DNA from: Clostridiales bacterium
Lineage (GTDB): Bacteria; Bacillota; Clostridia; Lachnospirales; Lachnospiraceae
NCBI GenBank assembly: GCA_021202925.1
Contig: JAJQCD010000034.1
Location: forward strand, 54,146-118,145
DNA: 64,000 nucleotides
Direction: 5' to 3'
Program-made: the position numbers and the translations under genes
Shown: positions 1 through 64,000 of the stretch, piece after piece
Numbering within the stretch: position 1 is the stretch's first letter
How the letters are laid out: every line of letters begins with the position of its first letter
Notes under the pieces: generated by a model
Database searches by the model: none
What the model saw: only the letters and a program-made list of their open reading frames with translations
What the model was told of the DNA's origin: nothing

Positions 1-366
1 CACCCTGAATTTTGTCTTATCAATATGGTATACATCGTCCGCCGGGGAAAGCACTTCGCTCTCATCGATATAATCAATCTCGATCGCCTCCAGGATCTGC
101 GCTTCCGCGAAATGCCCGATCCGACATTTCGCCATGACCGGGATGGAAACAGCCGCCTGGATTCCCTTAATCATTTTCGGGTCACTCATGCGGGAAACGC
201 CACCGGCTGCACGAATATCCGCCGGAATCCGTTCAAGCGCCATGACTGCACAGGCGCCGGCCTCTTCCGCTATTTCAGCCTGTTCCGGAGTCGTGACATC
301 CATAATGACGCCGCCTTTCAGCATCTGTGCGAGTTGTTTGTTTAACGTGTATCTGTCTTCACTCAT
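1..366 (-). CDS. pdxS: pyridoxal 5'-phosphate synthase lyase subunit PdxS (N-terminal part; runs off window)
   Basis: Reverse-strand translation [69 protein letters not shown] matches PdxS N-terminus. Confidence 0.95.
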
Positions 367-548
367 TTTTATAATCCTTCCCTTTCATAAATGACAAACA
401 TTGGATTTTATATTTCTCAAACGTATACGTGTGTTCATATTATAGTCAGAAACTGGATTTGGTAAAATGTCCAAATGTTAAAATATTTACCATGCCAGTT
501 TTGGCAAGGACATTTTCTGGCATGAAAAATCTTTGAAGGTTACCAACC

Positions 549-577
549 TTGACATTGGTTTCATTGTAGGCTATAAT
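549..577 (+). promoter_or_regulatory. sigma-70 type promoter TTGACA-N17-TATAAT upstream of tcdA
   Basis: Exact consensus hexamers 549-554 and 572-577 with 17-nt spacer. Confidence 0.8.
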
Positions 578-699
578 TTGTCTGTTCGCCTATCCAATCG
601 ATAGGTGAGTAGGTGTATGATGTTTGCAGAAGAAGCGATAGCCGCCCTTATGTGTCGCTGTGCAGATCGGAGTTATATGTTTGAGAGGAAACACACACC

Positions 700-1452
700 A
701 TGCTGAATCAGTTTTCAAGAACAGAGCTTCTTTTGGGAAAGGATGGAATGGAACGCTTATCGGCGTCCTGTGTCGCCGTATTCGGCATCGGCGGCGTCGG
801 CGGATACGCAGTGGAGGCGCTTGCCCGAAGCGAGGTCGGTTCCTTCGTACTGGTTGACGATGATAAAATCTGCCTGACCAATTTAAACCGGCAGATCATT
901 GCGACCAGAAAAACGGTCGGCCAGTATAAAGCAGACGTCATGAAAGAGCGGATACTCGAAATCAATCCAGATGCGCGGGTGGAAGTCCGGAAGTGTTTTT
1001 ATCTTCCGGAAAATGCAGATGAATTTGATTTTTCACAGTATTCCTACGTTGTAGACGCAGTAGATACCGTTACGGCGAAGCTCGAAATTATCGAACAAGC
1101 GCAAAAATGCGGCGTGCCGGTCATCAGCTGTATGGGAGCCGGAAATAAGCTTGATCCCACAAAATTTCAGGTGGCAGATATTTATGAAACATCAATATGT
1201 CCGCTTGCAAGGGTGATGCGGCGTGAATGCAGAAAACGCGGAATACGCGCATTGAAAGTAGTGTATTCCACAGAAAAAAGCATCCGTCCTCTGGACGATA
1301 TGGAGATCAGCTGCCGGACGCACTGCATCTGCCCACCCGGAACAAAGCGCAAGTGTACGCAGCGAAGGGATATTCCGGGAAGTGTTGCGTTCGTTCCATC
1401 TGTGGCCGGTCTGATCCTGGCCGGAGAAGTTATAAAGGATCTGATTAAATGA
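700..1452 (+). CDS. tcdA: tRNA threonylcarbamoyladenosine dehydratase (ThiF/HesA/MoeB family)
   Basis: FGIGGVGGYAVEALARSEVGSFVLVDDDKICLTNLNRQ nucleotide-binding fold and PLARVMRRECRKRGI motif. Confidence 0.9.
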   Translation: MLNQFSRTELLLGKDGMERLSASCVAVFGIGGVGGYAVEALARSEVGSFVLVDDDKICLTNLNRQIIATRKTVGQYKADVMKERILEINPDARVEVRKCFYLPENADEFDFSQYSYVVDAVDTVTAKLEIIEQAQKCGVPVISCMGAGNKLDPTKFQVADIYETSICPLARVMRRECRKRGIRALKVVYSTEKSIRPLDDMEISCRTHCICPPGTKRKCTQRRDIPGSVAFVPSVAGLILAGEVIKDLIK

Positions 1453-1469
1453 AAGTTGAGGTATCAATT

Positions 1470-1961
1470 ATGCGCAGAAAAAAATCATGTTTCTTCACCG
1501 GAGTCATTGCAGCAGTTGCAACAATCGCTATGGCCGGTTGTTCTTCCGGTGCTGAATCGAAAGAAATACAGGAAAATACAGCCAGCACAACAGCAGCCGG
1601 GATCGAAATTCGTACAGAAAATATCAGTACCAGCGCCAGTTATTATGATATGACAGTGGATGGAACCAATGTTGAGATCTTTGCGGTTCTTGCTTCTGAC
1701 GGCACGGTTCGCCTGGCAATGAATACCTGTCAGGTTTGCAATGGATCTCCCTATGCCTATTTTGAACAGGATGGCGATGATTTTGTCTGCCAGAACTGTG
1801 GGAATCGCTTCTCATCCGATCAAATCGGACTTACAGGCGGAGGCTGCAACCCTGTCCCGATTACAGACGATGACTATTCCGAGGCGAGTGGAACCATCAC
1901 AGTTTCCGAAGCCTTTTTGAAAAAAAACGCGTATCGCTTTTCCAACTGGAAACAGTTTTAA
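1470..1961 (+). CDS. DUF2318-like lipoprotein (paired CxxC metal-binding)
   Basis: Lipobox-like IAMAGCSSG; CQVCNGSPYAYFEQDGDDFVCQNCGNRF. Confidence 0.75.
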   Translation: MRRKKSCFFTGVIAAVATIAMAGCSSGAESKEIQENTASTTAAGIEIRTENISTSASYYDMTVDGTNVEIFAVLASDGTVRLAMNTCQVCNGSPYAYFEQDGDDFVCQNCGNRFSSDQIGLTGGGCNPVPITDDDYSEASGTITVSEAFLKKNAYRFSNWKQF

Positions 1962-1973
1962 AGGGGGCATTCT

Positions 1974-3257
1974 GTGGGTAAGGTTATTTTTCACGTTACA
2001 GGCATGACCTGCTCCGGTTGTGAGCGCCGACTGGAAGGCGCGGTATCCGCACTGGAAGGCGTACAATCCGTAACCGCGGACCACAGCAGAGGTAAATTGA
2101 CAGCTGAATTCGGCCCTCCCTGCACAGAAAGCGTCATCAAGGAAACCATTCAAAAGACTGGTTACGGAGTTTCGGAAAACGCCAAAAAAACTCGTGATCC
2201 CATCGCAATTCTGATTCTCATTCTGGGAGTCTATGTGATCGCCCGGCACATGGGATGGCTGGAGATATTTCAGAACATCCCGACAATCAGTGAAGAACGG
2301 ATGGGCTATTTTGCCCTGTTCGTGATTGGCCTGCTGACCAGCGTCCATTGTATTGCCATGTGCGGAGGATTCAATCTGGCTCAGAGCATTTCTTCCGCAA
2401 ATAGAAAGCCCTTACGCCGCAGTATCCTGTACAACCTTGGGCGGCTGTCCAGCTACACCTTCATTGGTGGGATCCTGGGCTTTATCGGCGAAAAAGCCGC
2501 CATCACCTTGCATGCAAGGGGCGTGATCGGCCTGATCGCCGGCGGTTTTATGCTGCTCATGGGTATCCATATGCTGGGAGGCCTTTCTCTTTCTGTCCGT
2601 CTTTTCCCAAAGCTGTCCCAAACGCTTTCTGCCAGAATACAGAGCACAGGGAAACACAGTTCCTTTGCGGTCGGTCTGGCAAATGGTCTGATGCCCTGCG
2701 GGCCATTACAATCCATGCAGATCTACGCCATCGCCAGCGGCAGTATGCTGACCGGAGCCTTATCCATGTTTTCCTTTTGTTTAGGCACAATCCCTCTTGT
2801 CCTGGCATTTGGCCTGGCGGCGGGGATACTGAACATGCACTGGCGGCAGCGTATGCTTCAGGTCGGTTCCGTCCTCTTGCTTATCATGGGAATCTTTATG
2901 ATACAGAACAATCTTGTTCTGACGGGCTTTACTGTCTCACCGACAAAGACAGACACAGATGAAGCCATCGTCTCAACCATAAAGGGAAACGCCCAGTATG
3001 TGACAACAGCCCTTCATGCCAACGGCTACGACGATATTCAGGTCACCGCAGGGATTCCTGTCGTGTGGACAATAACAGTAGATGAGAAGAATCTGAACGG
3101 ATGTAATAACGAGATTGTACTTTCGGCGTTTGATCAGCAGGTGAAGCTGACTGCTGGTGAAGTGGTGATCGAGTTTACACCGGAGAAAGAAGGAACATAT
3201 ACATATTCCTGCTGGATGGGAATGCTGAAAAATACGATTACAGTCCAAAAGCCCTGA
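1974..3257 (+). CDS. HMA domain - sulfite exporter TauE/SafE-like membrane domain - C-terminal cupredoxin-like domain fusion (GTG start)
   Basis: TGMTCSGCERR; multi-TM SVHCIAMCGGFN / ANGLMPCGPLQ; C-terminal GCNNEIVLSAF...YTYSCWMGM. Confidence 0.85.
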   Translation: MGKVIFHVTGMTCSGCERRLEGAVSALEGVQSVTADHSRGKLTAEFGPPCTESVIKETIQKTGYGVSENAKKTRDPIAILILILGVYVIARHMGWLEIFQNIPTISEERMGYFALFVIGLLTSVHCIAMCGGFNLAQSISSANRKPLRRSILYNLGRLSSYTFIGGILGFIGEKAAITLHARGVIGLIAGGFMLLMGIHMLGGLSLSVRLFPKLSQTLSARIQSTGKHSSFAVGLANGLMPCGPLQSMQIYAIASGSMLTGALSMFSFCLGTIPLVLAFGLAAGILNMHWRQRMLQVGSVLLLIMGIFMIQNNLVLTGFTVSPTKTDTDEAIVSTIKGNAQYVTTALHANGYDDIQVTAGIPVVWTITVDEKNLNGCNNEIVLSAFDQQVKLTAGEVVIEFTPEKEGTYTYSCWMGMLKNTITVQKP

Positions 3258-3268
3258 GCGCCTGCCCC

Positions 3269-4177
3269 CTAATCCTCCGATCTCTGATATTGTTTCAAAA
3301 TGTTCAGGTAACGCTTCCCCAGACGGCTCAGCGGCATATTCCGCCGCCGGATGTAACCGATCTCCATTTTCTCCTCCGTCACGAGTGGAATCGCCTTATA
3401 CTGATCCCCATTCAGCTCTTCACAGATAATTCCGGAGCAGAGCGTGTAGCCCTGGAGCCCCACCATCAGATTCAGCATCGTTGCACGGTCATCCGCCTTG
3501 ATCGTCTGACGGTACTCCCGCGTACTCAGCACCTCCTCCGCGAAATAGAACGAGTTTTGATCTCCCTGTTCAAAAGAAAGGCAGGGCCACGGCGCAAGCT
3601 CCTCAAAGGTAATCTCTGATTTCCTGGCCAATGGGTGCTCCTTCCAGAGATACACAGATATCCCACAGGTGAACAGAGGCGTGTAGGTAAGCTCATTCCT
3701 CACAAAAATTTTGCGTAAAGCCTTCTCATTGAACGCATTCAGATACAGAACACCAAGCTCGCTGCGTCCGGTCCGCACATTTTCGATCACTTCGCCTGTC
3801 TTCGTCTCGTGTACCGCAAATTCGTATTCATCCATCCCGAATTCCCGCGCCATCTTCATGAAAGCCTCGACAGCGAAAGAATAATGCTGCATCGACACGC
3901 TGAATTTTTTCCTGCTGACCTTATCAAAGCGATAATGCTCCTCCATGAGCCGCGAAAGCTCTACCATCTGCCGCGCGTAACTCAGAAAATCCTCGCCCTC
4001 CGGCGTAATCAGAATACCCCGGTTCGAACGAACAAACAGTTCAACATGCAACTCTTCTTCCAGGTCATGGATCGTACTGGACAAAGCAGGCTGCGAGACA
4101 TAGAGTGCCGCCGCTGCCTTGTTCATGGATTTTTCCTCCGCGATCTTCACGACGTAGCGCAGCTGCTGCAATGTCAT
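3269..4177 (-). CDS. LysR family transcriptional regulator
   Basis: MTLQQLRYVVKIAEEKSMNKAAAALYVSQPALSSTIHDLEEELHVELF. Confidence 0.93.
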   Translation of the reverse strand: MTLQQLRYVVKIAEEKSMNKAAAALYVSQPALSSTIHDLEEELHVELFVRSNRGILITPEGEDFLSYARQMVELSRLMEEHYRFDKVSRKKFSVSMQHYSFAVEAFMKMAREFGMDEYEFAVHETKTGEVIENVRTGRSELGVLYLNAFNEKALRKIFVRNELTYTPLFTCGISVYLWKEHPLARKSEITFEELAPWPCLSFEQGDQNSFYFAEEVLSTREYRQTIKADDRATMLNLMVGLQGYTLCSGIICEELNGDQYKAIPLVTEEKMEIGYIRRRNMPLSRLGKRYLNILKQYQRSED

Positions 4178-4268
4178 AATATTCTCCCCCCCGTCAATAA
4201 TTAATTTGCTGATGTTGTCATCTTAACATACTCCTCTCGTTTATCGATAATCGGAAAAAGAAATACCT

Positions 4269-4298
4269 GGCTATAAATTTTTCCTATTGCAGACATCT
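4269..4298. promoter_or_regulatory. candidate LysR box CTATA-N9-TATTG, copy 1
   Basis: GGCTATAAATTTTTCCTATTGCAGACA, near-identical to 12884-12911; about 10 nt upstream of a -35 element. Confidence 0.65.
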
Positions 4299-4308
4299 TG
4301 TAAAAAGA

Positions 4309-4337
4309 TTGACATATAATCGTATCGTCCTTATAAT
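4309..4337 (+). promoter_or_regulatory. promoter TTGACA-N17-TATAAT for the ATP-grasp/GCL operon
   Basis: Exact consensus hexamers 4309-4314 and 4332-4337. Confidence 0.8.
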
Positions 4338-4382
4338 CATACTATACCTATTTATTTAGTGTGTTTTAGGAGGCTTAGTGTT

Positions 4383-5594
4383 ATGAACGTCATCTTTCTT
4401 TCTCCGAATTTTCCTTATCATTTCTATCATTTCTGCGATCGGCTGCAGCGTCTGGGTGTACAGGTACTCGGCATTGGGGACTGTCCTTATTCTGATTTGA
4501 ACGATGACTGCAGGCGCTCCCTGACGGAGTACTACTATCTGCCCAGTCTGGAGCAGTACGAAGACGTGTATCGCGCGACAGCTTTTTATATTTTTAAATA
4601 TGGCCGCATTGACTACATCGAGAGCCAGAATGAGTACTGGCTGGAGCTGGAAGCGAGGCTGCGCACAGACTTTCATATTCGAAGCGGCTTTGATGCCACG
4701 AGCCTGGAAAATGTAAAGCTCAAATCACGCATGAAGGCCGGTTACGCGAAGGCCGGCGTAAAAACAGCCCGCTATATACTGGTGAGTGATCCGGAATCCT
4801 GCAGACAGTTTGCGGCGCAGGTCGGTTATCCCGTGATCGTCAAACCGGACAACGGCGTAGGCGCGGCAAACACATGGAAACTGCACTCTGACGCAGAACT
4901 GGACGCGTTTTTTCACGACAAGCCCTCACAGGAATATATCATGGAAGAATTTGTCCCCGGGCATGTCGAGACCTTCGACGGGATTACTGACAGTCGGAGC
5001 AATATCCTGTTCTGCACCGGACAGGTGATGGCGGTGACGCCATTGGATATGCTACAGGGAAACGGCGAGAATGTCAGCTATACCCAGAATATTCAGGAAA
5101 AAGATTTATACGAGATCGGAACGCGAGTCGTGAAGGCTTTCGGTCTGCGGAACCGCTTCTTCCACTTTGAATTCTTCCGCCTGGACACGGATAAAGACAG
5201 CCTGGGAAAGAAAGGGGATATTGTTGGGCTGGAAGTAAACATCCGCGCTCCTGGCGGCTATATCCCGGACAAGATGAATTTTGCCTACAACGTGGATGTC
5301 TACCAGATCTGGGCGGAAAGCCTGGTTTTCGATGAGAACCGTTCCTTCCCCGATTACCGGTTTCAGTCCTATGTAACCCATTTTGCCAGAAGCAGCCCGG
5401 ACGACTATCTCTATTCAGCCGAAGAGCTTCGTGAACGTTATGCCGGTAAAATTCTTCTGGAAAACACCCCGCCACCCTCCATTTCCGGGGGCATGGGAAG
5501 TCATGTGTTTATCCTGCGCGCGGATTCCGTCGAAGAGCTGTGGGAACAGGCAGGCAATATTCTCCGCCACAGGGATGAAAGGAGGCAAGCATAA
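4383..5594 (+). CDS. ATP-grasp domain ligase
   Basis: PVIVKPDNGVGAANTWKL...YIMEEFVPGHVETFDGI...FHFEFFRL...GLEVNIRAPGGYIPD ATP-grasp features. Confidence 0.85.
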   Translation: MNVIFLSPNFPYHFYHFCDRLQRLGVQVLGIGDCPYSDLNDDCRRSLTEYYYLPSLEQYEDVYRATAFYIFKYGRIDYIESQNEYWLELEARLRTDFHIRSGFDATSLENVKLKSRMKAGYAKAGVKTARYILVSDPESCRQFAAQVGYPVIVKPDNGVGAANTWKLHSDAELDAFFHDKPSQEYIMEEFVPGHVETFDGITDSRSNILFCTGQVMAVTPLDMLQGNGENVSYTQNIQEKDLYEIGTRVVKAFGLRNRFFHFEFFRLDTDKDSLGKKGDIVGLEVNIRAPGGYIPDKMNFAYNVDVYQIWAESLVFDENRSFPDYRFQSYVTHFARSSPDDYLYSAEELRERYAGKILLENTPPPSISGGMGSHVFILRADSVEELWEQAGNILRHRDERRQA

Positions 5595-6874
5595 TGCTGC
5601 ATATCGACACACCGGAATTACAGAAACTGCTGCTCCAGGGAAACTTTGGTCTGGAAAAAGAAGGGCTGCGGGTAGATGAAGACGGCTTCCTGGCGCATAC
5701 AGCGCACCCCTTTCCCGGCGACCGATACATTGTCCGGGATTTCTGTGAAAACCAGACAGAGATCAACACGCCGGTATGCTCTGGCTACCACGAAGCTGTA
5801 GAGAGCCTCGCCGCGTACACCCGGCAGATACACCGGACATTGGCAACGCAAAGTCCCGGAGAATATCTCTGGCCCTTTTCCAACCCCTGCTATATCCGAA
5901 ATGAGACGGACATCCCCATCGCGCAGTTCGGCGGTCCCGACTCGTCCAAGACCACCTACCGGAATTATCTTTCCCATAAATACGGGCGCTACAAGATGAC
6001 GCTGTCCGGTATCCACGTCAACTATTCGTTCAACGAGACGCTTTTGCAGGAGGATTTTCGACGCAGCGAATTTGAGAATTTCAAAGATTATAAAAATGAA
6101 CTCTACCTGAGACTGGCCCGACGACTGGTGGCCTATGGCTGGATCCTGGTGGCTGTCACCGCCGCCAGCCCGCTGCTGGACAGCTCCTATGTAGAAAAAG
6201 AATCCTTTGACAGAGATATCTTCCAGGGACTTGCCTCTGTCCGCTGCAGTGAGCTGGGCTACTGGAACGTCTTCGCTCCGGTTCTTAATTATACCGGTAT
6301 TACCGCTTATGCGGACAGCATCCGCGACTACGTGCGACGCGGCTGGATACAGGCCCCTTCGGAACTGTACTATCCCATCCGACTCAAACCGGCCGGCCCC
6401 AACCGGCTCGACACACTCGAAGCAAATGGTGTAGACCATATCGAACTTCGGGTGTTCGACCTCAATCCGTTGACGCCTGCCGGTGTGGAGGAAAAAGACG
6501 TCGCCTTCGCGGAACTGCTGATTGGCTGGCTCGCGGCGTCCCCCGATCAGGGTCTCTCCGACAGAGATCAGGTACAGGCGATCCAAAATTATAAAAACGC
6601 AGCGCACTACGATCTGAAGACAGTCAGTCTTCTGACTCCGGACAATCAGTTTTTCTCTGTGGCACACGCGGCCCGGAATACAATCGGATTTCTGAAAGAC
6701 TTCTATCGCGACTACCCGGCCGAAGTACAGGAAATCCTGACGTTCGAGGACGACAAATTTATCGACGGTGAAAACCGCTACGCCTGGCAGATCCGGAAGG
6801 ATTTTTCAAACGGCTACGCAAAAAAGGGAATGGCTCTTGCCAGAAAGCGCCGGGAGGAGGCTTTGCCCGAGTGA
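5594..6874 (+). CDS. glutamate-cysteine ligase (GshA / GshAB N-domain type)
   Basis: GNFGLEKEGLRVDEDGFLAHTAHP...ICENQTEINTP-like motif...GIHVNYSFN...LDLNPLTPAGV-like region. Confidence 0.88.
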   Translation: MLHIDTPELQKLLLQGNFGLEKEGLRVDEDGFLAHTAHPFPGDRYIVRDFCENQTEINTPVCSGYHEAVESLAAYTRQIHRTLATQSPGEYLWPFSNPCYIRNETDIPIAQFGGPDSSKTTYRNYLSHKYGRYKMTLSGIHVNYSFNETLLQEDFRRSEFENFKDYKNELYLRLARRLVAYGWILVAVTAASPLLDSSYVEKESFDRDIFQGLASVRCSELGYWNVFAPVLNYTGITAYADSIRDYVRRGWIQAPSELYYPIRLKPAGPNRLDTLEANGVDHIELRVFDLNPLTPAGVEEKDVAFAELLIGWLAASPDQGLSDRDQVQAIQNYKNAAHYDLKTVSLLTPDNQFFSVAHAARNTIGFLKDFYRDYPAEVQEILTFEDDKFIDGENRYAWQIRKDFSNGYAKKGMALARKRREEALPE

Positions 6875-6928
6875 ATGATTCCCGTCCGGGATTGATCGTC
6901 GTAAGGAAGACTGCGAAAATGACAACTT

Positions 6929-7723
6929 TCAGTATTGTGCTTCTGCGTTGTCTGATCCAAAACTCTGGCAATGCAGTCGCCCCTCCGGACTAACCGCATG
7001 TGCGCCGTATCGTTTCCGGTCCCTTCCGACCGGACATACTGCCGTACAGTAACCGCACGGATATCGAAACTCCCTCTTCAGCTTCTGATGATATTGCGCG
7101 CACAGGTGTTTGTCCATATCCGCGATCAGCTCGCCCCCGCGTGGGGTGAAAACCTGCATCGGACATTTACGCACACAGGTGCCGCATTTCCGGCAAAGTT
7201 CTTCGGTCTTTACGCGATCCGGTGCAACTTCTGCATCCGTAATCACAGATACCAGGCGAATGCGCGGGCCATATTCCTCTGTGATAAGCGTGTGATTCAT
7301 ACCGATGGTTCCGAGCCCTGCATACTTTCCGGCCAGGACATGAGAAAACGCCGCCTCCGGCTTTCTGACGAGAACAGAAATGTCTCCATAACAGTCTCTG
7401 GGAAAGAAATGGGCGCGGAACCCTTCCCTGTTCAGAAAATTTGCCATCCGATAAGCCGACTCATCCAGATAACGATTCGTCGTATTGTAGAGTTCCGAAT
7501 AAACCACAGAGGGAGTCGTCTCCAGCATGGGAAGATAAATCTGAACGGCCATGGAGATTACCGTTTTGCTCCATGGCCAGATACTTTGCGGATAATATGC
7601 GGGTGCAGTCTCCCGGTACTCGTCCCAGCGCTCTACATTCGCAAAGCCGACCAGATTCATCCCCAGTTTTTTTGCTTCCCGTTTTATCCGCTGTTTGAAA
7701 GCACTTTTCTCAGAAACAGCCAT
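6929..7723 (-). CDS. QueG-like (epoxyqueuosine-reductase-like) 4Fe-4S protein
   Basis: GLGTIGMNHTLITEEYGPRIRLVSVITDAEV...CRKCGTCVRKCPMQVF...CGYCTAVCPVG; start ATG at 7723. Confidence 0.75.
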   Translation of the reverse strand: MAVSEKSAFKQRIKREAKKLGMNLVGFANVERWDEYRETAPAYYPQSIWPWSKTVISMAVQIYLPMLETTPSVVYSELYNTTNRYLDESAYRMANFLNREGFRAHFFPRDCYGDISVLVRKPEAAFSHVLAGKYAGLGTIGMNHTLITEEYGPRIRLVSVITDAEVAPDRVKTEELCRKCGTCVRKCPMQVFTPRGGELIADMDKHLCAQYHQKLKREFRYPCGYCTAVCPVGRDRKRYGAHAVSPEGRLHCQSFGSDNAEAQY

Positions 7724-7733
7724 TTTACTCTCC

Positions 7734-8939
7734 TCATATACTTTCCAGCGCTGCGGACAATTCTTCGATGATGTCGTCTGCATTCTCCAAGCCGATCGAA
7801 AGCCGCAGCTGCCCATAGGTAATCCCCAGCTTTTCCAGCTCTTCTTTTTTGTAGAAGCGATGGGAGGTCTTCGCCGCATAGGATACCGTGGTCGCCGTTC
7901 CCGCCAGGCTTGGCACATATTTGATCGTGGGAAGCGACCGGATGACTGCGGACGCCTCCTTCTCGGCGCCTTTCAGATTCACGCTCAGCATTCCTCCGAA
8001 GAGCCCTTTCGTAAACTGTGCCGCTGCACGTTCATGGTCAGGAGAAGATGGCAGACCCGGATAATATACTTTTTCAATCTTCGGATGCTTTTCCAGGAAG
8101 ACCGCAACCTTTCCTGCATTTTCTGAGTGCTTTCTGACCCGCAAATCCAGTGTCCGCAGGCTTCTTGCCAACAGCCAGCTGTCCGCTGCCCCCAGAATGC
8201 AGCCGTACAGCACCAGATTTCTGCGGATTTTTTCAATCAGACTGCTGCGGCCGACAGCAGCTCCGCCCACAATATCACTATGGCCTCCCAGGTATTTTGT
8301 AGCGCTGTACAGCACCAGATCTGCCCCAAGCTCCAGTGGTTTCACCACGACAGATGTACCAAAGGTATTGTCCACATAAAAAAGCAATCCGTGCTTTTTC
8401 GCAATGACGGAGATCGCACTCATATCCGGCACCTGCAGCAACGGATTGCAGATGGACTCGGTGTAAAGCAGCTTCGTATTGGGTCTGATATACGCCTCAA
8501 TGTTCTCATTTACAAAGTCCACAAAAGTTACCTCCACACCAAAGCGCTTCAGTTCATTCGTGAAATAATCCTGCACACCGCCGTACAGGATCGGCGAAGA
8601 CAGAATATGATCACCAGAGCTGACGACCGAAAGGACACTGGTCGTAATCGCCGCCATACCCGAGGAAAAGACAAGTCCCTCATCGCCGCCATCTGCCGCA
8701 GCCAAAATTTCTCCAACTGCGTCTGTATTGGGGTGACGCATCCTTGTATAAATATAGCCTTCCGCCTCGTGTTCATAGATGGCGTCCACAGACGGTACGT
8801 CGTCAAACGAAAATACAGAAGTCAGATACAGCGGAAGCGACTCGGGAACCGATTGATAAGCAGCAAATTTTTTATAATTCTGTCCGTCTCCGGTATGTAT
8901 CAGCCTTGTTGAAAGATCCTTTTCACTCATCATAACCAC
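7734..8939 (-). CDS. trans-sulfuration PLP enzyme (cystathionine gamma-synthase/lyase family)
   Basis: GLVFSSGMAAITT...LLYTESICNPLLQVPD...LVLYSATKYLGGHSDIVGG. Confidence 0.92.
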   Translation of the reverse strand: MVMMSEKDLSTRLIHTGDGQNYKKFAAYQSVPESLPLYLTSVFSFDDVPSVDAIYEHEAEGYIYTRMRHPNTDAVGEILAAADGGDEGLVFSSGMAAITTSVLSVVSSGDHILSSPILYGGVQDYFTNELKRFGVEVTFVDFVNENIEAYIRPNTKLLYTESICNPLLQVPDMSAISVIAKKHGLLFYVDNTFGTSVVVKPLELGADLVLYSATKYLGGHSDIVGGAAVGRSSLIEKIRRNLVLYGCILGAADSWLLARSLRTLDLRVRKHSENAGKVAVFLEKHPKIEKVYYPGLPSSPDHERAAAQFTKGLFGGMLSVNLKGAEKEASAVIRSLPTIKYVPSLAGTATTVSYAAKTSHRFYKKEELEKLGITYGQLRLSIGLENADDIIEELSAALESI

Positions 8940-8954
8940 TCTCCCTATCTTTTT

Positions 8955-10112
8955 TTAGTGTGCGCATATAAACTGCGCGTATGCCACATGCAGTTCAGCA
9001 GCTGTGAACAGCGCCTTCTCATCCGGCTCATAGTAATCGCTGTGCAGCGGACACGAGGATTCCGGTCGGCCATTTGCGGTTCCCACATGTGCATAGACGC
9101 CCTTCGCGTTCTTCAGAAACTCCGCGAAATCATCTCCCGCAAATCCCATGATCAGCCGCTGTTCTTCGATCACATTCTCTTCTCCCAGGGCGCTTCGCGC
9201 CACATTGACAGCCTCTTCATATGCCGTATCGTCATTGACCAGAACAGACGTGCTGCTTTCGAATTCCACATCTGCCTGCGCCCCATACCAGGCTGCAGTC
9301 AGTTCCGCCGTCTGCGCCACCTGGCGCAGGAGTTCGTTTCGTGTCTCCGCCGATACCGTGCGAATCGTCCCTTCCAGAACTGCCTGCTCCGGGATGATAT
9401 TCCAGGCGGAGCCGGAATGCAGAGATCCGACGGCTACCAGCGCATTGTTCTCCGGATTCAGTCTGTTTTTCAGCCCCTGCAGCCTTACGGTAATATCCGC
9501 CGCCGCGGCCAGCGCATCGGTTCCCGCTTCCGGTCTGCTGATGTGTGCGGTCTTTCCCCTGACGCTTATCCGGAAATAATCGCAGGACACAGCATCCACT
9601 CCCCTGGCAAAGGCGGCCTTTCCCGCCGGGTAATTCGGGGAAATGTGGATGCCGAATGCACGGTCACATCCTCTTGCCCATCCTTCTTTCGCAAAACGCT
9701 TCGCCCCTTGCCCCGATTCCTCCGCCTGCTGGAATGCAAATAAAACCGTCCCCATCAACGTTTCGCGTATCCCGCTTAAATATTTCGCCGCACCCAACAG
9801 CGCCGCCGTATGTATGTCATGTCCACAGGCGTGCATCACGCCCTCCCTCTCAGAGCGGAACGGAAGGCGTGTTTTTTCCTGTATCGGAAGCGCGTCGATA
9901 TCTGCCCGCAGCAATACGGTCTTCCCTGGCATCGTCCCATGGAGAATCCCCATCGTCCCGGTTTCCCCCACCTCATGATACCTGATCCCGAAGCTTTTCA
10001 GCTCCCGCCGAATCAATGCAGCAGTCTCATATTCCTGCAGGCTCAGCTCCGGGTGACGATGAAGCTGTCTGCGAATACGAAGCAGATATTCTCTGTCTGT
10101 TACGCTTTTCAT
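8955..10112 (-). CDS. M20 family amidohydrolase
   Basis: LHRHPELSLQEYETA...LLRADIDALPIQEKT...HACGHDIHTAALLGAA. Confidence 0.93.
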   Translation of the reverse strand: MKSVTDREYLLRIRRQLHRHPELSLQEYETAALIRRELKSFGIRYHEVGETGTMGILHGTMPGKTVLLRADIDALPIQEKTRLPFRSEREGVMHACGHDIHTAALLGAAKYLSGIRETLMGTVLFAFQQAEESGQGAKRFAKEGWARGCDRAFGIHISPNYPAGKAAFARGVDAVSCDYFRISVRGKTAHISRPEAGTDALAAAADITVRLQGLKNRLNPENNALVAVGSLHSGSAWNIIPEQAVLEGTIRTVSAETRNELLRQVAQTAELTAAWYGAQADVEFESSTSVLVNDDTAYEEAVNVARSALGEENVIEEQRLIMGFAGDDFAEFLKNAKGVYAHVGTANGRPESSCPLHSDYYEPDEKALFTAAELHVAYAQFICAH

Positions 10113-10136
10113 CCTTCTCTCCTCGCAGCTGTCGCA

Positions 10137-10817
10137 TCAGTGTGTATTTTTCTTTACGACCAGATCGCCGCAGATCTGCACCATACAGACCAGCAGCACG
10201 ATGATCAGGACTGTGACCCAGGTCACATCCTCCTGAAACCGGTTATGACCATAGCGGATCGCAAAATCCCCCAGGCCGCCGGCTCCGATGGCGCCCGCCA
10301 TCGTAGTAAGCCCGATCAGGCTGATCGCCGTCAGAGTCGTCGCCCTCGCAATCGCAGGAATACCCTCCCGCAGATATACCTTGAAAATAATATTCAACGG
10401 GCTCAAGCCGATCGACTGCACCGCCTCGATGACGCCCTCATCCACGGTAGCCAGCGCCGTTTCGATCTGACGGGAAAAAAACGGAACGGTTCCGCAGACC
10501 AGCGGCAGTATGGCTCCCTTTACGCCAATACCAGTACCCACAACCGCCCTGGTCAGCGGAAGAAGCATGGTCAGCAGGATGATAAAGGGAATAGAGCGCA
10601 GGATGTTGATCGCATTGTCGAGGAAGCGATAGACCGGGATATTCTGCAAAATACCTCCTCGTCTCGTCACGGTCACCAGAACTCCGAAAAACAGCCCCAG
10701 GAAGAAAGCAAAAATTCCCGAGACCGCAGCCATAACCAGTGTATCCCAGACAGCCTCCATAAGCTCCGGAATTTTACTCATCACGTTGGGAAGCCACGCA
10801 TTAAGAAGCTCCTGCAC
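10137..10817 (-). CDS. metI: methionine ABC transporter permease MetI
   Basis: LPLTRAVVGTGIGVKGAILPLVCGTVPFFSRQIETAL...GAIGAGGLGDFAIRYG. Confidence 0.92.
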   Translation of the reverse strand: MQELLNAWLPNVMSKIPELMEAVWDTLVMAAVSGIFAFFLGLFFGVLVTVTRRGGILQNIPVYRFLDNAINILRSIPFIILLTMLLPLTRAVVGTGIGVKGAILPLVCGTVPFFSRQIETALATVDEGVIEAVQSIGLSPLNIIFKVYLREGIPAIARATTLTAISLIGLTTMAGAIGAGGLGDFAIRYGHNRFQEDVTWVTVLIIVLLVCMVQICGDLVVKKNTH

Positions 10818-11877
10818 TGTGTATCACCTCCACCGATATTTCTTTCTCCTTCAGATATGCAAATACCGCTTCCTTATCCGGTTCGCTTCCATGCAAAACC
10901 GCCACCGTTCCTCCGATCGGACACCCGGAAATCATTTCCACATCGCTGAACAATATATTAAATACAACATGGAACTGCACCGACATGGCGGATATCAGCG
11001 GTTCACTGACCCTGGCCCTGAGGTAGCGCATCAGTATCAGACGGTCCCCGGGCCTCATGGGAATGACAGATGGGTTCTCCTCCAGCAGGTCATAAATTCC
11101 GTAAAGGTTCGTCGTCGTATTGATGAACTGTCTGGTAATCTGTTGTTTGGGATTTGCGAAAATGGAAAAAACTTCTCCCTCTTCCACCACGCAGCCGTCC
11201 TCCATCACCGCTACCCGGTCGCAGATTTTCTTGATAACCGCCATCTCATGCGTGATCACGACAATCGTAATCCCCAGCTCGCTGTTCAGGCGAACGAGCA
11301 GATTCAGAATCGAGCGGGTCGTCTGTGGGTCCAGCGCGCTGGTGGCTTCATCACAGAGGAGAACCTTCGGGTCTCCGGCCAGAGCCCGCGCGATCGCAAC
11401 CCGCTGCTTCTGCCCGCCGGAAAGCTGTGAGGGGTAAGCGTCCAGCTTATCGCTCAGCTCCACATAATCAAGGAGTTCCCTCACTCTTTCCTCGATCTGC
11501 CTCCGGCTCCTTCCGGTTCCCTCCAACGGCAGCGCGACATTCCCCGCCACCGTACGACTCTTCATCAGGTTAAACTGCTGAAAGATCATGCCGATTCCCC
11601 GACGAACTCTCCGCAGTTCATCCGGTCTGAGCTTCATCAGTTCGGTTCCGTCAAAAAACACCTTTCCGGACGTCACCCTTTCCAGAAGATTCATACAGCG
11701 CACCAGGGTGGACTTTCCGGCTCCGGAGAAACCTATGATTCCATAGATTTCCCCCTGCCTTATGTTCATGGTCACATGTTTTACCGCCTCTACCCTGCGT
11801 TCCTTCATAAGAAATGTCTTACTGACGTCTTCCAGGCGGATGATCGCCTCGTCTGCCTTCACGCTCAATTCTCCCAT
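10801..11877 (-). CDS. metN: methionine ABC transporter ATP-binding protein MetN
   Basis: GIIGFSGAGKSTLVRCMNLLERVTSGKV...LSGGQKQRVAIARAL...NIL C-domain. Confidence 0.93.
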   Translation of the reverse strand: MGELSVKADEAIIRLEDVSKTFLMKERRVEAVKHVTMNIRQGEIYGIIGFSGAGKSTLVRCMNLLERVTSGKVFFDGTELMKLRPDELRRVRRGIGMIFQQFNLMKSRTVAGNVALPLEGTGRSRRQIEERVRELLDYVELSDKLDAYPSQLSGGQKQRVAIARALAGDPKVLLCDEATSALDPQTTRSILNLLVRLNSELGITIVVITHEMAVIKKICDRVAVMEDGCVVEEGEVFSIFANPKQQITRQFINTTTNLYGIYDLLEENPSVIPMRPGDRLILMRYLRARVSEPLISAMSVQFHVVFNILFSDVEMISGCPIGGTVAVLHGSEPDKEAVFAYLKEKEISVEVIHSAGAS

Positions 11878-12779
11878 CCGGCCAGATATGCTCCCTGAAA
11901 ATCATTGGCATAGATTTCCTTAGTCCTGTCAGACTGGTAAGCCTTCACAATATCCAAATATAACGGATTATCCTTATCTTCTGTTCTGGCCGCAATCACG
12001 TTGATATAATCTTCCGTATCATAAAAACCCGGATCATCATGGAAAATGGCGTCGTCCGCCGGAGACAGCCCTGCATCAATCGCATAGCCTCCATTGATAA
12101 TCGCGGCAGCGACATCCGGCAGCAGCGACGGCGTCTGAGAGGAATCAACTACAACGAACTCCAGATTCAGCGGATTTTCAATAACATCTGTAGTATCCGG
12201 GGAGTCTGCATCCGGATCCAGGGTGATGAGGCCAGCCGCCTGCAGCACTCTCAGCCCGCGTGGCAGCGAGATCGCATCTCCCGGAAGTGCGATGGTATCG
12301 CCTTCCTCCAGCTCCTCTACACTGCTGATTTTGGAGGAATACAGATTCAAAGCCGCCAGCATGGTATTGCCGATCGGCACGATATCGTAGCCAAAGGTCT
12401 CTTTCTCCGTTTCCAGATAAATATGCGTCTGGAAGGAGTCGAGGTCAACCTCTCCGTTGTCGAGCGCCGCGTTTGGCTGCGTGTAGTCCGTGAAAAATAC
12501 TTTCTCTATCGTAACACCCAGTTCTGCAAAATCCGCAATGATCGGATCCCACACAACCTCGTCCGAAGGTCCCATAATTCCAAGCTTTACCTTGGTCTGC
12601 TCATAGATCGTCTCTGTGCCGGTTTCCTCCGTCTCTTCTTCCTCTGCCTGTACAATTTCCGTCTCTGTCTCTACGGTCGCTTCCGTTGAACTGGTCGCTT
12701 CCGTCGAACTGCCTGTGCAGGCCGTCAGGAGTCCCGCCAGCGCAAGAGACAGCAGGATTTCCGCAATCGTTTTTTTCAT
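11865..12779 (-). CDS. metQ: MetQ/NlpA family substrate-binding lipoprotein
   Basis: Lipobox GLLTACTGS; KLGIMGPSDEVVWDPI; ALPGDAISLPRGLRVLQAAGLITLD. Confidence 0.92.
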   Translation of the reverse strand: MKKTIAEILLSLALAGLLTACTGSSTEATSSTEATVETETEIVQAEEEETEETGTETIYEQTKVKLGIMGPSDEVVWDPIIADFAELGVTIEKVFFTDYTQPNAALDNGEVDLDSFQTHIYLETEKETFGYDIVPIGNTMLAALNLYSSKISSVEELEEGDTIALPGDAISLPRGLRVLQAAGLITLDPDADSPDTTDVIENPLNLEFVVVDSSQTPSLLPDVAAAIINGGYAIDAGLSPADDAIFHDDPGFYDTEDYINVIAARTEDKDNPLYLDIVKAYQSDRTKEIYANDFQGAYLAGWEN

Positions 12780-12883
12780 TTCCTCTTTTCCCTCATTTCC
12801 CTGATTTTTCTAAAACACATCTGTTTTACATGTCTTAATGTAATTCACAATCGGCTCCTTGTCCAATACGTAAATTTTTGAAC

Positions 12884-12911
12884 CGGTTATAAGTTTTTCC
12901 TATTGCAGGCA
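12884..12911. promoter_or_regulatory. candidate LysR box, copy 2, upstream of metQ operon
   Basis: CGGTTATAAGTTTTTCCTATTGCAGGCA vs GGCTATAAATTTTTCCTATTGCAGACA at 4269. Confidence 0.65.
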
Positions 12912-13064
12912 GCCTGCAAGTCACGAAGATTTCTTCCGAATAATAAAAGCGCCTCATTATAAATATGGAATGATTTGTGATAAAAAGTATCGGTTACGTC
13001 AATTAAATTTCAAGTCGGGCTTTACAATTCCGATAGAATTGTGTTATGATTCTATATCATATAG

Positions 13065-13076
13065 CTAACATGTTTC
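13065..13076. promoter_or_regulatory. candidate GntR operator, imperfect copy
   Basis: CTAACATGTTTC just downstream of TTTACA-N18-TATGAT (13021-13050); shares CTAACATGTT with 14797-14808. Confidence 0.55.
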
Positions 13077-13101
13077 AATAACATTTTAATGGAGGTGCCG
13101 C

Positions 13102-13905
13102 ATGAACATCATAAACCTTGAGATCGGCGCAATGGGAGCCCGGCTGCGCGGATATCTGCATGAACAATCCGAAAGCTGGCCGGATTACGAACACCGCCCC
13201 TGTGTCCTTGTCTGCCCGGGAGGCGAATATCGTTTTCTGTCCGACCGGGAGGCAGACCCGGTGGCCTTTGAATGGCTGGCGCAGGGCTATCAGGTCTTTC
13301 TCCTGTGGTATTCCGTCGGCGAACAAGCCCGTGATTTCCAGCCGCTAAAGGAATTGTCCGCGGCTGTCACAGCCATTCGCAGGAATTCCACCGAGTGGGG
13401 AATTGACCGGAACCGCGTCGCAGTCATCGGTTTCTCAGCCGGCGCCCACCTGACCCTGAGTCTGGGCGTTTACCATGACGCAGACATCCTGAAGCAGGAT
13501 CACGGCTTCAACCGGCCGGATGCCCTGATTCTCTCCTATCCGGTTGTTACCGCCGGTGAATACGCCCACGAAGGTTCTTTCGAACATCTGTCCGGCGAAA
13601 AGCGGGGCAAGGCATGGGAGCCATACAGCCTGGAACACTTTGTTTCCTCCTCTACGCCTCCCTGTTTCATCTGGCACACAGGAAGCGACGAGACTGTTCC
13701 CGTACAGAATACCCTGTTTCTGGTAAATGCGCTGCAGAACGCGGGCGTACCTTATGAATGTCACATTTATCCGAAGGGAGCACATGGTCTTTCCCTCTGC
13801 ACCGGCCAAGTGCGAAGACCCGGCGCAGACCTCGACCCACACCCGGCGACCTGGTTCCCCCTGTGCGTACAGTGGCTGGGACAGCTGTTTGACTTTACAA
13901 AATAA
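13102..13905 (+). CDS. alpha/beta hydrolase (esterase/acetylesterase-like)
   Basis: CVLVCPGGEYRFLSDREADPVAFEWLAQGYQVFLLWYSVG...VIGFSAGAHLTLSLG...WHTGSDETVP...KGAHGL. Confidence 0.88.
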   Translation: MNIINLEIGAMGARLRGYLHEQSESWPDYEHRPCVLVCPGGEYRFLSDREADPVAFEWLAQGYQVFLLWYSVGEQARDFQPLKELSAAVTAIRRNSTEWGIDRNRVAVIGFSAGAHLTLSLGVYHDADILKQDHGFNRPDALILSYPVVTAGEYAHEGSFEHLSGEKRGKAWEPYSLEHFVSSSTPPCFIWHTGSDETVPVQNTLFLVNALQNAGVPYECHIYPKGAHGLSLCTGQVRRPGADLDPHPATWFPLCVQWLGQLFDFTK

Positions 13906-13921
13906 CAGAACGGAGAGCTTT

Positions 13922-14638
13922 ATGACAACTGGAGAACGAGCGCCGATTGTAACGGATCGGCAGACCATTCAGGACAACATTTACGCTACGCTGCGTGGGC
14001 AGATCTGCCTGCTGGAACTGACACCGGGAATCATCATGAGTTCCAATGAGGTCGCAGAATCCATGTCTCTTCTGATGCATCGTTCCGTGAGCCGCACCCC
14101 GGTGCGCGAGGCTTTCATCCGCCTTGCCAAAGAAGGGCTGGTTTCCATGCTCCCACAGCATGGTACCGTTGTGACCAGGATCGACCCGCAACGAGCCATG
14201 GAAGAACAGCTTCTACGCTACACACTGGAAACCGCCAACCTCGAGGATTTCCAGCGCAACGCCTCAACGGCCGACTACGACGGGTTGCGCGGCGTGATCG
14301 AAGAACAGACAAACGCAATCGAAGCCGGCCACACGATAGAATACATCCGCCTGGACAATGAATTCCACCACCGACAATTCCGTATCAGCGGTCATACACT
14401 GTACCTGGATATCATCACCACCTTTAACAGCCATTATGACCGCATCCGCAACCTGACCACCTGGGATTACGCCAATGTAAAAAATTCGATCCGGCAGCAC
14501 CAGGAAATCCTCTGTCACCTGGAACAGGGCGAGCTGGAACAGGCGCAAAACCTATTAAAGGATCACCTGACCAAGCTCGAAAATGAAAAACAGTCGCTGT
14601 TCGAACACTATCCGGATTATTTCACAGTCCAGCGATAG
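13922..14638 (+). CDS. GntR family (FCD-type) transcriptional regulator
   Basis: LELTPGIIMSSNEVAESMS...VSRTPVREAFIRLAKEGLVSMLPQHGTVVTRID; start ATG 13922 chosen over long upstream ORF. Confidence 0.92.
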   Translation: MTTGERAPIVTDRQTIQDNIYATLRGQICLLELTPGIIMSSNEVAESMSLLMHRSVSRTPVREAFIRLAKEGLVSMLPQHGTVVTRIDPQRAMEEQLLRYTLETANLEDFQRNASTADYDGLRGVIEEQTNAIEAGHTIEYIRLDNEFHHRQFRISGHTLYLDIITTFNSHYDRIRNLTTWDYANVKNSIRQHQEILCHLEQGELEQAQNLLKDHLTKLENEKQSLFEHYPDYFTVQR

Positions 14639-14669
14639 ATGTAGGCAACGATTACCCATAACAGAAATC

Positions 14670-14705
14670 TTCGGCCCCGGTATCCATGACGATACCGGGG
14701 TCGAA
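14670..14705. other. strong stem-loop after GntR gene
   Basis: CCCCGGTATC-catgac-GATACCGGGG, perfect 10-bp stem; no T-tract. Confidence 0.6.
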
Positions 14706-14730
14706 ATCGTATCATGCAACATCTCCCCAG

Positions 14731-14761
14731 GCAGTTTCAACAAATTCGGAGACTGTTTTTT
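14731..14761 (+). terminator. rho-independent terminator
   Basis: CAGTTTC-aacaaattcg-GAGACTG followed by TTTTTTG. Confidence 0.7.
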
Positions 14762-14790
14762 GTCATGTATTTACAAAATTATTTTTTCGC

Positions 14791-14819
14791 TTGCAACTAA
14801 CATGTTAGTGTGATATATT
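14791..14819 (+). promoter_or_regulatory. TRAP operon promoter with GntR operator inside spacer
   Basis: TTGCAA-N17-TATATT; spacer carries the perfect 14-bp palindrome ACTAACATGTTAGT (14796-14809). Confidence 0.7.
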
Positions 14820-14964
14820 ATATTTGCATGCAAGATATTTTGTCACGAATTCGTGTATTATTCAGACGTTGTTGAAACACCACACCGGGGGGATTTGTGT
14901 AAAGAGGGCAGTTCCTTCCTCACAAGCTATGCCGCAAGTAAGCAGCGGCAGAATGGAGATTATC

Positions 14965-16035
14965 ATGAAAAAGAAAATGTTAACGGCTATTGTCATCACA
15001 GCCTGTGCCATGCTGGCAGCCTGCGCCACATCCGGCACCACAAAAAACGACGGAACTGACGCCACTTCTTCGGAGACAGGCGCATCCACAGGAACGGGCA
15101 CTGAGGCAGCCGCCGGGACAGCCGAGACCATCCATATCAAATTCGGCAACACAGCCGGAGAGGAAGACATCCAGACCATCGCCCTGCGCGACGTTGCCAA
15201 CCGCCTTTCGGAGGAAAGCGGCGGCAGAATTGTCGCCGAAGTCTACTCCAGTTCTTCCCTGGGTGACACCGACGATCTGGCTGAACAGGCCATGCAGGGA
15301 GCCGCCATCCTCACCGTCTCCGATCCCAGCCGTCTCGCCTCGTTTGTTCCGGATTACGGTATGCTGCAGATGCCTTACATCTTCGACGATTACACCGGAC
15401 TTGACAAGGTGATGGAAACCGAGATGTACGCAGAATGGGAGCAGGAATTCTCCGACCAGGGCATCTGGCTCGTCACCTCCAACTGGTTCAGCGGCACCCG
15501 GAATTTCTGCCTGAATAAAGAGGTAAACGTCCCTGCTGACCTGGCAGGCCAGCGAATCCGCACCATCGGCAACGATCTGTGCACCAGTTCCATCAACGCC
15601 ATGGGCGCCGTCGCCACTCCGATGAGCTGGAGCGAAGTCTATACCTCAATTCAGCAGAAAGCGCTTGACGGAGCTGAGGTGCAGACGCCTTCCTTCTACG
15701 CGACCCGCCTGTGGGAAGTCACGAAATATATCAACAAGACCGAACATTTCCAGCTGATCGGTTCCGTCGTGACCGGCACCAAATTCCGCGACAGCCTGAG
15801 CGCTGAGGATCAGGAGCTGGTAGCCCGCATATTCCGGGAGGTCGGCACTGAATATCAGGAGAAATGCATTGCCATGAGTGACGACTATGAAAAGGAAATG
15901 GTCGAGAAATACGGCGTGATCGTCAACACCAACGTCGATATCCAGGCATTTAAGGACGCCGCCGATCCGGTGTATGACAAACTGGGATACCGCGAGGTGC
16001 GCGACGAGCTGATGAAGCAGATGAATGAGAACTGA
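14965..16035 (+). CDS. TRAP transporter substrate-binding protein DctP
   Basis: MKKKMLTAIVITACAMLAACATSG lipobox; IHIKFGNTAGEEDIQTIALRDVANRLSEESGGRIVAEVYSSSSLGD. Confidence 0.92.
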   Translation: MKKKMLTAIVITACAMLAACATSGTTKNDGTDATSSETGASTGTGTEAAAGTAETIHIKFGNTAGEEDIQTIALRDVANRLSEESGGRIVAEVYSSSSLGDTDDLAEQAMQGAAILTVSDPSRLASFVPDYGMLQMPYIFDDYTGLDKVMETEMYAEWEQEFSDQGIWLVTSNWFSGTRNFCLNKEVNVPADLAGQRIRTIGNDLCTSSINAMGAVATPMSWSEVYTSIQQKALDGAEVQTPSFYATRLWEVTKYINKTEHFQLIGSVVTGTKFRDSLSAEDQELVARIFREVGTEYQEKCIAMSDDYEKEMVEKYGVIVNTNVDIQAFKDAADPVYDKLGYREVRDELMKQMNEN

Positions 16036-16097
16036 TTACAGATGCAACCATTGATGACGAAACCCGTTTATTAAAAACGATTGGAGGAGGTATTCGC

Positions 16098-16589
16098 ATG
16101 AAAACACTGTACCGCGCATTCTGCCGGGCAGAAGAAGGGCTCAGCTGCGCCATGTTCTTTGCCATGGTCGTACTGGTTCTCTGCTCCGCACTGGCCCGTC
16201 TCCTGAATCACCCTCTGGCCTGGAGCATTGATATCGCCCAGCTTCTTCTGGCCTGGACCTGCTTTCTCGGCGCCGACGTCGCCTTCCGGGATAACAAACT
16301 GATCGGTCTCGATCTCTTCACCCGCAATTTTCCCGGCAAAGTCCAGAAAACACTTACGCTCCTGATCCGGATCATCATGCTGATCGCACTGCTTATTTTC
16401 ATCTACTACGGCATCCGTTTAAGCATCGAGAGCAGGAAGCGTTTCTTCCAGACTCTGCCGATCAGCTATTCCTTTGTTACACTGAGTCTCCCGGTATCCT
16501 CCGCGCTGATGTGTATCACTGCTCTCACAAAAATCCGGGAATCCGTCCTGTCGCTTAGCGGCAACACGCAAAAGGAGGAGGCATTATGA
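16098..16589 (+). CDS. TRAP transporter small permease DctQ
   Basis: 4-TM protein between DctP and DctM; WTCFLGADVAFRDNKLIGLDLF. Confidence 0.9.
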   Translation: MKTLYRAFCRAEEGLSCAMFFAMVVLVLCSALARLLNHPLAWSIDIAQLLLAWTCFLGADVAFRDNKLIGLDLFTRNFPGKVQKTLTLLIRIIMLIALLIFIYYGIRLSIESRKRFFQTLPISYSFVTLSLPVSSALMCITALTKIRESVLSLSGNTQKEEAL

Positions 16590-17878
16590 CCATATTATTA
16601 ATTACCTTTGTCGTACTTCTGATCATTGGCATGCCCATATCCTTTGTGATTGGGCTGGCCGGACTGGCCTTCTTCGCCTCGACGCCGGACATCCCCTTTT
16701 CCATCGCGGTTCAGCGAATCGTGGCGCAGACGCAGTCCTACTCCTTTCTCGCCGTTCCCTTCTTCATCTTTGCAGGGAACCTGATGAACGAATCCGGTAT
16801 CACCAGACGGCTTTTGGGACTCGCTTCGATATTAACCCGCCGGATGTACGGCGGTATGGCGCAGGTCTCCGTTGTCATGAGCACACTCATGGGCGGAGTC
16901 TCCGGCTCCGCTACCGCGGACGCCGCGATGGAGACCCGCATCCTCGGCCCGGAAATGATGAAACGCGGTTACCCGAAGGGCTATATCACGGCAGTAAACT
17001 GTCTGACCGGCCTGATCACCGCAACCATACCGCCGAGCCTGGGGCTGATTTTGTACGGCTATATCGGCGAGGTTTCCATCGGACGGCTGTTCTGCGCCGG
17101 GATTTTCCCGGGCGTCCTAATGATGGCCGTCCTGATGCTGACCGTAAATATCACCAGCCGCTTCAAGGGTTACGAAAAGCCAGCCCCCGAAACGCCACGA
17201 GTGTCCGGGAAGGAACTGTTTGACAATTTAAAGGATTCCATCTGGGCCCTGCTCTTCCCCGTCATTCTGATTGTCGGAATCCGCGTCGGTGTCTGCACAC
17301 CATCCGAGGCCGGCGCCTTTGCCGTCTTCTATGCGATCCTCGTCGGAGCGTTCGTCTACCATGAATTCTCCTTTCAGGGGTTCCTGGGCGCGCTGAAGAC
17401 TTCCATGGTTGACACGGCCGCGGTCATGCTGATCGTGACCCTCTCCGGTCCCTTCAGCTATTCCGTCACCTACGAGAATCTGCCGCAGGCACTTTCCACC
17501 TTTATTTTTGGCATTACAGAGAACCCGCAGCTGCTCGTCATCATCATCCTGCTGTTTCTCTTTGTCATGGGAATGTTCCTGGACAGCAACGTAAATTTCC
17601 TGCTGCTGACCCCGATCTTTCTCCCCATGGTGCGTCAGGTGGGCATTGATCCGGTTCACTTCGGCGTGCTGATGGCGACGATCGTCACGATGGGCGTCAT
17701 GACGCCGCCGATCGGCTCCGCGCTGTACACGGTCTGCGGGATTCTTGACTGTCCGGTTGAGGAATATACCAAAGAAGCGATGCCATTTTTCTTCGCGATA
17801 CTTCTGGAAATGATTATACTGGTATTCTTCCCGGATATCGTACTGTTCCTTCCGAACCTGGTCTACGGCAGCTATTAA
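16586..17878 (+). CDS. TRAP transporter large permease DctM
   Basis: VPFFIFAGNLMNESGITRRLL...SVVMSTLMGGVSGSATADAAMETRILGPEM. Confidence 0.94.
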   Translation: MTILLITFVVLLIIGMPISFVIGLAGLAFFASTPDIPFSIAVQRIVAQTQSYSFLAVPFFIFAGNLMNESGITRRLLGLASILTRRMYGGMAQVSVVMSTLMGGVSGSATADAAMETRILGPEMMKRGYPKGYITAVNCLTGLITATIPPSLGLILYGYIGEVSIGRLFCAGIFPGVLMMAVLMLTVNITSRFKGYEKPAPETPRVSGKELFDNLKDSIWALLFPVILIVGIRVGVCTPSEAGAFAVFYAILVGAFVYHEFSFQGFLGALKTSMVDTAAVMLIVTLSGPFSYSVTYENLPQALSTFIFGITENPQLLVIIILLFLFVMGMFLDSNVNFLLLTPIFLPMVRQVGIDPVHFGVLMATIVTMGVMTPPIGSALYTVCGILDCPVEEYTKEAMPFFFAILLEMIILVFFPDIVLFLPNLVYGSY

Positions 17879-17907
17879 ATATAATTTTTATATTGGATGG
17901 ACTTGAT

Positions 17908-18558
17908 ATGAAGACAATTTTATGTTATGGTGACTCGAACACGTTTGGAACCAATCCACACGGCGGCAGATGGCCCGAAACGATCCGCTGGACCGGCCGT
18001 CTGCAGCACCTTCTCGGAACGGAATACCGCGTCATTGAGGAAGGCTGCGGCGGCAGGACGACCGTGTGGAGCGATGATCTGGAACGCGATCGCAACGGCA
18101 GGAAATTCCTGCCGGTTGCACTCGCCAGCCACAAGCCGCTCGATCTGGTCATCCTGATGCTCGGCACCAACGATATGAAGACAAGATTTCAGGTTTCGCC
18201 CCGCGAGATCGCCGAGGGCGTCCGCCAGCTGGCCGAACTCGTCCAGCATTATCCCTATGGACCTTATTTTCCTGTTCCGCAGGTTCTGCTCGTCTCGCCC
18301 GTCTACATTGGCGCCGACATTGAAAACAGCCCTTTCCCAGGGTTTGATCATGGCGCCGTCGCCAAGAGCCATGATCTGGCCCGATGGATCGCGAAAGCCG
18401 CCGGAGGACAGCATTGTTCTTTTATGGATGCCGCTGTGTTCGCCCGCCCCAGTGGGACCGACAACCTGCACATGGAAGCCGACAGTCACGAAGCGCTGGC
18501 AGACGCTTTCGCTGCGCGTGTCAGAGAAATACTGGAGAATGGTAACGATACCCACTGA
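17908..18558 (+). CDS. SGNH/GDSL hydrolase family protein
   Basis: ILCYGDSNTFGTNPHGGRWPETIRWTGRLQ...LMLGTNDMKTRF...DNLHMEADSHEALADAFAARVREIL. Confidence 0.92.
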   Translation: MKTILCYGDSNTFGTNPHGGRWPETIRWTGRLQHLLGTEYRVIEEGCGGRTTVWSDDLERDRNGRKFLPVALASHKPLDLVILMLGTNDMKTRFQVSPREIAEGVRQLAELVQHYPYGPYFPVPQVLLVSPVYIGADIENSPFPGFDHGAVAKSHDLARWIAKAAGGQHCSFMDAAVFARPSGTDNLHMEADSHEALADAFAARVREILENGNDTH

Positions 18559-18581
18559 CGGTATGTTCCCGTTTCCGCCAA

Positions 18582-18625
18582 AAAGGGACGAAAACCGACA
18601 GCATCCTGCCGGTTTTCGTCCCTTT
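18582..18625. terminator. bidirectional terminator hairpin
   Basis: AAAGGGACGAAAACCG-acagcatcctgc-CGGTTTTCGTCCCTTT between convergent genes. Confidence 0.85.
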
Positions 18626-18650
18626 CCAATCGTATTCCATTTCTGTATGT

Positions 18651-19937
18651 TTACAGCGGGAACACCGTCATAATCCATCCTACGGATACCACGCAGCTGA
18701 TCAGCGCCAGCACCACAGACTGCTTCGCCATCGATTTCTGATCATAGCCGCCATAGCCCATAATGTAGACAACTGCTGCCGTTGCCATCGGGGTCACATA
18801 AGCCGCAAGGCAGGCTGCCTGAATCAGAATCATCAGACCGACCGGGTTTGCTCCAATCGACGCGCAGGTAGCTATCGCAATCGGATAAAAGATCAGCATC
18901 GTTCCACGGTTACTCATAAACTGGGTTAAGATAAACGGCACAATGAAGAAAATCAGTCCTACGATGTAGGAATTTCCACCCACTGCACTCACCACATTCG
19001 ACACATAGCCACCGATCAGTTCACCAGCTCCAGTCGAGCTGAGTGCTCCGGACATCGCAAGGGTACCGGCAATCAGAAGCAGCATGCTCAGCGGAATCGC
19101 CTTCGAAGCTTCCTTTGGTTTCAGGACGCCGCAGATGATCATAAGCAGTGCTCCGATCACCGTGATCTGCCAGCTCGCCAGCCCCAGCTTACCCGCGAAC
19201 ATCAGCGCCAACGCATCTCCAAAGAAGATGATAAGACCGGCATATTCCTGAAAGGTTCCCAGGGACTCCTTTTTCGCCGCTTTTTTCATATCGAAAGACG
19301 GCTCGATGACCGGCTCATTCGGAGCAAATTTCGGACAGACCAGCGCACAGTACAGGACGGCGATAATCAGCATCGGCAGTCTCGCGATCATGGGATCGAT
19401 CAGATTCACTGTATAATCTACATATCCATAGCTTTCCAGATAACCGTTCAGCTCCGTCGCCACCGTAGCACCCGCGCCGACCGGAAGCGCACAGCAGGTA
19501 ATGATCGTAGCCATACCTATGCCGAACATAATTTTACTGGACTTTACCCCGATGCTCTCCGCTGAGGCCATTGCCATTGGAGCTACGATACCAAATACCA
19601 CAACCGGGCTCTGGATAAACTGGCTCAGCAGCACACCGACCAGCACATATCCGAGCATCATTTTTGAGAGACTTCCTTTGGCAACCCTGGAAATCCCATT
19701 TGCCAGATTGGAACAAAACGTTGTGCGGTTAAAACCCTCGGCGACGATACACATTCCGGCAATCATAATAACCGTACTGTTTGAAAAATAGGATAAGCCT
19801 TCCTTCGCTTCCAGGCATCCGGTCAGCACCAGCGCCATCAGAGATGTGATGGAGACCGTGGCCAGACTGTAGATGCCGCTGATATATCCAATAACCGTTA
19901 ATACAAATATGATAAGACAGATCGTTAATTGACTCAT
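18651..19937 (-). CDS. SLC13/DASS-type permease
   Basis: Multi-TM ion-transporter-like protein; IAGMCIVAEGFNRTTF...SNRGTMLIFYPIAIATCASIGANPVGLMILIQAACLAAYVTPMAT. Confidence 0.8.
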   Translation of the reverse strand: MSQLTICLIIFVLTVIGYISGIYSLATVSITSLMALVLTGCLEAKEGLSYFSNSTVIMIAGMCIVAEGFNRTTFCSNLANGISRVAKGSLSKMMLGYVLVGVLLSQFIQSPVVVFGIVAPMAMASAESIGVKSSKIMFGIGMATIITCCALPVGAGATVATELNGYLESYGYVDYTVNLIDPMIARLPMLIIAVLYCALVCPKFAPNEPVIEPSFDMKKAAKKESLGTFQEYAGLIIFFGDALALMFAGKLGLASWQITVIGALLMIICGVLKPKEASKAIPLSMLLLIAGTLAMSGALSSTGAGELIGGYVSNVVSAVGGNSYIVGLIFFIVPFILTQFMSNRGTMLIFYPIAIATCASIGANPVGLMILIQAACLAAYVTPMATAAVVYIMGYGGYDQKSMAKQSVVLALISCVVSVGWIMTVFPL

Positions 19938-19961
19938 TTTCCTTCTCCTGTTCTGAAAACG

Positions 19962-20060
19962 ACTATGCTAAGCTCAGCCTGCGCTTGTAGCTTGGCTTCG
20001 CTAAGCGCCGCTGCATACATGAAACTTAGCGCTCAGCTTCGCTTCGCTGAGTTTCATAGT
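19962..20060 (-). repeat. nested inverted-repeat element in SLC13 gene leader
   Basis: Outer ACTATG/CATAGT; inner TGAAACTTAGCG/CGCTGAGTTTCA; repeated GCTTCGC units. Confidence 0.55.
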
Positions 20061-20145
20061 AAACGGGCGCAAAAATAAAAGCCTCCGCCCCCGAGTGGCA
20101 TCCCGACATGGAACCGAGGCCCTGCGCCTGTATAGATTTGTATGT

Positions 20146-21063
20146 TTATTCTGTGACGATTGACGTATTGATTCGATACCAGCGATACGGTTCCGGATTG
20201 AATGCTCTGGCCGTACTCGACTGGGAAATCAGAATTTCATTCACCTTCCGGAAATATGCATTCAGATCCTCCCCCAAAGCCCGGGCATTGTTGTGATGAA
20301 GCGGCATAATCAGCTGCGCCCCCATCTCCTCTACCATATCTGCATAATGCTCGGCCATATAGCTGCGAATCCGATGGCACAGCATCAGATTCGGACATTC
20401 TGCCTTCACATGGCGTACATGGTCTTCAAAATCTCTTCCCGCCGAAAAATCAATCCGATAATTGTTCTTAGTCTCGATCAGATAATTCAGATTGTACATC
20501 GACCCCAGCGGTCCCAGTTGGCAGGGGCAGGGAATTCCAAACCCCTCACTGCCGACAAAAAGCGACTGCGGGTCACTCGGACGCTGGAAGTGTCCCTCGC
20601 GAAACGCGCGGTTATCATGAGCGCCCGGATACACCTTCAGCGTAAAGTCGTCAAAATAATAAGTGTTGCCCGGATAAAGCGGGTAAATTGCCGCATAGGG
20701 AATGTCATATACCCGCGCCACTTCCGCCGCGCACTCTGCCGGTACCAGCACTCTCCCGTAAAAGCGGTTCCACAGCTCCCCCACCAGGTTTGAATGATCG
20801 CCGTGCACATGATTCAGCAAGATGTAATCCGCTCCGGTAAAGTCATCCACGGAAAAACCGGTCTGGGCATAAACCTGTTTCTCCATCTTCTGATTCTTCG
20901 TCAGATCTTCCTCTGCGATCCCGTCAAAATGGCTCATATCCCAGTAAAACGGATCCGTCACCAGCACCTTTCCTCCCGGCAACCGCATCTCATAACACTG
21001 GACAGAAATCCATCGCAGACTCAATGCTTCGGAACTGATCTGTGATACATAAGCCTCTGCCAT
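20146..21063 (-). CDS. MBL-fold metallo-hydrolase
   Basis: GADYILLNHVHGDHSNLVGELW...VYPGAHDNRAF. Confidence 0.85.
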   Translation of the reverse strand: MAEAYVSQISSEALSLRWISVQCYEMRLPGGKVLVTDPFYWDMSHFDGIAEEDLTKNQKMEKQVYAQTGFSVDDFTGADYILLNHVHGDHSNLVGELWNRFYGRVLVPAECAAEVARVYDIPYAAIYPLYPGNTYYFDDFTLKVYPGAHDNRAFREGHFQRPSDPQSLFVGSEGFGIPCPCQLGPLGSMYNLNYLIETKNNYRIDFSAGRDFEDHVRHVKAECPNLMLCHRIRSYMAEHYADMVEEMGAQLIMPLHHNNARALGEDLNAYFRKVNEILISQSSTARAFNPEPYRWYRINTSIVTE

Positions 21064-21194
21064 CTGTAACCCTCCTGTCTTGTTTTGCTGATCTTATTTT
21101 AACCGAAACCACAGGTGAAAACAAACGGCGTCTTGTCATATAAATATGAGTTTTTGTCATATTCCGGCTCCCAATATTCTCACGGTTTCATTGT

Positions 21195-22097
21195 TTAAAG
21201 CGGCTTTCCCAGAATCAGTTCTGCCAGATACCGCATGGCGGGGGAAAGCTTTTTGTCCGAGCGAAAGACCAGATACGTCGACTGCTCAGGCAGTTCCAAT
21301 CCCTCAATGCTGAAATATTCCAGACTGCGGCTGCCCCGCGGCACGGAAATAAACATTCCCGCGCCAAGTCCTTTTTCTACTGCATCCATCAGGCTCCTCA
21401 CATCACTGACCTCCAGAATGATGCGAAGGTTCAGCCGGTACTGCGCCAGCACCCTCCTCACCAGGTTTCCGGAACGGGTCGTGCTCCGCATAATGATCAG
21501 CGGAACCTGTTCTAACGTTTCTCTGGAAATCACCGGGTACGGTGCCCCGTCCACATGTTTCGCGTGTACAGCCAGAGACGATCCAGGCGGCGCCGCTACG
21601 ACCAGACTGGCTACATCCACGATTCGATATTCCAGGCCGGAAAGTCGTTCCAGATCGGAAAGCAGTCCCAGATCCAGACGATTGTGCTGCAACTCATCCA
21701 GCTGAACCTGTCCGGTCTCCGAACGGGTATAAATCTGAATATCCGGATATTTCCGGTAGAACGCCGGAAGAATATCCCCCAGGATAAAGCTGGTTCTGCC
21801 CATTCCGCAGCCGAGACGAATCTGTCCCTTCTGACGGGCCCGCTCCATGGCCATCTCATCCTCCAGTTCCTGATCCAGCAGGATGATCTTTCTTCCCGTC
21901 TCCACATACTGGCGTCCGATCTCCGTCAGCACCAGATGATTCCCCTGCCGCTGAAACAACCGCAGGCCAAGCATCTGCTCCGTCCTCTGCAAAAATTTAC
22001 TCAGGGCAGACTGCGTGATAAACAACTGTTCTGCTGCCCGGCTGATGCTGCCGTGTTCTGCGATTGCTACCATGTACTCATAACTCCGTATATCCAT
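21195..22097 (-). CDS. LysR family transcriptional regulator
   Basis: MDIRSYEYMVAIAEHGSISRAAEQLFITQSALSKFLQRTEQMLGLRLFQRQGNHLVLT. Confidence 0.93.
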   Translation of the reverse strand: MDIRSYEYMVAIAEHGSISRAAEQLFITQSALSKFLQRTEQMLGLRLFQRQGNHLVLTEIGRQYVETGRKIILLDQELEDEMAMERARQKGQIRLGCGMGRTSFILGDILPAFYRKYPDIQIYTRSETGQVQLDELQHNRLDLGLLSDLERLSGLEYRIVDVASLVVAAPPGSSLAVHAKHVDGAPYPVISRETLEQVPLIIMRSTTRSGNLVRRVLAQYRLNLRIILEVSDVRSLMDAVEKGLGAGMFISVPRGSRSLEYFSIEGLELPEQSTYLVFRSDKKLSPAMRYLAELILGKPL

Positions 22098-22279
22098 CCA
22101 AACCCCTCCACCCTGATTTTCTGATTCTTATTCTACCTGAAAATCTCCTGTTGCGCCAGCAGAATCCGACAACATGCGTCAGGAACGATTACCTGGGCGC
22201 ATGTTTCTTCCTTTCCCATGTAAAAAGGCAGGCCGAAGCCTGCCGATCGTTCGTTTCTCTGTTTGATTTTCCGGATCCC

Positions 22280-24373
22280 TCAGACCCGCTCGTCCTCCCC
22301 GAGCAGATTGGTCATGCTCTGCAGACTGACGGCAATTGTCGACATATTGTGAAGCAGTGCCGAGGTCGCGGGCGCAAGGATACCGCCCACGCCCAGCAGA
22401 ATCAGCCCCAGATTGAAGCTGATCACAAAACGATAATTACGGTGAACACGCTTCATCAGGCTGTTGCTTAACATCTTCAACATCACCAGCCCGGCCAGAT
22501 CATCCTCAGAAATCGTGATGTCTGCAATCTCGCGCGCAATTTCCGCGCCTTCGCTGATCGCGACGCCGACATCCGCCGCAGACAGCGCCGGAGAATCGTT
22601 GATGCCATCACCGACCATGATTACTTTGTGTCCCTGTTTCTTCTGTTCCTCGACAAACCGTGCCTTGTCCTCCGGCAGCACCTCCGAAAAATATTTGTCG
22701 ACGCCAACCTTCCTGGCAATCGCCCGCGCCGCCCGTTCGCTGTCTCCGGTCATCATCACCAGATGCCGGATCCCATGCCTGCGAAGCGCACAAAGCACAT
22801 TCTCTGCTTCCCTGCGCACCGGATCTTCAATGCAGATCACTGCGGCCAGCCGCCCGCCAATCGCCATATACAGATGAGAATACGCCTCCGGCAGCGCGTC
22901 GAATGTCTCCTGGCCGCCCTCCGGAATCTCACAGTGTTCATCTTCAAACACGAAATGGAGGCTGCCGATGATCACCCGTTCTTCTCCGATCCGGGTCGCG
23001 ATGCCGTGCGCCACAATATACTCCACCTTCGTGTGCATTTCGTCATGAACCAGACCCCGCCGCAGTGACTCGCGAACCACCGCATTCGCCATCGAATGCG
23101 GAAAATGCTCCTCCAGGCAGGCGGCAATCCGCAGCATCTCGTTCTGGTCTCTGCCCTCGAACGTCACCACATCAACCACTGTCGGCTGCGCCATCGTCAG
23201 GGTACCCGTCTTGTCAAACACAATCGTGTCCGCCTCTGCCACCGCCTCCATGAATTTGCCGCCCTTGACCGTGATGTGATGCTGACTCGCCTCGCGAATC
23301 GCGGAAAGCACCGCCAGCGGCATGGACAACTTCAGCGCACACGAGAAATCCACCATCAGAATTGATAGCGCCTTGGTCACATTGCGCGTCACAAACCAGG
23401 TCGCCGCCGTACCGCCCAGACTCCACGGAACCAGCGCGTCCGCCAGCCGGGCTGCCTTGCTCTCCACGGAGGATTTCAGTTTTTCCGACTCCTCGATCAT
23501 CGTCACGATGCGCTCAAACCGGGTGGCGCCGGCCGCTTCTCTGACGCAGATGGTAATCTCGCCTTCCTCCACAACCGTTCCCGCATAGACGTAAGCCCCT
23601 GCCGCCTTGCGCATCGGAATCGCCTCCCCGGTCATGGATGCCTGATTCACCATCGCTTCGCCGGACACGACAACGCCATCCAACGGAATCACGGTACTCA
23701 CCCGAACCGTGATCCGGTCTCCGGCTTTCACTGTAGAAACCGGGACCAGAATCTCGCCATCCTCCGTATTCAGCCATACCTTGTCCACATGCAGCGACAT
23801 GCTGCCGGCCAGATCGCCCACCGATTTCTTATGCGTCCACTCCTCCAGCAGCTCGCCGATCCCGAGCAGAAACATCACAGAACCCGCCGTGTCAAAATCT
23901 CCTCTCAGGATCGAAACCGTAATCGCAGTTGCATCCAGCACTTCCACCCGCAGCTTTCTCTCCAGAAGAGCCCGCATGCCCTTTCCCACATAGCGGAGTG
24001 CCCGCAACACCGTAGCAGCCGCACGCACCGGCGCCGGGAGAAACGTCTTCATCAGCGCACGGGTACAGAGCCGTCCCACCAGTCTTTCTTTGTATTCGCT
24101 GTTCAGTGCACGCGTGCTGTTCTTCGGAACATTTTCATAAAGCTTCTCATTTTTCCAGGAAAACCGGCGAATCGCCGCAATCAGCGCCTCGCGGCTTCCT
24201 GTATAACCGATCACCGCGTCCGCGGTCCGCTCATAGACCTTCACCAATCCTACGCCAGGCAGGTTTCCCAGGTAGTACGCAAACTGGTCGGCCTGGTCCA
24301 TCGTCAGCATCCTGCGCCACAGATGAATCCGCATCCGACGTCCCCTGATCTCATGCCTTATCTCGAACTTCAT
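22280..24373 (-). CDS. P1B-type heavy-metal ATPase with SCA-type membrane motif
   Basis: DKTGTLTMAQPTVV; MVGDGINDSPALSAADVGVAIS; VDFSCALKLSMPLAVLSAIREAS; N-terminal HMA-like region lacks CxxC. Confidence 0.92.
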   Translation of the reverse strand: MKFEIRHEIRGRRMRIHLWRRMLTMDQADQFAYYLGNLPGVGLVKVYERTADAVIGYTGSREALIAAIRRFSWKNEKLYENVPKNSTRALNSEYKERLVGRLCTRALMKTFLPAPVRAAATVLRALRYVGKGMRALLERKLRVEVLDATAITVSILRGDFDTAGSVMFLLGIGELLEEWTHKKSVGDLAGSMSLHVDKVWLNTEDGEILVPVSTVKAGDRITVRVSTVIPLDGVVVSGEAMVNQASMTGEAIPMRKAAGAYVYAGTVVEEGEITICVREAAGATRFERIVTMIEESEKLKSSVESKAARLADALVPWSLGGTAATWFVTRNVTKALSILMVDFSCALKLSMPLAVLSAIREASQHHITVKGGKFMEAVAEADTIVFDKTGTLTMAQPTVVDVVTFEGRDQNEMLRIAACLEEHFPHSMANAVVRESLRRGLVHDEMHTKVEYIVAHGIATRIGEERVIIGSLHFVFEDEHCEIPEGGQETFDALPEAYSHLYMAIGGRLAAVICIEDPVRREAENVLCALRRHGIRHLVMMTGDSERAARAIARKVGVDKYFSEVLPEDKARFVEEQKKQGHKVIMVGDGINDSPALSAADVGVAISEGAEIAREIADITISEDDLAGLVMLKMLSNSLMKRVHRNYRFVISFNLGLILLGVGGILAPATSALLHNMSTIAVSLQSMTNLLGEDERV

Positions 24374-24449
24374 CCATTTCTCCTCCGATCATCCATATCA
24401 GACAAAAACGCCCGAAAGCCATGCCTCCGGGCGGTCGGATTCAACCATC

Positions 24450-24746
24450 TCAGGCCTCATCTGTCTCCGTAACATCCTCTTTTGCTTCTTCGCTCTCATC
24501 CTCGAAGACTTCCTTCTCCGCACGCTTCCGGTTGATCTCCTTTGCCTCCGCCAGAATATCCTCCGCATTTTCCTGAATCGTGTTTGCCGTCGTCATCACA
24601 CTGTCCTTCGCACGAAGTCCCGCGGCCAGGCAGCCGACATAACACTTCTTCGCATCGCTGCTTCCCAGCACCTTCATCCCCGCCGTTCCAAACAGAACAC
24701 CGCCCGCAAACAAAGCAATCTGTCTCAAACATTTCTCACTCAACAT
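24450..24746 (-). CDS. small DUF6110/PacL-like membrane protein
   Basis: MLSEKCLRQIALFAGGVLFGTAGMKVLGSSDAKKCYVGCLAAGLRAKDSVM then acidic/Ala tail; immediately upstream of P1B ATPase. Confidence 0.75.
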   Translation of the reverse strand: MLSEKCLRQIALFAGGVLFGTAGMKVLGSSDAKKCYVGCLAAGLRAKDSVMTTANTIQENAEDILAEAKEINRKRAEKEVFEDESEEAKEDVTETDEA

Positions 24747-24767
24747 CGTCTTATCCTCCTCATTTTC

Positions 24768-24848
24768 TCACTTATGATGATAACCCGTATACAACGTCAT
24801 TGCCAGGCAGAAGACCATGGCCCAGGCCCAGAATCTGTGCTGTTTCAC
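24768..24848 (-). CDS. 26-aa single-TM microprotein (GTG start), not in supplied ORF list
   Basis: (V/M)KQHRFWAWAMVFCLAMTLYTGYHHK; preceded by GGGAGAGGTGAACTG; 21 nt before the PacL-like start. Confidence 0.6.
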   Translation of the reverse strand: MKQHRFWAWAMVFCLAMTLYTGYHHK

Positions 24849-25093
24849 TCCAGTTCACCTCTCCCTGCAAATTTATCGTGAATCTGTCTTCACTGCACTC
24901 ATCATAGCACTCTGCCCCCTTGTTAGTCAATTGTAACTTTTTCGAATTGGTGTGTTTTTTTGAATATATTTTTTTGAATTCCGAAAATTCGGTAGCCGTT
25001 GCTAACGTTTCTTGACAACTTGTTAGCCCGTTGCAACCGGACTGGTTTTACGCTATACTGTAAAAATAAATCAATGAAACAGGAGAACCCAGG

Positions 25094-26293
25094 ATGACAA
25101 CTGTAATTTTGAAAAAAGGAGAAGGCCGTACCCTGAAAGCGGGCGGGGCCTGGATTTACAATAATGAAATCGACCGGATCGACGGCGATTTCACCAATGG
25201 AGACATCATCGCCGTCCACGACTTTGACGGCTACCCCATGGGACAGGGTTTTATCAACACGAAATCGACCATCACGGTTCGTATGCTGACGCGCAGGAGG
25301 GATATCGTCATCGATGAGGCCTTCCTCGAACAGCGTGTCCGTGACGCCTGGACATACCGCAAGGCCACCGTCGACACATCCAGCTGCCGGATCATCTTCG
25401 GGGAAGCAGATTTCCTGCCCGGACTCGTCGTCGACAAATTTTCCGACGTCCTGGTCGTGGAATCCCTGGCTCTCGGTATCGACCGTCTCAAACCGCTGAT
25501 CCTGAACAAACTGACGAATATTCTCGCAGAAGATAACATTTCCATCCGCGGCATATATGAACGCAGCGACGCCAAAGTCCGCCTTCTGGAAGGGATGGAA
25601 CGCGTCAAAGGATTCCTCAGCGCCCCCTTTGACACACGCGTGGAAATTACAGAAAATGACGTTCGTTACATCGTGAATGTGGCGGAAGGGCAGAAGACCG
25701 GCTTCTTTCTGGATCAAAAATACAACCGTCTCGCCGTCCGGCGGCTGTGCAGAAACGCACGCGTACTCGACTGCTTTACCCACACCGGTTCCTTCGCCCT
25801 GAATGCCGGCATGGCCGGCGCATCGGAAGTGCTCGGTGTCGACGCCTCCGAAACCGGTATCCGCCAGGCCGAAGAGAACGCAGCCCTGAACGCTCTTTCC
25901 GACCGGGTTCGTTTTCTCTGCGCCGACGTCTTCGACCTGCTTCCGCAGCTTGAATCAGAAGGCGAACGGTTCGACGTCGTCATTCTCGATCCGCCGGCCT
26001 TCACCAAATCCCGTTCCGCTACCAGACAGGCCGTCAAAGGATACCGCGAAATCAATCTGCGCGGGATGAAGCTCGTAAAAGACGGCGGGTACCTGGCAAC
26101 CTGCTCCTGCTCCCATTTCATGGATCCGGAGCTGTTCGCAAAGACCATCCGCGAAGCGGCCGTGGGCGCCCACAAACGCCTGCGTCAGGTGGAATACCGC
26201 ACCCAGTCGCCCGATCATCCAATCCTGTGGAGCGGCGACCAGGCGTCCTATTATCTGAAATTCTATATCTTTCAGGTGTGCGAGGAGAAATAG
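25094..26293 (+). CDS. class I SAM-dependent rRNA methyltransferase (RlmI/PUA type)
   Basis: LKKGEGRTLKAGGAWIYNNEI...GQKTGFFLDQKYNR...VLDCFTHTGSFALNAG...VILDPPAFTKSR. Confidence 0.93.
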   Translation: MTTVILKKGEGRTLKAGGAWIYNNEIDRIDGDFTNGDIIAVHDFDGYPMGQGFINTKSTITVRMLTRRRDIVIDEAFLEQRVRDAWTYRKATVDTSSCRIIFGEADFLPGLVVDKFSDVLVVESLALGIDRLKPLILNKLTNILAEDNISIRGIYERSDAKVRLLEGMERVKGFLSAPFDTRVEITENDVRYIVNVAEGQKTGFFLDQKYNRLAVRRLCRNARVLDCFTHTGSFALNAGMAGASEVLGVDASETGIRQAEENAALNALSDRVRFLCADVFDLLPQLESEGERFDVVILDPPAFTKSRSATRQAVKGYREINLRGMKLVKDGGYLATCSCSHFMDPELFAKTIREAAVGAHKRLRQVEYRTQSPDHPILWSGDQASYYLKFYIFQVCEEK

Positions 26294-26294
26294 G

Positions 26295-27698
26295 ATGAAA
26301 CACGATTTTGACAAATTAACAATTCCCGAACTGGTATTGAAGTTAGGAATTCCTGCCATGCTTGCCCAGTTTTTTAATATTTTATATAGCATTGCAGACA
26401 GAGCTTTTGTAGGGAATATTGCGGTAGATGGAGAGATTGCTCTTGCAAGCATTGGAATCTGCGCTCCTGTTTTAACAGCAATTACTGCTTTTTCATCACT
26501 CGTAGGGATTGGCGGCGCTTCTGTTATGAGCATTTCCATGGGAAAAAAGGATGACAGAACCGCCAGGCTCGCAATGAATCATGCCATGGTACTTTTGTTT
26601 GGCCTGTCAGTCATTCTTACCTTACTTTTGCTGATTTTTACAAAGCCCATGTTGTACGCTTTAGGGTGCAGTGATACCATGTACCCTTACGCAAGCGGCT
26701 ATTTTCGGATTTATGTAACAGGCACGGCTGCCGTGCTGTGCGGTACGGGCATGAATCAGTTTGTTCTTGCGTTTGGAAACGCCAAACGAGGCATGCTCGC
26801 TGTAATGATTGGCGCAATCGTCAATTCGATTCTCGATCCTGTCTTCATTTATGGTTTTCATATGGGGATACAGGGGGCGGCGATAGCGACCGTCATTGCA
26901 CAGGTTTGTGTATTGCTGTATGTACTGTTATTTCTGTTTTCCGATCAGGCTGTTTTCAGGCTGGGCTATACACGTCTTGATGATCGTATCGTGCGACAGA
27001 TATTGAGAATTGGCAGCTTACCGTTTTTTATCATGCTGTTTGATAATTTACTTGTGATATCCCTGAACTTCACGTTGCGGAAATATGGCGGCAGTATCAT
27101 GGGTGACCAATATCTTTCATGTGCCGCTATCGTTCAGAGCTTTATGGTACTCGTGTTCTATCCGGCACAGGGCATTACGACAGGGTGCGGCACGTTATAC
27201 GGCTATCATTACGGCGCGGGACATTATGATAAGGTCATGCAGATTTTCAAATATGTTTTCTGTCTTTGCGCCGGATATATGCTTCTTCTTTGTGTTGCGG
27301 CGCAGCTGATACCAGAAGCATTTGCCCGCATTTTTACAAAGGAAGACCGTCTCATCCTTTTATCTGCGTCCTGCATACAGAAATACACATGCGGGCTGCT
27401 GGGAGTTGCGATACAATATGCCATTGTCGATGGCCTGACGGCAATGGGACAAATCCGTCTTGCGCTGCCAATATCATTTTTCCGAAAGATTTTATATGTT
27501 ATATGCGTCTTTCTGATTCCGATGTTCTGCTCTTTGGAGAACGTATTTTATGCGGAAACCATATCTGATCTGGCAGGAGCAGGCGTTACCGTAATCGTTT
27601 TTATAACAATTATAGTTCCAAAACTACGGCTTAAAATGAAAATCAAAGTCAGCCGGGACGGCCAACGACAGGATGAACCGCCTTCGCAGTCCGTATGA
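26295..27698 (+). CDS. MATE family efflux transporter
   Basis: LTIPELVLKLGIPAMLAQFFNILYSIADRAFVGNI...GGASVMSISMGKKD. Confidence 0.93.
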   Translation: MKHDFDKLTIPELVLKLGIPAMLAQFFNILYSIADRAFVGNIAVDGEIALASIGICAPVLTAITAFSSLVGIGGASVMSISMGKKDDRTARLAMNHAMVLLFGLSVILTLLLLIFTKPMLYALGCSDTMYPYASGYFRIYVTGTAAVLCGTGMNQFVLAFGNAKRGMLAVMIGAIVNSILDPVFIYGFHMGIQGAAIATVIAQVCVLLYVLLFLFSDQAVFRLGYTRLDDRIVRQILRIGSLPFFIMLFDNLLVISLNFTLRKYGGSIMGDQYLSCAAIVQSFMVLVFYPAQGITTGCGTLYGYHYGAGHYDKVMQIFKYVFCLCAGYMLLLCVAAQLIPEAFARIFTKEDRLILLSASCIQKYTCGLLGVAIQYAIVDGLTAMGQIRLALPISFFRKILYVICVFLIPMFCSLENVFYAETISDLAGAGVTVIVFITIIVPKLRLKMKIKVSRDGQRQDEPPSQSV

Positions 27699-27778
27699 CA
27701 TCCCCCAGCCTGACCCTCCGACATTTTTTAGTATATATCCACGACATGGAAGGATACTTTCACCCCAAACCTCTCACG

Positions 27779-27812
27779 GAACCGTACGTGATACTCTCGC
27801 ATCATACGGCTC
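27779..27812 (-). other. orphan group II intron domain V
   Basis: Reverse strand GAGCCGTATGATGCGAGAGTATCACGTACGGTTC matches the 34-nt domain V pattern; no RT ORF upstream. Confidence 0.8.
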
Positions 27813-28000
27813 TTGTCATCATTTCACTGGCATGTAGCCAACTTTCCAGTGATAAAACATCTCCGGATTTCACATTGCTATACAATGCTGCAAATGCTGC
27901 GCCTTTGTCAAAGATCTTTTTACCGATTTCCGATTTCACATTCATGGGAGCGCCGCAGAGCGGGCAGCGTGGAATCAGATTTGATCGAAATCATCTTGCA
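27813..28000 (-). pseudogene. fragment with CxxC zinc-ribbon resembling SirTM C-terminal region
   Basis: Reverse frame SNLIPRCPLCGAPMNVKSE... vs SDLVPYCPICGAPMNVNLR in 36349-37269. Confidence 0.45.
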
Positions 28001-28103
28001 TTTCCCTCTTGCTGTCTTTATAATAAAGCTGTACAGCGGGTCTATAAAGTAAGCGCATTTCTGTGCCATAGTTACCCGGATGAAACCATAGGAGGTACCC
28101 GTC

Positions 28104-28457
28104 ATGGAAACAAAAAAAGACATTCAGACGAAGCCGACAAAAGAATTACCTGCCTGTCCAGTGGAAACAACTCTGACTTTAATCAGTGATAAATGGAAGG
28201 TATTGATTCTGCGCGACCTGATGCCAGGCACAAAACGATTTGGAGAACTGAAAAAATCCATCGGGCATATTTCACAGAAGGTACTGACCGCTCAGCTGCG
28301 GCAGATGGAAGAAAGCGGCCTCCTTATCCGCACCGTATTCCCTGAAGTGCCTCCTCACGTGGAATATACGCTGACCGACCTGGGCTACAGTCTGAAGCCA
28401 ATTCTTGATGCCATGTGGGATTGGGGTGAAAACTATAAAGCATTAAACAGGCAATAA
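28104..28457 (+). CDS. HxlR family transcriptional regulator
   Basis: CPVETTLTLISDKWKVLILRDLMPGTKRFGELKKSIGHISQKVLTAQLRQMEESGLLIRTVFPEVPPHVEYTLTDLG. Confidence 0.94.
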   Translation: METKKDIQTKPTKELPACPVETTLTLISDKWKVLILRDLMPGTKRFGELKKSIGHISQKVLTAQLRQMEESGLLIRTVFPEVPPHVEYTLTDLGYSLKPILDAMWDWGENYKALNRQ

Positions 28458-28583
28458 ACGACCAGCATTCCAAAGACTGATCCCTGGATGCTGCAAAACG
28501 AATCCCCACTCTGTCTTTAATCGGGCGGTGGTTTTCAAAAAAACAGGATCATCTTTACTTTATGAAGGAAAGGAAGTTAAATG

Positions 28584-29345
28584 ATGAAATTTTATGAAAT
28601 TACCTTCAGTCCAACCGGAGGGACAAAGAAAGCTGCTGACATTTTAAGCCATGACCTGTCAGAGCAGATTTCAGAAATCGATTTATGTGATCGGAATATC
28701 AATTTTGAAAAAATTGTTCTGGAAGAAGATGCCATCGCGCTGATCGCGGTTCCGTCCTATGGCGGACGAATTCCGCAGGTTGCTGTTGAACGATTAAACG
28801 CTTTATCAGGAAAGCAGGCAAGAGCCGTCCTTGTTTGCGTATACGGAAACCGCGCTTATGATCATACACTGGCCGAACTGATGGATGTCTCCCGCAAAGC
28901 CGGTTTCAGACCAGTTGCGGCTGTTGCAGCTCTGGCAGAACACTCCATCGCAAGAAAGGTTGCGGCGGGCCGACCGGATGCAAAGGATGAAAAAATATTA
29001 AAAGAAATGGCCGCTCAAATTCGCCAAAAGATTGCCGGTGAGGATGTTTCACTTCCTGACGTTCCGGGAAAGGTTCCGGATAAACCAGGACTGCGGACTC
29101 CCGGTATGGCGCCGAATCCTTCAGACGCCTGTGTGAAATGCGGTCTCTGCGCAGCAAAATGCCCGGTTGGCGCAATTGATCCGGTATCTATGAATCCGGA
29201 TTCCAAAAAATGCATTAGCTGTATGCGATGCATATCGGTCTGCCCTGCCGGTGCCAAAAAGCTGGGGCGAGCGATCACCAGCCTGGGCGGTGTCGCACTT
29301 GGAGTGCTCTGTGCAAACCGAAAAGAATGTGAACTGTTTTTATAA
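28584..29345 (+). CDS. EFR1-type flavodoxin-ferredoxin fusion protein
   Basis: FSPTGGTKKAADIL; two clusters CVKCGLCAAKCPVGAI and CISCMRCISVCPAGAKKL. Confidence 0.88.
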   Translation: MKFYEITFSPTGGTKKAADILSHDLSEQISEIDLCDRNINFEKIVLEEDAIALIAVPSYGGRIPQVAVERLNALSGKQARAVLVCVYGNRAYDHTLAELMDVSRKAGFRPVAAVAALAEHSIARKVAAGRPDAKDEKILKEMAAQIRQKIAGEDVSLPDVPGKVPDKPGLRTPGMAPNPSDACVKCGLCAAKCPVGAIDPVSMNPDSKKCISCMRCISVCPAGAKKLGRAITSLGGVALGVLCANRKECELFL

Positions 29346-29590
29346 AATCACGTCTTTTCCTTTGATATGATTTCACTTATTCGGGGTACGCTTCTCCATG
29401 ACTATTTTATGCCACAGGAATGAAGGCGTGAAGCCCGGCGTATGGGAATGGCAAAAGTTATTCTGCGGATATTTTTTGAGAACAAGGTGGCAGAATCTGG
29501 ATAAAAGCTGCATCCACTACGAACAATATTGAATTAAGCAGGATAAGAGTTTCCCGGTTACAATCTCTGTCTGAGCGGAAACAGATGGTT

Positions 29591-29998
29591 TCAGAGCATC
29601 CGCTGTACGGCCAGAGCCGGGCGGCTGGAAAGATCCTTCACTTTCTTTGCCGTCATCTGAAAACTCAAATCCAGTAAATCCAGGATCTGTTCGTCCGATA
29701 TCATTCCATTAAGAAGGACACTAAGCCAGTTTACTTTATTCATATGATATCCCGGCAGAAAACCAGGAGACTGGCGCAACACATCGATCATCACCGGATC
29801 GCATTTCACATCCAGGATATCAACAACATCCGTTCCCTGCAATCCCAGCTTGTTTTTCGGAACATCCATCACAATGCCATACCATTTTCCATTATCTTGA
29901 TGACGCAGGACAGCATAGAATGGGTACCGCGCCCACAGATACTCCGGCATTGTTCCGTATTTTTTCTTTACATAATCAAAAATCTGCTGTCTGTCCAT
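29591..29998 (-). CDS. MmcQ/YjbR family protein with altered C-terminus
   Basis: DYVKKKYGTMPEYLWARYPFYAVLRHQDNGKWYGIVMDVPKNKLGL...GYHMNKVNWLSVLLNG. Confidence 0.9.
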   Translation of the reverse strand: MDRQQIFDYVKKKYGTMPEYLWARYPFYAVLRHQDNGKWYGIVMDVPKNKLGLQGTDVVDILDVKCDPVMIDVLRQSPGFLPGYHMNKVNWLSVLLNGMISDEQILDLLDLSFQMTAKKVKDLSSRPALAVQRML

Positions 29999-30123
29999 TT
30001 TCTGCTCCGGTTATAAACCATACTTTACTCATGTCGTGTTCCTCCAAATTCCGCTTTCGCCATTCATACTCCATTGTTGTATTCGAGCTTAGCAGCCATC
30101 CAAAATCAGGTCAGAAATCCAGG

Positions 30124-30717
30124 TCATCGACTATCTTCCGGTACATAAAGCTTGCACAGCAGGCCATAGACCGGGCGATAGATTTCCCGATATAATTCTT
30201 CTATCGCGCAGTGCAGCTGTTCCGGTTCAGAATCAGTGCCATCAATCCGGCCAATATACAAAATATTATAATCCACGCCAAACAGCAGGCATTTCGTATT
30301 CGTCAGTACAGCGCCGTTTGAAAGATAAAAATGGATTCTCCTCTGGCGGAGTGCTGCTTCCTCTTTGGACTTTGCCGAATCAGGGCTTTCTACCTCAATG
30401 AACGCGCCTTTATTTGCCTGCAGTATACCTTCCAGCTTCTGCAGAAATTCGCTGCCGGTTCCGTGGCCGCGCAGTTCCGGTATCACCGCAAAATAATCCA
30501 GCAGCGCGTACATCCTGTCTTCTGTCAGAATATAGCAGGCATAAGCCAGCAATCTGCCATCGTCGTAATAACCAAAGCTGACGTACTTCCCTGTGTTTGT
30601 CATTTTCTCCATGGATGAATAAGGGCGGCGCTCACTGCGGGGAAAATCTTCCCTGACATGCGCTTTGTAAATCCGCTTCAATTCATTCAGTTTCAGTTCT
30701 TTTATCTGTTTTATCAT
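30124..30717 (-). CDS. GNAT family N-acetyltransferase
   Basis: YVSFGYYDDGRLLAYACYILTEDRMYALLDYFAVIPELRGHGTGSEFLQKLEGIL. Confidence 0.85.
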   Translation of the reverse strand: MIKQIKELKLNELKRIYKAHVREDFPRSERRPYSSMEKMTNTGKYVSFGYYDDGRLLAYACYILTEDRMYALLDYFAVIPELRGHGTGSEFLQKLEGILQANKGAFIEVESPDSAKSKEEAALRQRRIHFYLSNGAVLTNTKCLLFGVDYNILYIGRIDGTDSEPEQLHCAIEELYREIYRPVYGLLCKLYVPEDSR

Positions 30718-30754
30718 ATTCCCGATATTTCCATCAATGGTTTCTGTTCACTTT

Positions 30755-30915
30755 TTATATTCCAAATGCCGCGCAAATCATTTTCATCCGCTCACTCTGG
30801 CGGACATGAAACGGACAGCGACTGTCGCAGTGGCCGCAGCTGATACAGCCCTTCGCCGTTTTGTCCAGTGTCAGATAATGTTCTCTGGCCAGATTATCTC
30901 CCATGCCCAGATACT
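30755..30915 (-). pseudogene. C-terminal fragment of aldo/keto-reductase-type 4Fe-4S protein
   Basis: GDNLAREHYLTLDKTAKGCISCGHCDSRCPFHVRQSERM. Confidence 0.65.
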
Positions 30916-31335
30916 TTTCAATGCCGTAAGTTGTCGCGGGAAGCGTTTCCTCCCATTTTTCCGCAGAAAACTGCCTGCCGTACAAAATGCTTGCCCCCGG
31001 CAGCCATTTTGCATACTTAGGCATATTTGCCGTCATTCCGCCACTGGCCCTGCATGGTCAGGACAGAACCGACGTGGACATCCGGCATACTTCCGACCAC
31101 CGTCACCAGGTCATTGTAACCTTTCGCACGGCATTTGATCACCGAGAAGCCGTTCTCCGCGTTCTGATATGTAATTCGCTCCACGACACAACGGAGATGA
31201 TCCATAAAAATCAGCCTCCCGTCATTCTTCTTCCGTTCTTTTCCGATTCAGATACTCGTTATATTTTGCGTTCGTATACTCCAGTTCTTTCTTTTGCATA
31301 ATCCGGTTCCGGTCACTGAGGATTGCAAGCATCAT
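30910..31335 (-). pseudogene. duplicated fragment of recD2 5' end plus its upstream small gene
   Basis: MDHLRCVVERITYQNAENGFSVIKCRAKG... and GRQFSAEKWEETLPATTYGIEKYLG shared with 50455-50845, plus the upstream small-gene end. Confidence 0.85.
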
Positions 31336-31913
31336 CTGATATAATCCACCTGCATTCCGGTCCGTGGCTTCACAGGCTGCTTCTCATCATAATTTCCCAG
31401 TGCCAGCGCGCCGCATATCGTTTCCTCCGCCTTGATTCCCAACGGCTCCAGGAACTCACGAATGGACGGATTTTCATCCAGCCAGTGCAGCTGATTGATC
31501 CAGCAGGAGCCGACGCCCAGGCTTTCCGCTTCCAGCATCATGTTCTGCAGTGCGCAGGCCGAGTCCGCGATTGCATTCGGGTATCCTTTCCGGTTTGCAA
31601 CCACGACCAGGATCGGTGCATGGTAATCAAACGCATAATTCCCGCGCTTGGACAGTTTAATGGAATTCTGGATGCTGGCGTATTGATCATCGGAAAGCTC
31701 CATCTGTAGAAAAGCTTCCTGAACCAACCCCCGCAGGTTCTCTCTGATTTCTGCATTCATAAGCACAACAAAGTGAACCGTCTGGCAGTTGCCTCCGGTC
31801 GGAGCATAGCGCCCGGCCTCCAGAATGTCGGCCAGCTGTTCCTCCGTGACTGGTTTGTCATTATATTTCCGTGTGGAACGACGTTCCATGATTGTCTGCA
31901 GCATCTCGTTCAT
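31332..31913 (-). CDS. nitroreductase family protein
   Basis: MLQTIMERRSTRKYNDKPVTEEQLADILEAGRYAPTGGNCQTVHFVV...GVGSCWINQL. Confidence 0.92.
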   Translation of the reverse strand: MNEMLQTIMERRSTRKYNDKPVTEEQLADILEAGRYAPTGGNCQTVHFVVLMNAEIRENLRGLVQEAFLQMELSDDQYASIQNSIKLSKRGNYAFDYHAPILVVVANRKGYPNAIADSACALQNMMLEAESLGVGSCWINQLHWLDENPSIREFLEPLGIKAEETICGALALGNYDEKQPVKPRTGMQVDYIR

Positions 31914-32158
31914 TTTGTTTTCCTCCCGTCAAATTTCTGCCCACCCTCTGAGAACATCCAGAATGCACCGTCATGCCAGGCATATTCAATGGGCGTGCAG
32001 CGAATGTAGCTGCCGTTCCCAGTCGCAAGCGCGCAGGTGTTATTGGCCTGGATATAATTCTCAGTAGCCGTCCATAGCTGAGCCGCTGGCATCTTTTTGG
32101 AAGCTGCGTCTTTCTCAATCCAGTGATTTGCTGCTGCTTTATATTCTTCATGTGTCAT
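31910..32158 (-). pseudogene. pyridoxamine 5'-phosphate oxidase family, C-terminally truncated
   Basis: MTHEEYKAAANHWIEKDAASKKMPAAQLWTATENYIQANNTCALATGNGSYIRCTPIEYAWHDGAFWMFSEGGQKF then premature end. Confidence 0.65.
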
Positions 32159-32209
32159 ATTGTCGCTTCCTTTCTGATGAATGCTGTGTTCGCAGAAGCC
32201 ATAAAATAC

Positions 32210-32502
32210 CATTCACTAGCCGAACAACCGTGTCTGCGAAATGACCGCCCTTATTCCACTGCAGGATAATCTTTTTCACGGCTGGATTATTCTTCATACA
32301 ATTGTAGGTTCCTCTGGTACAGTCTCCGACTGTAGATGTTTGAGGATTTTTTCGTCCGTTCTTCTTTGCTGCCAAGGTCAATGATCTGGGGGAAAATATA
32401 CCACATCCAGTGACTTCTCTTTCTTTCGTTCCGGATCTCTGATAACGCTGTCTCATAGCTATTTTTCTGAGCTTTGATGAATCTCTCTAAATTGTATTCC
32501 AT
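32210..32502 (-). pseudogene. degenerate DUF1810-family gene
   Basis: MEYNLERFIKAQKNSYETALSEIRNERKRSHWMWYIFPQI then frame loss. Confidence 0.65.
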
Positions 32503-32548
32503 ATTCCGGCCTCACTGATTATACTGATTGCTGGATTTGCTTACCTGA

Positions 32549-33070
32549 TTACCATTTCTCGAAATGTACCTGACTCTCTTCATAGTCAGGATGTTCTCCA
32601 GTCTTTTCTTCAGCAGGATATCCAAATGCGATGACAGAGTGCGGGATTACCATATCCGGCAAAGAAAAAAGCTTTCTCTGCTTTTCCACACGCTCCATCT
32701 GTGGCCAGGTTCCAAGCCATACAGAACCGATGCCAAGCCCTTCCGCTGCAAGTATCATATTCTGTCCTGCGATTGCACCGTCAATCACCCAGTAATCCTT
32801 CGCAGGCGGAAACGCACGATCCAAATCGCCGAGAATAAGAATCCCAACATCGCAATTTCGGAGAGGCTCCGCCGGCCTGCCATTGGCATCTGCCATTTTC
32901 CCCAGCGTTTCTTTGTCTCTCACAACAAGGAAACTCCAGTCACGCGTATTCGCGCAGGTAGGCCCTGTCATCGCAGCGCGAAGTATTGTATGAAGTTCTT
33001 CATCTGTTATGTGACCGTCCGTAAATTTACGAATGCTTCTTCTGTTTAAAATCCCTTCTACTAATTCCAT
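32549..33070 (-). CDS. nitroreductase family protein
   Basis: GILNRRSIRKFTDGHITDEELHTILRAAMTGPTCANTRDWSFLVV...GIGSVWLGTWPQMERV. Confidence 0.92.
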   Translation of the reverse strand: MELVEGILNRRSIRKFTDGHITDEELHTILRAAMTGPTCANTRDWSFLVVRDKETLGKMADANGRPAEPLRNCDVGILILGDLDRAFPPAKDYWVIDGAIAGQNMILAAEGLGIGSVWLGTWPQMERVEKQRKLFSLPDMVIPHSVIAFGYPAEEKTGEHPDYEESQVHFEKW

Positions 33071-33176
33071 TGTCGATCCTCCATAAAATTCTCATTTCTT
33101 CCCGCGCTCCTTTCTGAATTATACCCTCTGCACCCATGAATCACAAGCATTTTCCTTACGTAAGGGCGGCTTTCCG

Positions 33177-33591
33177 TCACTCTGACGCTTCATTCAGTTC
33201 TACCAGCCGCCCATGAACCACATATCCTGCGCTCTCAAAGGAGAACGCGCACGTAGACAGTGTGATGATCCTATCTTCTGTAATCAGTCGGATGTTTGCT
33301 GTGAAATCAGACTTTGCACTGATCTCCAGCATTTGGTCATCTGTTGGAACCTGCATACTGAACCGCGACATATTGGCAACGATAGTAAAAGCAGTGTAAT
33401 CAATATATTGTGAAAAAGTCGGTCTCCGTCAGTGAAAGGTATTCTAGCAAATCCGCGACACGGGAATCATTTCCTGCATTGTAGTGATAATCATTTCGCA
33501 GAAGATCCAGCTTCAGATATTCGCATTTTTTTGATACTGTATGGTAATCCCGTAAATCGAAAAGTTCTTCGATCAATCCTTCTCCGGCCAC
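33177..33591 (-). pseudogene. class B sortase remnant (N-truncated, frameshifted)
   Basis: Two frames combine to ...IDYTAFTIVANMSRFSMQVPTD...RIITLSTCAFSFESAGYVVHGRLVEL. Confidence 0.65.
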
Positions 33592-33743
33592 ATCAACGCG
33601 AACCTATTCTAACACGACATTTATAAAAATGACAGGACAGGATCTTCCATTGGATTGTTTTTTGAAAACAACAGATCACTTTTTACTGTCCATTCTCCGA
33701 AGGATATGCTATACTTCTCATCATAGAAAGAAAAGGTGACGCT

Positions 33744-34184
33744 ATGTCAAAACAATATTACTTTTACGGATGGGGAAACGCAACCGTTCCTGCATTTACG
33801 GATCAATATACAGGCATCCGCACGCCGCAGGATCTGTATGATGCATTATCAGAACTCTGGTGTGCGGACACATGCGCGCCCAGAATGCGTTCGGACTGGA
33901 CGCCGGAGAATAAAACGTTGGGGCAGTGCTCCATCACGGCGTTTCTGGCACAGGACATTTTCGGCGGCGATGTCTATGGAATTCTTCGTCCAGGCGGCAA
34001 CTATCATTGCTATAATGTGATCGGAAACTGTGTCTTTGATCTGACCAGTGAACAGTTCGGAGAGGAGACGCTGAATTATTCTGGCAATCCTCTGCAGTCA
34101 AGAGAGGTTCATTTTGCCAAAGAGGAAAAGCGGCTGCGCTATGAAAAGCTGAAAGCGGATCTGCAGGCGTTCTGTAAAAAATAA
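33744..34184 (+). CDS. YunG family protein (copy A, intact)
   Basis: YYFYGWGNATVPAFTDQYTGIRTPQDLYDALSELWCADTCAPRMR...LGQCSITAFLAQDIFGG. Confidence 0.75.
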   Translation: MSKQYYFYGWGNATVPAFTDQYTGIRTPQDLYDALSELWCADTCAPRMRSDWTPENKTLGQCSITAFLAQDIFGGDVYGILRPGGNYHCYNVIGNCVFDLTSEQFGEETLNYSGNPLQSREVHFAKEEKRLRYEKLKADLQAFCKK

Positions 34185-34195
34185 TCGAGTCGTCT

Positions 34196-34572
34196 GTGTG
34201 GAAATGGGAAGGGAGGCTGTGCCTACGGAAAATTTTTTGAGAACAAAGCGGCATTCATCAGCGCGGAGTGGTTCCCGGACTTTGCGAATTACCGCAGGGA
34301 TGGCTACGACTTCGACGCACGATTTGATGATGAACTGGCCTCTTACAAAGATAAACAGCTTTTTGAACTGCTGGACGCCCGCGCGCCAGTGCTTTCCAAA
34401 ACACTGAAACGCGACGGAAATTATAGAAAAGGCGGCGCGACCGGCTTCGATACATCCATCAATCGGCTGCAGGCGCAGGGCTATGTGATTATCAGCAACT
34501 TCATTTATCTGCAGGATCGCCATGGAAAAGAATACGGTTGGGGCGTTGCGGAAATTTCTCAAGTAACATATT
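34196..34572 (+). pseudogene. AlkZ-related protein remnant (copy A; two deletions)
   Basis: Nucleotide identity to 62438-62779 (ENKAAFISAEWFPDFANYRRDGYDFDARFDDELASYKDKQLF...). Confidence 0.85.
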
Positions 34573-34660
34573 TGCCGATGCCAAATAATATGGAAATAGT
34601 GAATGTTTTGCTGTACCTCCCTGTCCTTTGATGATGTCAGTTTACCAGAAAACAAAAAGG

Positions 34661-34694
34661 AAGTGGTCGTCCGCAAAGCGACAAAACCACTTCC
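34661..34694 (-). terminator. terminator on minus strand, directly at a preserved RBS-ATG
   Basis: Reverse strand GGAAGTGG...CCACTTCC followed by TTTTTGTTTT. Confidence 0.6.
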
Positions 34695-34711
34695 ATAGCT
34701 AACCTCCAGAT

Positions 34712-34738
34712 AAGTACCTTACAAAAATGTAGGTACTT
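34712..34738. promoter_or_regulatory. HxlR-type operator upstream of flavin reductase
   Basis: AAGTACCT-N11-AGGTACTT inverted repeat. Confidence 0.6.
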
Positions 34739-34841
34739 GTATGTCTGTTTGTACCATGTTATCATATATTCAGCTTCAGGACAAGAAGGATACAGAGTTC
34801 CTTTGTCCCTGAAAAAACAAAAATCACAGAAGGAGTACATC

Positions 34842-35405
34842 ATGAGAAAAAATATTAAGACGACGGAAGCCATTTTCCCGATGCCGGTGCTGATGATAGC
34901 GACCTACAATGAAGATGGAAGCGTGGACGTTATGAACGCCGCATGGGGCACCATGCTCGAAAGAGATCAGGTAATTCTGAACCTGACAGAAACGCATAAA
35001 ACAGTAAAAAACATCAAAGCAAGAAAAGCTTTCACAGTAAGCATCGCGGACGCGGCACACGTAGTGGAAGCTGATTATTTCGGCGTCGTATCCGGAAACA
35101 ACACGCCTGACAAATTTGCAAAAAGCGGCCTGACCACAACAAAGTCTAAGCTCGTGGATGCCCCGATTATCAATGAATTTCCTCTTTGCATGGAGTGCGA
35201 ATTCATACAGTACCAGGACGATGAATATGGCTGCGGAGTCATCGGAAAGGTAGTCAATACTACAGCGGATGAGTCCGTGATGAATGGCGACAACGTAGAT
35301 ATCACAAAGGTCGCGGCCATTGCATTCGATCCATACACGCATGGCTACTATAAGGTCACAGAGCGAGTCGGAAATGCATTTAAGGATGGTCTGAAGCTGA
35401 GATAA
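34842..35405 (+). CDS. flavin reductase family protein
   Basis: MPVLMIATYNEDGSVDVMNAAWGTMLERDQVILNLTETHKTVKNIKARKAFTVSIAD. Confidence 0.92.
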   Translation: MRKNIKTTEAIFPMPVLMIATYNEDGSVDVMNAAWGTMLERDQVILNLTETHKTVKNIKARKAFTVSIADAAHVVEADYFGVVSGNNTPDKFAKSGLTTTKSKLVDAPIINEFPLCMECEFIQYQDDEYGCGVIGKVVNTTADESVMNGDNVDITKVAAIAFDPYTHGYYKVTERVGNAFKDGLKLR

Positions 35406-35406
35406 A

Positions 35407-36333
35407 TCAGAACAGACTCATCTGCCGGTCAATCCAGCTGACCTGCTTCGCTTCGTGGATCTGGTCATCCGGATGCCCCTCTCCGATCAGGAACGGGGAC
35501 TCCGGATTATGTAGCTTCATGTTTGGGCGCGCCGCCGCTGCATTTACATTGGCATAACAATAACGGCACAGGTGCCCGCAGGTATCGTATGCTCCTATAT
35601 CATTTCCCAGATAACAGGCGCATTCACTGCGGGCTGATTTCCGTCTGGGTGCGTCCAGCCTGCAGTGCAGAGCAGTTTCAAAAGTTTCAATCGTCATGCA
35701 GCCGGAGCAGTCGATTCCATAAGGAGCCAGGTCATTTCCTTCCGCACAGGCTTTGACTGTCATGCCATATCTGCGGCCGATCTCAGCAAACGCTTTTCCG
35801 ATTTCCACCCGTTCTGCAAAGCGAACCGGCCTTGCCTGCGGAAAGTTGCGTTCAACCTTTTTATAAATATCAATGAAGCTGATAACGCAGGTCTTTGTAT
35901 ATCCGGACAGGTATGCTGCCATCTTTTCAAAATCAGAGATATGCTGCTCCACAGGATAAACATCCGAAACCAGGATCGGGTCATACCGCCAGCCCACAGA
36001 ATCAACGCCGACCATACCTGAAAGTTTTCGGAAATAATCCATCACAGTTCCTTTCTCAGGGACATTTGTCTCTATATCTTTCCCGTATGGTGTGATCGTG
36101 ACAAACCAGTACTGGCCGTAGGGCGCAAGCAGATCCATGTATGGAAACATCGGCGCGGGATTTTTGGTGCAGAAACCGATCAGATCAACGACATCCGGAG
36201 ACAGCATGTAGCGAGTCACAGAGACAGGATTATATGGGTTCCTCACGCACACAAAACCAGCTCGAAGCCGGTTTGCAAACCATCTGGAATAAAATGCCGG
36301 AATATCCGTCCGAAGCCCTGTCTGTAAAATCAT
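35407..36333 (-). CDS. DUF1848 domain-containing protein
   Basis: MILQTGLRTDIPAFYSRWFANRLRAGFVCVRNPYNPVSVTRYMLSPDVVDLIGFCTKNPAPMFPYMDLL...CRYCYANVN. Confidence 0.88.
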   Translation of the reverse strand: MILQTGLRTDIPAFYSRWFANRLRAGFVCVRNPYNPVSVTRYMLSPDVVDLIGFCTKNPAPMFPYMDLLAPYGQYWFVTITPYGKDIETNVPEKGTVMDYFRKLSGMVGVDSVGWRYDPILVSDVYPVEQHISDFEKMAAYLSGYTKTCVISFIDIYKKVERNFPQARPVRFAERVEIGKAFAEIGRRYGMTVKACAEGNDLAPYGIDCSGCMTIETFETALHCRLDAPRRKSARSECACYLGNDIGAYDTCGHLCRYCYANVNAAAARPNMKLHNPESPFLIGEGHPDDQIHEAKQVSWIDRQMSLF

Positions 36334-36348
36334 ATACCTGTCACCTTC

Positions 36349-37269
36349 TTACAGTTCTTTTATCTGTTTTACCACAGATCCGATATCCCCATCAATACAG
36401 ATTGATTGATTTTTTATCTCACACGGGCACATAGCTTCCCCTTTGTTGACACAGGCATATACGGCCTTCGGATTCTTTGCTGTCATCCGCCAGAACGGAT
36501 ACTTGATAATCACAGGGGTATTTGCGCCTACTCCCAGTTCCAGAAACAGAATGTGCAGATTCTCATGCCGACGGATAAAATCATTGTATCGTTCCGCTGC
36601 CTTATGCCATCCATCATCCTCGACAAAAGTATCATCGCAGCGCAGATTTACATTCATGGGAGCGCCGCATATCGGACAGTACGGAACTAAATCTGACGGA
36701 ATTGTCATTTTAGGAGCCGTGTTGTCGGACAGCCTGAAATCACCGGTTTTCGTTATCTGATATCCCTGCGATTCAACCATCTGCCGGACAGCTTCTTCAT
36801 TATCGTAAGTCCTGTCATGACAGGGTTTGGAACATTGCCACAGCCCGTAATCACCCTGCGTATAGAACAGCCGCTTTTTGTCAAACCCGGCAAGCTGAAA
36901 CTGATGATCCACGTTGGTGGTCAGTACAAAATAATCTTTGTCCTTTACCAGTTCCAACAGGTCAATGTATGGCTTGCCAATGCCCGCTTCGTAGCGGTTG
37001 ACCAGAATATGCCGTGACCACCATGCCCAGTATTCCTCAAATGTGTCAAACGGATAAAACCCGCCGGAATACATATCAGTGATGCCGTATTTTCTGTGAA
37101 AATCTGAAAAGTATTTTTCAAACCGTTCCCCACTGTAACTCATGCCAGCCGAAGTGGAAAGCCCTGCGCCGGCACCGATGACAATGGCGTCTGCCGCCTC
37201 AATTTCATTTTCCAACTGTAATAATTGATCCGGCACTTTCGTTTGGGTGGAGAATGCTTTGCTTACCAT
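36349..37269 (-). CDS. SirTM-class (class M) sirtuin, protein ADP-ribosyltransferase-like
   Basis: AIVIGAGAGLSTSAGMSYSGERFEKYFSDFHRKYGITDMYSGGFYPF...FVLTTNVDHQFQLAGFDKKRLFYTQGDYGLWQC; ATG 37269 is 1 nt after macrodomain stop. Confidence 0.88.
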   Translation of the reverse strand: MVSKAFSTQTKVPDQLLQLENEIEAADAIVIGAGAGLSTSAGMSYSGERFEKYFSDFHRKYGITDMYSGGFYPFDTFEEYWAWWSRHILVNRYEAGIGKPYIDLLELVKDKDYFVLTTNVDHQFQLAGFDKKRLFYTQGDYGLWQCSKPCHDRTYDNEEAVRQMVESQGYQITKTGDFRLSDNTAPKMTIPSDLVPYCPICGAPMNVNLRCDDTFVEDDGWHKAAERYNDFIRRHENLHILFLELGVGANTPVIIKYPFWRMTAKNPKAVYACVNKGEAMCPCEIKNQSICIDGDIGSVVKQIKEL

Positions 37270-37270
37270 T

Positions 37271-38044
37271 TCACCGAAGGATATCCCGGTAGATTTGTAA
37301 GTCGATGTCTTTGAAAACATTGAAGATCACCTCGATTTCGCTGTTGGTCTGTTCTTTATAATCCTTTACCGTACTGACGGCAACCTGTGCTGCCTTGTCA
37401 TTGGGAAAGTGAAATTCCCCGGTAGAGATGCAGCAGAACGCAACACTTTTGATGTTATTCTGGTCTGCCAGCTCCAGGCAGGAACGATAGCAGGAAGCAA
37501 GCAGCTCCTTATCTTTTCTGGTAAGCCAACCACTGACGATGGGACCGACGGTATGCAGTATGCAGTCACAGGGCAGATTGAATGCCGGAGTAATTTTTGC
37601 CCTGCCGATTTCCTCCTCATGCCCCTGCTTTTCCATCAGATCCGCGCAGGCGGCGCGAAGCTGAACACCTGCGTAGGTATGAATGGCGTTATCAATACAG
37701 CCGTGATTTGGGCAGAAGCAGCCCAGCATCTGAGAGTTGGCTGCGTTGACAATCGCTCTGCAGCGAAGTGTGGTGATGTCTCCTTGCCAAAGATAAATCC
37801 CCTCCTGCATCGGCGTCAGGTCTGCAAAATCCGTAATGCCTTTGCGCCGGGTTTCTTCCTACAAATAAGCGTCCTGTACTTCCAGAAACTGACCACTGAC
37901 CGGCTTCGGCATCCGCACATTGAACAGCGCCCGCAGGAGTCGTTTCTGCTGCTGTTTGTCAGATGGAATTTCCATATCCCGATATTGTGTTTCCTCCGAA
38001 AGAAGTGCCCTGATTAAATAAATTCTTCGCTCATCCTGTGTCAT
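37271..38044 (-). pseudogene. zinc-dependent macrodomain protein-ADP-ribose hydrolase interrupted by one in-frame TAG (37859-37861)
   Basis: MTQDERRIYLIRALLSEETQYRDMEIPSDKQQQKRLLRALFNVRMPKPVSGQFLEVQDAYL[TAG]EETRRKGITDFADLTPMQEGIYLWQGDITTLRCRAIVNAANSQMLGCFCPNHGCIDNAIHT. Confidence 0.88.
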
Positions 38045-38046
38045 GG

Positions 38047-38655
38047 TTATCCTCTCTTTTCGATGGTCTGTTTCGGGCAGATTTCCGCGCAGCGACCGCA
38101 GTGCAGGCAGCGGCTCTGGTCAATAACCACTGGCTTTACAGAAATATCAATGCACTTCTGGGGACAGACAGAGTAGCACAGCTTGCAGCCAATGCAGGCG
38201 CTGCCCACGAAGTAGCCGCTCATTACGGATTCCGGCTGACCGATCACAATGCTGTCTCTCGTCACATGGGAGGGGTCGCTGATGTCGAAGTATTCCCCGC
38301 TGGCCTCATACAACCAAAACACCTCCAGAGCGCTGCGGGTGTCGCCGGGATAGATCTTCTGCATATATGGATTCTTTTCAAAAATCTCATCCAGTTTTTC
38401 GCTGCCGATGTTCTGAATCCTTCCCCGCAGCGAAACAGACTTTTTATCCTTGGTTGCGGACAGAGCAATATATTTCTGTTCCATCAGCTGGCTGTAAAAG
38501 GCTTTGCCTTTTGCCGTCAGGAAGTACACGCCTTTTTCGTCCCACAGCATCATATCAATCGTGCGGGTCTGGGGATGACCGTCTGCGCCGATGGTGGCGA
38601 CGGTAGTGGAATGAATGTCCTCCACCAGCATTTTCAGATAATCCAGATTTGTCAT
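38047..38655 (-). CDS. PPOX-type flavin-binding / 4Fe-4S ferredoxin fusion
   Basis: TTVATIGADGHPQTRTIDMMLWDEKGVYFLTAKGKAF...CIGCKLCYSVCPQKCI...CLHCGRCAEICPKQTI. Confidence 0.9.
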   Translation of the reverse strand: MTNLDYLKMLVEDIHSTTVATIGADGHPQTRTIDMMLWDEKGVYFLTAKGKAFYSQLMEQKYIALSATKDKKSVSLRGRIQNIGSEKLDEIFEKNPYMQKIYPGDTRSALEVFWLYEASGEYFDISDPSHVTRDSIVIGQPESVMSGYFVGSACIGCKLCYSVCPQKCIDISVKPVVIDQSRCLHCGRCAEICPKQTIEKRG

Positions 38656-38713
38656 GATTTCTTTCCTCCCTCCGGGATAGGAAAGCCCGACGATACAATA
38701 ACTTCAATCATCT

Positions 38714-38842
38714 GGCTTCCTGCTATCCTCTTTTATCCGGACTTTACCGTCGGTACTGGAATTGCACCAGCTCATGCCTTTCAGCTTGCGGACTATACCG
38801 CCGGTGGGGAATTGCACCCTCTCCACTCCGTTCCTACCCGCA
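38714..38842 (-). ncRNA. FMN riboswitch (RFN element)
   Basis: Reverse strand AGGGTGCAATTCCCCACCGGCGGTATAGTCCGCAAGC...GAGCTGGTGCAATTCCAGTACCGACGGTAAAGTCCGGATAAAAGAGGATAG carries both RFN halves. Confidence 0.9.
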
Positions 38843-38928
38843 GGGCATGCTGTGCAGGTAGGCGCCTGACAGGTGCCACCGGCACCTGTCAGACGCCCTC
38901 AAAGATTGTGTTATGAAATTCGTTTCGC

Positions 38929-39324
38929 TTAGAATTCGTAGGGCGGATTGCCGGAGAAATCAGCAATCAGGCCATGCGCATTCTCCAGATAGAACACCTC
39001 GAAAATCGGGTTGTCAGCAGTCTGATACTGACCCTTCACGATGGGATTCTGGATGCACATTTCTTTGGCAGCCATATTGTTCTCAAAAACAGCCTTGCCA
39101 TGCAGACGAATCCATGCATATTCCGGGCTGGAAACAGAAATCTCGATCTCCGGATTCTCCTGCATGTCCTTGTAGACATCCTTGGTATTATTGGTGCAAA
39201 ACCACAGCTTGCCGTCCAGTTCGCCGGCGAACATAAACGGACGACACTTTGCCTTTCCGTCACGGCCGACAGTAGCCAGGTACTGAACAGGATTTGCGTT
39301 TAAAAATTCGATGACTTTCTTCAT
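38929..39324 (-). CDS. pyridoxamine 5'-phosphate oxidase family protein
   Basis: MKKVIEFLNANPVQYLATVGRDGKAKCRPFMFAGELDGKLWFCTNNTKDVYKDMQENPEIEI. Confidence 0.92.
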   Translation of the reverse strand: MKKVIEFLNANPVQYLATVGRDGKAKCRPFMFAGELDGKLWFCTNNTKDVYKDMQENPEIEISVSSPEYAWIRLHGKAVFENNMAAKEMCIQNPIVKGQYQTADNPIFEVFYLENAHGLIADFSGNPPYEF

Positions 39325-39459
39325 GATGATTACCTCCAATTTTGATTCCCTGTATGGGTTTTTCTTTACTGGTTTTATCGTATCAGTATTTTTGTGACCT
39401 GTGAAGTACGCACAATTTTGTGCCATAGTTACTCGAAAGAAACTATAGGAGGTGCATAC

Positions 39460-39597
39460 CATGGAAACAGTCTTTCACAGAAGGTACTGACTGCTCAGCT
39501 TCGGCAAATGGAGAAGAGCGGGCTCCTGATCCGAACCGTATTTCCGGAAGTGCCTCCTCATGTGGAATGTACCCTGATACGGCACCTGGCTTGGTGA
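39460..39597 (+). pseudogene. HxlR family regulator remnant with internal deletion
   Basis: METVFHRRY*-type fusion then TAQLRQMEKSGLLIRTVFPEVPPHVECTL, homologous to 28104-28457. Confidence 0.85.
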
Positions 39598-39639
39598 TGA
39601 TAAACCTCTGACCAACCGGCAGAAGCTGGCGCAGGCCAA

Positions 39640-40188
39640 CTCTTCGGTTATGAGCGGTGGGCAAAGCGATATAACCTGAAAGAGATGGCGGAAACCATGG
39701 TCTGGCTTCAAGAGCGTAGGCTTGACAATACTGAAAAACTTGCGGCTACCTATGAGGCTGCGGTCGAAAAATATAATAATCTGTCTGAAAAGACAAAGGC
39801 CAATCAGGCACGCATGAATGAGATCGCTGAGCTGCAAAAACAGATCGGCGCTTACGGCAAGACAAAAGATATTTATGTCCAGTACCGAAAACTGCCAAAG
39901 AATAAACAGGAAAAGTTTTACGAAGAACATCGGTCGGACATCACTGTCCATGAGGCGGCGAAAAAATATTTTGATTCCCTTCACTTGCAAAAGCTGCCAA
40001 CGATCAAAGAATTAAAGCAGGAGTACGCCGTGCTGAGCGCGGAGAATAAGAAACTATATCCGGAACAGAAAGCGGCCCGGAAAGAAATGATCGACCTGCT
40101 CACAGCAAAAAATAATGTGGAGCGTTTTCTGGAAATCAAAATCGAACAGCCTGATCGGGAAGAAAAGAAAAAAGAAGAAAGTCGTTGA
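39640..40188 (+). pseudogene. C-terminal part of a MobA/relaxase-type conjugative relaxase
   Basis: LFGYERWAKRYNLKEMAETMVWLQERRLDNTEKLAATYEAAVEKYNNLSEKTKANQARMNEIAELQKQIGAYGKTKDIY. Confidence 0.75.
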
Positions 40189-40332
40189 CAAACGAACAGC
40201 AGACGCCGAAGGCGGCTTAAAACTCCGACCAGAAACGGTCGGGGTTCACAGGGGTTTGGGAGCGGTCAGCCACCAACAAGCAGCAGAGGTATATACCGAG
40301 GCATTGCTTGCCAAAATTATACCGAATTCAAC

Positions 40333-40710
40333 ATAAAACTCGCAAGCCATCCGCTCGTCGGCGAGGACACCCTGGACGATGAAGCTTTATTCGGACTGCC
40401 CATGATCAGCTGTGATTCCTATTCCATCCCGGCCAGAGCGGCCAATCTGCAGAATTATTTTACCAAACGGCTTCCGGCCGACCAGACTTATGTCTGTGAC
40501 AATATGCAGGTTCTTCTGATGCTGGTGCGTTCCGGCTACGGCTGTTCGATCCTGCCCCGAATCAGCCAGATTGGTCCCGATCTCGTCTGTATTCCCATCA
40601 GCGGGCATCCGCCTTTATCCTATGGATTTTTTTACAAAGACGGAACGGTTCATCCGCTGTTGAAAAAAATGATTTCCATTGTGAAAGAGATTTCCATGAC
40701 TCAGTCATAA
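40333..40710 (+). pseudogene. LysR C-terminal effector-domain fragment
   Basis: FNIKLASHPLVGEDTLDDEALFGLPMISCDSYSIPARAANLQ...SGYGCSILPRISQIGPDLVCIPI; no HTH. Confidence 0.7.
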
Positions 40711-40855
40711 TATAACTTATCGGAAGTTGCGTTAGCAACTGCCGATAAAAGGGGCGATAGCCCCGTCCATCGATTATGAGGTTCTGCGTCAGCAGGTTCT
40801 CATAATATAACTTATCGGGAAAAGAGGAAGTACCGTCTGCGGCACTTCCTCTTTG
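40705..40855 (+). repeat. chain of four hairpins flanked by a 19-bp direct repeat; last is a terminator
   Basis: TCATAATATAACTTATCGG at 40705-40723 and 40800-40818; GAGGAAGTaCCGtctgCGGcACTTCCTCTTT. Confidence 0.65.
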
Positions 40856-40902
40856 CTCAGAAAATGCAGAAAGTGAAGTGATAAATAATCATTTTTGTGG
40901 GT

Positions 40903-41773
40903 TTAAGGAAGCTCTTCGATATGCTCAAGCAAATATTTGATAAAATACTGGCTGGCTATCGGCAGGCTGCTCTTGTCTTTGTAACAGATTGCGAGGCTGC
41001 GGTAAACCGGTGGGTCAATGGGCAGACAGACAATGTTGTAGTTGGTACGGCGCACCATTAACTCAGCAAGGATGCTGACCCCAAGTCCCGCCTCCACCAT
41101 CGTCATAATGGCATAATCATCGTGTATCCGGTATTGAATGTCCGGCGTCAGTCCGGCTTCTGCGAAAGCGTTCATTGGTTCGCTGTAATTTCCTTCTTCC
41201 AGCAAAATAAATGGGGATTTTGTCAGCTCTTGGATGGGAACGCTCTTTTCATTCGCAAGGGGATGATTTGATGGAAGGATTGCCAGCATTTCGCCGTCCT
41301 TAATGGGGACGGTGTTCATATCGCTGACCGCCTGGGGTGTCACGAAACCGAAATCAATGGCTCCGGTTCTGATCCATTCCGGGATTAGTTGGTAATCCCC
41401 CTGATGAAACAAAAACTGCACATGGGGATAGCGCTCCTGAAAGCCTTTGATCAGCCCCGGCATCCAGTGGCAGGTAATGCTGGAGATTGTGCCGACACGG
41501 ATAATGCCGGATTCTAAGCCTTTAATCTCATTTGCCTTTTCCTGCATGGCCTGATACTGGTAAATGGTTCGCTCGATAAAGGGATAGAGTTCAGCGCCTT
41601 CTAACGTGAGCTTTACGCCGTGTCGGGAGCGGTTCAACAGCTTGATGGACAGCTCATTTTCCAACGAGGCGATCATCTGGCTGATGGAGGACTGCGTATA
41701 ACCTAACATTTCCGCAGCCTTTGTGAAGCTGCCAAGCTCCACGATTTTCTTCAGGGCAATATATCGGTTCATG
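40903..41773 (-). CDS. LysR family transcriptional regulator
   Basis: MNRYIALKKIVELGSFTKAAEMLGYTQSSISQMIASLENELSIKLLNRSRHGVKLT. Confidence 0.93.
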
Positions 41774-41789
41774 GTTTTCAAATCGTCCT

Positions 41790-41809
41790 TTCTAATAATA
41801 ACATTAGAA
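41790..41809. promoter_or_regulatory. LysR box between LysR and phzF-like gene
   Basis: TTCTAAT-aataac-ATTAGAA upstream of TTTACT-N17-TATAAT (41818-41846). Confidence 0.65.
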
Positions 41810-41880
41810 ACATTTGTTTTACTTATTATACAGGGACGGGTATAATGGTGTCAACACAAAAAAGAAATGAGGGAATGACC

Positions 41881-42687
41881 ATGAGACAATTTGTAGTGGA
41901 TGCTTTTACAGATACCGTGTTTAAGGGCAATCCGGCAGCCATTTGCGTAATGGAAGGCTGGATACCGGAAAGTCTGATGATGTCTATCGCATTGGAGAAC
42001 AATTTTTCGGAGACTGCATTTGCAGTGAAGGAAGGATCATCCTATCATCTGCGGTGGTTTACGCCCGGTGGGGAGATCGACCTTTGTGGTCATGCCACCC
42101 TTGCTGCTGCGTATGTGATCCTGAGATTTTATGAGGTGGGACAAACGACTGTGATCTTTCAGACTATGAGTGGTCAGCTGACGGTTGAAAAAGATGGCGA
42201 ACTCTACAAAATGGATTTCCCTGCGTATGAATTGAAACAGGTTCCTGTCTCACAGCAGATGATCGAAGCGACAGGAGCCGTCCCGGTTGAAGCGTGGATG
42301 GGCAGAGATCTTCTGTGTGTGTTCGATGATGCCGAAATCATCCGAACCATGAAACCGAATCAGAAATGCGTTAAAAATCTGGATGGACTGATTTTACAGG
42401 TAACAGCGCCCGGAAAAGACGTTGACTGCATCTCACGTTCTTTTGCGCCAAAGTGCGGGGTGGCCGAAGACCCTGTTTGTGGTTCCGGGCATTGCCACAT
42501 TGCTCCTTATTGGGCAAAACGTTTGAATAAAAGCAATATCATAGCTGTCCAGGCATCTGCAAGAGGCGGAAAGCTCTATTGCAGTATGAACGAAAGCCGG
42601 GTAACGCTGGCGGGGAAAGCAGCCCTGTATGCAATCTCAGATCTGGTGATGGAAGGAATCAGCGTAAATTCGAAGGGAACGTCATGA
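41881..42687 (+). CDS. PhzF family isomerase/epimerase-like protein
   Basis: MRQFVVDAFTDTVFKGNPAAICVMEGWIPESLMMSIALENNFSETAFAV...LRWFTPGGEIDLCGHATLAAAYV. Confidence 0.94.
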   Translation: MRQFVVDAFTDTVFKGNPAAICVMEGWIPESLMMSIALENNFSETAFAVKEGSSYHLRWFTPGGEIDLCGHATLAAAYVILRFYEVGQTTVIFQTMSGQLTVEKDGELYKMDFPAYELKQVPVSQQMIEATGAVPVEAWMGRDLLCVFDDAEIIRTMKPNQKCVKNLDGLILQVTAPGKDVDCISRSFAPKCGVAEDPVCGSGHCHIAPYWAKRLNKSNIIAVQASARGGKLYCSMNESRVTLAGKAALYAISDLVMEGISVNSKGTS

Positions 42688-43892
42688 TACAGAAACAGAA
42701 AAAAACAAGCCCGGTCTTCCAATCCGTGATCGCGGTTACGGCGGCCTGTCTGGTCTTTGCCATCATGCAGGGTATCCATGATAACTATGGGATCATGCTG
42801 ACAGGCGTTGTGGAACACACCGGGCTCACTTATGCCTCGGTCAGTTTTGTGATCGCAGTCGGTCAGATTTTATATGGGGCAACGCAGCCATTGTTTGGAA
42901 TGCTGGCGCTGCGAAAAAGCAATGCGTTTGTGATGCTCTGTGGCGTTTTACTTATGGCGGCTGGCCTTATCACAACTCCTTTCTGCGGCAACTCATTGAC
43001 GCTTTTGCTTTCCTTCGGGATTATACTCCCGGCAGGAACGGGGGCGCTGTGTTTCGGTATCATCATGGGCGCAATTTCCCCGATCATCGGAGAAGAAAAA
43101 GCGGCTGTTGTGTCCGGCATTTTGCAGGCCAGCGCCGGAATTGGCGATGCGCTGATGTCTCCTGCGCTGCAATCTCTGATTCAGTGGAAAGGGATCAGTT
43201 TCACAATGCCCGTTTTCTCTGTGCCGATTTTGCTGACAATTCCGGCAGTGATCTGGCTCGGAAATAAGGGGAAGAAAGCTGCCGTCGTGCAGTCCACGGA
43301 ATCGGCACGGAAGGAGAAACTATCTCAGATTTTGGGGGCTGCGTTTCATGATCCGGCGTACTGGTGCCTTTTGGTCGGCTTTTCTACCTGCGGTTTCCAT
43401 ATGGCGATCATCGAGACGCACCTGTACTCTCAATATGTTTCAAACGGCATTCCCGGAAGAATCGCTTCTCTGACCCTTACAGTCTATGGAATTATGACGA
43501 TGATCGGAGCTGTGATAACCGGATTTCTGGGGCAAAAATTCCGGATGAAGAATGTGCTGGCAAGCGTTTACGGCATTCGGGTTATCATAGCGCTTGCGTT
43601 TTTGCTCCTGCCCAAGACCAGCCCATTTGCATTTGCGGCAACCGCAATGCTGGGACTGACCGGAGACTCCACGGTTCCGCCTACCACTGGAATCATCAGC
43701 AAAAAGGTCGGTGTTGCCCGTATGGCAGTGGTCTATGGCTCCATTTTTATCGGACACCAGATCGGCGCTTTTTTCAGCGCATGGCTGGGCGGTGTTCTGG
43801 TCGGGACTTCGATGGGATATAACGGCCTTTGGGCAGTTGATTTGTGCCTTGCCTCTGTTGCAGCGATTGTAAGCTACAGGATTAAAGAATAG
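42684..43892 (+). CDS. MFS transporter
   Basis: 12-TM-like; ATGA overlap with phzF-like stop. Confidence 0.88.
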   Translation: MIQKQKKTSPVFQSVIAVTAACLVFAIMQGIHDNYGIMLTGVVEHTGLTYASVSFVIAVGQILYGATQPLFGMLALRKSNAFVMLCGVLLMAAGLITTPFCGNSLTLLLSFGIILPAGTGALCFGIIMGAISPIIGEEKAAVVSGILQASAGIGDALMSPALQSLIQWKGISFTMPVFSVPILLTIPAVIWLGNKGKKAAVVQSTESARKEKLSQILGAAFHDPAYWCLLVGFSTCGFHMAIIETHLYSQYVSNGIPGRIASLTLTVYGIMTMIGAVITGFLGQKFRMKNVLASVYGIRVIIALAFLLLPKTSPFAFAATAMLGLTGDSTVPPTTGIISKKVGVARMAVVYGSIFIGHQIGAFFSAWLGGVLVGTSMGYNGLWAVDLCLASVAAIVSYRIKE

Positions 43893-43940
43893 CGTGAAAT
43901 CTGTTCTCCGAACACACATTGACAAATTTTATCTCATTAT

Positions 43941-44249
43941 TTATTTCAATATGTGGATACGGGAGCGAGATAGCTCTGGCCGAGCCGAAACCGATGGCTT
44001 CAGAGCATCCGCTGTACGGCCGAATCCACTGCCGCCTGAGGTAGCAAAAAGGACAATCTTCTTTCCTGAGAAATCATAACTTTCAAGGAAAGTATTGATG
44101 ATCGTTGACGCGATTCTCCACCAGATCGGGAACCCCAGGAAGATAGTATCGTAACCAGCCACATCAGCATCTGTATCTGCCAGAGCCGGACGGCTGGAAA
44201 GATCGTTCATTTCAATGGAACTGCGCGACCTTTTATTTCCGCGAAGCAA
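43941..44249 (-). pseudogene. flavodoxin fragment
   Basis: [51 protein letters not shown]. Confidence 0.75.
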
Positions 44250-44321
44250 CGAGCCAAGTAGCCATGCTTACACAAGGTACGCCCTACGGGTGTGCACGGA
44301 TATTTGGCGACTGCCGCGAGA

Positions 44322-44357
44322 GTCAAATACCCCGATGCCCGCTTCGGGGTATTTGAC
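44322..44357. repeat. 14-bp perfect inverted repeat
   Basis: GTCAAATACCCCGA-tgcccgct-TCGGGGTATTTGAC. Confidence 0.7.
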
Positions 44358-44574
44358 GAGTCCAGTCCAGGTCAGCATTGGTATAAGGCACTTGCGGCTT
44401 GATTTCATGCGCCGCCTGTTTTAAATCTTTCAATATCCTCATCTTCTATTTCCTCCCACAAAAGGAATCTGCTTCCGTTTTGCCCACCTCATTAACAGTA
44501 AAAAATGGGGCAGTAAGGCGTCGCCGGATCCTGTTATGGAGTTCATCAGGATTTTATTCTCACCTTTTTACAAC

Positions 44575-45615
44575 TCAGATTCTGACATAAGCAGTTGCCG
44601 GTCCTGACCCGACCTTTGCAATATAACCTCTCTTGACCAGGTCGGTAAGAGTACGCTCAACTGTTGTCTTACTTATGTCCGGACAGGCTTCCATGATTTC
44701 CCTCTTTGTGATTTTTCCTACCTTCTGGTCGATCATAGCCCTGATCCTTTCCGGTTTAGAAAGAGTACGGGTTTTCAGATGTTCCACACGATTTTCAAAT
44801 TCATTGTATGCTTTCAGTATAATACCAAGATAGTATTTCAGGAAAGGCTCATAGCTGTTTGCGTTTTCATGCCAGCCGGCCGAACTCGCCTGTAATGCTT
44901 CATAATAGGTTTCTTTGGTTTTTTCAATCAGCATTTCCACACTGATATACTTACCAACAATATATCCCGCTTTATAAAACAGCAAAAGGGTCAATAGTCG
45001 GCTCATACGACCGTTTCCATCGTTGAAAGGATGGATGCAGAGAAAGTCCAGAATAAACATCGGAATCAAAATCAGTTTATCAATATGATCTGCTTCCCAG
45101 GCCTGTAAAAACCGGCTGCATAGTTCTTCCATCGCATCTGCGGTCTGAAACGCAGGAACCGGAATAAATCTTGTTTTCTGGTGTCCTTCTGCATCTGTTT
45201 CAGCGATTACATTATCAGAATTTTTATAGTTTCCACCTGAACCAGCATAGGAGTACAAATCACGATGAAGCTGCAAAATAATATTAGGTCTTGGATTGAT
45301 ATATTCGTAGCTTTCATGTATTGTGGAAAGTACTTCTCTATATCCGGCGATTTCCTGCTCCGAACGGTTTCTTGGTTCAGCCTTTTGACTGACCAATTCT
45401 TCCAATCGTTTGTCTGTAGTGTAAATACCTTCAATTCGGTTGGATGCACCGGTACTCTGAATCAGCGCAACTTCTAACAAGGTTTTTAATTCATCCATAT
45501 TCGCTTCGAGAAACAATTCCTGTTTCCCCTTATGCTCATGAATGCTTCCGATCATTTGGACGATTTCAGGTGTTAAGAGTTTTACTGGCTCTTTTATATA
45601 ATCAAATGTCCTCAT
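44575..45615 (-). CDS. Fic family protein with C-terminal winged-helix-like region
   Basis: FLCIHPFNDGNGRMSRLLTLLLFY; C-terminal KREIMEACPDISKTTVERTLTDLVKRGYI. Confidence 0.93.
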   Translation of the reverse strand: MRTFDYIKEPVKLLTPEIVQMIGSIHEHKGKQELFLEANMDELKTLLEVALIQSTGASNRIEGIYTTDKRLEELVSQKAEPRNRSEQEIAGYREVLSTIHESYEYINPRPNIILQLHRDLYSYAGSGGNYKNSDNVIAETDAEGHQKTRFIPVPAFQTADAMEELCSRFLQAWEADHIDKLILIPMFILDFLCIHPFNDGNGRMSRLLTLLLFYKAGYIVGKYISVEMLIEKTKETYYEALQASSAGWHENANSYEPFLKYYLGIILKAYNEFENRVEHLKTRTLSKPERIRAMIDQKVGKITKREIMEACPDISKTTVERTLTDLVKRGYIAKVGSGPATAYVRI

Positions 45616-45639
45616 TATTATCTCCCTGTTTTTTAAAAT

Positions 45640-45692
45640 ATCTCCGTCATTTTAAACTAAAATGACGGAGATTTCAATAGAATGACGGAGAT
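45640..45692 (-). promoter_or_regulatory. Fic promoter with three copies of ATGACGGAGAT
   Basis: Copies at 45640-45650 (inverted), 45662-45672, 45682-45692; reverse-strand TTGAAA-N17-TAAAAT inside. Confidence 0.7.
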
Positions 45693-45731
45693 ATTTTCTT
45701 ATACAGAATCTCCCAGCAGCAAAAGAACAGC

Positions 45732-46247
45732 TTACTCATCCAAGCTACTCTGCGTTTTTTTATCATCCATTTCTGATTGGATCATTCTAATAGCGGATAT
45801 TCTCACCTTTCCTGGGAGAAAATGTGGGCAATGAATATATTTCAGTAGCGCAGGAGCGCTCATTTTTTCTGCAAACCAGATCTGGTCTCTGCGCAGAAAG
45901 CTCAGGTCAAGCAGCATGGCATCGTGCGTAGTGAAAAGAAGCTGTGCGCCTTTTGCATTGATACTGCCATCCTGTATCATCTCGATCAGCCGCCTGGTAA
46001 GCAGCGGATGCAGACTGTCCTCAATTTCATCCACAACAAGAAGTGAACCATTCTCCAATGCCTGCAGCCAGCAGCCAATGCGGGAAAAAAATCGCTGCGT
46101 ACCGGCGGATTCTTGTTCCATGAGCAGCTGAAAATAGCTGACGCTGCCATCTTCACCCTCAACCCGGTGGGTTGTTGTAATAACCGGTGCATTGCCGTTT
46201 GTTTTTTTAACAGTAACATCTGAGATGCCCAGATCTGCTATTAACAA
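45732..46247 (-). pseudogene. AAA ATPase (AAA_15/21, OLD-like) C-terminal part without Walker A
   Basis: NGSLLVVDEIEDSLHPLLTRRLIEMI...GAQLLFTTHDAMLLD. Confidence 0.75.
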
Positions 46248-46257
46248 CTCTTGCTGT

Positions 46258-46344
46258 AAAAGTCGTTTGAAAAAGTTTGTATTTTCAATAAAAAGTCGTT
46301 TGAAAAAGTTTATGCCTATGTCGAAAAGTCCCTTGAAAAAATTG
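46258..46344. repeat. three direct repeats at exact 33-bp spacing
   Basis: AAAAGTCGTTTGAAAAAGTTT at 46258 and 46291; AAAAGTCCCTTGAAAAAATTG at 46324. Confidence 0.8.
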
Positions 46345-46391
46345 ACGCCTGTGCGTATACTATATGATAGATGACAGGGAGGTAGCTATCA

Positions 46392-47711
46392 ATGCTGAAA
46401 AGAAAAATGGAACAGACTCTTTTGGAGTGGAAAAACACTGCGAATCATAAGCCTCTGATCGTGAAGGGCTGCAGACAATGCGGAAAAACATTTTCCGTGC
46501 TGGATTTTGCCCATAAGAATTATAAGAATGTGGTCTACCTGAATTTCTTTGAAAATCCGGATTATGCTTCTGTATTTGCCGGATCTCTGGAGATTGATCA
46601 TATCGTTATGATGCTTACTGCATTGTTGGGAAACTCTGCTGTGTTTGAAGCTGGAGAAACCGTGCTGGTGCTGGATGAAATTCAGGATTGTCCGGAAGCG
46701 AGAACGGCTTTGAAATTTTTCCAAATCGACGGACGATATGATGTGATCGGAACAGGCTCTCTGCTGGGAGTTAAGGGATACGGCAAAGAACCAAAGTCTA
46801 TTCCGGTAGGGTTTGAAACGGTAGTAGATATGTATCCTTTGGATTTTGAAGAGTTTCTGTGGGCGAATGGCATTACTGATGGCATCATAGATATACTCAA
46901 AAAAAGTATGGACACGGAATCTCCCGTGCCGGAAGCGCTTCATAATCGTATGCGCCAGCTCCTGCTGCAGTATACGGTTGTTGGCGGCATGCCGGATGCT
47001 GTGCAAACCTTTGTCGATACCCGGCAGATGAATGAAGTATTGCAAATACAGCGGGATATTGTGCGCTCCTATGAAGATGATATGGTTAAATACGCCGAGA
47101 GGAAGGATAAATCCAGGATCAAAGAGTGTTTTCAATCAATTCCCAGGCAGCTCGGCAAAGAAAACAAGAAGTTCCAATATTCTGTAGTAAAGAAGGGTTC
47201 TACCGCTGCTAAGTATGCCGGCAGTTTGCAGTGGATCGAGGATGCAGGTATGATTTCCCGGTGCTACAATCTCTCCATTACGGAATTGCCTTTGGACGGC
47301 AATGCAGAAGAAGACTGCTTCAAAGTCTATATGCGTGACTGCGGTTTATTTGTCAGTATGCTGGAGGATGGCACACAATACGACATTCTGCAGGGCAATC
47401 TCTATGGATACAAGGGTGCTATATTTGAAAATCTGGTTGCAGACATCTTTGCCAAAATGGGCAGAAAGCTATATTATTTCCATAAGGACAGCGGTTTGGA
47501 AGTGGATTTTGTTATCCGCTATCATGGCGAATGTGTGCTTGTAGAAGTCAAGGCCAATACCGGCAATACCAAAAGCACAAAAACCATCCTGCAACATCCT
47601 GAAAAATATCATGTACAGCAGGCCATTAAACTGGGAGATTACAATGTAGGTCGTAACGGACAAATTCTGACCCTGCCACTATATATGGCTTTCCTGTTGA
47701 GAAGTCTTTGA
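46392..47711 (+). CDS. AAA_14/DUF4143 ATP-binding protein
   Basis: LIVKGCRQCGKTFSVLDFA...VLVLDEIQDCPEARTALKFF...DFEEFLWANG...YFHKDSGLEVDFVI. Confidence 0.92.
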   Translation: MLKRKMEQTLLEWKNTANHKPLIVKGCRQCGKTFSVLDFAHKNYKNVVYLNFFENPDYASVFAGSLEIDHIVMMLTALLGNSAVFEAGETVLVLDEIQDCPEARTALKFFQIDGRYDVIGTGSLLGVKGYGKEPKSIPVGFETVVDMYPLDFEEFLWANGITDGIIDILKKSMDTESPVPEALHNRMRQLLLQYTVVGGMPDAVQTFVDTRQMNEVLQIQRDIVRSYEDDMVKYAERKDKSRIKECFQSIPRQLGKENKKFQYSVVKKGSTAAKYAGSLQWIEDAGMISRCYNLSITELPLDGNAEEDCFKVYMRDCGLFVSMLEDGTQYDILQGNLYGYKGAIFENLVADIFAKMGRKLYYFHKDSGLEVDFVIRYHGECVLVEVKANTGNTKSTKTILQHPEKYHVQQAIKLGDYNVGRNGQILTLPLYMAFLLRSL

Positions 47712-48026
47712 TTTAGCATAATCGAGGTTTATATGCCACAAATCAGGAATTTTTCTGAATTTGTGGCACATAAACGCAATACAGATGAAATGATGGGCTG
47801 CTGGAACCGGCAGCATTTACATTTTCTGAATCATGGCCTCCAGTTCTTCCTTCTGGGTTGCCGATAAGATAGAATCATTCTCTTCCAGAAGTCTGGAAGC
47901 CATGTCCAGACGCTGTGCAATAAGCAGAAAACTCTCCCCGTGCGATCTCTTATGCAGTTCAGCTGTATTCACCGATTTTGTCTCAGTCTATGTAAGCACC
48001 CTGTAAAAGCTGGTTGTTCATTTGTT

Positions 48027-50712
48027 TTACCTCATCTGCCTTTCAATCCACTCCATCAGTACATTCACCACATATTCCTGCTGCTCCGCCGTCAGTTCAG
48101 CACCTTTCGGAATTCTGTGCCATTTCTCCAGGCAGCCTCTGCAGCAGGTGGCGGTGGCGTGCTGGGCGATGAACACCGGATGTCCCTTCATCGGCGTCTG
48201 TTTGCCGTCATTTGCAGGTTCCGCAGGAGCAAGACGCTTGCTTACAAAATCCTGCGCGTGGGAACAGATCGTGTCCATTCCCTTTTCTCTCACATAGGCT
48301 ATGTCATTTGCTTTCAGAGAAAAACTGCTTCGGAATTTCGACTTGCCATAGCATGCGTAAGAAACTGCCGGTGGCAGTTTCTGTAGCTGTGCGAGGCGGT
48401 TGAATAGATTGCTTTCGCCGTATTGTAAGGAAGGTTCCGCGACCATCAGGGGCTCGGTATTCTGATCCTGGAAATATGTGACCTTGTTCCTTCCGGCACT
48501 CTGAATCTGCACAGGCTGCTGAGTGGTAGTGGTTTGCTTTGTATCTGCAGTCTGCACAATCTGCCGCGCAACTGTCGGCGCAACAGAAGTATCGCGGAGC
48601 CTTTCTGCGAGTTTCGTATTTCTTGATGTAGTTGTCTCATTCCTGACAGCATAGGAAATTGCTTTTTTCTCACCAATCAGCACCAGAATCTTCTTTGCAC
48701 GTGTGACACCGGTATACAGAAGATTACGCTGCAACATGACATAGTGGCTCATCGTAAAAGGCATGACCACGATAGGATATTCGGAACCCTGCGCTTTATG
48801 GATTGTTGTGGCATAGGCCAGCACCAGTTCATCCAGTTCAGTCACGTCGTAAGTCACTTCACGTCCATCGAAGTCAACAGTGAGTTCTCCATCTTCTGTA
48901 TCCACACGGACAACGATCCCGATGTCCCCATTGAAGACTTCCTTGTCATAGTCATTTTTGATTTGCATCACCTTATCATGCAGCCGATACTGTATGCCGC
49001 CGCGCTTCAGGAAAATATGAGTCGGATTCATGGCTTCCTGCAGAAGCTGATTTAAATTTGCCGCCCCACAGACGCCGCGCTGCATAGGCGTCAGTACCTG
49101 AATGTCGCGGAAGGCGTCCGCGTGATAATAGCGCGGAAGATTGTGTGCAATATTTTACCACCAGATCAGCGGCAGCCTCATTGGTTTCCTGCGCTGCGAA
49201 GAAGAAGTCGGAGTTCCGGCCACCGCGCAGGTCCGGCATCTCTCCGTGATTGATCCGATGCGCGTTCATAATAATCCGGCTTCCCTGTGCCTGCCTGAAA
49301 ATGCGTGTCAGACGCACAACAGGAACAGCGCCAGATGCGATAATGTCTTTGAGCACATTACCTGCTCCTACGCTGGGTAGCTGATCCGTATCCCCTACCA
49401 GAATCAGCGTCATGGAATCCGGCAGTGCTTTCAGCAGATTATACATCAGCATAATATCAATCATGGAGCACTCGTCCAGGATCAGGACGTCGGCCTGCAG
49501 AGGATTTTCCTCATTTTTCTGATAGCCTTCCGCAGGCTGGTATTCCAGCAGACGGTGAATGGTCTTTGCTTCCATACCGGTTGCTTCGGACATCCGTTTT
49601 GCCGCACGGCCGGTGGGTGCTGCCAGAAGTATCCGGCAGCCTGCCATCCGATATGCGGAGATAATACCAAGTGTTGTCGTGGTTTTACCGGTTCCCGGTC
49701 CACCGGTCAGTGCCATTACTTTGGAAGAGACCGCCTGACGAATGGCCAGAAGCTGCACCTCGTCATAGGTGATTTTAGAGTTTTTCTCCACACGCTCCAT
49801 AACCTTATCCACATCGAGACGGGTATTTCGATCCGATGACAGCAGTTTCAGCAGACGCTTCGCACAGCCGGTCTCCGAAAAATAAAAAGGCGGGAGATAA
49901 ATAGCTTCCTCGTCCTTTATCACATCCGAAGTGCGCAGCATCTCATCCAGTGTAATTTCCAGCTCCGGTGCTTCCACCTCCAGCAGCTTTACCGCCGTTT
50001 CAATCAGCTGATCCCGGACAGCGTAGCAGTGGCCGTTCTCGGACAGCTTATTCAGTGTATAAAGGATACCGCTGCGCAGACGAATAAAACGATCTTTCTC
50101 AATGCCGAGCTTTGAGGCAATCTGATCAGCCGTCTTAAATCCGATTCCCCAGATATCATCTGCCAGACGATACGGGTTTTCCTCCACGATTTTAATACTG
50201 TCATTTCCGTATGTTTTATAAATTCTCGCGGCGTGAGCGGTACTGACATCATGGCTCTGCAGAAAGAGCATGATATTCTTGATTTCCTTCTGCTCCTGCC
50301 AGCCCTTTTTGATGCGCTCCACGCGCTTCTGACCGATGCCTTCCACCTGGATCAGGCTGTCCGGATCGGTCTCAATCACTTCCAGCGTATCCTTGCCGAA
50401 TTTCTGCACGATACGCTTCGCGAACTTCGAGCCTACGCCTTTAATCAGGCCGCTGCCCAGGTATTTTTCAATGCCATAGGTTGTCGCTGGGAGTGTTTCT
50501 TCCCATTTCTCCGCAGAAAATTGTCTGCCGTATTTGCCGTCAATGCGCCACTGGCCCTGCATGGTCAGGACAGAGCCGACATGCACATCCGGCATATTCC
50601 CGACCACCGTCACCAGGTCTTGAAATCCTTTGGCACGACACTTGATTACAGAGAAGCCGTTTTCCGCGTTCTGATATGTAATTCGCTCCACGACACAGCG
50701 GAGATGATCCAT
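48027..50712 (-). pseudogene. RecD2-type ATP-dependent helicase, frameshifted near 49141
   Basis: ORFs 48976-50712 (LTGGPGTGKTTTTLGII) and 48027-49085 (MQRGVCGAANLNQLLQ...VTRAKKILVLIGEKKAI) join after a 2-nt loss. Confidence 0.85.
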
Positions 50713-50728
50713 GGAAATCAGCCTCCTG

Positions 50729-51016
50729 TCATTCTTCTTCTGTTCTTTTCCGATTCAGATACTCGTTATATTTTGCGTTGTTGTACTCCAGTTCCTTCTT
50801 CTGCATGATCCGGTCCCGATCGCTGAGGATTGCAAGCATCTCATCCACGATCTCCCCTTCCGGCAATTCGCTGTAGTGAGAGAGATAGTAGATCATTCTC
50901 TGTGCTGTAAAGTCCGTATTCAGGTTCTGTGTGACCAGGTCACAGAAGCGCTCCTGATATCCCCTGTCCAGCATTATTTGATACAGTTCCTTACTGACTT
51001 CCGATTTTGGCTTCAT
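50729..51016 (-). CDS. small hypothetical protein upstream of recD2
   Basis: 95-aa ORF MKPKSEVSKELYQIMLDRGYQERF...; its 3' part is duplicated at 31220-31335. Confidence 0.6.
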   Translation of the reverse strand: MKPKSEVSKELYQIMLDRGYQERFCDLVTQNLNTDFTAQRMIYYLSHYSELPEGEIVDEMLAILSDRDRIMQKKELEYNNAKYNEYLNRKRTEEE

Positions 51017-51219
51017 ATCACATAATCACTCCTATATTTTACCAGGTATAGGTTCTTATTTCGCAGTTCCCGATACCGAACGCGGCAAACTCTTCATTCG
51101 TCATACCATGGCCACACTCGTCGCTCGCCAGAAACACGTAAACGTGCTCCTTTCTCGCTTGCACTCGTGATATCTTAAAAATAAGTGTCAGCACGGTAAA
51201 GCAATCCAAATATGGCTGG

Positions 51220-52530
51220 TTACAATGCCATTTTAAAGTCCTGCTCATTCGCTTTCATTTTTTCAACGAAACAATCGTAATCACAGACTTCACATGGGAT
51301 TTTGAGACCATGCTTTGTAACACAGATATTTTCCCTTGGCGCTACGTCCTTTTCATAGGTTGAACCCCTATTCAACCATAGCTTTCTATCCTTAGCCTGT
51401 CCTGCTTCTGGATAGAGGTAAAAACCTTCCTGTGCATCGAAGCGAAACATATACGCAAGCACCTGTAGATAATCCCTGTTTCCAATATTATCAATCGGCT
51501 TGTATTTGGCGTCAGCGATGATTCGCCTTTCACTATTCCGGCTGATGAAATCTGGGTAGATCAGGCCAACATTCCCGGCGAAAAGCCGTTGCGCTCCGTG
51601 TCCAGCCTTATTCATCGGATGATAGAACATATCGCCAATCAGAGAGTTCACGTATTCTTCCCATAGCCAGGCACCGTCAAACAAAATTCCATATATGCGT
51701 TTGGTTCCCATGCCAATCTGATGTTTTTGCTGCTGTAATATCAGAATACACAGGTGTTGCAGAGCGCGATATTCTCGATAATAAGCATGGCCGACTACAT
51801 TATGCTTGTTTTCCGTGATTACTTTTGTCCTGTCGTGAGGCTCATAATTCGGGGTGGCATCAATGACAAGTTTTACCTCATCCCTTACTTTCGCAAGGAG
51901 ATAATAGCCGTAGGGTTTTCTTTTGATAAACTCGATTGTATGGCGTATCAATTCCATCAACGGATTATCATAGGAATATTCTCGCTGACTGTATGCCACC
52001 TTTCCTGTAAATGGCGTATTCTTGGTTATGTGTTTTGCAATATCTATGGTACCCTTTACAGCACTGTTATTATAATCATAACGGATATAAGTCTTAAAGA
52101 TTCCTTTCCGCATTGCTATTCTGAGATAATAGGGAAACAAAAATAGCAATAGGTTGAACAGTCGGCTATCCTGATCTGCATCTGTTTCCAGATCAACGAT
52201 ATTCGGAAAATCCATCACCCGTTCCAACAGATATTGAAAGAAGAAATCATTTCCATCTTTCGCAAACCGGGATTCGATCACAAGTCTTTCATTACCACAG
52301 CCCAGAAAGCCCATGACATTTCCTGACCGGTAGGAATCGTTAAAGCTCTGAAGAATAAGCTGGTCTTTTGTAATATCCTCCGCATCATCAATGACCTCAG
52401 GAAATACAAAGATTCCCTCACGTTCGAGCTGTTCAAGTGTCTTATCCGCGATTTTAGTGGTCAGGTTTGGTATTTCAGAAAAACTCTCTTTCCGTGTCTG
52501 CGAATTGTCCTTAATCCTGAATTGCTTCAT
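51220..52530 (-). CDS. mcrC: McrC family restriction component
   Basis: FLGCGNERLVIESRF...YIRYDYNNSAVKGTIDIAKHI...YPDFISRNSERRIIADAKYK. Confidence 0.88.
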   Translation of the reverse strand: MKQFRIKDNSQTRKESFSEIPNLTTKIADKTLEQLEREGIFVFPEVIDDAEDITKDQLILQSFNDSYRSGNVMGFLGCGNERLVIESRFAKDGNDFFFQYLLERVMDFPNIVDLETDADQDSRLFNLLLFLFPYYLRIAMRKGIFKTYIRYDYNNSAVKGTIDIAKHITKNTPFTGKVAYSQREYSYDNPLMELIRHTIEFIKRKPYGYYLLAKVRDEVKLVIDATPNYEPHDRTKVITENKHNVVGHAYYREYRALQHLCILILQQQKHQIGMGTKRIYGILFDGAWLWEEYVNSLIGDMFYHPMNKAGHGAQRLFAGNVGLIYPDFISRNSERRIIADAKYKPIDNIGNRDYLQVLAYMFRFDAQEGFYLYPEAGQAKDRKLWLNRGSTYEKDVAPRENICVTKHGLKIPCEVCDYDCFVEKMKANEQDFKMAL

Positions 52531-54647
52531 TGACATCACCATCATTCGGCTTCTTATAGCCGTATGCCTTTGCAAATTTGTCCATGATGCCTTTTTCGTC
52601 ATACATTCCCTGAATGTAATCCTGCAGGAGCGGCTGGAGATAATCTGTCCATAGTTGATCAAAGTTAAGCGTTTTGAGCTTCAGGAAATATGAAGCGCCA
52701 ATCTGATAGTTTTCATTCAGTTCCGCTACGCCTGCAATTTCTTTGTTCAAAGCACTCATGCGGCGAATTGCTTCCACTTCAAGCTCATCATCGTCAAGGG
52801 AGGCCAGCATTTCAAGATGGTCGTCAGCGCGCAGCTCAATAAAGCGGAACCGGCGGCGCATTGCAAAGTCAAAGCTATCCACCGATCTGTCAATGTCATT
52901 CATGGTTCCAATAATATAGACATTCTCCGGAATGTAAAATTTTTCATCCGGGTTGTCATGAAGATTGGAATATTGTGTAGAGACTTCGCCAGCACGTCCA
53001 CGATAGCCGGGATCAATAGCGAAAAACAGTTCCCCGAAAATCTTGGACATTTCACCGCGGTTGATTTCATCAATGATGAAAATATACTTTTTCAGTTCTA
53101 CGGAGCCGGTTCCGGTCACAGGTTTGCGATGCTTCTTGGCCTGGATAGCACGACAAATAGGTAATTCGTAGGAATATCCCTGTGTACCAAATCTTTTGCC
53201 AAAGAATTCAGTGACCTCCTTGACCTTGGTAAACTTCTTGCCGGACTCAAGCATTTTCTGAATATTGTCTCTGCTGACGGAAAGTCTGTCCACAGTCTCA
53301 TTATCCGGTATGTATACGAAAATATGCTTCTCGTCATATCCTGTGATATAGAAGATGTGCCCATTGACCGTTTTCAAAGCGGTAGAATCGTTGTTACCCA
53401 AATCCAAATCATCCAGATAATCTTCGATCATCTTCTGAGCAGATACTTCCTTTTCGATTTCTTCTTTGGATTTCTTCTTTGGATTTCTGGGAATCTTCAT
53501 AGTTTTTCCTGGCACGGGCAACAAATTTCTTGAACACACCGTCCTGTAGCTCAAATCCCATAGACCCGTCTTCATTTACTCTTGGACGCAAGCCCTCCAC
53601 AAAATCTGTATAATCGTAGCTTGGATGGAATTGTACAAATTCCACTTGCTTGCGCTGTTCATCCGTCAACATTGTATAATCATCAAAATAGCCGTTGCTG
53701 ATAATGTCCGTGGCGATCTCCTTCGCAAGATATGATTTACCGGTTCCCGGAGCACCACGGAAAATAATGTTTTTTGATTCTATCAGAACAGAGGAGTACG
53801 GGTTCCTGTATCCCTTGAATTGCTGGACAAGTTCCTCCTGAACGGTAGCCTCTGATTCTGCTTCGGATTCCTTTTCATCTTTTTCCCGGTAGGTCAAAAT
53901 GAATTGGTCACCGGCATCCCCGAAGCGCCTCAAGCATTCCTGGACGAAAATAACAGTTGAAAAAATATTCCAGCAATAAATGACAAACTGTCTGCCGTTA
54001 TCGTAGCCGTATGTCAAATACTCTAAGGTGTTTCGATGTTTTTTGTACTCATCCACACTTGCATAGATACCGCAAATCATTTCACTCTCCGGATTATATT
54101 TGCAGACCGGAAAGCCCTCTTTTTCTTCAATGGATAATGCTGAAATTTGCTTTTCAAATATCTGGCAGGCAATTCTGGGCATCGTCTGATTGGAGTTCCT
54201 TCTTTCGCCCTTGCTGTAAGAACGCTTGACAACTTCCCCATTCGCTCTTTTGAAATAAGCATCAAGAGGCTTGTAACCATCACCAAGAGACAGGTTATCC
54301 ATCGTAAAGCGTTCATCTGTGGATGTAACTGCTTCAGCGGTGATCGTCAATTCGTATTTTTCCTGTTTTATCTGAATATCAAACCCCTGCCCCTGAAGGT
54401 ATGTCTTGGCCTCCACAGCATTAAATCCTTCTACAGAAATATCCGTGCCATTTGCAATGTGATCGGCCACAGCGATAACATATTTCGGGGGATATTTTTT
54501 CCCTTCCTCTGACACAAGTTCGTATTTTGTACTCTGATTATGGAACGGAACGCCATTCTCATCAATATACTTTAAGGCATCCAGGACATCCTGTTTCTTG
54601 ATTTTAGGTATAGCCATATTTGTCACCTCAGTTATTTTCCTCGCCAT
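52511..54647 (-). pseudogene. mcrB: McrB AAA+ GTPase-like component, frameshifted by 13-bp tandem duplication (53461-53486)
   Basis: ORF 53409-54647 holds IIFRGAPGTGKSYLAKEI; ORF 52511-53575 holds KKYIFIIDEINRGEMSKIFGELFF and IIGTMNDIDRSVDSFDFAMRRRFRF. Confidence 0.9.
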
Positions 54648-54660
54648 ATGCCGTTTGGCG

Positions 54661-55983
54661 TTATTCTAGTGTTCGCTTCAACAGTTCCTCCGCACTTTCA
54701 TCCTCTGGATTATTCGTTCCCAATTCACCTCGGAAGGCTTTGGCCAGAATTGATTTCTTCATGCTGTCTATAGCGTCAAGAGTGGCTTCAACTTTGGCTT
54801 TCGCCTCTGCTTCTTTAGCAAAAAAGTCGTCAAGGATACGAACGATTTCGGCCTGTTCAGCCATAGAAGGGAGTTTAACCGAAACATCTCTTATAGCTTG
54901 AATAGATATGCTTTCCTGCGCTGTCGCTTTCTTTTTCTTGGTTAATTCCGCATATCCAAAATCGCTACGAAGGTAATACAACAGATATTCTTCGGTTGTA
55001 TCTGAATTAACCTCTATTTTTCCAACATTAGAGCCTAAGTGTGCTTCAAACGAACCATCAAATATAGCTATATTGCCAATCGTTCCAACATATGGCGTAA
55101 GAAGGCATTTCCTAGAAAGCTTGCTACGCTCTAATCCATCAGAGACTGATTTCGGTATAAAACTCTCAAATTCGAGGACCAATTTCCCTTTCTGAACATT
55201 TTTACCCTTGAATAGAGGAATTCCGTTTTTCGTTAAGTTTGGCGCAATAGTATCTGTGTATTCAAACCCAGCAAGTTTCGTAACAAAACAGAAATCTCCA
55301 ATATTCTTGTTGTTCCAATCTTTGAATTCATCGTACATCCTTCTCCATGATACAGTCAATTCGCCCGAGAAAGCTTTATGAAGCATTGCCGCTTGTCTTT
55401 CCTCAAAACTTTCCAGCGCCTCCTGCACCTTTTCTTTAGTCTCATCCAGCTTGGCAAATAAGCTTTCAATGCGGGCGACAATACGTTGCTGTTCAAAAAA
55501 AGGCGCAAGTGGAATGGGAATTCTATTCATATTTGCCTGAGTTAACTTCAATCGGGTTGTTCCATTTACATAACCCTTGTAATCAAAACAATTCAAATAA
55601 TGAACTAAATACAAATTGCCAGTGTTTCCATAATATGAACGCAAGATATGAGCATGATTATTTACCCACGCCTTTCCTTCGATCAAGTACGCTTTGTCTT
55701 TAAGCATATCAAGAAACGGCGCTCCATCCTCACCCAAAAGAACAAGTTGCTCTTCTGTAAGATAATCATTTATCCAACCGACTTGACCTGTTGCACCATA
55801 GTAAGGCACGTCTCCTAAAAGATTCGCCCTTTCAGTTGCATTTATCGGTTTCCTAAAAGAGTCGCAACATTCTGCAAATCCGTTCGTCAAATATACCCAG
55901 CACCAATTCTCCGGCACCTGATATGGCTGTTCCTCCACTGGCACAAACGGAGATGCTTTTTCAGCCTTTTTCTTTGCCATCAT
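54661..55983 (-). CDS. hsdS: type I restriction-modification specificity subunit
   Basis: Two TRD-like halves; RIESLFAKLDETKEKVQEALESFEERQAAMLHKAFSGEL. Confidence 0.93.
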   Translation of the reverse strand: MMAKKKAEKASPFVPVEEQPYQVPENWCWVYLTNGFAECCDSFRKPINATERANLLGDVPYYGATGQVGWINDYLTEEQLVLLGEDGAPFLDMLKDKAYLIEGKAWVNNHAHILRSYYGNTGNLYLVHYLNCFDYKGYVNGTTRLKLTQANMNRIPIPLAPFFEQQRIVARIESLFAKLDETKEKVQEALESFEERQAAMLHKAFSGELTVSWRRMYDEFKDWNNKNIGDFCFVTKLAGFEYTDTIAPNLTKNGIPLFKGKNVQKGKLVLEFESFIPKSVSDGLERSKLSRKCLLTPYVGTIGNIAIFDGSFEAHLGSNVGKIEVNSDTTEEYLLYYLRSDFGYAELTKKKKATAQESISIQAIRDVSVKLPSMAEQAEIVRILDDFFAKEAEAKAKVEATLDAIDSMKKSILAKAFRGELGTNNPEDESAEELLKRTLE

Positions 55984-57401
55984 TCCCCCTCCGTTTCCAA
56001 AGACTTCAACTCATTCACAACACCCTTTAGTAAATCCATCGCTTCCTCCAGATTGGCGATACATTCCTCTGCACTTTCAATCGGATCAGGAAGTTCGTTA
56101 TAGTCTACCAGAGAATCATCGCGGATAAGACCGAGGTCTAAGCTATTGCCCTTTGCTGCAATTTCCTCTCTTATGAACCTGCTCCATCTCTCGTCCGTCA
56201 CAGCGCCGCGGTCTTCCGCGGTATAGGCAGCTTCAAATCCGACAAAATGTTCTTTCTTGAGAGGATTGGTCTTGCCGAATGACGGCATATTAGTTCTCAG
56301 GTCATAGAACCAGACTTCGCTGGTATTCCTCTTATCTGTTTTGCCACGGGTAAAGAACAGGACATTCGTTTTAACACCCTGTGCATAGAAAATGCCGGTA
56401 GGCAGGTGCAGAATCGTATGCAGATTACATTTATCCATTAAGTCGCAGCGAATCTTTTCACCGTCGCCGTCTTGGAACAGGACGTTATCCGGCAAGACTA
56501 CAGCAGCACGGGCTTTACCGTCAGCTTTCAGGCTGCGATAAATGTGCTGGAGAAAGTTCAACTGCTTGTTGCTGGTCGGGAAAGTGAAATCGTCACGGGT
56601 TGCGCGTTCACCGCCTTTCTTTGTGCCGAAGGGAGGATTCGTCAACACCAGATCATAGCCCTTCATGGACTTGCCCACATTGGAGAGCGTGTCTCCCAGA
56701 ATGATTTCTCCGTCAATGTCGTGGAGCATAGCATTCATCAAGGCCAAGCGGTGGGTGTCGTGAACCAATTCGCAACCGGTGAAGGCTTCTTCCCGCTCGA
56801 ATTTGGCCGTATCTGCGTCCAGTGTGAAAAAGTCATCGCTGTTATCACGGACATATTGACTTGCAGCGATCATAAACCCGAAAGTTCCGCAGGCTGGATC
56901 ATTGCAGCGTTCCCCAGGCTGCGGCTTCATCATGCGTACCATGACATCAATCAGAACACGAGGGGTAAAATACTGGCCCGCACCAGATTTTTTCTCATTC
57001 GCATTCTTCTCCAGCAGTCCTTCATAGAGGTTTCCCAGCCCTTCTTCACGGGCAGAGAACCAATCAAGGCCGTCGATGGTAGTAATGATTTTTTCCAGGT
57101 TCTTAGGCTCGTCGATATTGGTAGCAGACCCCTGATAGATTTCCCGAACACGCCCGGTGCAGTTTTCTCCCAAATAGGTAAGCAGTTCCTTATAAAATTT
57201 CTTTAATTCCACGCCGCTTTTTGCAGTGAGCTTGTCCCAGCGATAGTCTTCCGGAATCTGAATTTCCGCACCAGTTTCTTTTGCCATTTTCAGGAACAGG
57301 ATATATGTCAATTCCGTAACATACTGATGGTATGTAATGCCGTCATCTCTAAGTACGTTACAGAGATTCCAGAGCTTCGATACGATTTCCTGTGTTGTCA
57401 T
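55980..57401 (-). CDS. hsdM: type I restriction-modification methyltransferase subunit
   Basis: GAGQYFTPRVLIDVMVRMMKPQPGERCNDPACGTFGFMIAA...LVLTNPPFGTKKGG. Confidence 0.95.
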   Translation of the reverse strand: MTTQEIVSKLWNLCNVLRDDGITYHQYVTELTYILFLKMAKETGAEIQIPEDYRWDKLTAKSGVELKKFYKELLTYLGENCTGRVREIYQGSATNIDEPKNLEKIITTIDGLDWFSAREEGLGNLYEGLLEKNANEKKSGAGQYFTPRVLIDVMVRMMKPQPGERCNDPACGTFGFMIAASQYVRDNSDDFFTLDADTAKFEREEAFTGCELVHDTHRLALMNAMLHDIDGEIILGDTLSNVGKSMKGYDLVLTNPPFGTKKGGERATRDDFTFPTSNKQLNFLQHIYRSLKADGKARAAVVLPDNVLFQDGDGEKIRCDLMDKCNLHTILHLPTGIFYAQGVKTNVLFFTRGKTDKRNTSEVWFYDLRTNMPSFGKTNPLKKEHFVGFEAAYTAEDRGAVTDERWSRFIREEIAAKGNSLDLGLIRDDSLVDYNELPDPIESAEECIANLEEAMDLLKGVVNELKSLETEGE

Positions 57402-60400
57402 GCTACTTGTCCTCCATCATCGTAAAGGTATTCGTTTAATTCGAGTACGATATTTTCCAGCTGATTTCCGAAAACCTTGTTTATCTTCGTAAATCCTCCC
57501 TGTGCCTTAAACCGGCTATCCTCATCAAACACCTGCACATTCAGCACGGATTCATTCATAAGATAATCTTCCATGCGGCGTATCCAGTTCAATTCCTGCC
57601 TGGAAAAATTGTGTGCCTTACGGAGCTTGTCTACAGCCCGTCTTATTCTTGCTTCATGGCTGATCAGAACTGAGCCGATTGCGTATCGTCTTATCAAGCT
57701 GATAATGTCTGCCGCCATTTCTTCGTTTGTCAGTTGCGAAATGGCCGTATTCAGCTGCTGCGTTGTATAACCTTCGCGGTCAAGCGTCAGCATCAGTGAC
57801 TTTAAGGCATCACGAGTCAGGTCACGCGGCCTTGTACATATGATATTCAGCGCGGCAATCTCGTTAAGATTGCTCTTGACATATGCTGAAAATTCGTCCA
57901 GATAATCTTCCGGCCTCACCTCGGAATTGCCATAGCCGCGCGTATGTGAAATCAGTTCATCTTCCTTGTCAGAGATAACAACCGGATTTCTACCGCCAGA
58001 AGAAGAATTCTGCAACATTTCAAACATATCATAGTAAGCAAGCAAACGATTTCTGGCATCGCCGGGAGTTCGAGTTTCAATGTCTACAATAAACTGGTCA
58101 GGGTTCATTCCGCCGGACATATCAACAAAATGATCGGTTGTCTTTTTATCCATGCGCCGTTTCTTACGCTGCAGCTTGGCAATAATCTGGTTGATCTGAT
58201 TTTTAACCTGCTCATCGTTCTCCATTTCGCCCAGTCCATCAAGCAGTTGCGTAAAGGTAGTGGTGGGGCTTGTAACGACGGGCTTCATCGTATTCACTGC
58301 CTCCAGAGAATCGTAAACGCCTACTGGATCATAAATCTCAAAATGCGTCTTATGGATTTCCGGACAAAGCCTCGTGGCGCGCCCCATCATTTGCTCAAAC
58401 AGGATACGGGATTTCACGCGGCGCATAAAAACCAGCGTCGTAATCGAAGGCACGTCAATGCCTGTGGTCAGCAAATCTACCGTAACCACAACAGAAGGAT
58501 AATCCTCATTCTTAAAACGCTTAATGGCTTCCTTAATCTTTTTCTTATTGCCACCTGCGACACTGCCGGTTATTTTCATAATGGCGCTGTTATCAACACC
58601 ATACTCAGAGTAAATATCTTTCAGTATCGAAACGATCAAATCAGCGTGATCGTCATTGACTGCATAAATAAGGGCTTTTCCGGTTTCTTTTGGACTTTCA
58701 GGGTCAATATTGCGGGCAATCTCCTTAAGAACAGCCCGGTTGAATGGCTCTGTGATCACCTGTCGATTGAAATTCTCCACATCAAAGTCAAGCTCATCAT
58801 TCAAAAGCTCACTGTTTGTGATTTCTCCCGTAACCGGATCGTAAATGGTTACAGTGTCCCCAGAACGATAATGAATACCTTCCGTACTGAGTTTTGTTTT
58901 CAGCGAGTGTGGAGCATCGTGATCCACCAGATAGCCTTCGATGACAGCTTCGCGGTAGGTGTATTTGAACACCGGTTGTCCGAATATTTTCGTAGTCTGT
59001 AATGCCGGAGTTGCGGTAAGAGCGACTTTCACTGCATTGAAGTATTCGATGACACTGCGGTACTTGCTTTGATAGTCGCGCTGGTCACGGTAGAAGATTT
59101 CCTCATCACTCATTTCCTTATCGAGAATGTATCCCCTGTGCGCCTCATCAACGATAACCAAATCATAGTCTGATACAGCAGGCATTGTTTCTCCATCGTT
59201 GTAGAGGATACGTTTAATCATGCCCTGAACAGTTGATACATGAATTCGCGTCTCCTTATCGATGGATTTGTCCTCCAGCCCCTTGATGGTATAAATGTCA
59301 TCCAGGGTCAAAAGGTCTTCCATTTTTACTTCTTTAAACACGTCCAGAGCCTGGTCACCGAGGGCATTTCTGTCTACAAGGAAAAGCGCCCTGCGGAAAC
59401 GGCCAGTTTTCAAAAAACGGTAAATCATGCCGAGGATTGTTCTGGTCTTGCCCGTACCTGTAGCCATTGCCAGAAGGACAGTCTTCTGGCCGTCTACAAT
59501 GGCTTTTTCAGCAGCTTTTATGGCATTCAGCTGGTAAGGGCGCAGATTTAATCCGTCCTTGTCTGTTAACATGTCATACGGCATGGCGGAGAGGTCCTTG
59601 TTCTTGCTTTCGATATCGGCAGCCAGCAATTCTTCGATGCCGTCCGGGCTCATCCATCCGCGCAGCGCACGGGATGTGTTGTCAGGTTTTCTCCAATCAT
59701 GGAACCATATTCCTGATTTCTGATGGTATTGCTCCAGATACGGCCTGCCGTTTGTCGCAAACGTAAACGGCACCTTAAACTCGCCCCATGTGCCGACGAG
59801 ATATTGAGAGTCCTCATCTCGAATATATCTGGAGTAGTCCTTGCACTGATAATCAATAACAGAAGAAACGTCTGTATCGTATTTCTTTGCTTCGACCGTA
59901 GCCACAAGCCGGAGACCAATAAAAAGCGCATAGTCAGCGTACCCTTTTGTCGCGACGGTCGAATCGGTCGGATATTCGGCGATCGCCAGATTACGCCCTT
60001 TTGTGGGGCGCGTTCCCTTTGAATAGCGTATATGTTCCGTATCTGCCTCCCAACCGACCATACGGAGCTGTTCGTCAATAAGAAAGCGTGTCTCGGCTTC
60101 TGTTTTGGGCCTTTGCGTGGCAGCCTTTCCAGCCTGTTTTTTGCGCTCAGAGTATGAAACGGTGGGAGCCGCGGCAGCCGTTGTCTGCGCTTCTTCTGTA
60201 AGTTTTTCTTCCTTAGCTTTTTCCTGTTCTTTATCCGATGGCTGTGCTTCAGGCAATTCTTCTGGCATAACAAATTCCTGGTGCTGGTAATCCCAGTCAC
60301 CGTAAGTCTGCATGAACCACTCACATAAGCTGTGTGCCATCTGAAGAAAAGATTTACCCTCTGCTACAGAAGAATAGTTTTCATGCACTGCCTTGTTGCG

Positions 60401-60667
60401 AATCTTTCGTAAACCGTGCAGAATAGTCGCCAGATCACTGGTAAGTAACCCTTCTCTTAAAAGGGTATTGATCCTTGTTGCAGCGGTATTATCATAAGGC
60501 AAAGGTATCCTGTCATAGGTGAACATCAGATTTACAATCGTTTCTCCAATCATTCCTAGTTTCATCAGGCATGAATTGGAGTCGCTATAACAGTATTTTT
60601 CCGCAAGCTCTCCGAAATTTCCCAACACGGGGAAGCGTTCATTTAGAAATTCAAAATTCGATTGCAT
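57398..60667 (-). CDS. hsdR: type I restriction endonuclease subunit R
   Basis: VEAKKYDTDVSSVIDYQCKDY...LLAMATGTGKTRTILGMIYRFL...VIVDEAHRGYILD...GRATRLCPEIHK. Confidence 0.95.
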   Translation of the reverse strand: MQSNFEFLNERFPVLGNFGELAEKYCYSDSNSCLMKLGMIGETIVNLMFTYDRIPLPYDNTAATRINTLLREGLLTSDLATILHGLRKIRNKAVHENYSSVAEGKSFLQMAHSLCEWFMQTYGDWDYQHQEFVMPEELPEAQPSDKEQEKAKEEKLTEEAQTTAAAAPTVSYSERKKQAGKAATQRPKTEAETRFLIDEQLRMVGWEADTEHIRYSKGTRPTKGRNLAIAEYPTDSTVATKGYADYALFIGLRLVATVEAKKYDTDVSSVIDYQCKDYSRYIRDEDSQYLVGTWGEFKVPFTFATNGRPYLEQYHQKSGIWFHDWRKPDNTSRALRGWMSPDGIEELLAADIESKNKDLSAMPYDMLTDKDGLNLRPYQLNAIKAAEKAIVDGQKTVLLAMATGTGKTRTILGMIYRFLKTGRFRRALFLVDRNALGDQALDVFKEVKMEDLLTLDDIYTIKGLEDKSIDKETRIHVSTVQGMIKRILYNDGETMPAVSDYDLVIVDEAHRGYILDKEMSDEEIFYRDQRDYQSKYRSVIEYFNAVKVALTATPALQTTKIFGQPVFKYTYREAVIEGYLVDHDAPHSLKTKLSTEGIHYRSGDTVTIYDPVTGEITNSELLNDELDFDVENFNRQVITEPFNRAVLKEIARNIDPESPKETGKALIYAVNDDHADLIVSILKDIYSEYGVDNSAIMKITGSVAGGNKKKIKEAIKRFKNEDYPSVVVTVDLLTTGIDVPSITTLVFMRRVKSRILFEQMMGRATRLCPEIHKTHFEIYDPVGVYDSLEAVNTMKPVVTSPTTTFTQLLDGLGEMENDEQVKNQINQIIAKLQRKKRRMDKKTTDHFVDMSGGMNPDQFIVDIETRTPGDARNRLLAYYDMFEMLQNSSSGGRNPVVISDKEDELISHTRGYGNSEVRPEDYLDEFSAYVKSNLNEIAALNIICTRPRDLTRDALKSLMLTLDREGYTTQQLNTAISQLTNEEMAADIISLIRRYAIGSVLISHEARIRRAVDKLRKAHNFSRQELNWIRRMEDYLMNESVLNVQVFDEDSRFKAQGGFTKINKVFGNQLENIVLELNEYLYDDGGQVA

Positions 60668-60715
60668 TGCTTTTCACCTTTCTGATGCTCACATCTACGA
60701 TTAAAAACTTATCGC

Positions 60716-61696
60716 CTATCCCAGCACTTCTTCTGCTCGTGCTTTATATTCTTTTACTACTTCATCTGGCGAGATCACCCGCATCTGTTTTCCAAACTGA
60801 AACAGCCAGCCCCAGAAGGTAGGGGAAAGCTGGACTTTAACCGTTGCGATGTTCCTGTCTTCAACGGTGGTCATCATATTCACACCTTCTCCGAACCGGT
60901 CATAAACCACTCCGGTCAGGTTCTTTTCAAATTCCAGCGCAACAGTCTTTCGTTCGCCGCCATACATCTTGAATGCCTGTTCCGTGTACTCCGCGACCTG
61001 ACCGCGCAGCTCAACCGCCTTTTCACAGATGTCCTCGTCGATCACTTCCACTGAGTCCATTCGGTCAACTCGATAGTTGGCCGTATTGTCGTGCCTGGAG
61101 CTGTAGACTACAGCATAATAATTATCTTCGTTGTAGACCAGCGCCACTGGCTCCACCACATAATGATGTCCATCCCGACGGTATACACGCTGCCGGTCGA
61201 TATCTATATCAAAGTATCGGAAAATAACTTTTTTCTGCCGCTGGATAGCATCCTCCAGCGCGTCCACGTTATAGTATATATGTTCGTTGCTGTGCTTCCT
61301 GGTGTTGAAGCATACGAGATTACCTTTTAAGATTTCCGCCCGGTGGGTTCCACCGAGACGGGCCAGCTTGTCAATCAATTCCTCGGACTTTTTATCCGTG
61401 ATAAAGCTGGCAGCCTGCACTGCATCGATCAGGATTTTCAATTCTGGGACGGAGAAACTCCTGTCCTCAACATAGTATGCCTTGCTCTTGACCACCCAGG
61501 TTTCCAGGACTTCAATACCCATCTCATTTAAGAGGGCAACATCATGGCTCACAACCCTGCGGTCACAGGGAATGTCATTGCGGATCATATAATCACAAAT
61601 CTGGTTTGTCGTAAGAGGATGTTGCTCATCGGATTCCTGCCGCAGCAATTCCACGAGCTTTACCAGTTTGATTTTTTGCCAGTTTTTCTGAGCCAT
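60716..61696 (-). CDS. WYL-domain transcriptional regulator
   Basis: KVIFRYFDIDIDRQRVYRRDGHHYVVEPVALVYNEDNYYAVVYSSRHDNTANYRVDRM; N-terminal HTH. Confidence 0.9.
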   Translation of the reverse strand: MAQKNWQKIKLVKLVELLRQESDEQHPLTTNQICDYMIRNDIPCDRRVVSHDVALLNEMGIEVLETWVVKSKAYYVEDRSFSVPELKILIDAVQAASFITDKKSEELIDKLARLGGTHRAEILKGNLVCFNTRKHSNEHIYYNVDALEDAIQRQKKVIFRYFDIDIDRQRVYRRDGHHYVVEPVALVYNEDNYYAVVYSSRHDNTANYRVDRMDSVEVIDEDICEKAVELRGQVAEYTEQAFKMYGGERKTVALEFEKNLTGVVYDRFGEGVNMMTTVEDRNIATVKVQLSPTFWGWLFQFGKQMRVISPDEVVKEYKARAEEVLG

Positions 61697-61744
61697 TGTC
61701 TACCTCCGCTGTCCTTGATCCTGTAAAGTACAAAAACACCTTAC

Positions 61745-61792
61745 ATTATACTTGATGCGGATTCAAATTTCAACAAATTGCTGTTTGAAATT
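61745..61792 (-). promoter_or_regulatory. WYL/type I operon promoter with overlapping inverted repeat
   Basis: Reverse strand TTGAAA-N17-TATAAT; AATTTCAACA-N6-TGTTTGAAATT spans the -35. Confidence 0.65.
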
Positions 61793-62145
61793 CACGACAC
61801 TACAAACTTTAGCCGAAAATATAAAGTTGTCCCGAATTCAATCTTAGAAGTTGCTTTGAGATTCACGCATATACGCACAATATGCTGTCGCAACATTTTG
61901 ACGGTTTCTCATCATGTCACAGTCAAAGGATATAGCATAAATCAAATGAGCAAGATGGCGACATGTTCCGCTTGAAAATCTTCTCACCGATAAAATACTT
62001 ACCTGATCTCCATAGAAATAACAGAACAGTATCTTCCACTGTATTGTTTTTTCGATGTTTTTTGACAACACCAGCCTGCTTTTTTTACTGTCCATTCTCC
62101 GGAGAATATGCTATACTTCTCATCAAAGAAAGAGAAGGTGACGCC

Positions 62146-62253
62146 ATGTCAAAACAATATCATTTTTACGGTTGGGAAACCGCAACAATCCCTGCAGTTA
62201 CGGATCAGTACACAGGCATCCGCACGGAAATGAAGGGAGGCTGGCAGTTATGA
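62146..62253 (+). pseudogene. YunG remnant (copy B, about 26 conserved codons then truncated)
   Basis: MSKQYHFYGWETATIPAVTDQYTGIRT vs MSKQYYFYGWGNATVPAFTDQYTGIRT at 33744. Confidence 0.85.
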
Positions 62254-62930
62254 GCGACAGGTTGGATTTCATCATAAAGACAAAAGAAGATTTGATTGCC
62301 GTTGTTCACCGGGTCGGTTTCCTTCCACTGTTCCGGAACTCTCTCCCCGGCTTTTCTGTGGAAGATCACGTCGATCCATCGGTATGGTTTACCGATGAGC
62401 CCGGCGTGTGGGAGTGGAAAGGCCCGGTCATTCAGGAAGCAGGCTGTGCTTATGGAAAATTTTTTGAGAACAAGGCAGCGTTCATCAGCGCGGAGTGGTT
62501 CCCGGATTTTGCGAATTACCGCCGGGATGGTTATGACTTCGACGCACGTTTTGATGACGAGCTGGCTTCCTACAAAGATAAACAGCTTTTTGATCTGCTG
62601 GATGCCCGCGCACCGGTGCTTTCCAAAACGCTGAAACGGGATGGCAATTATAAAAAAGGCGGCGCGACCGGCTTCGATACATCCATCAATCGACTTCAGG
62701 CGCAGGGCTATGTGATCATCAGCAATTTCGTTTATCTGACAGACCGCCACGGAAAAGAATACGGCTGGGGCGTTGCGGAGTATTCCACTCCAGAGAAATT
62801 TTTCGGAGACGCATTCACATCCGCAGTGTATCAGCGCGAACCGGCAGAATCTTATCAGCGAATGTTTAATTATTTCCACGAGATTTTGCCCGACGTTCCC
62901 GACAAGGCTCTGCGGAAATTTCTCAGGTAA
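62250..62930 (+). CDS. AlkZ-related protein (copy B, intact)
   Basis: MSDRLDFIIKTKEDLIAVVHRVGFLPLFRNSLPGFSVEDH...GYVIISNFVYLTDRHGKEYGWGVAEYSTPEKFFG. Confidence 0.8.
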   Translation: MSDRLDFIIKTKEDLIAVVHRVGFLPLFRNSLPGFSVEDHVDPSVWFTDEPGVWEWKGPVIQEAGCAYGKFFENKAAFISAEWFPDFANYRRDGYDFDARFDDELASYKDKQLFDLLDARAPVLSKTLKRDGNYKKGGATGFDTSINRLQAQGYVIISNFVYLTDRHGKEYGWGVAEYSTPEKFFGDAFTSAVYQREPAESYQRMFNYFHEILPDVPDKALRKFLR

Positions 62931-62938
62931 CATAAAAG

Positions 62939-63080
62939 AATGACCTTTTTCATCCGTTCATAGCGGTTAGACGCATAACAGTATGATACAATTGGCAGCA
63001 TTCCCTGTGTGATCCCCTGATTGATAGCATACGCAATAGAATCTATTTTACGAACAATCCCAATTCCTGCAATTAAATGC
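62939..63080 (-). pseudogene. MATE transporter fragment
   Basis: Reverse frame AGIGIVRKIDSIAYAINQGITQGMLPIVSYCYASNRYERMKKVI. Confidence 0.75.
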
Positions 63081-63166
63081 GCAAGTTATGAGTCAGGAAC
63101 TGGTTGACAGCAGGTCTTATGCGGCAGCCGTCCAGAATATTTTTCATATCCTCAACCTTGAAGTTA

Positions 63167-63928
63167 TTATTTCAAAACACCGTACTGCTTGTCGGTAACA
63201 GCTTCCAGCCATTCATTGGAACTATTTTCGCCGGGAACCTCTACTGCCAGATGGCTGAACCAGCTGTCAGGTGCGGCTCCATGCCAGTGCTTCACGCCGA
63301 CAGGAATGTTGATGCAGTCGCCCGCTTTCATTTCCACAGCTTCCTTGTCCCACTCCTGATAGTATCCACGTCCGGCCACACAGATTAAGATCTGGCCGCC
63401 GCCCTTGTCAGCGTGATGGATATGCCAGTTGTTGCGGCAGCCCGGCTCGAAGGTCACATTGAAAATGCCGACCTGACTGGTAGATACAGGAGCAAGATAA
63501 CTCTGGCCGATAAAATACTGCGCAAAGGCGTCATTCGGTGCACCGATAGGGAAGACCATCTCAGCGGCATGCGCCTCTTTGGCATCAGCCGGAACATCGT
63601 CTTCTGCCCAAACCTCCTTTGCCATGTAAAAGACCGCCCATCCCTTCGGCCAACCCACATAAAATGCCGCGTGAGTGATGATCGCAGCGATCTCCTTCCT
63701 TGTCACACCGGCTTTTTTCGCATTTTCCAGATGGTATTTCAGGGAAGAATCTGTTATACCGGAAGACATCAGTGCAACGACTGTAATGATGCAGCGTGTC
63801 TTGTGGTCAATGTCCTGGTTGTTCCAATCTTCGCCAAAAAGAATATCGTCATTAAAGTGCGCAAAATCCGGCGCAAATTCTCCAAGGGTATTCCGTCCTG
63901 CTGTCTGTACGATTTTTTCCATGTTCAA
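63167..63928 (-). CDS. carboxymuconolactone decarboxylase - cupin fusion protein
   Basis: DHKTRCIITVVALMSSGITDSSLKYHLENAKKAGVTRKEIAAIITHAAFYVGWPKGWAVF then FEPGCRNNWHIHHADKGGGQILICVAGRGYYQEW. Confidence 0.92.
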   Translation of the reverse strand: MNMEKIVQTAGRNTLGEFAPDFAHFNDDILFGEDWNNQDIDHKTRCIITVVALMSSGITDSSLKYHLENAKKAGVTRKEIAAIITHAAFYVGWPKGWAVFYMAKEVWAEDDVPADAKEAHAAEMVFPIGAPNDAFAQYFIGQSYLAPVSTSQVGIFNVTFEPGCRNNWHIHHADKGGGQILICVAGRGYYQEWDKEAVEMKAGDCINIPVGVKHWHGAAPDSWFSHLAVEVPGENSSNEWLEAVTDKQYGVLK

Positions 63929-64000
63929 AATCTCCTGCTAAAAATATTGTAACTATTCAGAACCCCCATACTGAAAGATATAGTCAGGGTTCCCTGCAAA

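Follow-up and report, generated by a model that had tools for sequence, protein, structure and literature searches.

A putative ferrosome-type iron-storage operon with a conserved 26-residue membrane microprotein in a Clostridiales bacterium

Main Finding

A three-gene operon in a gut-dwelling Clostridiales bacterium is read here, with a probability of about 0.74, as a ferrosome-type (FezAB) iron-storage operon that carries a new, previously unassigned microprotein subunit. It lies in the window, the whole 64,000-nt stretch of DNA that was analysed (contig JAJQCD010000034.1, positions 54,146–118,145), and encodes a 26-residue membrane microprotein, a 98-residue protein of the DUF6110 family and a heavy-metal P-type ATPase. 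Ferrosomes have so far been described in few bacteria, and the presence of DUF6110 in 116 of 249 sampled Lachnospiraceae genomes (about one per genus) indicates that many gut Lachnospiraceae and their relatives carry the kit. The operon also links two uncharacterised Pfam families, DUF6110 and DUF6219, and the conserved microprotein is a new part, open to testing, of a kind that ordinary annotation tends to miss.

In the mechanism that we propose, low iron would derepress the operon, the DUF6110 protein, as a FezA-type scaffold, would insert its glycine-zipper helix into the membrane and then oligomerise, and the oligomer would draw the FezB-type P1B-6 ATPase together in patches or vesicles of membrane, where the pump would move Fe(II) into the membrane compartment for storage. 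Partial termination in the gap that separates the DUF6110 gene from the ATPase gene would leave the cell with more scaffold than pump. The microprotein may be a small accessory subunit in the same membrane, acting either as a KdpF-like holder of the complex or as the source of a ligand for redox chemistry or iron, namely its invariant His. Organelle formation, the direction of transport and the metal carried in this organism, and the physical binding of the microprotein, are what we infer from the evidence below.

The Operon and Its Three Genes

The sequence-only reading had placed three ORFs on the minus strand, in the order microprotein, DUF6110 protein and P-type ATPase, and all three are present in that order. 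The features of the locus are as follows:

24901..24930, minus strand: promoter-like site TTGACT-18-TATGAT with TG extension, 5′ of the microprotein gene (consensus match only)
24768..24848, minus strand: MKQHRFWAWAMVFCLAMTLYTGYHHK, a membrane microprotein of 26 aa with a single helix, started by GTG and heading the operon
24450..24746, minus strand: DUF6110 protein (PacL-like, putative FezA type), 98 aa (PF19605, E 4e-30)
24409..24433, minus strand: intrinsic-terminator-like hairpin, 11 bp followed by TTTTT, between the DUF6110 and ATPase genes (from sequence)
22280..24373, minus strand: P1B-6-type heavy-metal P-ATPase (putative FezB type), 697 aa, with an arginine-rich N-terminus (TIGR01525)
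22227..22244, minus strand: terminator-like hairpin 3′ of the ATPase gene, the putative operon end (consensus match only)

The GTG of the microprotein ORF is preceded by a purine-rich, Shine-Dalgarno-like stretch (GGGAGAGGTGA), and the ORF ends 21 nt before the ATG of the DUF6110 gene. That ATG is preceded by GAGGAGG and the ATG of the ATPase gene by GGAGGAG, and it is plausible that each of the three genes has a ribosome-binding site. In the window the operon lies between a LysR gene and an rRNA methyltransferase-like gene, with no feo gene flanking it, and the locus showed no FezC gene.

The 98-residue protein scores 104 bits against the Pfam profile of DUF6110, whose cut-off is 26, and is laid out as one glycine-zipper transmembrane helix, a long amphipathic helix and an acidic tail; an AlphaFold model of low confidence (pLDDT 69, pTM 0.30) has helices at residues 4–27 and 30–89. 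The ATPase scores 486 bits against TIGR01525 (cut-off 346). Its SCA motif, already pointed out from the sequence, lies in SCALKLSMP at residues 344–352, with HN at 675–676; an SCA-type motif in TM4 and an HN in a late TM helix are what a ferrosome P1B-6 ATPase should have. The suggestion that its N-terminus is an HMA-like domain devoid of CxxC is plausible, the Clostridioides orthologue matching HMA_2 at E 7e-6, which is below the cut-off.

Orthology to the Clostridioides Pair

One comparison in favour of the ferrosome reading is with a 4.26-Mb, single-contig genome (G313) in which a class-level search found one DUF6110 gene, adjoining an ATPase gene. The window ATPase and this sole DUF6110-linked P-ATPase are 60% identical over 691 aa, end to end. 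The DNA beside the DUF6110 gene of G313 matches 14 phage records, and since 13 of these are named Clostridioides phage, the genome is assigned to Clostridioides. According to reviews, the membrane protein FezA and the P-type transporter FezB of C. difficile are Fur-repressed and build ferrosomes, and the ferrosome operon is also named fezXAB in the literature. The G313 ATPase is best read as FezB, and on the basis of these reviews the Clostridioides DUF6110–ATPase pair is very probably FezAB.

As with FezA/FezB, a single operon encodes a small glycine-zipper membrane protein together with a P1B-6 ATPase. The ATPases are orthologous from end to end, and at the level of the family the Fur boxes and feo neighbours described below are a further likeness; the other ferrosome systems compared were the fez clusters of Desulfovibrio and Rhodopseudomonas. 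The operon in the window differs in having a conserved 26-aa microprotein, which is absent from the Clostridioides locus, and a putative internal terminator, and here the organelle is a prediction. At the G313 locus (L062, 4565–4846), an FMN-binding-like protein near the DUF6110 gene is seemingly frame-broken, with DAVSGATNSSK continuing in another frame.

The Microprotein Gene

By itself a 26-aa ORF would carry no weight, since the stretch with the operon is overlapped by 131 ORFs of 20 aa or more. Even so, in a profile search of 80 named DUF6110 loci, retrieved independently from a species-level genome collection, 57 have the microprotein directly 5′ of the DUF6110 gene, across Lachnospiraceae and Oscillospiraceae, and this conservation makes the ORF more than a product of chance. 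The consensus is M-K-x-H-R/K-F-W-A-W-x-x-x-x-C-x-x-M-x-x-Y-T-G-Y-K-H-K; in a wider alignment H4 and T21-G22 are invariant and the His at position 25 is not. Synonymous sites are saturated, and dN/dS comes to about 0.16. The ORF is a true gene.

Its occurrence is tied to that of DUF6110. Strong matches fell in DUF6110-containing genomes in 13 of 13 cases among 61 relatives (p 8e-8), in nine of nine among 289 genomes of the class (p 4e-11) and in four of four among 348 genomes of the phylum. Together with the 57 of 80 loci, this strongly supports the proposal that the microprotein is a third component of the system. That proposal had named independent occurrence of the small genes across genomes as evidence against it, and here the two genes behave differently: no strong single-unit match to the microprotein lies outside DUF6110 genomes in the samples of relatives, class and phylum, and DUF6110 does occur without the microprotein. 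Many DUF6110–ATPase pairs, that of Clostridioides included, are without it, and the core function can therefore do without the microprotein; in Clostridioides and the other DUF6110 genomes that seemingly lack it, only noise-level matches were found.

Not every copy is adjacent to DUF6110. Four genomes (G339, G253, G155 and G006) have microprotein copies unlinked to it, with heterogeneous neighbours in which no shared function was seen, and at L190 (G270) a diverged microprotein, MKSHKFFAWLTVIAFIMTMITGYKNR, is encoded 3′ of the ATPase gene rather than before DUF6110. One genome (G089) has two complete microprotein–DUF6110–ATPase loci, L068 and L069. Diverged DUF6110–ATPase pairs with no microprotein, at L050–L056 and mostly from Clostridia family f51, have gene starts nearly back to back.

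What such a protein might do is suggested by KdpF, the protein of about 30 aa with a single helix that is encoded first in the operon of the KdpFABC K+ pump. The microprotein, 26 aa with one hydrophobic helix, likewise heads a P-type ATPase operon, and a regulatory subunit of the KdpF or sarcolipin type, binding the transmembrane domain of the ATPase and setting its activity or stability, would account for the purifying selection and for the link to the ATPase/DUF6110 pair. The chances of this role fall somewhat short of even. KdpF shows no sequence relation to the microprotein (none of 26 microprotein members matched it) and serves another class of ATPase, and binding of the microprotein to its pump is a prediction; moreover, an invariant His, Cys and Thr-Gly would be unusual for a purely structural helix, and two-helix relatives of the microprotein, in DUF6219, sit beside peroxide-defence genes.

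Iron Context and the Relation to PacL

The gene neighbourhood and regulation of DUF6110 loci point to iron. A feoA, feoB, fur, dtxR or FeoB-associated HMA gene lies within 4 kb in 36 of the 80 loci, on the same strand in 34. Fur-like boxes, defined by at most three mismatches, were found in 41 of 77 operon upstreams and in 17 of 151 control upstreams, these being other upstream regions of the same loci (p 2e-11). The promoter of the operon in the window has no Fur box, the best candidate having five mismatches. It does have a weak DtxR-like site, GTTAGCAACGGCTACC, at about −158, of a class that is also common in the controls; DtxR-like boxes were not used as evidence for that reason. No Rfam element matched upstream of the operon. 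In several loci (L086, L101, L106, L111, L115 and others, and L040) a FeoB-associated Cys-rich membrane segment is fused to an HMA domain, and the fusion gene stands between feoB and fur, just 5′ of the DUF6110 operon. Most likely, the metal is iron rather than a toxic metal to be effluxed.

The competing view takes its cue from mycobacterial PacL1/CtpC platforms, in which a DUF1490 protein accompanies a P1B ATPase: acting as scaffold or chaperone, the DUF6110 protein would bring a P1B6 ATPase together in clusters that export excess Zn, Cd or Fe from the cell, with no organelle. The sequence-only reading had gone some way toward it by proposing the DUF6110 protein as an analogue of PacL/DUF1490. 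The likeness is real: both systems have one transmembrane helix with conserved Lys and Gly (K9, G17 and G20 in PacL; K8-9, G16, G20 and G23 in DUF6110, forming a similar groove), an Ala/Glu-rich helix after it and a P1B ATPase partner, the ATPase gene lying downstream of DUF6110 in 78 of the 80 loci. The sequence relation is distant. The window protein scores 15.1 bits against DUF1490, under the gathering score of 28.4. Of 10 DUF6110 proteins, four match DUF1490 (E 0.003 at best), and no other second Pfam family recurs among them; a plasmid search for DUF1490 turned up only two Deinococcus DUF6110 proteins. The literature describes DUF6110 proteins as distant DUF1490/PacL relatives without the metal-binding motif, encoded with P1B6 ATPases (PMC9374683, PMC13043812). 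The link to PacL is therefore already published and not new; as an account of descent the comparison is correct, and as an account of function it is incomplete.

It is on function that the two part. The C-terminal Asp/His metal-binding motif of PacL was not found in the window protein, whose acidic tail (EVFEDESEEAKEDVTETDEA) has no His, and the ATPase has SCA where CtpC has CPC; the window system also belongs to another phylum and to an iron-linked context. Given this tail, and given the neighbourhood and regulation, the designation of "metal chaperone" is unsupported. Fur boxes and feo/fur neighbours fit iron storage or uptake better than resistance, albeit export of iron is possible, and an efflux platform is judged an unlikely account of the operon.

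DUF6219, a Duplicated Relative

The microprotein has a longer relative in DUF6219 (PF19727), a Pfam model of 69 residues at full length. The window microprotein scores 19.3 bits against it (cut-off 27) and is a half-length relative rather than a member; all 26 microproteins tested match the family, the best at 3e-8. DUF6219 is a tandem of the microprotein unit, with two His-aromatic...Cys...Thr/Ser-Gly helix units in which His4 and His30 are invariant at matching positions, Cys40 is at the place of the microprotein Cys14, and Gly recurs at equal spacing. It, too, co-occurs with DUF6110: among the 249 family genomes, 49 match DUF6219 or the microprotein, and DUF6110 is present in 45 of these (p 2e-13); of the 16 with full-length DUF6219, 15 have it.

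The two differ in that DUF6219 has two helices and lies at separate loci, often in a DUF6219–bcp–yaaA cassette (L029 and L227–L235, from other Lachnospiraceae genomes). The bcp and YaaA products of this cassette are mostly 90–99% identical across many genera, which suggests horizontal transfer, and the cassette is apparently a peroxide/iron-defence island that has spread horizontally in gut Lachnospiraceae. In E. coli, YaaA lowers the free-iron pool under peroxide stress, and so the cassette again points to iron. Sub-threshold matches of DUF6219 comprise DUF420, DUF4079, Cytochrom_B_N_2, Ni_hydr_CYTB, PepSY_TM and OFeT_1, which seem to lean toward haem-binding membrane families and are a lead.

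A second role for the microprotein follows this lead: as a minimal helix binding haem or iron, it would provide the redox chemistry of the ferrosome and take the part played in other ferrosomes by FezC, a haem-b cytochrome whose sites are proposed to form by homodimerisation. The invariant His4, and its counterparts His4 and His30 in DUF6219, could be the ligands, and Cytochrom_B_N_2 and Ni_hydr_CYTB are among the sub-threshold matches. These matches are far below cut-offs, however, and short helices match many models; neither the microprotein nor DUF6219 matches DUF4405, position 25 offers no invariant second His, and binding of haem by a 26-mer would require oligomers. The role is improbable on this evidence, and its fuller form, in which microprotein and DUF6219 oligomerise into a redox module that stands in for FezC, is slightly more so. 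If the redox reading were true, a 26-residue protein would be among the smallest redox subunits known. An accessory subunit of the ATPase or scaffold is the more likely role, and a haem/iron redox helix the more surprising one.

That the ORF is a leader peptide controlling translation or transcription of DUF6110, as its position 15–160 nt upstream might suggest, was rejected as highly improbable, because strong matches occur in DUF6110 genomes even when unlinked or, in G270, behind the ATPase gene, and because the spacing is variable and no Rfam element matched.

A Putative Internal Terminator

Half of the DUF6110–ATPase gene pairs (46 of 92 loci) overlap or are separated by a gap of less than 15 nt. 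Where the gap is at least 40 nt, a terminator-like hairpin lies between the two genes in 29 of 39 loci, against 0.3 expected from shuffles, which would fit a set scaffold-to-pump ratio. Across these 29 loci the hairpin is kept in position, not in sequence.
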